Shown in pieces: positions 1 through 33,117 of a stretch of 33,117 bases of DNA. The stretch covers positions 1 to 33,117 of the IMG/VR virus record IMGVR_UViG_3300009430_000253. One strand, given 5' to 3'. Position numbers and translations under genes: made by a program. Within the stretch, counting starts at the first letter, position 1. Each line of letters opens with the position of its first letter. The notes below the pieces were generated by a model. That model was not told the origin of the DNA. It ran no database searches and was given only the letters and a program-made list of their open reading frames with translations. This stretch comes from a virus.

Positions 1-477
1 ACCACCGGCGAGGTCGCGCTGATCGACGAGGCCACTGGCTACCAGCACCACCGCGCACCGGATGCGCTGCAGGAGCTGATCTCCAAGTTGCTGCGCCAGT
101 CCTGCGCATCGTGGGAGCGCCGCTTCCATCCCGACTACTACCGCGCCATCTATCGGTTGTTCGGCTGGAAATACCAGGGCCACGACCAGAACCCACCGCA
201 CGTTGTAGGCCAGATCACGCTGCGCTGGGTCTACGGGCCGGTGCTCCCAGAGGACCTGCTGGGCGAGATCCGCAATCGCAAGGGTATCTCGCAGAAGCAC
301 CACCAGTGGCTGTCCGATCAGGGACTCGCGCATCTGGAATCGCAGATTCACGCGGTCACGGCGATTGCGCGCAGCTCGATGAGCTACCCCGATTTCAAGC
401 GCCGCTGTGAGGCCGCCTTTGCTGGCGCTGCCTTGCAGTTGGGCCTGCTGCTCGATGAACTCGAGGAGGGGGCGTGA
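1..477 (+). CDS. P63C domain-containing phage protein (5' truncated by window edge)
   Basis: The reading frame is open from the first base, so only about 158 C-terminal residues are visible. The visible part opens with a DEATGYQ motif, continues with a Trp-Glu-Arg-Arg-Phe segment and a YRLFGW motif, and has a KHHQWL motif near residue 100 of the visible part. This combination is what I know from the C-terminal P63C domain of phage proteins of unknown function; the N-terminal part, which often resembles a phage antirepressor or DNA-binding module, lies outside the window. The stop overlaps the next start by four bases (GTGA), so the two genes are probably translated together. The family assignment is from motif recognition; no biochemical role can be read from the sequence. 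It is the most upstream gene of the early operon seen here. Confidence 0.75.
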   Translation, partial: TTGEVALIDEATGYQHHRAPDALQELISKLLRQSCASWERRFHPDYYRAIYRLFGWKYQGHDQNPPHVVGQITLRWVYGPVLPEDLLGEIRNRKGISQKHHQWLSDQGLAHLESQIHAVTAIARSSMSYPDFKRRCEAAFAGAALQLGLLLDELEEGA

Positions 478-974
478 AATGCTGGGTCTGCAAACGACAG
501 GCTCGGGGCTACGGCCACACCGACAACCGTCACGGTGTGGGCGACCCCCGGCGTTATCCCATCGACTGGGTGTTCTGCTCCCGTCGCTGCCAGGACGCAT
601 TTCACGCGCTGTACGGCAACTGGCAGCGGGCCAAGGAAGGTCGCATCGACAAGACGGAGGTCGCCATGATCGATCCGTCTGACGTCGAACTGGCCGCAAT
701 GCGCCAGTGCCTCAAGGCGTTTGGCGAGGTAGCGGGCGAGATCGGCTTCACCAAGCCACTGGGCGATTACTCCGAAGCGGAGGCCCTGCGGGTGATCGAC
801 GCCATCGTTACTTGCTGGTCGGACGCAATGGTCGCGCACCACGAGTCCAGCAAGTTTCCGCCCGTGCGGGGCTTGCCGCCCACGCCCGATCCGCTGGCAC
901 CCGATGCCACCAATCCGTTCGCGGATCTGGAGGACGACCTGCCCTGGGAAGAACCGAAGGGGGGCAAGTCATGA
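474..974 (+). CDS. DUF6511-type protein with N-terminal Cys pairs
   Basis: A 166-residue protein of the type annotated as DUF6511. The N-terminus has two cysteine pairs, CWVC at residues 3-6 and a CSRRC at about residues 36-40, with HTDNRH and a PIDWVFC segment between them, which looks like a small zinc-binding (treble-clef or zinc-ribbon like) domain. The rest is a helical middle region and an acidic, Pro-rich tail. The start is a GTG that overlaps the stop of the P63C gene by four bases, with a purine-rich GAGGAGGGGG just before it. The stop overlaps the next ATG by four bases. Function is unknown; position inside the early operon next to a nuclease and primase suggests nucleic-acid metabolism, which is inference. 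Confidence 0.75.
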   Translation: MKCWVCKRQARGYGHTDNRHGVGDPRRYPIDWVFCSRRCQDAFHALYGNWQRAKEGRIDKTEVAMIDPSDVELAAMRQCLKAFGEVAGEIGFTKPLGDYSEAEALRVIDAIVTCWSDAMVAHHESSKFPPVRGLPPTPDPLAPDATNPFADLEDDLPWEEPKGGKS

Positions 975-1705
975 TGGACTTCAACTCCTCATCGAGCATC
1001 GTGGGTCAGGTCACCGCCCTGGTCGATGCCGGGTTGCAGCAGGCTCGCGCCCGCCAGTCTGAGCGCCAGTACCTCGGAGCCTCGCGCCTCGGGGTGGCCT
1101 GCGAGCGCGCGTTGCAGTTCGAGTATGCCAAGGCGCCCATCGATCACGGGCGGGACACCCCGGGCCGGATGCTGCGCATTTTCGAGCGTGGCCATGTCAT
1201 GGAGGACTGCATGGTCGCGTGGCTGCGGGACGCAGGTTTTGACTTGCGCACCCGAAAGGCCGACGGCGAGCAGTTCGGCTTCTCGGTGGCTGACGGTCGC
1301 CTGCAAGGCCACGTCGATGGCGTTGTCGTAGCGGGCCCTGAGGGCTTCGCTTACCCCGCGCTCTGGGAGTGCAAGTGCCTGGGCAACAAGTCATGGAGCG
1401 ATCTCGAGAAAAAGGGCTTGGCCATCTCCAAGCCCGTCTACGCCGCGCAGGTGGCGATCTACCAAGCCTATCTCGAACTGCACGAGCACCCGGCGATCTT
1501 CACGGCGCTCAACGCCGACACGATGGAGATCTACACCGAGCTCGTGCCCTTTGACGCGGCACTGGCCCAGCGCATGTCGGATCGGGCGGTGAAGGTCATC
1601 ACGGCGACCGAGGCAGGCGAGTTGCTGCCACGTGCCTTTCACGACTCAACCCACTTCGAATGCCGGATGTGCGCCTGGCAAGACCGCTGCTGGAGCATGC
1701 AATGA
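971..1705 (+). CDS. Cas4/AddB-like Fe-S PD-(D/E)XK nuclease
   Basis: A 244-residue protein starting at the ATG that overlaps the upstream stop by four bases; a longer open frame upstream is the shadow of the DUF6511 gene. It carries the PD-(D/E)XK nuclease core: Asp116 in an HVDGVV motif, Glu133 and Lys135 in a WECK motif, and a QVAIYQAYL motif about 25 residues later, as in the RecB nuclease family. Cys44 near the N-terminus and Cys231, Cys234 and Cys240 at the C-terminus reproduce the C...C-x2-C-x5-C spacing that holds a 4Fe-4S cluster in Cas4 and AddB nucleases. In phages such enzymes usually replace or assist the exonuclease of a recombination system, resecting DNA ends. No CRISPR genes are nearby, so I read it as a phage recombination exonuclease, not a Cas protein. 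Confidence 0.8.
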   Translation: MMDFNSSSSIVGQVTALVDAGLQQARARQSERQYLGASRLGVACERALQFEYAKAPIDHGRDTPGRMLRIFERGHVMEDCMVAWLRDAGFDLRTRKADGEQFGFSVADGRLQGHVDGVVVAGPEGFAYPALWECKCLGNKSWSDLEKKGLAISKPVYAAQVAIYQAYLELHEHPAIFTALNADTMEIYTELVPFDAALAQRMSDRAVKVITATEAGELLPRAFHDSTHFECRMCAWQDRCWSMQ

Positions 1706-1914
1706 ACCAAAACCAATCACAAGCACCAGCGGCGGAACCGATGGTGGGGGCGCGCCACGCGGCGCGTCTGCTCAACCTTCCGCCGTATTTCTTCACCAAA
1801 CCGCAGTGCCGCGTTTCGAATCGCATTCCGCACTACCGGGTCGGCCAGATGGTTCGCTTCCGGATGTCGGAGCTCAGGGCATGGGCAGTCACGCAAGGAG
1901 GAGCACATGAGTGA
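1702..1914 (+). CDS. Small helix-turn-helix DNA-binding protein (excisionase-like)
   Basis: A 70-residue protein. The ATG at 1702 overlaps the nuclease stop by four bases (ATGA), which is why I prefer it to the upstream in-frame ATG at 1660. Residues 14-60 read as a MerR/AlpA-like winged helix: an [11 protein letters not shown] segment, then a short wing with [10 protein letters not shown] and a final MSELRAW helix, the pattern of HTH_17 excisionase-family proteins. Such proteins direct excision or act as small transcription regulators. With no integrase in view, a local regulator of the early operon is as likely as an excisionase. The end overlaps the next gene by eight bases. Confidence 0.65.
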
Positions 1915-2503
1915 TTACCGTGTTCGCGTCACCGTGCGCAATGCCCGTCTGCTGCGTGCCATCGAACGGGCGGGCCACAGGCCGGGCGCTCCGTTCGCAG
2001 CCGTCGTCGGCATCAGCTACTACGGGGCGCTGTTGCCCTACATCAACCTCACGCGTTCGCCGTTGCGGCCGGATGGCTTGCTGCGGGAATGTGCGTGGAA
2101 CCTGTGTGACTTCCTGAACGCATCTCCCTCCGATCTGTGGTCGGATGCCCAGCTCCAGCCTCTGGAAACCAACCATTCCAGCATCGATCTGGATGCAGAC
2201 AGCGTGCAAGCCTTAGCCAGTGAAACGGCACCCGCCGACCCACTGCAGCTGGCCAGCCACGCGCAGGCAGGTCGCATTATTCAGGATGCCCTCGATACGC
2301 TGACACCTCGTGAGGCGGACGTGATCCGTGAGCGCTTCTTTGTCGGATCGTCGCTCGACGAGGTCGCCGAGAAGATGGAGGTCACGCGCGAGCGCGTCCG
2401 CCAGATCGAGGGTAAGGCGCTGCGAAAGCTGCGACACGAATCTCGTATTCCGCACGAACTGGCTGGCATTGCCGATGTGATCGGGGGGGCCACCGATGCT
2501 TGA
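1907..2503 (+). CDS. XRE-like / sigma-70 region 4 fusion regulator
   Basis: A 198-residue protein with two DNA-binding parts. Residues about 10-85 look like a Cro/XRE-type domain: a [14 protein letters not shown] helix, a [16 protein letters not shown] recognition segment and a DLWSDAQL end. Residues 132-177 are a clear sigma-70 region 4: [14 protein letters not shown], then [18 protein letters not shown] and ALRKLRH. Sigma regions 1-3 are absent, so it cannot serve alone as a full sigma factor by known rules; it more likely binds promoters or RNA polymerase to redirect transcription. A very strong ribosome site, AAGGAGGAG, sits six bases before the ATG, although the gene overlaps the HTH gene upstream by eight bases, so it may be made in larger amounts than its neighbours. 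It overlaps the primase gene by eight bases. Confidence 0.75.
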
Positions 2504-4790
2504 CTTCAATGACACCCCAAAACCAGTCGAGCCTGGACGCATCCTCGATGACAGTGAACGCGAGGCGCTGCGTGCTGGGCTGATCGCTGGCCTTTCCTCG
2601 GTGCTAGTCACAATGTTTCCGGCTGGCAAGGGACGCCGGGGCAAGTTCCTGATCGGGGACGTGTTGGGCAGTCCCGGCGACAGCCTCGAGGTGGTGCTGG
2701 ACGGTGAGAAGGCCGGGTTGTGGACGGATCGCGCGACGGGCGATGGCGGCGACATTTTTTCCTTGATCGCTGGACATTCGGCGCTTGACATCCACACCGA
2801 TTTCAATCGTGTGCTGGATGCGGCGGCTGATCTGCTCGGTCGCGCCCGCGAGATGCCAGTTCGCCGATCCGGCAAGAAGGACGTGCCGGTCGACGAACTT
2901 GGCCCAGCCACCGCTAAGTGGGACTACCTCGATGCGACGGGCCATCTCATCGCCGTCGTCTACCGTTTCGACCCGCCTGGGCAGAAGAAGCAGTTCCGGC
3001 CCTGGGATGCCAAGCGGCGCAAGATGGCACCGCCCGACCCGCGCCCGCTCTACAACCAGCCGGGGATGATCAGCGCCGCGCAGGTGGTGCTGGTCGAGGG
3101 CGAGAAATGCGCGCAGGCCCTGATCGACGCGGGCGTCAATGCCACCACGGCGATGCACGGCGCGAACGCTCCGGTCAACAAGACCGACTGGTCGCCATTG
3201 GCCGGAAAGGCCGTGCTGATCTGGCCCGACCGCGACAAGCCGGGCTGGGAGTACGCCACGCAGGCGGCACAGGCCATCTTGTCGGCGGGGGCCAAGTCCT
3301 GTCACGTCCTCTATCCACCCGAAGAGGCTGCAGAAGGCTGGGACGTGGCCGATGCCATTGCAGAGGGCTTCGATGTCGCCACCTTCCTCACACACGGGCC
3401 GCGCCTGCAGATGCACGACGTGGCCGATGACGTTGATCCGGTGGTCAGCAGTGACGAATCCGTCTGGGGTACGGAGGACGCGCTGGCGCTGTCCTTCACG
3501 CGCCGCTACCACCGCGACTGGCGATACGTGTCCGGCTGGGGCAAGTGGCTGGTGTGGGACGGGCAACGCTGGCGCACCGAGGACACGCTGGCGGCCACGG
3601 ATTTGATTCGCAGCGTCTGCCGCCAGATGGCTGTGAGCGCCGACAACCCCAAGGTCGCCGCCAAATTGGCCAGCGCAGGAACGGTCGGCGGTGTGGAACG
3701 CCTGGCGCGTGCAGATCGCAGGCACGCGGCCACCACCGACGAATGGGATGCTGATTCGTGGCTGCTCAACACGCCGGGCGGTGTGGTCGATCTCAAGACA
3801 GGCCGGATGCGCCCGCACGAGCGTGTCGACCGGATGACCAAAATCACCACAGCCACGCCCAGCGGCGACTGCCCGACCTGGAGGCAATTCATCGACGAGG
3901 TCACGGGTGGCGACAAGGAGTTGCAGTCCTACCTGCAACGGATGGTCGGTTACGCGCTGACCGGGTCGACGCAGGAGCACGCGCTGTTTTTCCTGTACGG
4001 CACAGGCGCGAACGGCAAGTCGGTGTTCGTCAACACGCTGGCCACCATCCTGGGTGATTACGCGACCAATGCGCCGATGGACACCTTCATGGAGACGCGC
4101 ACCGACCGGCACCCGACCGATATGGCGGGACTGCGCGGCGCGCGCTTCGTGGCGGCGATCGAAACCGAACAGGGCAAACGCTGGGCCGAGTCCAAGCTCA
4201 AGAACCTCACCGGTGGCGACAAGATCTCGGCGCGTTTCATGCGCCAGGACTTCTTCGAGTTCTTCCCGCAGTTCAAGTTGTTCGTGGCAGGCAACCACAA
4301 GCCCGCCATTCGCAACATCGACGAGGCGATGAAACGCAGGCTGCACCTGATCCCTTTCACGATCACCGTGCCGCCTGATCGCCGCGACAAGAACTTGCAG
4401 CAGAAACTCTTGGCCGAACGTGACGGCATCCTCGCGTGGGCCGTGCAGGGCTGTCTCGACTGGCAGCGCCACGGACGGCTAGCCCCGCCGCATCGCGTGG
4501 TGGAGGCGACCGAGGAATATTTCGAAGCCGAGGACGCCCTGGGTCGCTGGCTTGATGAGCGTTGTGTGCGCGAGGCCAACGCCAAATCGCTGACCGCCGA
4601 GTTGTTCAACGACTGGAAACAGTGGGCTGAAGCCGCGGGTGAGTTTGTCGGCGCACAACGCCGGTTTTCCGATCTGCTCATCACGCGTGGATTGGACAAA
4701 TGGCGCAACGGGCTGGGCGTGCGCGGGTTCCAGGGCATTGGCCTCAAACACCCGCCGACGCCAGCCTATACCCCCTATGCGGACGACTGA
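2496..4790 (+). CDS. P4-type primase-helicase (D5/DUF5906 family)
   Basis: A 764-residue replication protein. Residues about 200-265 look TOPRIM-like: [13 protein letters not shown] followed by [11 protein letters not shown], the acidic motifs of archaeo-eukaryotic-style phage primases. About residues 330-370 resemble the D5 N-terminal domain ([19 protein letters not shown]). The superfamily 3 helicase part has a Walker A at residues 502-509 (GTGANGKS) and a downstream acidic [10 protein letters not shown] Walker B-like segment, plus a VAGNHKP sensor motif. It would open the origin and synthesise primers for phage DNA replication. No separate replicative helicase or polymerase is visible, so the phage likely relies on the host replisome. 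The C-terminal ~80 residues are a winged-helix-like extension common in this family. The start overlaps the regulator upstream by eight bases. Confidence 0.9.
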
Positions 4791-4930
4791 TACCCATGAA
4801 AACCATGCGGTCTGACGCAGCTGACGCAGTTTGTCGTAACTCCTACGCGTGCGCGTGTGTGCGCGCCTCACGGAGGGTATCGATAAACCGTGTCAGCTGC
4901 GTCATACCCGATCAAAAAAGGACTGACAAA
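4791..4930. other. Non-coding gap after primase; origin-like or operator-like repeats
   Basis: This 140-base gap has no supported gene. It contains the 9-base unit CTGACGCAG twice in tandem (4812-4829), then a purine-pyrimidine alternating tract at 4845-4866, then a second arm that is the exact reverse complement of 13 bases of the first block: TGACGCAGCTGAC at 4813-4825 against GTCAGCTGCGTCA at 4892-4904. The core of each arm, CAGCTG, is itself a palindrome. Position immediately behind the primase gene and ahead of a resolvase gene fits a replication origin, an operator, or a transcript hairpin; the sequence alone does not decide. Confidence 0.55.
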
Positions 4931-5404
4931 ATGAACGCAACGACTATTCTCGCCCTCGATCTGGGCACAACCACGGGCTGGGCACTGGCCTGCCGCGACG
5001 GCAGCATCACCAGTGGCAGCCAATCGTTTAAACCCCAGCGCTTCGAAGGCGGCGGCATGCGCTTCCTGCGTTTCAAGCGTTGGCTTACCGACATCAAGCA
5101 GTGCAATGACGGCATTGACCAGGTGGTCTTTGAAGAGGTTCGCCGCCATATTGGTGTTGACGCGGCGCATGCGTACGGCGGCTTCATGGGCCAGCTGACC
5201 GCCTGGTGTGAGCACCACCAAATCCCGTACCAGGGCATCCCAGTCGGCACGATCAAGAAGCACGCCACCGGCAAAGGCAATGCCAGCAAGGACGAGATGA
5301 TGGCATCCATCCGTGCCCGTGGCCATGCCCCGGCTGATGACAACGAGGCTGACGCCATCGCCTTGCTGTACCTGGCCCGACAGATGGATCGGGAGGGGTT
5401 GTGA
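4931..5404 (+). CDS. RuvC-like Holliday junction resolvase
   Basis: A 157-residue RNase H-fold protein. The acidic catalytic set of RuvC is visible: Asp10 in LALDLGTTTGWA, Glu68/Glu69 in VVFEEV, and the C-terminal DDNEADAIAL with Asp136/137 and Asp141. Such phage resolvases cut four-way junctions left by recombination and replication before packaging. I chose the ATG at 4931, preceded by AAGGA about eight bases upstream; the frame stays open further upstream, but those codons run through the repeat-rich gap and read as low-complexity protein. The nuclease at 971-1705, this resolvase and the primase make a compact replication-recombination set. The next gene begins one base after its stop. Confidence 0.85.
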   Translation: MNATTILALDLGTTTGWALACRDGSITSGSQSFKPQRFEGGGMRFLRFKRWLTDIKQCNDGIDQVVFEEVRRHIGVDAAHAYGGFMGQLTAWCEHHQIPYQGIPVGTIKKHATGKGNASKDEMMASIRARGHAPADDNEADAIALLYLARQMDREGL

Positions 5405-5405
5405 C

Positions 5406-5615
5406 ATGAAAATTCCACAACACCGTTACCGCTGCCCCTTGGGCAATCTGCAGCCCACCACGCCGGACCTGGACGCTGTCAAACGCGAGGGCTGGCGCAA
5501 CGACCACATCCTGGTGGTCTCGGAAGAGGATGAACGCCTGGACTGGATCGAGAAGCAGTTCGTGCGTCGTCTGGGCGAGCGTCTGTACGGCGATGGAGGC
5601 AAGTGCCATGGCTGA
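5406..5615 (+). CDS. Small phage protein of unknown function
   Basis: A 69-residue basic-acidic mixed protein that I do not recognise as a named family. It has a conserved-looking CPLGNLQP segment near the N-terminus, a WRNDHILVVSEEDERLDWIE core, and an ERLYG tail. The ATG follows the resolvase stop by a single base, with GGGAGGGG about nine bases upstream as ribosome site; its end overlaps the next gene by eight bases. The tight packing on both sides and the good codon use support a real gene. The mid-region, which reads as beta-strand then helix, suggests a small soluble protein; no catalytic residues are evident. Confidence 0.65.
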   Translation: MKIPQHRYRCPLGNLQPTTPDLDAVKREGWRNDHILVVSEEDERLDWIEKQFVRRLGERLYGDGGKCHG

Positions 5616-5997
5616 GCTCATGACCCAATGGACGGCTGATGCCGTGGCGGCCCGGTTCGCAGAAGCTGCTGAGACCGCGCACAGGCTGCCACGCGTGCGC
5701 CCCGCGGGCTACTTCAACCCCTGGATGACGCTGGCCATGCAGGTACCTGAACGCTATCCCGATCCCGAGCGTTTGTATCGGTCCATTCCACCCAGCCCAC
5801 AAGCGGTAGAGCGGATGCTCGAGACCATGCGCTGGGTGCAGTGGCTGGACCTGGAGCAGCGCCATCTGGTCTGGATGCGCGCCAACCGCTACGAGTGGCA
5901 GCAGATCGGCAGGCGCTTTGCCTGTGACCGCAATACGGCTTCCCGGCGCTGGCACCGGCTTATGGAGTTGGTGGCATACAGGCTCAACTCTGGTTGA
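5608..5997 (+). CDS. DUF6362-type HTH protein
   Basis: A 129-residue protein of the type annotated DUF6362. It starts with a WTADAVAARFAEAAETA helix and an LPRVRPAGYF motif, has a characteristic PPSPQAVERMLETMRWVQWL segment around residues 65-85, and ends with a helix-turn-helix-like stretch WQQIGRRFACDRNTASRRWHR. It may be a DNA-binding regulator, for example of late transcription, since it is the last gene before a 439-base non-coding region that precedes the rest of the genome; that role is inference. I chose the ATG at 5608, with GGAGG nine bases upstream inside the preceding gene. Family assignment is by motif recognition. Confidence 0.75.
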   Translation: MAELMTQWTADAVAARFAEAAETAHRLPRVRPAGYFNPWMTLAMQVPERYPDPERLYRSIPPSPQAVERMLETMRWVQWLDLEQRHLVWMRANRYEWQQIGRRFACDRNTASRRWHRLMELVAYRLNSG

Positions 5998-6214
5998 TCG
6001 GGCAGCTGTTGATGCTGGCAAGATTTCCTACGGCAATGTCCGTGATCAAACCTCTTACCAGCGTCGACGCAGGGTGTTCTGATGTCTTTGGGCGTGTGTG
6101 AGCATCAATCAGCTGCAACACGCACCCATGGGCGGTTTTTGGGCGTGCAGCATGAAGGCCGATTTGAGGGTAGAGTCTCGGCTACGGTCAGGAAAGAAGC
6201 GCAAGACGCAGATT

Positions 6215-6252
6215 CCATCAAATCGCTGACGCATCCGACGCAGATTTGATGG
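6215..6252. repeat. Perfect 10-base inverted repeat with flanking direct repeat
   Basis: CCATCAAATC at 6215-6224 is the exact reverse complement of GATTTGATGG at 6243-6252, leaving an 18-base loop. The same segment also carries a 10-base direct repeat, GACGCAGATT, at 6205-6214 and 6237-6246, so the second arm of the palindrome and the second direct copy overlap. It is not followed by a T run, so it is not a simple intrinsic terminator. It could be an operator bound by a dimeric regulator or an RNA hairpin. Confidence 0.55.
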
Positions 6253-6323
6253 GTCCTTCCGGTCGCCTCCGCTATGCGGGGGGCAACAGCGCGAGATTTC
6301 GATAGCGTCTGCCCCTGAAATGA

Positions 6324-6382
6324 GGTTACCACCCGGCCAGGTTACCGGCCTGTGGTTACCACCGCCCCTGACAGTTACCACC
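6324..6382 (+). repeat. Array of four GTTACC repeats (iteron-like)
   Basis: GTTACC occurs at 6325-6330, 6341-6346, 6355-6360 and 6374-6379. Three copies continue as GTTACCACC and the second as GTTACCGGCC. Two are preceded by the wider block GCCCCTGA (6311-6318 and 6364-6371). Spacing between copies is 16, 14 and 19 bases, so they are not in strict helical phase. All copies point the same way. Multiple short direct copies upstream of a gene fit a cooperative protein-binding site; similar short repeats also occur in the ends of some IS21-family elements, which is an alternative origin. Confidence 0.55.
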
Positions 6383-6397
6383 CCCACAAAATTTCTC

Positions 6398-6429
6398 ACC
6401 CGCCCGGCGGCAACGCTCGGCGGGTTTTT
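6398..6429 (+). terminator. Terminator-like hairpin directly before a methyltransferase gene
   Basis: ACCCGCC at 6398-6404 pairs with GGCGGGT at 6419-6425 over a 14-base loop, and the second arm runs into five Ts (6425-6429). This is a textbook intrinsic terminator shape. It ends only seven bases before the ATG at 6437, and no Shine-Dalgarno sequence fits between. Transcripts entering from upstream would tend to stop here, and in readthrough transcripts the hairpin would sit on the ribosome landing site. It may therefore work as an attenuator of the modification genes as well as the end of the early transcript. Confidence 0.6.
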
Positions 6430-6436
6430 CAATTCC

Positions 6437-7843
6437 ATGACGCCAAACCTGCAGATCGAATATCGCGCGATCGATGCGCTGCTGCCGTACGCTAGAAATC
6501 CGCGCACGCATTCGCCGGCCCAGATTGCCAAGATCGCAGCCAGCATCGTGGAGTTTGGCTGGACGCAACCCATCCTGGTCGATGGCGACAACGGCATCAT
6601 TGCGGGCCACGGTCGATTGGCAGCCGCGCGCAAGCTGGAACTGGCCGAGGTCCCTGTCATTGAACTGGGGCACCTGACCAGTGCGCAAAAGCGCGCCTAC
6701 GTGATCGCCGACAACCGCCTGGCACTGGATGCTGGTTGGGACGACGAGCTGTTGGCGCTCGAACTGGCAGAGCTGTCTGAGGCAGGCTACGACCTGCAGC
6801 TCACAGGTTTCGACGATCACGAGTTGGCCCAGATGCTGGCCGAAATCGATGATTCGGATGGCCAAAGTCCTGAAGACGAACCAGGCAGCGATGAGGACGA
6901 TGAGATCCCCGAGCCACCCAAGCAGCCGATCTCCCGACCAGGGGACGTCTGGCAACTGGGCCCTCACCGCCTGATCTGTGGCGACGCCAGTGATCCCTCA
7001 GTGGTCGCCACCCTGATGCAGGGCGAGCAGGCCAGCCTGTGTTTCACCTCGCCGCCCTACGGCAACCAGCGCGACTACACCTCTGGCGGCATCGCCGACT
7101 GGGATGTCCTGATGCGCGGCGTGTTTGCGCAAGTGCCCATGGCCGCCGACGGTCAGGTGCTGGTCAATTTGGGTCTGATCCACCGCGACAACGAGTTCAT
7201 CCCGTATTGGGATCAGTGGCTGCAATGGATGCGCAGCCAAGGCTGGCGGCGCTTTGCCTGGTACGTCTGGGACCAGGGGCCAGGGATGCCCGGCGACTGG
7301 CAAGGACGTCTCGCACCGAGCTTCGAATTCATCTTCCACTTCAACCGGCAGACCCGCAAACCCAACAAGACGGTGCCCTGCAAGTTCGCTGGTCAGGAGA
7401 CCCACCTGCGTGCCGATGGCTCCTCGACCGCGATGCGTGGCAAGGACGGCCAGGTCAACGGCTGGAACGCCGCAGGTCAGCCGACCCAGGACCACCGCAT
7501 CCCCGACTCGGTCATCCGGGTCATGCGCCACAAGGGAAAGATCGGCAAGGACATTGATCATCCAGCCGTGTTTCCGGTGACGCTGCCGGTCGAGGTCATC
7601 GAGGCCTACACCGACGAGGCTGAGATCGTCTTCGAGCCTTTTGGCGGCAGCGGCACCACGCTGATGGCAGCCCATCGCACCGGACGCATCGGCCGTGCCG
7701 TCGAGATCGCGCCGGAGTACGTCGACGTGGCGCTGATCCGTTTCCAACAGAACTTCCCCGGTGTGCCAGTCACCCTGGCTGCCACAGGCGAGACCTTTGA
7801 GGCCATCGCCCAACAACGACGAAGCGAATCCACCCATGTCTGA
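6437..7843 (+). CDS. ParB-like domain / DNA methyltransferase fusion, SPPY type
   Basis: A 468-residue protein. Residues about 5-140 are a ParB/sulfiredoxin-like domain: LLPYARNPRTHSPAQIAKIA, then VDGDNGIIAGHGRLAAARKL and a VIADNRLALDAGWDDELL segment. An acidic Pro-rich linker follows. The C-terminal half is a methyltransferase with the catalytic SPPY at residues 205-208 and the AdoMet-binding EPFGGSGTT at about 400-408. SPPY suggests an N4-cytosine enzyme by family rule, though this is not certain. It would modify phage DNA, probably against host restriction; no restriction gene accompanies it. The start at 6437 matches the beginning of the conserved domain; upstream in-frame ATGs would translate the repeat region and hairpin. 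Confidence 0.85.
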   Translation: MTPNLQIEYRAIDALLPYARNPRTHSPAQIAKIAASIVEFGWTQPILVDGDNGIIAGHGRLAAARKLELAEVPVIELGHLTSAQKRAYVIADNRLALDAGWDDELLALELAELSEAGYDLQLTGFDDHELAQMLAEIDDSDGQSPEDEPGSDEDDEIPEPPKQPISRPGDVWQLGPHRLICGDASDPSVVATLMQGEQASLCFTSPPYGNQRDYTSGGIADWDVLMRGVFAQVPMAADGQVLVNLGLIHRDNEFIPYWDQWLQWMRSQGWRRFAWYVWDQGPGMPGDWQGRLAPSFEFIFHFNRQTRKPNKTVPCKFAGQETHLRADGSSTAMRGKDGQVNGWNAAGQPTQDHRIPDSVIRVMRHKGKIGKDIDHPAVFPVTLPVEVIEAYTDEAEIVFEPFGGSGTTLMAAHRTGRIGRAVEIAPEYVDVALIRFQQNFPGVPVTLAATGETFEAIAQQRRSESTHV

Positions 7844-9137
7844 ACCCTGGCTCTCCACACACATCGAGCGTTGGCTCACCGAAAAACTGGTGCCCTACGC
7901 CCGCAATGCCCGCACTCACTCCGAGGAGCAGGTGGCGCAGATTGCCGCCTCCATCGTCGAGTTCGGCTTCACCAATCCGATCCTGGCGGGGTCCGACGGC
8001 GTGATCGTTGCTGGTCATGGACGCCTGGCCGCCGCGCAAAAGCTGGGTCTGGACACCGTGCCGGTGGTCGTGCTCGATCACCTGACGCCGACCCAGCGGC
8101 GCGCGCTGATCATTGCGGACAACCGCATCGCAGAAAACGCCAGCTGGGACGACGCCATGCTGCGCATCGAACTGCAGTCCTTGCAAGAAGACGGCTTCAA
8201 CCTGGACATCACCGGATTTGACGCCGAAGCCTTGGCCGAGATCATGGCGGGCGAAGAGACCACGGTCGATGGCCAGACGGATGACGATGCGGTGCCCGAA
8301 GTGTCGGCCACTCCCATCTCCCGCCCGGGTGATGTTTGGGAGCTGGGCAATCACCGGCTGGTGTGCGGCGATGCCACGGACCCCAAGAGCTACGAGCTGC
8401 TGATGGCCGATGCCAAGGCAGACATGATCGTGACAGATCCGCCCTATAACGTGGACTACGCCAACAGCGCCAAGGACAAGATGCGCGGCAAAGACCGTCC
8501 GATCCTGAACGACAACCTTGGCGATGGCTTCTACGACTTTTTGCTGTCGGCAATGACTCCAATGTTGGCGCGCTGTAGCGGAGCCGTCTATGTGGCCATG
8601 TCCTCCAGCGAACTCGATACGCTGCAGTCTGCATTCCGGGCTGCCGGTGGCAAGTGGTCCACCTTCATCATCTGGGCCAAGAACACTTTCACGCTTGGCC
8701 GCGCTGACTACCAGCGCCAGTACGAGCCCATCCTCTACGGCTGGCCCGAAGGAGAGAACCGCCACTGGTGCGGTGACCGCGACCAGGGCGATGTGTGGAA
8801 CATCAAGAAGCCACAGAAAAACGACCTGCACCCGACCATGAAGCCGGTGGAATTGGTCGAGCGTGCGATCCGCAATTCCAGCCGTCCAGGCGACATCGTG
8901 CTGGACCCGTTTGGCGGTTCGGGCACCACCCTCATCGCCGCAGAAAAAACCGGCCGCATCGGCTGGCTGATCGAACTCGATCCCAAGTACGTCGATGTGA
9001 TCGTGCGCCGCTGGCAAGATTGGACGGGGCAACGTACAGTACGCAAATCCGATGGTGTGGCCTTTGATGATCTGCTTGAACAGGCGACCCTGACGTCCAA
9101 AGTCCACGCCACAGCTGTAGGTGACCATGATCGTTGA
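7836..9137 (+). CDS. ParB-like domain / DNA methyltransferase fusion, DPPY type
   Basis: A 433-residue protein with the same architecture as its upstream neighbour: a ParB-like domain at about residues 17-150 (LVPYARNARTHSEEQVAQIA, then VIVAGHGRLAAAQKL and IIADNRIAENASWDD), then a methyltransferase with DPPY at 201-204 and DPFGGSGTT at 357-365, plus an LHPTMKPVEL motif typical of beta-class N6-adenine (or N4-cytosine) enzymes. The N-terminal domains of the two proteins are obviously homologous, the catalytic halves much less so, apart from the C-terminal FGGSGTT region. The ATG at 7836 overlaps the upstream stop by eight bases. Two enzymes with different motifs suggest two target sequences or two modified bases. 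No endonuclease partner is present. Confidence 0.87.
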   Translation: MSEPWLSTHIERWLTEKLVPYARNARTHSEEQVAQIAASIVEFGFTNPILAGSDGVIVAGHGRLAAAQKLGLDTVPVVVLDHLTPTQRRALIIADNRIAENASWDDAMLRIELQSLQEDGFNLDITGFDAEALAEIMAGEETTVDGQTDDDAVPEVSATPISRPGDVWELGNHRLVCGDATDPKSYELLMADAKADMIVTDPPYNVDYANSAKDKMRGKDRPILNDNLGDGFYDFLLSAMTPMLARCSGAVYVAMSSSELDTLQSAFRAAGGKWSTFIIWAKNTFTLGRADYQRQYEPILYGWPEGENRHWCGDRDQGDVWNIKKPQKNDLHPTMKPVELVERAIRNSSRPGDIVLDPFGGSGTTLIAAEKTGRIGWLIELDPKYVDVIVRRWQDWTGQRTVRKSDGVAFDDLLEQATLTSKVHATAVGDHDR

Positions 9138-9525
9138 TGTAATTGACCGCGAACGCAAGCTTCTTCGTCAACGCGATGAGGCCATGATGGCTTTGCGTGC
9201 TGCGGGCAAGTCATATGCCGACATCGCACGGGAATTTGGCATGAGTCTGGAAAACGTCAGGAAGCGAATTCAGTACACCCAACGGCAACAGCAAATGGAG
9301 CGGAGTACCAATCCATTCGAAAAAATACTGCCGACTACCGCCCGCATCTTGAAGTTGTCAGAGCTGAACACAGTACAACAAGTGGTCGAGCGATATTTCG
9401 CTCAAGAGCTACTGACGATTCACGGGTTCGGGTTCAAGGCTTTGCGCGACGTTGAGAAGCACTTTGTTCCTGGCTACCGCTACCAACGCGGCATCGGGAT
9501 CACTCAGACAACGACTCTTGCATGA
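9127..9525 (+). CDS. HTH protein with RNA polymerase alpha-CTD-like segment
   Basis: A 132-residue protein. Residues about 15-50 form a sigma region 4-like helix-turn-helix (MALRAAGKSYADIAREFGMS followed by NVRKRIQ). Residues about 65-115 resemble the helix-hairpin-helix of the RNA polymerase alpha C-terminal domain: ILKLSELNTVQQVVERY, then ELLTIHGFGFKALRDVEKHF. Alpha-CTD-like modules contact DNA or polymerase, so a transcription activator is a reasonable guess; that is inference. I prefer the ATG at 9127, five bases after AGGTG, over the in-frame GTG at 9121. It overlaps the methyltransferase end by 11 bases. The gene has visibly lower G+C than its neighbours, a sign of separate origin. Its last 26 bases overlap the end of the opposing gene. 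Confidence 0.65.
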   Translation: MIVDVIDRERKLLRQRDEAMMALRAAGKSYADIAREFGMSLENVRKRIQYTQRQQQMERSTNPFEKILPTTARILKLSELNTVQQVVERYFAQELLTIHGFGFKALRDVEKHFVPGYRYQRGIGITQTTTLA

Positions 9526-9868
9526 TCTCGCAGTGAATCACAAAGCCGATCAAATAGGGAATCCCTTTTGGGATGCCATATTGCTTGCTGGTCAGGCGAC
9601 CGATGGTCCATCCCATCCAGCGTTGGGTGGCCTGCTCGATGGCATCCTGGAGTTTTGCCCCGGCGAAAAACCCATTGTGCACATCGTCAGCAAAGTGGCG
9701 TCCGTGGCGGCTGTCCAAAAATGCGCAAACCGATTCGAGGGGCTGGTTGGTGGCGTCCGAAATCGCCGTCATGGCGATGGGCCAGGCGGCCTCGGCCTGG
9801 TCTTGCATCGTGCCCCAGTAGCCCCAATCCGTGACGGTGGGGGCGGGAATCTGTTTTCTGGTGTTCAT
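9500..9868 (-). CDS. Unknown protein, last gene of the minus-strand cassette
   Basis: A 122-residue protein I do not recognise. It is rich in aromatic residues near the N-terminus (VTDWGYWGTM), has a helical middle with CAFLDSRHGRHFADDV, and a C-terminal WMGWTIGR then GIPYLIGFVIHCE hydrophobic segment. The ATG at 9868 starts a NTRKQIPAP leader; a longer frame upstream lacks a ribosome site. An AAAGG lies about 12 bases upstream of the ATG. Coding is supported by its amino-acid composition and by the lack of a sensible product on the other strand. It is tail-to-tail with the HTH protein gene, with 26 shared bases. No signal peptide is visible. Confidence 0.6.
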   Translation of the reverse strand: MNTRKQIPAPTVTDWGYWGTMQDQAEAAWPIAMTAISDATNQPLESVCAFLDSRHGRHFADDVHNGFFAGAKLQDAIEQATQRWMGWTIGRLTSKQYGIPKGIPYLIGFVIHCEIMQESLSE

Positions 9869-9974
9869 GGGGTTCTGCCTTTTGTGGATCGTTGCGATAC
9901 CCTTAGTAACGCGCTCTTCAATCAAAAAGCCAAGGTCCTGAACGAAGAAGATTCACACCGTGGCCGTGGCACCA

Positions 9975-10334
9975 CTACCCCATCTTGGCAACGTACCTCG
10001 GGTAGTCCCCGCCAGATGGGTCGATGAACAAATAGGGTCGACCAGGGGCGTGGACTTCCACGCACAGGCGGCCTTGCATGAAATAGCCGCCCTTGCCTTT
10101 GAGCCAGTCACGTGACTTGTAGAGGTTCATGGAAAAGCCATCGAACTCCTCCGGCGTCATGGTCTTGGTTTCCGTGACGTAAACCACGTCGTTGCCACTG
10201 GCCGCAATGTCGTTGATGTCTGTGGGCTTGCGTCCAAAGGGCAAACGGATGCTCAATTCTTCAACCTGCACCTGCTGACCATCGAACATGATGGTCAGGG
10301 GTTTGCGATCAATTGTGATGGTCATTGTTTTCAT
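9975..10334 (-). CDS. Unknown protein in minus-strand cassette
   Basis: A 119-residue protein starting with MKTMTITIDRKPLTI, then a strand-rich N-terminal half (QVQVEELSIRLPFG) and a DVVYVTETKTMTPEEFDGF segment, ending with PYLFIDPSGGDYPRYV. I do not recognise a named family. The ATG at 10334 is chosen because a good AGGAG lies about ten bases upstream; the much longer open frame beyond it is the antisense-like extension through the DUF3489 gene. The spacing to the upstream gene is only 14 bases, so the two are probably on one transcript. The alternating hydrophobic pattern suggests a small beta-sheet protein; no function can be given. Confidence 0.65.
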   Translation of the reverse strand: MKTMTITIDRKPLTIMFDGQQVQVEELSIRLPFGRKPTDINDIAASGNDVVYVTETKTMTPEEFDGFSMNLYKSRDWLKGKGGYFMQGRLCVEVHAPGRPYLFIDPSGGDYPRYVAKMG

Positions 10335-10348
10335 ATCCTGGCTCCTGT

Positions 10349-10828
10349 TCAGGCGACGCGGTAAATCCGCTGTCCACCAGCCTCCTTCGTCGAGGTGATC
10401 TCCAGGCCGAGTTTCTTTTTGAAGGCGCCGGCAAACGTCCCTCTCACTGTGTGCTGCATCCATCCGGTGGCCTCGCAGATCTGCGCGATGGTGGCACCTT
10501 CGGGGCGCTTGAGCATGACAATCACCTGCGCTTGTTTGCTGTTGTCTCGGGTCCGTGGCTTGGACTGCTGTGCAGCTTCGATGGCCGTATCCAGATGTTG
10601 GACGTTCAAGGGTGCCTTGCAAGGTACGCCCAGCGCGTCATAGCCCTCGGCGGCCAGGAACCAATCCTTGCCGTCATAGGTGATCAGACCGCGTTTGAAC
10701 AAACCATCGATCACCTTCTGGCGGGCGCCGCCCTTGATGTTGTCAGGGAACCATTCGATCTTGCCTTCGGTGTGCCGATGGGCGTGATCCAGGATGGCGT
10801 GCTGGGCGGGTGTGAGTTGGGTGGTCAT
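10349..10828 (-). CDS. DUF3489-type winged-helix protein
   Basis: A 159-residue protein of the DUF3489 type. The N-terminal half reads TPAQHAILDHAHRHTEGKI and then GLFKRGLITYDGKDWFLAAEGYDALG, a winged-helix-like unit. The C-terminal half holds the DUF3489 signature: VIVMLKRPEGATIAQICEAT, then a W-x-HTVRG turn and FKKKLGLEITSTKE, followed by an IYRV end. It therefore looks like two tandem winged helices joined by a basic linker, a likely DNA-binding regulator. Start at 10828 has AAGGA seven bases upstream. The protein family is widespread in proteobacteria and phages but has no established biochemical role that I know of. Confidence 0.8.
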   Translation of the reverse strand: MTTQLTPAQHAILDHAHRHTEGKIEWFPDNIKGGARQKVIDGLFKRGLITYDGKDWFLAAEGYDALGVPCKAPLNVQHLDTAIEAAQQSKPRTRDNSKQAQVIVMLKRPEGATIAQICEATGWMQHTVRGTFAGAFKKKLGLEITSTKEAGGQRIYRVA

Positions 10829-10838
10829 GTTGATCCTT

Positions 10839-11048
10839 TCAGGTGCGGTTTGTTTGAGTGGGGGATTGCGTTGTTGCCATACGGCCTGCTTCAAAGGCTG
10901 CTTGCAGGGCGCTTTTGACAGCCCAGACGCTGACCTCATGAAAGTCGAGGCGGTCGCTCATTTGGGTTTCCAGGGTCTGGATGAAAAGGTGATCGAGGGC
11001 GATCTTTTCAAGCTGGTCTTGGTTGTGCTGGGTGTTTTGTTTCTTCAT
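10839..11048 (-). CDS. DUF6900-type small protein
   Basis: A 69-residue protein with LEKIALDHLFIQTLETQMSD followed by LDFHEVSVWAVKSALQAAFEAG, the pattern of DUF6900. Start at 11048 with AAAGG eight bases upstream. It is the first gene of the minus-strand cassette, so any promoter should lie in 11049-11207; I could not pick a convincing -35/-10 pair there. Mostly helical, no membrane segment, function unknown. The co-occurrence of this type with DUF3489 proteins in prophages is my recollection and not something the sequence shows. Confidence 0.75.
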   Translation of the reverse strand: MKKQNTQHNQDQLEKIALDHLFIQTLETQMSDRLDFHEVSVWAVKSALQAAFEAGRMATTQSPTQTNRT

Positions 11049-11207
11049 CGTCTTGGCCTTTCGATTGCCTGTTGTGTTGAGGACGATGTGATTGACGCGC
11101 TGTTCGCAACCGAAGCCAAGCTCTTTCTTATCCCGGGTGATTCACTCGCCTTTGCATGACAACCAGCATTCCGGAGGCCACCCACTTGCATTGAGTAGAT
11201 CAACACC
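11049..11207. promoter_or_regulatory. Divergent intergenic region between minus-strand cassette and packaging operon
   Basis: The 159 bases separate DUF6900 (minus) from the small terminase (plus). It is the only divergent junction in the window and therefore must carry, or be read through from, start signals for both sides. I saw no convincing sigma-70 -35/-10 pair, no long palindrome, and no coding frame with a ribosome site. The base composition is a little lower in G+C than the flanking genes. A phage-specific activator such as the HTH/alpha-CTD-like protein encoded nearby could be needed here; that is speculation. The packaging site cos, if this phage uses one, would also commonly lie just before the small terminase gene. 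Confidence 0.4.
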
Positions 11208-11789
11208 ATGGGACTGTCCATTCGCGCCTACGCGCGCCACCGAGGCGTGTCGCACGTGGCCGTCAAGAAAGCCATCGACACCGGACGCATCAGCCAGTTG
11301 CCGGACGGCACCATCGATCAGGTGGTGGCCGATGCCCAGTGGGCGGCCAACACCACGCCGACGCGGCGGTCGGTGGGCGATGTCGCCAGTGACAAGCCTG
11401 CCCCGCAGGTTTCCGCCCCTGGCCGCGAGGCTCCGCAGGCTTCCGCAAAGGTTGTGCGTGACGCGCCAGAGCCACCCACCCCGGCGCTGTCATCGGGTGG
11501 CACTTCGCTGCTGCAGGCCCGCACCGTCAACGAGGTGGTCAAGGCGCAAACGAACAAGGTGCGCCTGGCCCGATTGAAGGGCGAACTGGTCGATCGCTCA
11601 CAGGCCGTGGCCCATGTGTTCAAGCTGGCCCGGGCCGAGCGCGATGCCTGGTTGAACTGGCCGGCGCGCATCTCTTCGCAGATGGCCGCAGGGCTGGGTG
11701 TCGATCCGCATGCCTTGCATGTGGCGCTCGACGCCGCCGTGCGCCAGCTACTGCAGGACCTGGGCGACTTGCAGGCCAAGGTGGATTGA
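11208..11789 (+). CDS. Terminase small subunit (Nu1-like)
   Basis: A 193-residue protein. The N-terminus (LSIRAYARHRGVSHVAVKKAID) is a winged-helix DNA-binding domain like lambda Nu1 and would bind the packaging start site on phage DNA. A Pro/Ala-rich linker covers residues about 50-100. The C-terminal half (VRLARLKGELVDRSQAVAHVFKL, then RDAWLNWPARIS and VDPHALHVALD) matches the oligomerisation region seen in small terminases annotated as elements of external origin. It sits directly before the large subunit, with its stop sharing one base with the next ATG. The gene is divergent from the minus-strand cassette, and 11049-11207 must hold any start signals for both. Confidence 0.83.
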   Translation: MGLSIRAYARHRGVSHVAVKKAIDTGRISQLPDGTIDQVVADAQWAANTTPTRRSVGDVASDKPAPQVSAPGREAPQASAKVVRDAPEPPTPALSSGGTSLLQARTVNEVVKAQTNKVRLARLKGELVDRSQAVAHVFKLARAERDAWLNWPARISSQMAAGLGVDPHALHVALDAAVRQLLQDLGDLQAKVD

Positions 11790-13765
11790 TGATGGAAGAG
11801 CTTTACTACGAAGGCTGGGACGCCATCGAGCGTGCCTGGCGCGAAGGCCTGACGCCCGATCCACTGCTCACCGTGTCCGAATGGGCCGACAAGCATCGGG
11901 TGCTCTCCAGCAAGGCCGCCTCAGAACCTGGCCGCTGGCGCACCAGTCGCACGCCCTACCTGCGCGAGATCATGGATTGCCTGTCACCCATGTCGCCGAT
12001 CGAGCGGGTGGTGTTCATGAAAGGCGCCCAGGTGGGCGGCACGGAGCTGGGACTGAACTGGGTGGGTTACGTGATCCATCACGCCCCGGGTCCGATGATG
12101 GCGGTGTGGCCCACGGTCGAGATGGCCAAGCGCGCGTCCAAGCAGCGCATCGACGCGCTCATCGAGGAAAGCCCCGCCATCCAGGAGCGCATTGCCCGGG
12201 CCCGCAGCCGCGACTCCGGCAACACGATTCTCGCCAAGGAGTTCCACGGTGGTGTTCTGGTGATGACTGGTGCCAACAGCGCGGTGGGATTGCGCTCGAT
12301 GCCGGTGCGCTACCTGTTTCTGGACGAGGTCGATGGCTACCCGCTGGATGTGGAAGGCGAAGGCGATGCGATCTCGCTGGCCGAAGCCCGCACCCGCACC
12401 TTTGCCCGACGCAAGATCCTGATCGTCTCGACCCCGACGATTGCCGGGGCCAGTGCGGTGGAGCGCGAGTTCGAAGCATCGGACCAGCGCCGCTACTTTG
12501 TGCCGTGCCCGCATTGCGATCACCGCCAGTGGCTGCGGTTTGAGCAACTGCGCTGGGAGCGCGGCCAGCCGGAAACGGCGGCCTACATCTGCGAGTCCTG
12601 CAGCCAGCCGATCGCTGAGCACCACAAGACCTGGATGCTGGAAAACGGCCAGTGGCAGGCCTGCGCACCAGAACAAGCCGGGCGCACGGCGGGGTTTCAC
12701 CTCTCCAGCCTGTACAGCCCGGTGGGCTGGCGCAGCTGGATCGAGATTGCCCGCGCTTGGGAGTCGGCCGCGATGTCGGATTCCCGATCGGCCTCGGCCA
12801 TCAAGACCTTCAAGAACACCGAACTGGGTGAGACCTGGGTCGAGGAAGGCGAAGTGCCGGATTGGCAACGGTTGCTCGAGCGCCGAGAGGATTACCGAAT
12901 TGGCTCTGTGCCCGTGGGAGGCTTGCTGCTCACTGCGGGTGCCGACGTCCAGAAGGACCGCATCGAAGTGTCGGTCTGGGGCTTCGGTCGCGGCAAGGAA
13001 TCCTGGCTTGTTGAACACCGGGTGCTGATGGGCGACACGGCGCGAACCGAAGTTTGGTCATCACTGGCCAAGCTGATGGGCGAGACCTGGACCCACAGCA
13101 GTGGCTGTCAACTGAGTCTGGCGCGCCTAGCGCTGGACACCGGTTACGCCACCCAGGAAGCCTATGCCTTTGTGCGGAGCGTCCGTGACACACGACTCAT
13201 GCCGATTAAGGGCATTGCTGGGGGTGCGGCGCTGATCGGCATCCCCACTGCGGTGGATGCCACGGCCAGTGGCAAGAAGCTGCGCCGGGGCATCAAGGTG
13301 TTCCCGGTCGCTGGCGGCATCGCCAAGCTGGAGTTCTACAACAACCTGCGCAAGAGCGCAGAGGTGGCTGAAGACGGCATCACGCCGATCTATCCGGCTG
13401 GCTTCGTGCACCTGCCCAAGGTCGATGCGGAATATCTGCAGCAACTGTGTGCCGAGCAGCTGATCACCCGGCGCGACCGCAACGGCTTTGCCCACCGTGA
13501 GTGGCAAAAGATGCGCGAGCGCAATGAGGCCTTGGACTGCTACGTCTACGCCCGCGCGGCGGCAGCGGCAGCAGGCCTGGACCGGTTCGAAGACCGGCAC
13601 TGGCTCGAATTGGAAAAACAAATCGGCACCGACCCTCCGGTCGTTGCCAAGCAAATCACAACCCCCGAGGTCACCCGAGAACAGCAATTCGACGGTGGCT
13701 TCAGCACTTCTGGCAGCACGCCAGCGCCCGCTCGGCGCGTGGTGCGCAGCCGATGGATGACTTGA
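11789..13765 (+). CDS. Terminase large subunit, GpA family
   Basis: A 658-residue packaging motor. The ATPase part has a deviant Walker A at residues 77-85 (MKGAQVGGT, as in lambda gpA) and a Walker B at 175-182 (YLFLDEVD). Two cysteine pairs at 240/243 and 268/271 form the zinc-ribbon-like insert typical of GpA terminases. The nuclease half follows, with Asp residues in TAGADVQKDRIEV and LALDTGYAT segments. It cuts concatemeric DNA at cos sites and drives it into the prohead together with the small subunit. I chose the first ATG of an ATGATG pair, overlapping the upstream stop by one base; an in-frame TTG just upstream is less likely. Membership of this family suggests cos-type packaging, though no cos site is identified here. 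Confidence 0.93.
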   Translation: MMEELYYEGWDAIERAWREGLTPDPLLTVSEWADKHRVLSSKAASEPGRWRTSRTPYLREIMDCLSPMSPIERVVFMKGAQVGGTELGLNWVGYVIHHAPGPMMAVWPTVEMAKRASKQRIDALIEESPAIQERIARARSRDSGNTILAKEFHGGVLVMTGANSAVGLRSMPVRYLFLDEVDGYPLDVEGEGDAISLAEARTRTFARRKILIVSTPTIAGASAVEREFEASDQRRYFVPCPHCDHRQWLRFEQLRWERGQPETAAYICESCSQPIAEHHKTWMLENGQWQACAPEQAGRTAGFHLSSLYSPVGWRSWIEIARAWESAAMSDSRSASAIKTFKNTELGETWVEEGEVPDWQRLLERREDYRIGSVPVGGLLLTAGADVQKDRIEVSVWGFGRGKESWLVEHRVLMGDTARTEVWSSLAKLMGETWTHSSGCQLSLARLALDTGYATQEAYAFVRSVRDTRLMPIKGIAGGAALIGIPTAVDATASGKKLRRGIKVFPVAGGIAKLEFYNNLRKSAEVAEDGITPIYPAGFVHLPKVDAEYLQQLCAEQLITRRDRNGFAHREWQKMRERNEALDCYVYARAAAAAAGLDRFEDRHWLELEKQIGTDPPVVAKQITTPEVTREQQFDGGFSTSGSTPAPARRVVRSRWMT

Positions 13766-13779
13766 GTGAACAAATAAGC

Positions 13780-13986
13780 ATGACCTACACACCAGAACAC
13801 TTGCACGCCTTACGCGAAGCCCTGGCCAGCGGCGAACACCGCGTGACCTACGATGGAAAAAGCATCGAGTACCGCAGCGTGGCCGATCTGAAGGCCGCGA
13901 TTGCCGAGGTCGAAGCCACCATGGCTCGTCAATCTGGCGCACCCAAATCGCGCCAGATCTGTGTCAACACGAGCAAGGCACTCTGA
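13780..13986 (+). CDS. gpW-like head-tail joining protein
   Basis: A 68-residue protein with the gpW pattern: an N-terminal helix (TPEHLHALREALASG), a short hairpin (HRVTYDGKSIEYRSV) and a second helix (ADLKAAIAEVEATMA). Lambda gpW binds the portal and lets the tail attach. I start at the ATG of 13780, which gives the N-terminus usual for the family; another in-frame ATG at 13753 lies inside the terminase end. The ribosome site is weak (GAG about 12 bases upstream), so coupling to terminase translation is likely. The stop overlaps the portal ATG. The C-terminal tail with Cys is slightly longer than in lambda. Confidence 0.82.
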   Translation: MTYTPEHLHALREALASGEHRVTYDGKSIEYRSVADLKAAIAEVEATMARQSGAPKSRQICVNTSKAL

Positions 13987-15527
13987 TGGCCTGGCTCAAA
14001 AATCTGCGTCGCCGTATGTTCGGTGGCACGCCGGTCTATGACGGCACCGGCGTTGGTCGCCGTGCCCTGGCCTGGATGCCCAGCAACCCTGGTGCGGTAG
14101 CAGCCCTGTCGCTCGCCCAAGACGAACTGCGCGCCAAAAGCCGTGACCTGGTCAGGCGCAACGCTTGGGCTGCCGCCGGCATCGAAGCGTTTGTGGCCAA
14201 CGCGATCGGCACCGGCATCAAGCCGCAGAGCATGGTGCAAGACCAGACCACCCGCGAAGCCATCCACAGCTTGTGGTGGGACTGGTGCGAGCAGGCCGAT
14301 GCCGCAGGGTTGACCGATTTCTACGGTTTGCAGGCCCTGGCCACCCGCGCCATGCTCGAAGGCGGCGAGGCACTTGTACGACTGCGCTACCGCCGCACCG
14401 AAGATGGTCTGCCGGTGGCGCTGCAGATTCAGGTGCTGGAAGCGGAGCACCTGCCAACCACGATGAACCGGGATCTGCCCGGTGGCAACGTCATCCGCTC
14501 CGGCATTGAGTTCGATCGGCTGGGTCGCCGGGTGGCCTACCACCTGTACCGCTCGCACCCCAATGATGGCCTGCTGGCCCCGATGTCCAGCAGTGCCGGT
14601 GGCGGTGGCATGGACACCGTGCGTGTGGATGCCAGTGAAGTCATCCACCTGTTCCGTCCGCTGCGCCCCGGCCAGATTCGGGGCGAGCCGTGGCTCACCC
14701 GGGCGCTCGTGAAACTCAACGAGCTGGACCAGTACGACGATGCCGAGCTGGTCCGCAAGAAGACGGCGGCTATGTTCGCTGGCTTCATCACCCGCATGGC
14801 CCCGGAAGACAACCTGATGGGCGAGTCGGCGGCCGATGGCAACGGGGTGGCACTCGCGGGCATGGAGCCGGGCACGCTTCAGATCCTGGAACCCGGCGAA
14901 GACATCAAGTTCTCGGCTCCTGCCGATGTGGGATCGTCGTATGCCGAGTTCATGCGCCAGCAGTTCCGCGCGGTGGCCGCTGCCATGGGCATCACCTACG
15001 AGATGCTCACCGGGGACCTGACGCAGGTGAACTATTCATCCATCCGGGCGGGTCTGCTGGAGTTCCGCCGCCGCTGCGAAGCATTGCAGCACGGTGTGAT
15101 CGTGCACCAGTTGTGCCGGCCGATTTGGCGAGCCTGGATGGACCAGGCGGTGTTGGAAGGGGCACTGGATCTTCCCGGCTACCGCAAGGACCGCCGCACT
15201 TATCAGGCCGCCAAGTGGATCCCGCAGGGCTGGAGTTGGGTCGATCCGCAGAAGGAATTCAACGCCATGAAGCTGGCGATCCGCGCCGGCCTCATGAGCC
15301 GGTCGGAAGCCATCTCCGGCAATGGCTACGACGCCGAAGACGTGGACCGCGAGATCGCGGCGGACAACGCCCGGGCCGATGCGCTGGGCTTGGTCTTTGA
15401 CTCCGATGCCCGGCATGACCAGTTAGCCGCTGCACCGCCCATCGAAACCCCAGACGCGCAGCCCACGGATCCACAGACCAGTGACCCGGAGGCAGCGCCA
15501 CCCAATAACCAGGACCCCCAACCATGA
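13986..15527 (+). CDS. Portal protein, lambda family
   Basis: A 513-residue portal close in length to lambda gpB. Visible family marks are the LRAKSRDLVRRNAWAAAGIE region with a following NAIGTGI, a LVRLRYRRTEDG strand pair, the VIHLFRPLRPGQIRGEPWL segment, and YEMLTGDLTQVNYSSIRAG with a FRRRCE helix. Portals form the dodecameric ring at the unique vertex through which DNA enters and the tail attaches. The C-terminal ~45 residues are Pro/Asp/Gln-rich, a flexible tail. The ATG overlaps the gpW-like stop by one base, and the end overlaps the protease start by four bases, as in other lambda-like head operons. Confidence 0.93.
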   Translation: MAWLKNLRRRMFGGTPVYDGTGVGRRALAWMPSNPGAVAALSLAQDELRAKSRDLVRRNAWAAAGIEAFVANAIGTGIKPQSMVQDQTTREAIHSLWWDWCEQADAAGLTDFYGLQALATRAMLEGGEALVRLRYRRTEDGLPVALQIQVLEAEHLPTTMNRDLPGGNVIRSGIEFDRLGRRVAYHLYRSHPNDGLLAPMSSSAGGGGMDTVRVDASEVIHLFRPLRPGQIRGEPWLTRALVKLNELDQYDDAELVRKKTAAMFAGFITRMAPEDNLMGESAADGNGVALAGMEPGTLQILEPGEDIKFSAPADVGSSYAEFMRQQFRAVAAAMGITYEMLTGDLTQVNYSSIRAGLLEFRRRCEALQHGVIVHQLCRPIWRAWMDQAVLEGALDLPGYRKDRRTYQAAKWIPQGWSWVDPQKEFNAMKLAIRAGLMSRSEAISGNGYDAEDVDREIAADNARADALGLVFDSDARHDQLAAAPPIETPDAQPTDPQTSDPEAAPPNNQDPQP

Positions 15528-16762
15528 CTTACCTTGCTTCCCGCCTGTTCGGGACGCCCCTGCTGATTCATCGACCCAAGCTGGATGTGATCCTGTCGGT
15601 GGTCGGCCAGCGCATCGGCATGGCCGATGTTCCGGTCATGCCAGCCATGGACATGGCCGTGTACCAGCGGCCACCTGCAGCCGCAGCCCCCGAGGGCATT
15701 GCGGTGATCCCGATCCACGGCTCGCTGGTCAAGCGCTCGCTCGGCATGGAAGCCGCTTCGGGCCTGACCTCCTATGGCGAGATTGCCACCATGCTGGATG
15801 CGGCCTTGGCTGATCCCCAGGTCAGCGGCATCTTGCTCGACATCGACTCTCCGGGTGGCGAAGCCTCGGGCAGCTTCGAGTTGGCCCGCCGCGTGCGCGA
15901 GGTGGCTGCGGTCAAACCCGTCTGGGCGGTGGCCAACGATGCCGCGTATTCAGCGGCCTATGCGATTGCCGCCAGTGCCCAGCGCCTGTTCGTGACCGAG
16001 ACGGGTGGTGTCGGCTCCATCGGTGTCATCGCCTTGCATGTCGACCAGTCGGTCAAAGATGCCCAGGAAGGCTATCGGTTCACCGCCATCACGGCGGGCG
16101 CTCACAAGAACGACTACTCGCCACACGAGCCTTTGTCGGATGCTGCCAAGACGGAGCTGCAAGGTGAGGTGGATCGGCTTTACGCCATCTTCACCGATCA
16201 CGTGGCCGCCATGCGCGGCATGGATCTGGACGCTGTGCGCGCCACCGAGGCTGGGTTGTACTTCGGCACCAATGCCGTGGCCCAAGGGCTCGCTGATGGT
16301 GTCCAGACGCTGGACGCCACCCTTGCCGAACTCCATCGATTCATCAACGCCCGTAACCATTCGCCGTCTCAGGTGCGGGGCGTCATCCGTGCTGAGGCGG
16401 CATCCTTGAAGAAGGAAATGACCATGAACGAAGAAGAGAAAGTGATCGAGACCGTCGACACCATCAGCACCGACGAAGCCGCCGTGCTGGTGGCTGAAGC
16501 CCGCCGCGAGGTGACCCAGGCTGCCCAGGCGATTGCCGAGGTTTGTCTGCTTGCCGGTTGCCCCGACCGCGCGGCCGAGTTCATCGCCGCTGACAAGACC
16601 GAGGCCGATGTCCGGCGCGTCTTGATCGACGCCCGTGCGGCACGGTCTGAGGCCGATGACATCCGCTCGACCATCACCGTGGATGCCGGTACCCAAAACC
16701 TTGATCGCCCGGAGGCCTCACCCATTGTGGCCGCCGTGAAGAAACTCACTGCCACCGCCTGA
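15524..16762 (+). CDS. S49-family capsid protease with C-terminal scaffold region (gpC/Nu3-like)
   Basis: A 412-residue protein. Residues about 60-260 are an SppA/ClpP-fold S49 peptidase: GILLDIDSPGGEASGS oxyanion region, then the nucleophile Ser143 in AAYSAAYAIAA and Lys195 in AGAHKND as the Ser-Lys dyad. It would process scaffold and possibly portal inside the prohead, as lambda gpC does. Residues after about 295 are charged, helical and Ala-rich (from MTMNEEEKV), as expected of a scaffold, and contain an internal start described separately. Start ATG at 15524 overlaps the portal stop by four bases. Confidence 0.9.
   Translation: MTYLASRLFGTPLLIHRPKLDVILSVVGQRIGMADVPVMPAMDMAVYQRPPAAAAPEGIAVIPIHGSLVKRSLGMEAASGLTSYGEIATMLDAALADPQVSGILLDIDSPGGEASGSFELARRVREVAAVKPVWAVANDAAYSAAYAIAASAQRLFVTETGGVGSIGVIALHVDQSVKDAQEGYRFTAITAGAHKNDYSPHEPLSDAAKTELQGEVDRLYAIFTDHVAAMRGMDLDAVRATEAGLYFGTNAVAQGLADGVQTLDATLAELHRFINARNHSPSQVRGVIRAEAASLKKEMTMNEEEKVIETVDTISTDEAAVLVAEARREVTQAAQAIAEVCLLAGCPDRAAEFIAADKTEADVRRVLIDARAARSEADDIRSTITVDAGTQNLDRPEASPIVAAVKKLTATA
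16424..16762 (+). CDS. Nested in-frame scaffold candidate (Nu3-like)
   Basis: Inside the protease gene, an ATG at 16424 is preceded by GAAGGAA with a spacing of about seven bases, a far better ribosome site than expected by chance within a gene. Translation from there gives a 112-residue, acidic, Ala- and Glu-rich helical protein identical to the protease C-terminus (MNEEEKVIETVDT...). Lambda makes its scaffold Nu3 in exactly this way from the 3' end of C. A second in-frame ATG at 16418 lies closer to the purine run and is less well spaced. No separate scaffold gene exists elsewhere in the head block, which supports the reading. Expression from this site is inference. Confidence 0.6.
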   Translation: MNEEEKVIETVDTISTDEAAVLVAEARREVTQAAQAIAEVCLLAGCPDRAAEFIAADKTEADVRRVLIDARAARSEADDIRSTITVDAGTQNLDRPEASPIVAAVKKLTATA

Positions 16763-16776
16763 GAAAGGAATAGACC

Positions 16777-17154
16777 ATGACCCCCATCACCGAACAAAAC
16801 AACCTCGGCGACCTCTTGAAGTACGAAGCCCCCAACCGCTATTCGCGTGACGTCGCCACCATCGCCGCTGGCCAGAACCTGCCCTTGGGCACGGTGCTTG
16901 GCCGCAATGCCAGCGATGGCAAGCACTATGCGATCGACCCGGCCGCCACCGACGGCACTGAGGACGCCATCGGGGTGCTCGCCAACGCGATCAATGCTAC
17001 CAACGCCGACCGCAGCGACGCCATCCTGATCGCCCGCCACGCCATCGTTGCCAAGACTGCGCTGGTCTGGCCGATCGCGCTCACCGGTGCCCAGCGCACG
17101 GCTTATGAGCAGCAGCTGGCCGAGCGCGGTGTGCTGGTGCGTGACTCCGCCTGA
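16777..17154 (+). CDS. Head decoration protein, gpD-like
   Basis: A 125-residue protein in the place and of the size of lambda gpD. The N-terminal LLKYEAPNRYSRD is followed by a compact domain with ATIAAGQNLPLGTVLGR, then AIGVLANAINATNADR and AIVAKTALVWP. gpD-like proteins trimerise on the outside of the expanded capsid and brace it against DNA pressure. The ATG has AAAGGAA six bases upstream. The gene is followed by a terminator-like hairpin and then the major capsid gene. Confidence 0.88.
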   Translation: MTPITEQNNLGDLLKYEAPNRYSRDVATIAAGQNLPLGTVLGRNASDGKHYAIDPAATDGTEDAIGVLANAINATNADRSDAILIARHAIVAKTALVWPIALTGAQRTAYEQQLAERGVLVRDSA

Positions 17155-17188
17155 TCCACGTCCTAAACCTACCCGTCTTTCATCCCCG

Positions 17189-17219
17189 AACCCGCCTGGC
17201 CATCTGGCTTGCGCGGGTT
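17189..17219 (+). terminator. Hairpin between decoration and major capsid genes
   Basis: AACCCGC at 17189-17195 pairs with GCGGGTT at 17213-17219, loop of 17 bases, followed by a short T-rich stretch (TTTCGTCATTCTT). The T run is broken, so termination should be partial. The capsid ribosome site TTGGAG follows ten bases after the stem. The whole element, hairpin plus TTGGAG, closely resembles that before the lysis genes at 31839-31889. A hairpin here may set capsid mRNA level or protect its 5' end after processing. Confidence 0.55.
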
Positions 17220-17240
17220 TCGTCATTCTTGGAGCCCCGA

Positions 17241-18257
17241 ATGAACAACCCGTTTCTGAACCCCGGTTTCTCGATGGCCAGCCTCACCGCTGCCATCAAC
17301 CTCATCCCCAACCGCTACGGCCGACTGGAAGCCCTGAACCTGTTTCCGGCCAAACCTGTGCGCACCCGCCAGATCATCGTGGAGGAGTACGCCGGTCGCC
17401 TGAACCTGCTGCCCACCAAGCCACCGGGCTCGCCAGGCACCGTGGGTGAGCGGGGCAAGCGCAAGCTGCGCTCCTTCGTCATCCCCCACATCCCGCACGA
17501 CGATGTGGTGCTGCCCGAGGAAGTCCAGGGCATCCGTGCCTTCGGTTCAGAGACCGAGATGGAAGCGATCTCTGGTGTGCTGGCCCGGCACCTGGAGACC
17601 ATGCGCAACAAGCACGCCATCACGCTGGAGCACCTGCGCATGGGTGCCCTGAAAGGCGAAATCCTGGACGCCGATGGCAGCGTGATCAGCAACCTGTTCA
17701 ACGAATTCCAGATCACGCCGCAGTCGGTCAACTTCGACCTGGCCAATGCCAACAGCGAGGTCAAGGGCCACTGCTATGACCTGCTGACCAAGATCGAAGA
17801 CGCCCTGCAGGGTGAATTCATGACTGGCGTGCATGTGCTGTGCTCACCCGAATTCTTCCGGGCGCTGACCACCCATAAGGAGGTCAAGACCGCTTACACC
17901 AACTGGCAGCAAGGCGCGGTGCTGATCAACGATGTGCGTTCGGGCTTCACCTACGCCGGAGTCACCTTCGAGGAATACCGGGGCCAGGCCGCCTACCTGC
18001 AGGCCAATGGGGATCTGGGTACCCGCCGCTTCATTGCAGCCGGTGAAGCCCACGCCTTCCCGCTGGGCACGGTCGATACCTTTGGCACCTACTTTGCCCC
18101 GGCCGACTTCAACGAGACGGTCAACACGCTGGGCCAGTCGCTGTACGCCAAACAGGCGCCGCGCCAGTTCGACCGTGGCACCGACCTGCACACGCAGAGC
18201 AACCCGCTGCCCATGTGCCACCGCCCGGGTGTACTGGTGAAACTCACCTCGGCGTAA
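17241..18257 (+). CDS. Major capsid protein, gpE-like (HK97 fold)
   Basis: A 338-residue protein in the position of lambda gpE, with the family's marks: SMASLTAAINLIPNRYGRLEALNLF at the N-terminus, a RTRQIIVEEYAGRLNLLPT loop, FVIPHIPHDDVVLPEEVQGIRAFGSE, and the C-terminal FGTYFAPADFNETVNTLGQ and DLHTQSNPLPMCHRP. These proteins adopt the HK97 fold and build the shell. The ATG at 17241 is chosen because TTGGAG sits six bases upstream; an in-frame TTG at 17229 is part of that ribosome site. No prolonged N-terminal delta domain is evident, in agreement with a separate scaffold. Confidence 0.93.
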   Translation: MNNPFLNPGFSMASLTAAINLIPNRYGRLEALNLFPAKPVRTRQIIVEEYAGRLNLLPTKPPGSPGTVGERGKRKLRSFVIPHIPHDDVVLPEEVQGIRAFGSETEMEAISGVLARHLETMRNKHAITLEHLRMGALKGEILDADGSVISNLFNEFQITPQSVNFDLANANSEVKGHCYDLLTKIEDALQGEFMTGVHVLCSPEFFRALTTHKEVKTAYTNWQQGAVLINDVRSGFTYAGVTFEEYRGQAAYLQANGDLGTRRFIAAGEAHAFPLGTVDTFGTYFAPADFNETVNTLGQSLYAKQAPRQFDRGTDLHTQSNPLPMCHRPGVLVKLTSA

Positions 18258-18265
18258 ACAGGGAC

Positions 18266-18574
18266 ATGCAGCACGCCTTTGAGAGGGCGGTCTCGCGACT
18301 GTTTGCCCGGCTGGGGGTGCCCGGCACCTACCGGCTGGCCGATGGTCGTGAGATCGCTGCGCGGTTCATCGCCAAGCAGGCCGATGTCGTCGAGTCCTTC
18401 GGCGACACGCGCCTGGCACTGGCCACCAACCGCTTCGATGTGATGGTCTGCGTCGTGGCTTTGCCCCGCGAGGGCGAGCGTTTTACTGTTGCTGGCCAGA
18501 CCTACCAGGTGGTGGGTGAGCCCTTGGAGGATCGGGATCGCTTGATCTGGACGCTGACCGGAGCACCGCTGTGA
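18266..18574 (+). CDS. Head completion / head-tail joining protein (gpFII-like)
   Basis: A 102-residue protein with a mainly beta pattern: FERAVSRLFARLGVPGTYRL at the N-terminus, then GREIAARFIAKQADVVE and RFTVAGQTYQVVGEPLEDRDRLIWTL at the end. Position after the capsid gene and this fold pattern match the lambda gpFII / Gifsy-2 head-tail joining family, which closes the filled head and forms the tail attachment site. The ATG at 18266 is eight bases after the capsid stop; CAGGGAC provides a modest ribosome site. The end overlaps the next GTG by four bases. Confidence 0.75.
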   Translation: MQHAFERAVSRLFARLGVPGTYRLADGREIAARFIAKQADVVESFGDTRLALATNRFDVMVCVVALPREGERFTVAGQTYQVVGEPLEDRDRLIWTLTGAPL

Positions 18575-19233
18575 AGCTCATGGCGGCACTCACCGGCAAT
18601 CTGGACCAGATGCTGGCTGATGAAGTGCGCATCGCCGAGCAGGCGGTCACGCATTCCATCCGCGAGGCCACCGATGGGCTGAAGACCGAGCTGCGCAGCC
18701 AGATCACCAGCGCAGGCCTGGGGCAGCGCCTTGCCAACACCTGGCGCGGCGATGTCTATCCCAAGGGTCAGATGAGCATCAAGGCAGCAGGTCTGGTCTA
18801 CAGCAGGGCGCCGGTGGTGGTGGGGGCGCATGACCAGGGCGCCACCATCCGTTCCAAGGATGGGTTCTGGCTGGCGATTCCGTTACCGGCCGCTGGCAAG
18901 GGCCCGCGCGGCAAACGCATGACGCCGGGTCTGTGGGAGCGGATGCGCGGCCAGCGCCTGCGCTTCGTCTACCGCCGGGGCCAGCCCTCGCTCCTCATCG
19001 CAGAAAACCAGCGCGCCCGCCAAGGCCAACGCGGTGGCTTCTCTGTCGCCTCGCAAAAGGCTCAGGCCACAGGCCGAGGGCTCGTGACAGTCCCGATATT
19101 CCTGCTCGTACCCCAAGTGACCCTGAAGAAGAAATTCGACATCGACAGCAGCTCGCGCCGCTGGATCAGCACCCTGGCCAACCGCATCGCCAACCGTTTC
19201 GATGAAGCCAACCGAAAAGGTGGATCGTCATGA
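18571..19233 (+). CDS. DUF6441-type minor tail protein (gpZ-like position)
   Basis: A 220-residue protein beginning at a GTG that overlaps the preceding stop by four bases. Visible family marks are the AVTHSIREATDGLKTELR helix, GLGQRLANTWRGDVYP, an IRSKDGFWLAIPLP strand pair and a WISTLANRIANRF C-terminal helix. I know this pattern as DUF6441. It sits where lambda has Z, a tail-completion protein, so a role at the head-proximal end of the tail is likely but inferred. A basic linker with GKGPRGKR and RARQGQRG separates the two halves. Confidence 0.78.
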   Translation: MKLMAALTGNLDQMLADEVRIAEQAVTHSIREATDGLKTELRSQITSAGLGQRLANTWRGDVYPKGQMSIKAAGLVYSRAPVVVGAHDQGATIRSKDGFWLAIPLPAAGKGPRGKRMTPGLWERMRGQRLRFVYRRGQPSLLIAENQRARQGQRGGFSVASQKAQATGRGLVTVPIFLLVPQVTLKKKFDIDSSSRRWISTLANRIANRFDEANRKGGSS

Positions 19234-19661
19234 GCCAACGAGAAAACGCCATCGCCGCACTGTTCGCTGTGCTTGGTCAGCTGTCCCTCGGCACCACGGT
19301 CAAACGCAACGCCGCGTTACCTGAGCGCGTGTCAGATCAAGCCATGGCCATCTTGCGCGACGGCGAGATGGGCGAGCCCGAGGTGTCGCTCTCGCCGCTG
19401 ACCTACCACTGGCAGCACCAGGTAGCCATCGAACTGTTTGTCGCCGACCCAGATGCCAGCGCGCGTGATGCCCGCATGGACGGCTTGCTGGTTGAACTGG
19501 CAACCCTGATTGAAGCCGACCGGACGCTTGGTGGCGTCATCGAATACGCCGAAATCGGCCCTCCCAAGTTCGACGAACTGGCCCCCGATGGCACCGGTGG
19601 CATCAAGGCCTGCCTGCTGACTGTGGTCCTGCACTACAGCAGTTCAGGTCCCTTGCACTGA
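19230..19661 (+). CDS. Tail terminator candidate (gpU-like)
   Basis: A 143-residue protein with RENAIAALFAVLGQL at the N-terminus, a central HWQHQVAIELFVADPD strand region and a GGIKACLLTVVLHYS strand near the end. The order after the gpZ-like gene and before the tail tube, its length, and the alpha-beta pattern fit lambda gpU, which caps the tail tube and stops elongation. Similar phage proteins are sometimes mislabelled acyl-CoA transferases. The ATG overlaps the upstream stop by four bases. I have no diagnostic catalytic residue to report; identity rests on position and fold pattern. Confidence 0.68.
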   Translation: MSQRENAIAALFAVLGQLSLGTTVKRNAALPERVSDQAMAILRDGEMGEPEVSLSPLTYHWQHQVAIELFVADPDASARDARMDGLLVELATLIEADRTLGGVIEYAEIGPPKFDELAPDGTGGIKACLLTVVLHYSSSGPLH

Positions 19662-19729
19662 CGCCGCTGAACTGATCCGTCGAAGTCCATTTCGACACCC
19701 ATTCACACCCATTTTTTGAAGGAGTCATC

Positions 19730-20668
19730 ATGGCCCGTGCCTATGGCGCGAACGCCAGCCTCTTGGCCGCGTTCGAAACCACCTATGGCAGCAACCCAGT
19801 GGGCGACTACTGGAAGCTGCCTTTTGTATCGACAACACTTGGCTCCGAACAGGGGCTGATTGCCAACGACCTGATCGGCCTGGGTCGTGAGCCTAATGCG
19901 CCGATTCGAGATGTGATCAAGGTCGAAGGCGACATGGTCGTGCCTGTGGATGTGCGCAACATCGGCATGTGGCTCAAAGCCCTTCTGGGCAGTGCCACCA
20001 CCACAGGCACCGGTACGCTGACCCACACCTTCATTTCTGGCAAGTCCAGTCTGCCCAGCCTCAGTCTGGAGACGGGTCTGCCCGATATTCCGGCATGGTT
20101 TGTGGCCTCTGGCGTCATGGTCAACAGCCTGCAGGTGGGTTTTGCCCGCTCGGGTGCGGCCAATGCCACAGTCGGCCTGATCGCCCAAGGTGAGGTCAAG
20201 CAGGCTGCCACCATCGACTCCACCCCGACGACGCGCGACATCCTGCGCTTCAACCAGTTCCAGGGATCCATCAAGAAGGGCGGCACGGCGCTCGGCAACG
20301 TGGTCTCGGCTCAACTGACCTACTCGAACAACCTCGAGCGCATTGAGACCATCCGATCGGACGGAAAGATTGATGGAGCCGACCCGACAGTGGCCAGCCT
20401 CACTGGCAACTTGGAGGTGCGGTTTGCCGACACCCAGCTCATCGATGCGGCGACCAACAACACGCCGCTGGAGTTGACCTTCGCCTACACGATCGATGCG
20501 ACCAAGCGCCTGACCTTCATTGCGCATGAGGTCTACCTGCCCAAGCCCAAGGTTTCCATCTCTGGGCCGGGCGGCATTCAGGCCACCTTTGAATGGCAAG
20601 CCGCCAAGAACGTCGCAGCCAACAAGATGCTCACCGTCGAGTTGCTCAACGACGTGACCACTTATTGA
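19730..20668 (+). CDS. Tail tube protein
   Basis: A 312-residue protein with an almost wholly beta pattern and Gly/Ser/Thr-rich strands, as in long phage tail tube proteins. The N-terminus (ARAYGANASLLAAFETTYGS) and VEGDMVVPVDVRNIGMWLKALLG are typical of Phage_tail_3-type tubes. A second domain from about residue 190 (GSIKKGGTALGNVVSAQLTYS, then FADTQLIDAATNN) resembles the added C-terminal domain in these proteins. The gene has the strong ribosome site GAAGGAG five bases before the ATG, appropriate for an abundant structural protein. It is followed by the chaperone gene and tape measure gene. Confidence 0.85.
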   Translation: MARAYGANASLLAAFETTYGSNPVGDYWKLPFVSTTLGSEQGLIANDLIGLGREPNAPIRDVIKVEGDMVVPVDVRNIGMWLKALLGSATTTGTGTLTHTFISGKSSLPSLSLETGLPDIPAWFVASGVMVNSLQVGFARSGAANATVGLIAQGEVKQAATIDSTPTTRDILRFNQFQGSIKKGGTALGNVVSAQLTYSNNLERIETIRSDGKIDGADPTVASLTGNLEVRFADTQLIDAATNNTPLELTFAYTIDATKRLTFIAHEVYLPKPKVSISGPGGIQATFEWQAAKNVAANKMLTVELLNDVTTY

Positions 20669-20688
20669 TTCACTCCCAGGACACTCTC

Positions 20689-21039
20689 ATGATCAAACTC
20701 AACATTGCACGTGAACCGCATTGGATCACGCTGGCCGCAGGCGTGCGCCTGCAGGTCCGCCCTGCCACGACTGCCCTGGTGATGGCAGCGCGCCATGCCG
20801 CCTCCAAAGTGGCCGGTACCGATACCGCCGCTGCGGGCGAACGCACCGCCACGCTCATCACAGAACTGGCCAAGCTGGCGGTGCTCGCTTGGGAGGGTGT
20901 TGCCGATGACCAGGGGCAAGCCGCTGCCGTCACTCCAGACGGTGTGGCAGCCCTGATGGAGCACTGGCTTTTGGCCGATGCCTTCGAGCGCGAGTACCTG
21001 GCTGGCCTCTACGCCCTGGACTCCGAAAAAAACGTCTGA
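20689..21039 (+). CDS. Tail assembly chaperone, short form (gpG-like)
   Basis: A 116-residue protein between tail tube and tape measure, the place of lambda G. It is strand-rich at the N-terminus (KLNIAREPHWITLAAGVRLQVRP) and helical afterwards (LITELAKLAVLAWEGV, then LMEHWLLADAFEREYLAGLYALDSE). Such chaperones bind the tape measure protein and recruit tube subunits. The stop codon lies only two codons after a slippery A AAA AAC, and a longer form is predicted by frameshifting. The ATG at 20689 is chosen because the domain starts here and AGGACA precedes it; the open frame upstream lies inside the tube gene. Confidence 0.78.
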   Translation: MIKLNIAREPHWITLAAGVRLQVRPATTALVMAARHAASKVAGTDTAAAGERTATLITELAKLAVLAWEGVADDQGQAAAVTPDGVAALMEHWLLADAFEREYLAGLYALDSEKNV

Positions 21040-21338
21040 AGGCCCGCACCGCGTGGCACTTCGGTGGCGGGCCTGCTTACTGCAACGCCTGCCCCAATCC
21101 GTGCCCTGAGTGTCCCTACACCATGAACGCGCCACTGAGCCTGGAAGGCTGGCAAGCCGCCAGTGCCGTTGAGCTGTGTGCCAGCCAGTTGCGCATGGCG
21201 CAGGGCCGCGTGGTCGGGTTAGATCTCAACGCCTGGATGCTCACTTGCGAGTGCTTTGAATTGGACAAGGCCACGGCGATTGATCTTTTTCCAGCAGCAG
21301 AGGCGGGCCTCATGAGCGCATTTCATCAAGACGAATAA
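20689..21338 (+). CDS. Tail assembly chaperone, minus-1 frameshift product (gpGT-like)
   Basis: Slippage at 21027-21033 joins the gpG-like 115 residues to the minus-1 frame, which is open without a stop from 21033 to 21338 and gives a product of about 216 residues. The added 101 residues start with RLKARTAWHFGGG, then a Cys cluster C-x2-C-x3-C-x2-C (CNACPNPCPEC) that looks zinc-binding, then a helical part with a LEGWQAASAVELCAS segment and LDLNAWMLTCECFELD. This is the lambda G/GT arrangement. The downstream frame has its own ATG at 21123 but no good ribosome site, so frameshifting is the better explanation for how it is expressed. Confidence 0.75.
21027..21033 (+). promoter_or_regulatory. 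Programmed minus-1 frameshift slippery site A AAA AAC
   Basis: The zero frame reads GAA AAA AAC GTC TGA, so the heptamer A AAA AAC sits in the canonical X XXY YYZ register, six bases from the TGA at 21037-21039. A minus-1 slip lets both tRNAs re-pair and opens the downstream frame. A GC-rich stretch follows at once (GGCCCGCACC, then GGTGGCGGGCC around 21063-21073) that can form a stem and stimulate slippage. Location and register match the known signal in tail chaperone genes of long-tailed phages. Confidence 0.8.
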
Positions 21339-21356
21339 AGCGAAGACGGATTCCCC

Positions 21357-23972
21357 ATGGCTGAACGCAATCTCTCCATCCGCCTGTCCGTCATCGACGG
21401 CGGAAAGGTCAAGGCCGAGCTGTCCGAGATCGGCGAGAAGGGGGAGCGCTCGCTCAAAAAAATCGAGGCGGCGGCCACGCCAGCATCCGGCGGTTTGAAA
21501 CTGCTGTCGTCTGCCGCCAACGATGCCAAGTTCCAACTGCAGGCCGCCACTGACCGGCTCGGTATGCTGGGCTCGGTCCTGGGCAAGCTGGGCCCCGCTG
21601 GCCTACTTGCCGGAGCCAGCATCGCCGCGCTGGGTGTGGGCATCACCGCCCTGGTCATGCCGGTGGCGCGGGTCGGTGACGAGTTCTTCAAGCTCTCGCA
21701 AAAGACAGGGGTCTCGGTCGAGGCCCTGACCGCGCTCGATTACGCCGCCAAGCTCTCGGATGTCAGCACCGAAGGCATGACCAAGGCCCTGCAAAAGCTG
21801 TCGGTGGCCATGTTCGACACCCAGATCAATGGCGTAGAAGGCAGTGCTGCTCTGCGGGCGCTGGGGGTGTCGGCCACCGATGTCAATGGCCAAATCCGAC
21901 CCACCGAGCAGGTCCTGCTGGATCTGGCTGACAAGTTCTCTGCCATGCCCGATGGCGCGGACAAGGCAGCCTTGGCCGTCAAACTGTTCGGAAAAGAAGG
22001 CCTGTCCATCATCCCGTTTCTGAACCAGGGACGCGCAGGCATCACAGCTTTGATGGAAGAAGCCCAGCGTCTGGGCCTGGTCATGTCCGAAGATGTGGCC
22101 CGCGCGTCCGAGGTCTTCAACGACAACCTCACGCGCCTGTCGGCCATCTTCGAGGGCGTGCAGCGCCAGATCGGTGCGGCTGTCATCCCGGTGTTGGCCG
22201 ACTTCACTGAGCAGGTGATCCTGGCTCAAGGCGAGACGGGCAGTTTCAGCAATGAGTTGCAGCGCATCACTTCTAACCGGGAAGCTACGCTCGGATTCCT
22301 GGAATCGGTCGCCTCGGGTCTGGCCTTCATTGCCGAATCGGCTGTGCTGGCCAAGCGGGTCATTGCCCAGCCGTTTGACAGCCTGTCGGTGGTGGGCAAA
22401 GATATTGAGACCTGGTTCAAGACGGATTTGCTGCGATCGATGAAGTCCATGGGCTACGACCCCAAGGTCATTGATGCCGAGATTGCCAAGTTGCAGGGTG
22501 CTCGCGACGACTATGTCCGGGCCGCCAACGACCGGCTCTTCAACATCAACCAGAACCCTGGCTATGTGGACCGGGTCCAGAAATTCTTCGACGAGCAGCG
22601 CCGCACGGTGCGCGTCATGGGCCAAAAGTTCGTGCTGGACACCGAGGCGCAGGCCAAGGAAGTCCAGGCCATCTACGACAAGTTCCTGCCAACCCTGCCG
22701 CGCAAACCCCTCCCATCGCTGGATCTCTCCGGCTTCGAGAAGCCCAAGCCTGCAGAAAAACTCAACGAAGGCGAAGCCTTCCTGAACCAACTGCGCGCAC
22801 GCCTGACCCGCACCCAAGACGGCGAAGCCGCTGAGTTGCGCGCCCGTGCGCTGCAGATCGAGGCCAAGGGCTACCAGGGTGTGGCTGCCCAAGCCGAGCA
22901 GTACATCCAGGTCCTAGAAGCGATTGAGCGCCAGAAAGAAAAAGACAAGGCTTTCGATGCGTTTGAAAAAGAAGAAGTCGCCTCGCGCAAGATCACTGAA
23001 GGCCTGATCGGCAGCAACCGCCAACGGATCGAAGCTCTGCAGTTGCAGCGCCAGATGCTGGACATGACCGATGGAGAAAAAGCTGCCCTGCAAGCCCGCA
23101 CCGATCTGGAAAAAGCGGCTGCCGCTGCCCGCAAGGAAGCCAACCAGATTGAGGATCCAGGCCTGCGGGCGCAGACCATTGCAGCCATCAACGACGCACT
23201 GGCTCGGCAACTGCCGATCGTGGAAGACCTGGTGCGCGCCAATGGCGAGTACCAGCGCAGCTTTGAATACGGCACCAAGTCTGCGCTGCGCGCTTACATT
23301 GACGATGCGACCAACGCGGCCAAGCGAGCGCAGCAAGTCACGGCCAATGCATTCAAGGGGATGGAGACGGCACTGACCCAGTTCGTCATGACCGGCAAGC
23401 TGGACTTCAAATCCCTGGCCGATTCGATCATTTCTGACTTGGTACGCATTCAAATCCAGCGCGCCATCACACTGCCTCTGGCTAATGTGATGAACAGTGC
23501 CATGGCTGGGCTGGATTTTGGCTCAATGTGGGGCAGCCTGTTCCCTTCGGCCCAAGGCAATGTGTTCGAAGGCCCAGCCCTTTCGGCCTACCGCAACACT
23601 GTGGTTGATCGCCCGACGCTGTTCCCGTTTGCCCAGGGCGCAGGCTTTGCGAGCGTGCCTCGCATCGGCCTCATGGGAGAAAAACCCGGCAGCCCAGGTG
23701 AGGCCATCATGCCGCTCACCCGCATGCGCGATGGCGATCTGGGTGTGAAAGTCCATGGCGGTGGCAGCACCGTCATTGTCAACGTCATCGAGGCCGCCGG
23801 CAAAGGCGGCCAGCAACAGCAACGCACCGACAGCAACGGCAACCAGGTGATCGACGTCTGGGTCGAGCAGATCACGGCCAAGGTCTGGGGCGATGTGGCG
23901 CGCGGAGCCGGGCCTGGCCCGGGCGTGCTGGCCAACACCTATGGCCTGAACCGCGTCGCAGGCGCGTACTGA
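21357..23972 (+). CDS. Tail tape measure protein, lambda family
   Basis: An 871-residue protein that fixes tail length and is ejected during infection. The N-terminus (LSIRLSVIDGGKVKAELSEIGEKGERSLKKIE) is the family hallmark, followed by a hydrophobic segment at about residues 80-103 (LLAGASIAALGVGITALVM), long helical coiled-coil-like stretches at roughly 480-640 with many Glu/Lys/Arg/Gln, and a C-terminal region with FMTGKLDFKSLADSII-type helix, then a PSAQGNVFEGPALSAY loop and a GEAIMPLTRMRDGDLGV segment typical of lambda gpH. The gene size predicts a tail of roughly lambda length or slightly longer-than-minimal siphovirus size. The ATG comes 18 bases after the end of the chaperone long form. 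Confidence 0.92.
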   Translation: MAERNLSIRLSVIDGGKVKAELSEIGEKGERSLKKIEAAATPASGGLKLLSSAANDAKFQLQAATDRLGMLGSVLGKLGPAGLLAGASIAALGVGITALVMPVARVGDEFFKLSQKTGVSVEALTALDYAAKLSDVSTEGMTKALQKLSVAMFDTQINGVEGSAALRALGVSATDVNGQIRPTEQVLLDLADKFSAMPDGADKAALAVKLFGKEGLSIIPFLNQGRAGITALMEEAQRLGLVMSEDVARASEVFNDNLTRLSAIFEGVQRQIGAAVIPVLADFTEQVILAQGETGSFSNELQRITSNREATLGFLESVASGLAFIAESAVLAKRVIAQPFDSLSVVGKDIETWFKTDLLRSMKSMGYDPKVIDAEIAKLQGARDDYVRAANDRLFNINQNPGYVDRVQKFFDEQRRTVRVMGQKFVLDTEAQAKEVQAIYDKFLPTLPRKPLPSLDLSGFEKPKPAEKLNEGEAFLNQLRARLTRTQDGEAAELRARALQIEAKGYQGVAAQAEQYIQVLEAIERQKEKDKAFDAFEKEEVASRKITEGLIGSNRQRIEALQLQRQMLDMTDGEKAALQARTDLEKAAAAARKEANQIEDPGLRAQTIAAINDALARQLPIVEDLVRANGEYQRSFEYGTKSALRAYIDDATNAAKRAQQVTANAFKGMETALTQFVMTGKLDFKSLADSIISDLVRIQIQRAITLPLANVMNSAMAGLDFGSMWGSLFPSAQGNVFEGPALSAYRNTVVDRPTLFPFAQGAGFASVPRIGLMGEKPGSPGEAIMPLTRMRDGDLGVKVHGGGSTVIVNVIEAAGKGGQQQQRTDSNGNQVIDVWVEQITAKVWGDVARGAGPGPGVLANTYGLNRVAGAY

Positions 23973-23985
23973 TCGGGAGACAAAA

Positions 23986-24339
23986 ATGGCCACCTGGCCC
24001 ACAACCTTGCCTCGGCCCTTGGTCGCGGGCTATGCGATCGCGCCCGTGGATGCCACCGTTCGCACCGACATGGAGGCTGGAATGCCCCGTGTGCGTCGCC
24101 GCAGTGCTGCGCGCAATGACCAAGTGAGTGTCACCTGGCGCTTCTCCGATGCCCAAATGGCAGCGTTTCGCGCTTGGTTCGATGGCGACTGCGCCAATGG
24201 AGCCAGTTGGTTCACGGTCGACCTGAACACCGGGGACGCTGGATTGCGTTCGGTCCAGGCCCGCTTCGTCGGCCCCTGGCAATCTGAGATGCAGCCTGGC
24301 CCGCGTTGGCAGGTGAGCGCCAAACTGGAGGTGCGGTGA
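23986..24339 (+). CDS. Minor tail protein, gpM-like position
   Basis: A 117-residue protein immediately after the tape measure gene, as lambda M. It has a WPTTLPRPLVAGYAIAP start, an RRSAARNDQVSVTWRFSDAQMAAFRAWFDG core and a WFTVDL then MQPGPRWQVSAKLEVR end, a compact beta-rich domain. It likely belongs to the tail tip complex that caps the tape measure end. GGGAGA lies six bases before the ATG; the stop overlaps the next gene by one base. I do not assign a named family beyond a phage tail protein. Confidence 0.7.
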   Translation: MATWPTTLPRPLVAGYAIAPVDATVRTDMEAGMPRVRRRSAARNDQVSVTWRFSDAQMAAFRAWFDGDCANGASWFTVDLNTGDAGLRSVQARFVGPWQSEMQPGPRWQVSAKLEVR

Positions 24340-24878
24340 TGCCGGATGACACTTTGAGCCTGGCGATCAAGGAGGCCTACGCCAGTGCACCCTCCAACCT
24401 GGTGATCCACCACACACTGGAGATCTGGCATCCAAACTTCACCACGCCCATCCGGGTTGTGCGTGATCATGTGGATCTCACAGCCAAGCTGGAGTCCAGT
24501 GCGCCGCGCAACGCCGGTCAGTACGTCACCTTTGTAGGCTATGCCTTTGATGTGGTGCCGCCCGAGGTCACGCACACCGCCGTGCCGCAATGCGTGATTG
24601 AGATCGATAACGTCAGCCGTGACATCCTGGCCAACGTGGAGGCGTCTATGAACGGACAGTCTGGTAGCAGCGAGCTGATCACCGTCACCTACCGGGCATT
24701 CCTGTCGTCGGACCTGACCGCTCCGCAGAACGACCCACCGCTCACGCTCACTGTGATGTCGATTTCCGCCACGGTGTTTCGGGTGCGTGCCACCTGTGGA
24801 TTTCCGAACCTCGCCAACCGGCGCTTCCCCGGCCTGGACTACACGGCCGAAGTATTTCCTGGACTGATTGCGCAATGA
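24339..24878 (+). CDS. DUF1833-type minor tail protein (gpL-like position)
   Basis: A 179-residue protein. LVIHHTLEIWHPNF, IRVVRDHVDLTAKLE and a VTFVGYAFDVVPPEV segment give the DUF1833 pattern, and the C-terminus has a Cys (CGFPNLANRRFPGLDYT) with a single visible pairing candidate. It takes the place of lambda L between M and K; lambda gpL carries an Fe-S cluster, but this protein has only two cysteines (one in VPQCVIEI, one in CGFPN), so that feature is not conserved here. Start overlaps the upstream stop by one base; the end overlaps the NlpC gene by four bases. Confidence 0.78.
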   Translation: MPDDTLSLAIKEAYASAPSNLVIHHTLEIWHPNFTTPIRVVRDHVDLTAKLESSAPRNAGQYVTFVGYAFDVVPPEVTHTAVPQCVIEIDNVSRDILANVEASMNGQSGSSELITVTYRAFLSSDLTAPQNDPPLTLTVMSISATVFRVRATCGFPNLANRRFPGLDYTAEVFPGLIAQ

Positions 24879-25285
24879 ATCCTTCAAACCATGATGACTG
24901 CGCACCGCACTGGGCCAGCCAGTACATCGGCCTGCCCTGGGTGGCGGGCAGCAGTGACTGCTGGTGGTTTGCACGTTGCGTCTGGCGTGAACGATTTGGC
25001 TGGGACGTCGCGGTCATTGATGTGGATGCGACCAGTCGTTTGGCCTCGCTGCGTGCCTTTGACGACCATCCGGAATACGGCCATTGGCACATCGTGAGCG
25101 AGCCGCGTGAAGGCGATGCCTGCCTGATGGGCAAGTCCGAACGCCCGAGCCACATTGGCATCTACCTGGAGGCCGATGGGGGTGGGGTTCTACATTCCCT
25201 GGAAACCGCCGGGGTTGTATTCACCCCGGTGGCCGCGTTGCCCAGCGTGGGCTTGAGGGTGCTGTCATGGCATCGACGGCGCTGA
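24875..25285 (+). CDS. NlpC/P60-type tail peptidase (gpK-like)
   Basis: A 136-residue cysteine peptidase-like domain. The nucleophile is Cys29 in SSDCWWFARCVW and the His is at residue 93 in PSHIGIYL, both in the right order and distance for NlpC/P60. Lambda gpK has the same domain at its C-terminus, next to a JAB domain; here the JAB part is absent and the peptidase stands alone. It sits at the tail tip and may cut peptidoglycan during DNA entry or shape the tail during assembly. Its last 19 bases overlap the start of the tail tip protein gene. Confidence 0.82.
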   Translation: MNPSNHDDCAPHWASQYIGLPWVAGSSDCWWFARCVWRERFGWDVAVIDVDATSRLASLRAFDDHPEYGHWHIVSEPREGDACLMGKSERPSHIGIYLEADGGGVLHSLETAGVVFTPVAALPSVGLRVLSWHRRR

Positions 25286-28167
25286 TTTCACCCAGCCAGC
25301 CGTTCGCCCACAGCATCACCGTCCGCAATCCGTTCCATCCGCACCAGGACCGCCAGATCACGGCGATCCCGGGGCCAGTGCCCCTGCGTGCGCTGGTGCC
25401 TGAGATGGATCAGCCCATCCTGGTACTGAGAAACGGTGAAGCGCAATTGCGTGCCACCTGGGACCAGCCGGTGCGCTGCGGGGACCTGATCGCCATCATC
25501 GTGCTGCCGCAAGGCGGTGGCGGTGGTGGTTCCAACCCATTGCGCATGGTGCTGATGCTGGCGGTGATGGTGTATGCACCCATGCTGGCCAGCAACTTGG
25601 CCTGGGCAGGGGTGTCTGCGGGCAGCATTGGCTCGGTGGCGGCTTTCGACGCCTTCGTCTCGGTGGCCACCGCTGGTATCACCATGGCAGGGATGGCGCT
25701 GGTCAATGCAGTCATTCCGCCACCCAAGCCCACCACCGCCCAGCAAGCCGCGAGCCTGGCGGCCCCGTCGCCCACTTACAACCTGCAAGCGCAGGGCAAC
25801 ATGGCCCGGCTGGACCAAGCCATTCCGGTGCAGTACGGACGGGTCTGCGCCTACCCGGACTTCGCCGCGCAGCCCTATGTGGAATACGCGGGCAACGAGC
25901 AGTACCTGTACCAGCTGTTATGCCTGGGCATGGGGGAGTACGCGATTGAAGCGGTTCGGATTGAGGACACCCCGGTCGCGAACTTTGCCGAGATCGACTA
26001 TGAGGTGATTCCACCCGGTGGCGCGATCACCAAGTTCCCAACCAATGTGGTCAGTTCGGTAGAAGTCTCTGGCCAGGAGCTGGCTGGCAGCATTGCCGCC
26101 ACCTACACCCAGTCCGGCACGACGATCACGGTCACGCTGAACGCTCATGGGTATGCCGTGGGCCGGGTGCTGTACCTGGATGTCACGTCTGGAACTTCAG
26201 TCGATGGCGGTTACACCATTGTCACGGTGCCCAGTGCAGACACCTTCACGGTGACGGCTGCCAGCAGTCTCTCGACCAGTGGAAATGTCACCCTGCAGCA
26301 CTACATCGGTGGCTTTGTGGCCAATGCTGCTGGCACCCAGGCCAATACCCTGGGGCTGGACTTCGTGCTCTCGCGCGGGCTGTATGAGGCCCAAAACGAC
26401 GGCACCTTGAGCGAATTGACGCTGTCGCTCGCCATTGAGGCGCGGACGGTCAACGATCTGGGCGTGGCAACGGGCAACTGGTCCGTGTTGGGTCAGCGCT
26501 TTTACACGGCCAAAACCACCACGCCGCAGCGCTACTCGGAGCGTTTCACGGTGGCGGGCGGCCGCTACGAAGTGCGTGTACGTCGCCTGGATGCCAAGCA
26601 GACCGACACCCGCTTTGGCCATGAAATCCTCTGGGGTGGCCTGCGGGCCTACCTGCCTGAGACGCGAACCTTTGGCAATGTGACCTTGATTGCGATGCGC
26701 ATGCGGGCGTCCAACAACCTCTCGGCCCAGGCTTCGCGCAAGATCAATGTGGTCTGCACTCGCAAGCTGCCGGTGTGGAATGGCAGCAGTTGGTCAACGC
26801 CGGTGGCCACCCGCAGCATTGCCTGGGCGCTGGCTGACGCCTGTCGCAACACCACTTACGGGGCCAAGTTGCCCGATGCGCGGTTGGATCTGGCCGGGCT
26901 GAAAGCGCTGGATGCGCTTTGGGCCAGCCGTGGCGATGAGTTCAACGCCCGGTTTGATTCGGCGCTGAACTTTTGGGAGGCGATCACCAAGATCGCGCAG
27001 GCGGGGCGAGCCAAGCCTTACATGCTCGGCGGCATCATCCGGTTCACCCGTGATGGCGCGCAGAGCCTGCCGGTGGCCATGTTCTCGATGCGCAACATCG
27101 TGCGGGGCAGCTTCGGCGTGGAGTACCTTCTTCCGTCGGACGATATGGCCGATGCGGTGGAGGTGAGCTACTGGGACGCCGAGGTCTGGGCCACACGCCG
27201 TGTGACGGCCAAACTCACTGGCAGCACAGCCGCCAAACCCGCCCGGATCGAGCTGTTCGGTGTCACCAGTCGCCAGCAGGCTTACCGCGAAGGGTTGTAC
27301 CAGGCAGCGAGCAACCGATACCGCCGCCGATTGGTGAAATTCACCACCGAGATGGAAGGTTTCATCCCTGCGTTTGGCGACCTGATCGCCATCCAGCACG
27401 ACATGCCGGCCTGGGGCCAGTTTGCCGAATGCACAAGCTGGAATGCGGCAAGTCGTACGCTCACGGTGTCGGAGCCGCTGACCTGGAGCACTGCCAATCA
27501 TTACATTGGATTTAGGACCAAAGCCGGTGGCGTGGACGGACCCTATGCCGTCAGCCGTGGGGCAGCAGACAACGAGCTGGTCCTGACAACCCAGCCCGTG
27601 ACCGTGCCATACACCGGACAGGATTACGAGCGCACCCACATCGCGTTTGGCTGGGGTGAAACCTGGCGGCAGTTGGCCAAGGTGATTGCCGTGCGCCCGC
27701 GCGGCCTGCACCAGATCGAGATCGAAGCGATCAACGAGGACCCGTCTGTGCACAGCGCCGATCAGGGTGTGACAGCCCCGGCGGTGGTGACGAGCCAGTT
27801 GACCACGCTTTACACCACGCCGCTGATCGCGGATCTCACGCTGCGCTCCAGCACCACGGACAACAGCAAGGCGCTGCTTACTTGGACGCCCGCACCGGGT
27901 GCCGAGACCTACCAGATCGAGATGGCAGCGGGCAGCAACCCCTACGCCGCCAACCTGGTCTGGACCCGGGTGGGGGAAACCTCAGCCAACAACTTCGCGG
28001 TCACATCCCTCTATGGCGCGCAAACCCTGATCCGGGTGCGTGGCGTGGGCATGACCGCAGGGCCTTGGGTGGCGCTGTTTTACGGCAGCAGTGCCGACTA
28101 CATGTGGGTCAGTGACGCCCAGCTGATGTGGCAGACCGATGCAGCGTCACCGATGTGGCGCTATTGA
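25267..28167 (+). CDS. Tail tip / host specificity protein, gpI-gpJ-like fusion
   Basis: A 966-residue protein. Residues 1-85 have a ubiquitin-like feel ending in a GGGGGG run; residues about 90-160 are two hydrophobic stretches (VLMLAVMVYAPMLA, VATAGITMAGMALVNAVIPPP), as in lambda gpI. From about residue 170 it becomes gpJ/TipJ-like: LDQAIPVQYGRVCAYPDFAA, QYLYQLLCLGMGEY. A small beta domain of about 75 residues (roughly 278-355) interrupts it. Later parts include TipJ-type domains (KINVVCTRKLPVW, FWEAITKIAQAGRAKPYM) and an end with a fibronectin III-like WTPAPGAETYQIEM segment. gpJ-like proteins form the tail tip and contact the receptor. The start overlaps the NlpC gene. Confidence 0.88.
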   Translation: MASTALISPSQPFAHSITVRNPFHPHQDRQITAIPGPVPLRALVPEMDQPILVLRNGEAQLRATWDQPVRCGDLIAIIVLPQGGGGGGSNPLRMVLMLAVMVYAPMLASNLAWAGVSAGSIGSVAAFDAFVSVATAGITMAGMALVNAVIPPPKPTTAQQAASLAAPSPTYNLQAQGNMARLDQAIPVQYGRVCAYPDFAAQPYVEYAGNEQYLYQLLCLGMGEYAIEAVRIEDTPVANFAEIDYEVIPPGGAITKFPTNVVSSVEVSGQELAGSIAATYTQSGTTITVTLNAHGYAVGRVLYLDVTSGTSVDGGYTIVTVPSADTFTVTAASSLSTSGNVTLQHYIGGFVANAAGTQANTLGLDFVLSRGLYEAQNDGTLSELTLSLAIEARTVNDLGVATGNWSVLGQRFYTAKTTTPQRYSERFTVAGGRYEVRVRRLDAKQTDTRFGHEILWGGLRAYLPETRTFGNVTLIAMRMRASNNLSAQASRKINVVCTRKLPVWNGSSWSTPVATRSIAWALADACRNTTYGAKLPDARLDLAGLKALDALWASRGDEFNARFDSALNFWEAITKIAQAGRAKPYMLGGIIRFTRDGAQSLPVAMFSMRNIVRGSFGVEYLLPSDDMADAVEVSYWDAEVWATRRVTAKLTGSTAAKPARIELFGVTSRQQAYREGLYQAASNRYRRRLVKFTTEMEGFIPAFGDLIAIQHDMPAWGQFAECTSWNAASRTLTVSEPLTWSTANHYIGFRTKAGGVDGPYAVSRGAADNELVLTTQPVTVPYTGQDYERTHIAFGWGETWRQLAKVIAVRPRGLHQIEIEAINEDPSVHSADQGVTAPAVVTSQLTTLYTTPLIADLTLRSSTTDNSKALLTWTPAPGAETYQIEMAAGSNPYAANLVWTRVGETSANNFAVTSLYGAQTLIRVRGVGMTAGPWVALFYGSSADYMWVSDAQLMWQTDAASPMWRY

Positions 28168-28199
28168 CCGATTAACCAAAACTCAAAAAAGGATCAACG

Positions 28200-28538
28200 A
28201 TGAGCGCCCCGAAGTACGACATCCAGCTGGCGCAAGGGGAAACCTTTTACACGGCGCTCACGCTCGATGAGAGTGGGGCGGTGATGGACCTGACGGGCTA
28301 TGTCTTTGAAGGCCAGATCCGCGCCACGCCAGAAGACCCAAGGGTGCTGGCGAGCTTTGGTTTTGATGAAAGTCGGCTGACCAGTGGCACGGTGGCCATC
28401 ACCTTGCCCGCGTCGGTCACCAGTGCATTGCCGGTGCGCGCCTGCGTGTACGACCTGTTCATGACCAGCCCGGCAGGGATTCGCACCCAGCTGCTCAAAG
28501 GCAGTGTGCTGGTGTCCATGCGGATCACGCGCGATTGA
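28200..28538 (+). CDS. Small beta-rich tail-tip-associated protein, unknown
   Basis: A 112-residue protein: YDIQLAQGETFYTALTLDESG, VMDLTGYVFEGQIRA and VAITLPASVTSALPV, then CVYDLFMTSPAG and a VLVSMRITRD end. The pattern of strands resembles the small immunoglobulin-like or BppU-like N-terminal domain found next to tail fibre genes in many phages, where it helps tie fibres to the tip. That placement is inference. AAAAAAGGA precedes the ATG by eight bases. No catalytic residues are evident. Confidence 0.68.
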   Translation: MSAPKYDIQLAQGETFYTALTLDESGAVMDLTGYVFEGQIRATPEDPRVLASFGFDESRLTSGTVAITLPASVTSALPVRACVYDLFMTSPAGIRTQLLKGSVLVSMRITRD

Positions 28539-28551
28539 ACAGCAGTGACCC

Positions 28552-28755
28552 ATGGCCATCCGCATCTCCATCACCACGCCGCGCCAGCCGGGCGTCACGG
28601 TGCAAACCGGCACCCAGACCGTACGCGTGCAGCCGCAAGGCTTGCGCACGGTGCTCACCAATATTGGTGTGCCAGGTCCCACTGGCCCCAAGGGTGACAA
28701 AGGCGATCAAGGCGTGCTTGACCCCAACGCTGTGATCGACGCCGGTTACTTCTGA
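28552..28755 (+). CDS. Collagen-like miniprotein in the fibre region
   Basis: A 67-residue protein. After a basic strand-rich half (ISITTPRQPGVTVQTG, VRVQPQGLRTVLTNIG) comes a collagen-like run of Gly-X-Y triplets, GPTGPKGDKGDQG, of only about four triplets, then VLDPNAVIDAGYF. Collagen-like segments in phage fibres form triple helices; here the run is too short to stand alone, so it may be a connector or a relic of a longer fibre. The ATG lies 13 bases after the previous stop; the ribosome site is a weak AGCAGTGA. Confidence 0.62.
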   Translation: MAIRISITTPRQPGVTVQTGTQTVRVQPQGLRTVLTNIGVPGPTGPKGDKGDQGVLDPNAVIDAGYF

Positions 28756-28786
28756 ATCCCCGACTTACCCATCAAGGAGCGATTTC

Positions 28787-29986
28787 ATGCCCCAAACCCT
28801 ACAGATCAAACGCTCGACCACCACCGCCACGCCACCCACACTGGCCGTGGGCGAATTGGCCTGGTCCGAGGTTTCTGAGAACTTGTTCATTGGCGAAAGC
28901 GGGAACGTTATCGCAGCCATCGCAGGGCCAGGTACCTTTGCCCGCAAGGCGGATAGCCTGGCCATCACCGGGGACGTGTCTGGCACCGGAACCGTGTCTG
29001 CCGGTGTGGCGGTGGCTTTGCCAGCGACTGGTGTCACGGCTGGCAGCTACGGCAGTGCCACCCAGGTTGGCCAGTTCACAGTGGATGCCAAGGGTCGGCT
29101 CACGGCAGCGGCCAATGTGACGATCACGCCCGCCTGGACTTCGATCACCGGCAAGCCGACCACGTTGTCTGGCTACGGCATCACCGATGCTTTGGCTTTG
29201 ACCTCGGCTGCCCCCAGTGCCCTGGCGGCCAGCGCATCGGTTGGCACGGCCACTACCGCAGCTCGAGCAGATCACGTCCATGCGCTGCCTACGCCCGCTG
29301 CCATTGGTGCGGTGGCTACCACTGCGGTGGGCGCAGCCAATGGCGTGGCAGGGCTTGGCGCCGATGGTAAGGTCCCCACGTCCCAATTGCCGGATGTGGC
29401 CATCGGAGGCTTGAACTACCAAGGCACCTGGAACGCCAGTACCAACACCCCCACCATTCCAACGGCGTCCAGCAGCAACAAGGGCTTTTATTACAAGGTC
29501 GCCACGGCCGGTGCCACCAACGTGAGCGGCACCACGGACTGGCAGATTGGCGACTGGATCGTCAGCAACGGATCCGCCTGGGACAAGATCGACAACACCG
29601 ACTCGGTCTCCAGCGTCAACGGTGCCACGGGTGCCGTGACCATCACCACCATCACGGGCAATGCGGGCACCGCCACCAAGCTACTGACGGCTCGAACCAT
29701 CGCCATGACGGGGGATGTGAGTTGGACGTCCGCCGCCTTTGATGGCTCGGCCAACGTCACGGGTTCTGCCACCTTGGCCAGCACCGGTGTGGCTGCCGCC
29801 AGTTACGGCTCAGGCGCGCTGGTTCCCACCTTCACCGTGGATGCCAAGGGCCGGCTCACTGCAGCGGGCACCACCACCAACACCCCAGCCTGGTCCAGCG
29901 TGACGGGCAAGCCCACGACGCTGGCGGGCTACGGCATCACGGACGCCTTGTCCACGAGCGCTGCCATCGATGGCGGCACGTTCTGA
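28787..29986 (+). CDS. Tail fibre protein with duplicated phage tail repeats
   Basis: A 399-residue protein rich in Ala, Gly, Thr and Ser. The N-terminus (LQIKRSTTTATPPTLAVGELAWSEV) is the short fibre-attachment domain also seen at 30029. Two copies of a repeat of about 75 residues cover residues 62-137 and 308-388, each carrying TVDAKGRLTAA, then a TGKPTT and GYGITDAL. This is the phage tail-collar or Stf-type repeat. The middle holds ATTAARADHVHALPTPAA and LGADGKVPTSQLPDV, usual in trimeric fibres. The C-terminus ends with AAIDGGTF. It should be a trimeric side or tail fibre. AAGGAG precedes the ATG by seven bases. Confidence 0.82.
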   Translation: MPQTLQIKRSTTTATPPTLAVGELAWSEVSENLFIGESGNVIAAIAGPGTFARKADSLAITGDVSGTGTVSAGVAVALPATGVTAGSYGSATQVGQFTVDAKGRLTAAANVTITPAWTSITGKPTTLSGYGITDALALTSAAPSALAASASVGTATTAARADHVHALPTPAAIGAVATTAVGAANGVAGLGADGKVPTSQLPDVAIGGLNYQGTWNASTNTPTIPTASSSNKGFYYKVATAGATNVSGTTDWQIGDWIVSNGSAWDKIDNTDSVSSVNGATGAVTITTITGNAGTATKLLTARTIAMTGDVSWTSAAFDGSANVTGSATLASTGVAAASYGSGALVPTFTVDAKGRLTAAGTTTNTPAWSSVTGKPTTLAGYGITDALSTSAAIDGGTF

Positions 29987-30028
29987 AATTTCTTCAACCC
30001 CTCTGCTTAGAGAAAAGGAGGCCTGTTT

Positions 30029-30232
30029 ATGGCTCAAGTGATCAAAGTCAAGCAGTCGTCAGTGGCGGGCAAGGTGCCCACCACGGCGCAACTCCAACTG
30101 GGCGAGTTGGCGCTCAACACGACCGACGGCAAGCTCTACTTCAAGAAGAACGTCAGCGGGACCGAGTCCATCGTGGCCGTTTCCGCCTCGACCGCCTCTC
30201 AAGGTGAAAACACCTTGATGTGGACGCAGTGA
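30029..30232 (+). CDS. Free-standing fibre N-terminal domain protein
   Basis: A 67-residue protein: VIKVKQSSVAGKVPTTAQLQ, LGELALNTTDGKLYFKK and TESIVAVSA. It matches the N-terminal attachment domain of many phage tail fibres and of major tropism determinant-like proteins (the GELALN...DGKLYFKK signature), but here stands alone with a clean stop. The preceding gene's N-terminus is a relative. AAAAGGAGG precedes the ATG by ten bases. It may be a fibre adaptor or a relic of a recombined fibre gene. A strong ribosome site argues it is still expressed. Confidence 0.7.
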   Translation: MAQVIKVKQSSVAGKVPTTAQLQLGELALNTTDGKLYFKKNVSGTESIVAVSASTASQGENTLMWTQ

Positions 30233-30245
30233 CAAGGAGACGCAC

Positions 30246-31196
30246 ATGCCAGCCTTGCCACCGATTTCTAACTTCACGGGCTCCACAGTCACCGAGGGCC
30301 AGTTCAAAACAGCGCTGAACGACTTGCGCGCCTACTTGGCGGGACTGCTTGGGACAGACGGAAGCGCAGCCACCGCGCTGGCCACCTTGGGTTCTCTGGG
30401 GTCCGGTTATGACAGCAAGACAGCGACCTACACTGTGGTTTCAAGCGACCGGGGCCGCATGATCGACTGCAGCGGGACATTCACGCTGAACTTGACCGCT
30501 GCCGCCACGCTGGGTGCGGGTTTCACCATCGCTGTGCGCAATTCAGGCACTGGCGACGTGACGCTAGATCCCAGCGGAGCCGAGTTGATCGATGGGGTTT
30601 CCACCGTGACACTCGCACCAGGCGAAGCCTATGACCTGTATTGCACCGGAACTGCCTGGAGATCATCCGGGCGAGTGCTCACAACATCCTTTGCCACAGA
30701 CGAATACGTCAAGCAGAGTTTCAGCCTGTTCCAGACGTTCAGCTCGCTGGCATCCGGAGCCAGCCGCTCGATTGGCTCGCCGAGTTACATGATCTGGTCG
30801 AGCTATTCCAGCACGCAGTGGTCACGCGGCACTTACTACACAAACATGTTCTACATGGCTGCGCAGGGCAAGAGTTCTGTGCAGGTCAATGTGGGCAACT
30901 GTCGGCACACGATATGGAACTACAGCACCACCAAGTCGATGCAGATCAATTTGACGGCGGTGATCAATTTCGCGGCTGACGACACCTACGGGTTTCAGAT
31001 CCGCCAAAACGGCTCCATCGTCGGCACCTATGGCACGTATTCGGCCCGGGGTGTGCAGACCTACAACTTTGGCACGTTCACGGTGCCGCCCAACAGCACG
31101 GTCACGTTTGACCTGTATGGCTCGATTTTGAGTGGGTCGAGTGGCGACTCGATCTATGTGAACTCGTTCACGGCCACTTACATCCAGTTCGTTTGA
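30246..31196 (+). CDS. Tail fibre / receptor-binding protein candidate
   Basis: A 316-residue protein. The first part (FTGSTVTEGQFKTALNDLRAYLAGLLG) is a short helix; the next (TYTVVSSDRGRMIDCSGTFTLNL, then AVRNSGTGDVTLDPSGAELI) is a beta-helical segment often seen in phage particle proteins; the last 150 residues are Tyr, Ser, Thr and Asn-rich (MIWSSYSSTQWSRGTYY, TIWNYSTTKSMQINL) with an NSTVTFDLYGSI segment, as in a beta-sandwich tip domain. The order in the fibre region and the aromatic, polar composition of the C-terminal domain suggest receptor binding. AAGGAG precedes the ATG by six bases. No chaperone-like C-terminus is visible. Confidence 0.68.
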   Translation: MPALPPISNFTGSTVTEGQFKTALNDLRAYLAGLLGTDGSAATALATLGSLGSGYDSKTATYTVVSSDRGRMIDCSGTFTLNLTAAATLGAGFTIAVRNSGTGDVTLDPSGAELIDGVSTVTLAPGEAYDLYCTGTAWRSSGRVLTTSFATDEYVKQSFSLFQTFSSLASGASRSIGSPSYMIWSSYSSTQWSRGTYYTNMFYMAAQGKSSVQVNVGNCRHTIWNYSTTKSMQINLTAVINFAADDTYGFQIRQNGSIVGTYGTYSARGVQTYNFGTFTVPPNSTVTFDLYGSILSGSSGDSIYVNSFTATYIQFV

Positions 31197-31205
31197 GGAG
31201 GAGTG

Positions 31206-31439
31206 ATGCAACGACTTTATTTCAATTTCCAAAAAGGGGATGTTCGGCTCGTACCCCTGGCGGACTGTCCGGCGATCGAGGACGAAACCAGCTTCCCGAA
31301 TGCGGACATTCCAGACGACGTGACCATGGAGATGATCAGCTTCAAAGCCATTGACGGTCGTCTTGATCCGGTCATCACCTACCCATCCATACCCATCACA
31401 ACAGAGCCACAACCAGGAGGTGTCAATGGCCAGCCCTAA
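31206..31439 (+). CDS. Small protein of unknown function in fibre region
   Basis: A 77-residue protein: MQRLYFNFQKGDVRLVPLADCPAIED, an acidic middle (NADIPDDVTMEMIS) and a Pro-rich tail. It is not a family I recognise. The strong purine-rich GAGGAGGAG just upstream supports it; the ATG at 31206 is three codon positions better placed than the in-frame GTG at 31203. It ends 13 bases inside the next gene. It may be a fibre assembly partner, as small genes behind fibre genes often are; that is inference from position only. Confidence 0.55.
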   Translation: MQRLYFNFQKGDVRLVPLADCPAIEDETSFPNADIPDDVTMEMISFKAIDGRLDPVITYPSIPITTEPQPGGVNGQP

Positions 31440-31818
31440 ATCCCCACCTAAATCTCAGTTGAGCCTGATCAGCAACCTCTGGATCAAGCTGATGACTTTT
31501 GAAAACGCAGGTGACGTCAACGAGGGCCACAAGCACGCATTCGATCACCCCACTTTGCTGGTCAAGGGGCGGCTGCAGGTGGATGTGGATGGCGCTGTGT
31601 CGGAGTTTACAGCGCCTCACATCATCTTCATTGCCCGCAATAAGACCCATACCCTCACGGCGCTGGAAGATGGCACGGTAGCGGCCTGTATTCACGCATT
31701 GCGTGATGGCGAGCGGGTGGAGGACATCGTTGATCCCGCCATGATTCCGGCGGGTATCAATCCCAACCATCTGCCTGACTTCATCAAGCCACTGGCCAAG
31801 GCCGATCACTTCGCCTGA
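31426..31818 (+). CDS. Cupin-fold protein
   Basis: A 130-residue protein with one cupin domain. Motif 1 is very clear: Gly29, five residues, His35-x-His37, three residues, then His41 in the position usually taken by Glu, six residues, Gly48. A second half with PHIIFIARNKTHTLTALEDG supplies strand and a further His for motif 2. A three- or four-His metal site is therefore possible. The start ATG follows AGGAGG by five bases and overlaps the previous gene by 14 bases. Cupin proteins in phage tail regions are known, but what this one does (structure, sugar-related, or metal-binding) is not visible. It is followed by a strong terminator. Confidence 0.75.
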   Translation: MASPKSPPKSQLSLISNLWIKLMTFENAGDVNEGHKHAFDHPTLLVKGRLQVDVDGAVSEFTAPHIIFIARNKTHTLTALEDGTVAACIHALRDGERVEDIVDPAMIPAGINPNHLPDFIKPLAKADHFA

Positions 31819-31838
31819 AGCAAAGCCCCGTTATTTAC

Positions 31839-31876
31839 GCCCGCCTGGAGAGATCCAGTGCGGGCATTTTGCATTT
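31839..31876 (+). terminator. Intrinsic terminator between tail-fibre and lysis genes
   Basis: GCCCGC at 31839-31844 pairs with GCGGGC at 31860-31865, extended inside by CTGGA (31845-31849) with TCCAG (31854-31858) around a GAGA tetraloop; one T at 31859 bulges. A T-rich ATTTTGCATTTT follows. This 11-pair stem is the best terminator in the window. It should end the long structural transcript; readthrough or a new start supplies the lysis genes, whose ribosome site GGAG lies just beyond. Confidence 0.78.
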
Positions 31877-31889
31877 TGGAGACCCAACC

Positions 31890-32186
31890 ATGGAGAACGT
31901 AGACGAAACCGGCGTAGCGCAGTCCATCACCCTGCGCCCCGAAGATCTGGACGATCTGCTCACCCGCGCTGCTGAGCGTGGTGCCGAGCGTTGCCTGGCC
32001 CATCTCGGCCTGGAAAACGGCCACGCCGCGCGGGACATCCGCGAACTGCGCGGCCTGCTCGAAGCCTGGCGCGATGCCCGCCGCACTGCCTGGCAGACCA
32101 CCGTCAAGGTCATCACCACCTGCATCCTGGCCGCATTGCTAGTTGGTGCCGCCATCAAGCTCAAACTGATGGGAGGCCCGCAATGA
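31890..32186 (+). CDS. DUF6127-type membrane protein (lysis region)
   Basis: A 98-residue protein. The N-terminal part is acidic and helical (ITLRPEDLDDLLTRAAERGAER), followed by HAARDIRELRGLLEAWRDARRTAWQTTVK and one hydrophobic segment at about residues 74-90 (VITTCILAALLVGAAIKL). The family pattern is DUF6127. Its single membrane helix and place before the 3TM holin suggest an accessory or anti-holin, which is inference. The ATG at 31890 is chosen over an upstream in-frame ATG at 31869 because GGAG fits it at eight bases and the earlier one lies within the T tract of the terminator. Confidence 0.78.
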   Translation: MENVDETGVAQSITLRPEDLDDLLTRAAERGAERCLAHLGLENGHAARDIRELRGLLEAWRDARRTAWQTTVKVITTCILAALLVGAAIKLKLMGGPQ

Positions 32187-32659
32187 TCGAGACTCTACTT
32201 GGTGGCCTCCTTGGCGGGGCCTTCCGTCTCGCGCCTGAAATCCTTAAGTGGCTGGACCGCCAGGGCGAACGGGGCCATGAACTGGCGATGCAGGACAAAG
32301 CACTGGAGTTCGAAAAGTTGCGCGGAGCCCAGCGCATGGCCGAAATTGGTGCTGCCTCCGATGCGGCCTGGAACGTGGGCGTTGTCGAGGCCTTGCGGGA
32401 TGCGGTAGCGGCGCAGGGTCAGAAATCGGGTGTCGGTTGGGCTGATGCCTTGTCGGTCAGTGTGAGGCCGGTGATCACCTACTGGTTCATGGCGCTGTAT
32501 TGCGCTGCCAAGACTGCAGCGTTTGCGGCAGCCGTGACCGCTGGCGCTGGCTGGGGGACGGCCATCCTGCATGCCTGGACAGAGGCTGACCAGGCGCTTT
32601 GGGCGGGGGTGTTGAACTTCTGGTTTCTGGGGCGTGTGTTTGACCGGGTGCGGCCGTGA
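32183..32659 (+). CDS. Holin, 3TM/GTA-holin type
   Basis: A 158-residue protein of the 3TM-type holin family. The N-terminus (LLGGLLGGAFRLAPEILKWLDRQ) is an amphipathic, Gly-rich helix, then a charged helix region (HELAMQDKALEFEKLRGAQ), then hydrophobic segments in RPVITYWFMALYCAAKTAAFAAAV and ALWAGVLNFWFLGRVFDR. The FWFLGR end is the characteristic family finish. It makes a hole in the inner membrane at the end of infection and lets the endolysin out. The ATG overlaps the preceding stop by four bases; it overlaps the lysozyme GTG by four bases, forming a compact lysis operon. Confidence 0.82.
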   Translation: MIETLLGGLLGGAFRLAPEILKWLDRQGERGHELAMQDKALEFEKLRGAQRMAEIGAASDAAWNVGVVEALRDAVAAQGQKSGVGWADALSVSVRPVITYWFMALYCAAKTAAFAAAVTAGAGWGTAILHAWTEADQALWAGVLNFWFLGRVFDRVRP

Positions 32660-33117
32660 TCGCAGTTCCACAAGCGGCTATTGATCTGGCCAAGCGCTTC
32701 GAGGGATTCGAGCGCAGGGTGAAGCGCGGAATCGAGATCACTGCCGTCCCCTACATCTGCCCGGCAGGGTTCTGGACGATTGGGTACGGCCATCTCTGCG
32801 ACCCCAAGCACCCGCCGATCACGGAGGCAGAAGCCGAGGTCTATCTGGCGCGCGACTTCCAAACTGCGCTCGCTGCGACGCTGCGCTTCTGTCCGGTGCT
32901 GGCCACAGAACCGGAGGGGCGGCTGGCGGCTATTGTGGACTTCACTTTCAACCTTGGTGCGGGGCGTCTTCAGACCTCGACGTTGAGACGGCGGGTCAAC
33001 CAGCGTGACTGGCTTGCAAGCAGCCAGGAATTACGCCGGTGGGTCTATGGTGGTGGGAGAGTACTGTCTGGTTTAGTCAGACGACGCCAAGAAGAAGTTT
33101 TTCTGCTCGTCGGGTAG
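32656..33117 (+). CDS. Endolysin, GH24 phage lysozyme with Cys in the Asp position
   Basis: A 153-residue phage lysozyme. The family core is clear: Glu16 in AKRFEGFE, Thr41 in GFWTIGYGH, and a FNLGAGRLQTSTL segment; the C-terminal LVRRRQEE is also typical. By alignment with T4 lysozyme (Glu11, Asp20, Thr26), the Asp position is taken by Cys35 in YICPAG, and there is an insertion of about ten residues before it. It cuts the peptidoglycan glycan strands after the holin opens the membrane. The GTG start overlaps the holin stop by four bases. No signal peptide is visible, so export is holin-dependent. The gene ends at the last base of the window; any Rz/Rz1 spanins would lie beyond. Confidence 0.88.
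   Translation: MIAVPQAAIDLAKRFEGFERRVKRGIEITAVPYICPAGFWTIGYGHLCDPKHPPITEAEAEVYLARDFQTALAATLRFCPVLATEPEGRLAAIVDFTFNLGAGRLQTSTLRRRVNQRDWLASSQELRRWVYGGGRVLSGLVRRRQEEVFLLVG

Follow-up and report, generated by a model that had tools for sequence, protein, structure and literature searches.

A phage cargo gene combining a helix-turn-helix with a probable alpha-CTD-like segment

Introduction

What would a phage gain from a small protein that places a helix-turn-helix (HTH) next to a segment resembling the C-terminal domain of the RNA polymerase (RNAP) alpha subunit (alpha-CTD)? The question is raised by an open reading frame at 9127-9525 (+ strand) of a 33,117-base IMG/VR virus record, which is the whole stretch of DNA analysed here (the window). 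The frame starts with ATG and encodes 132 residues comprising an N-terminal HTH and a probable alpha-CTD-like C-terminal segment. The best explanation, which we hold at about even probability, is accessory cargo of the moron type that encodes an optional two-part transcription regulator.

The gene and its carriers

The start of the frame lies within the last codons of the upstream methylase gene and overlaps its stop (9135-9137) by 11 bases. Because the start is inside the methylase end, translation is probably coupled to that of the methylase. At the 3' end, the frame overlaps the end of the convergent phrog_8020 gene (9500-9868, - strand) by 26 bases. The gene had been described initially as lower in G+C than its neighbours, and this holds for the total composition (0.518 vs. 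0.61-0.65 in the nearby methylase, terminase and primase genes) as well as for third codon positions (0.59 vs. 0.76-0.80 in the same genes).

Two other carriers encode proteins of 90 and 94% identity, namely a viral contig (L001) and a proviral region (L002), respectively. The latter lies in a metagenome-assembled genome (MAG) on a contig labelled Alphaproteobacteria, while the RpoA C-terminus of the same MAG (L025) looks beta- or gammaproteobacterial. Between the three full-length copies, dN is 0.03-0.05 and dS 0.17-0.21, and dN/dS is roughly 0.11-0.37 depending on the region and the pair. Hence, both halves are maintained as protein and are under purifying selection among the three carriers, a conservation signal that is shallow because the known members are three and near-identical. 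The collection scans for further members relied on exact peptide patterns, which are prone to miss distant relatives. When such relatives were sought by protein search in phages, in plasmids and in the genomes of one order (300) and of the phylum (398), the matches were confined to the HTH or were short and attributable to chance (IS21 transposases, exonucleases and other long open reading frames); the one exception was a true RpoA C-terminus, which matched weakly (L039, E 0.016). A relation to IS21 IstA was rejected, as the match is confined to the HTH and a transposase domain is absent. A sequence search of the PDB gave no significant match, and none of the defence-system models matched the protein.

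An HTH without sigma specificity

The HTH occupies residues ~11-50 (9157-9276, + strand) and is of the sigma region 4, LuxR or Mor type according to Pfam, AlphaFold and structural matches. Its initial reading as sigma region 4-like is borne out by Pfam Sigma70_r4_2, which matches residues 11-50 with 28.2 bits (cut-off 25.7). AlphaFold gives pLDDT values of 86-93 across the HTH. In the other two carriers the same family scores 27.2 bits (L002) and 18.2 bits (L001), the latter below the cut-off. Other HTH families, including Mor, match the N-terminal half more weakly in Pfam, and the structural neighbours of the HTH model comprise sigma region 4 as well as DeoR, DosR, LuxR-type and Mu Mor HTHs. 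The N-terminal HTH is thus confirmed, and the match is not sigma-specific. No family for sigma region 2, which is responsible for core binding and -10 recognition, was found in the 132 residues at E <= 10. Since region 2 is absent, the protein is not a sigma factor and this identity was rejected.

A probable alpha-CTD-like helix-hairpin-helix

The alpha-CTD-like helix-hairpin-helix (HhH) segment is delimited by PF03118 and hhalign to residues ~69-112 (9331-9462, + strand) with the core LLTIHGFGFKALRDVEK. RNA_pol_A_CTD (PF03118) is the sole sensible Pfam match of the C-terminal half (residues 75-111, E 0.03-0.11), so the profile search points to the family named initially, but with 12.7-14.5 bits in the three members it reaches about half the curated cut-off of 23.8. 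As this family had been named beforehand, the single-family significance would be ~1e-6 to 4e-6 (obtained by dividing E by the 24,736 models), but the initial annotation had many genes to choose from, so the effective value is weaker.

Profile-profile comparison is more favourable. With hhalign, the three members align to 20 RpoA C-terminal domains with a probability of 51% and a score of 24.9 over 42 collinear columns, which run from the LK of the first helix to the GFG-K of the hairpin, and none of 500 column shuffles scored as high. When five further alpha-CTDs from phage records are added, one of them belonging to an ordinary RpoA of full length on an unverified contig, the probability rises to 79% and the score to 29.4, which 0/1000 shuffles reached (best 19.7). 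The control, an HhH profile of RuvA built from 17 loci, scores 23.7 with a probability of 53% over 30 columns. The initial claim of an alpha-CTD-like segment is therefore upheld in part: the hhalign matches exceed all 1,500 shuffles, whereas Pfam stays below its cut-off and the RuvA HhH nearly equals the bacterial alpha-CTD profile. Because the RuvA profile scores close behind, an HhH is well supported, and better so than an alpha-CTD in particular. Between the two profiles the alignments favour the alpha-CTD, and an alpha-CTD-like identity of the segment is probable.

The predicted structure adds helix order but little confidence. AlphaFold places C-terminal helices at 63-78, 83-91, 94-99 and 103-113 of the full-length protein, in an alpha-CTD-like order but with pLDDT ~50, and it predicts three helices for residues 62-121 alone (pLDDT 54). 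Both runs used 3-sequence alignments, with a C-terminal pLDDT of ~50-60. Fold searches retrieved HTH proteins alone for the full model and no meaningful match for the C-terminus, and the lack of alpha-CTDs from these lists is uninformative given the low confidence of the C-terminal model.

The E. coli alpha-CTD contacts the DNA minor groove through R265, N294 and K298 (PMC5101437). In the hhalign alignment the equivalent residues are T70 (N in L001 and L002), G100 and K104, i.e., one of the three is kept. Compared with the alpha-CTD (PF03118), the protein shares 41-42 collinear columns, the helix order, the GFG-K hairpin and the equivalents of K271 and K298; it differs in the replacements of R265 by T/N and of N294 by G and in a one-residue insertion before the HhH. 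Unlike the RNAP alpha subunit as a whole, it scores below the Pfam cut-off, lacks the alpha-NTD and carries an HTH.

Relation to known proteins

A related architecture is found in MT835636, a human-gut phage (L137, 1422-2417), which encodes a 332-residue protein in which HTH_17, Sigma70_r4 and RNA_pol_A_CTD each exceed the Pfam cut-off. The likeness lies in a sigma region 4-type HTH followed by an alpha-CTD domain, whereas the MT835636 protein has an additional excisionase-type HTH at its N-terminus and a canonical alpha-CTD (53 bits). A direct sequence relation between the two proteins was not detectable. The gut-phage protein has a relative covering 80% of its length in a second gut-phage record (MT837876), and a copy with 99% identity is present in IMG/VR (L195). 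In addition, a Chryseobacterium plasmid protein annotated as an alpha-CTD-domain protein (WP_124785686.1) aligns to residues 88-268 of the MT835636 protein. Proteins with an HTH and an alpha-CTD are thus already known in other phages and plasmids, among which the protein studied here would be, from its sequence, a small and divergent example.

Phage-encoded alpha-CTD domains are also fused to other parts in Goe8_c00050, Mazun gp26 and Ruegeria V16_23, where the partner of the last is a pyrophosphatase. Unlike the protein studied here, none of these three has a sigma-type HTH partner by Pfam. The late activators Mor and C of phage Mu (PF08765; phrog_836, phrog_532) share an HTH of the same general type, with a match to phrog_836 (E 4.6e-5), a PF08765 match below the cut-off (E 0.07, 13.6 bits vs. 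24.9) and a structural match to 1rr7. In contrast to Mor, the protein lacks the N-terminal dimerisation domain and carries its extra domain at the C-terminus. A PF03118 search over 143 genomes of the class returned nearly exclusively RpoA-sized frames and no short HTH/alpha-CTD gene, and none of the papers in the literature searched dealt with a phage protein of the HTH/alpha-CTD kind.

The gene occupies an exchangeable slot

The gene lies between a ParB-N + N6/N4 DNA methyltransferase gene (7836-9137, + strand) and the convergent phrog_8020 gene, where an operon of small genes runs towards it. In blastn comparisons with 11 non-carrier loci, identity ends at 9014-9032 (at 9072 in one locus) and returns at 9499-9525. 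These breakpoints and the slot contents delimit a cassette at 9033-9498 that is replaced or missing in non-carriers. A search with the phrog_8020 protein yielded 80 viral loci, 78 of which have the methylase adjoining; the HTH protein is present in 0/78 of these contigs, the best match being at chance level (E 2.3). Across the loci L053-L132, the slot is empty in many relatives, where the flanking genes abut or overlap (gap -9 to -27). In others, it is filled with genes for DUF7220 membrane proteins, a PDDEXK (PDDEXK_5) endonuclease, and proteins that we take to be HNH-like and Fic-like, the latter with 381 residues and DUF4172. Acidithiobacillus phage AcaML1 has a matching gene order (methylases, small minus-strand genes, terminase) and carries gp26, a small DUF7220-like membrane protein, in the slot. 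To judge from these alignments, the 9033-9498 region is a cassette-exchange slot for hypervariable cargo in a temperate phage, and the gene is one such accessory cassette, with no more than three related elements found to carry it.

The upstream flank itself belongs to a pair of consecutive ParB-N + N6/N4 methyltransferase genes (6320-7843 and 7836-9137) with 65-75% mutual DNA identity in cross-matches, which is probably a tandem duplication.

Other regulatory candidates in the window

A 198-residue protein encoded at 1907-2503 (+ strand) ends in a canonical sigma-70 region 4 (67.9 bits), has no region 2 and also resembles the end of MzaA. It occurs in at least 33 viral contigs, some of them with an empty slot, and in the L002 prophage, and was not seen in AcaML1. 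With this distribution it is a candidate phage regulator and would suit the role of a conserved regulator better than the HTH protein does.

The repeat TGAACGCGCTGTTC-N7-AAGCCAAG is present at 9908-9934 and 11094-11120, and in L014 at ~10058, 10736 and 11868, compared with 0.02 copies expected by chance. It contains the dyad GAAC-N5-GTTC, and its reverse complement contains TTGGCT. The copies in the window are located just upstream of two genes on the minus strand, whose starts are at 9868 and 11048, and many related phages have 2-5 copies, with or without the HTH gene. Possibly, the repeat serves as a phage-specific promoter or operator.

Possible functions

The initial annotation saw in the protein a possible activator of phage promoters, for instance before the packaging operon. 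As a late-gene activator, the protein would bind near the packaging promoter with its HTH and recruit or replace the host alpha-CTD with its alpha-CTD-like domain. The architecture agrees with such a role, as does the position of the gene, which comes last in the early operon on the plus strand and shortly before the packaging operon. Furthermore, a search for sigma-70-type promoters in 9300-11400 found 0 sites (0.9 expected), consistent with the initial remark that the divergent region has no ordinary promoter. However, the gene is missing from 78/78 relatives with matching flanking genes, and the supposed targets are conserved without it: identity across the divergent region 10900-11300 is 93% for L001 and L002 and still 91-92% for the non-carriers L079, L103 (both 92%) and L105 (91%), and region 5998-6330 is 93-94% identical in the non-carriers L082 and L103. 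The target of an activator should travel with its gene, yet the region is equally conserved in its absence, which contradicts the proposed role. The sigma region 4 protein at 1907-2503, present also in phages with an empty slot, is the better candidate for a core regulator. We therefore consider an essential late activator very improbable. Only slightly less improbable is a decoy, in which the alpha-CTD-like segment would titrate host activators or occupy sigma region 4 and so redirect transcription in the lysogenic or infected host; the alpha-CTD-like segment and a cargo location typical of host-modifying genes would agree with this idea. A broader version, in which the HTH would deliver an alpha-CTD-like domain of its own to promoters and the compact protein would serve in trans as an additional alpha-CTD or as a decoy for host activators, carried as optional cargo by temperate phages, is still improbable, though less so.

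The C-terminal part might instead be an ordinary HhH, RuvA-like or unclassified, in which case the gene would encode a DNA-binding protein of the HTH-HhH type that is unconnected with RNAP. The close hhalign scores of the RuvA HhH and the bacterial alpha-CTD, the loss of the R265 and N294 equivalents and a PF03118 score of about half the cut-off are consistent with this alternative, but the RuvA match covers 30 columns whereas that to the alpha-CTD covers 41-42, with the first helix among them. The alpha-CTD profile scores clearly better once broadened, and a Pfam scan of the C-terminus alone matched no HhH family. On balance, we regard an ordinary HhH as rather unlikely, while giving it serious weight.

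In the reading as an optional two-part regulator carried as cargo, the HTH would be expected to bind a DNA site. The alpha-CTD-like HhH would be expected to provide a second, weaker contact, either with DNA (its backbone or minor groove) or with a surface of RNAP or an activator. Expression would probably come from the early/middle operon by read-through, together with the translational coupling to the methylase. Such a regulator may modulate a non-essential target, either host genes or its own neighbourhood.

Implications

The slot between the methyltransferase and phrog_8020 genes recurs in a widespread phage group and is a place to seek accessory functions. If the alpha-CTD reading is true, the protein would be a small natural case in which a phage has joined an HTH and an RNAP recruitment module, and it would be useful for testing how far an alpha-CTD works in trans.
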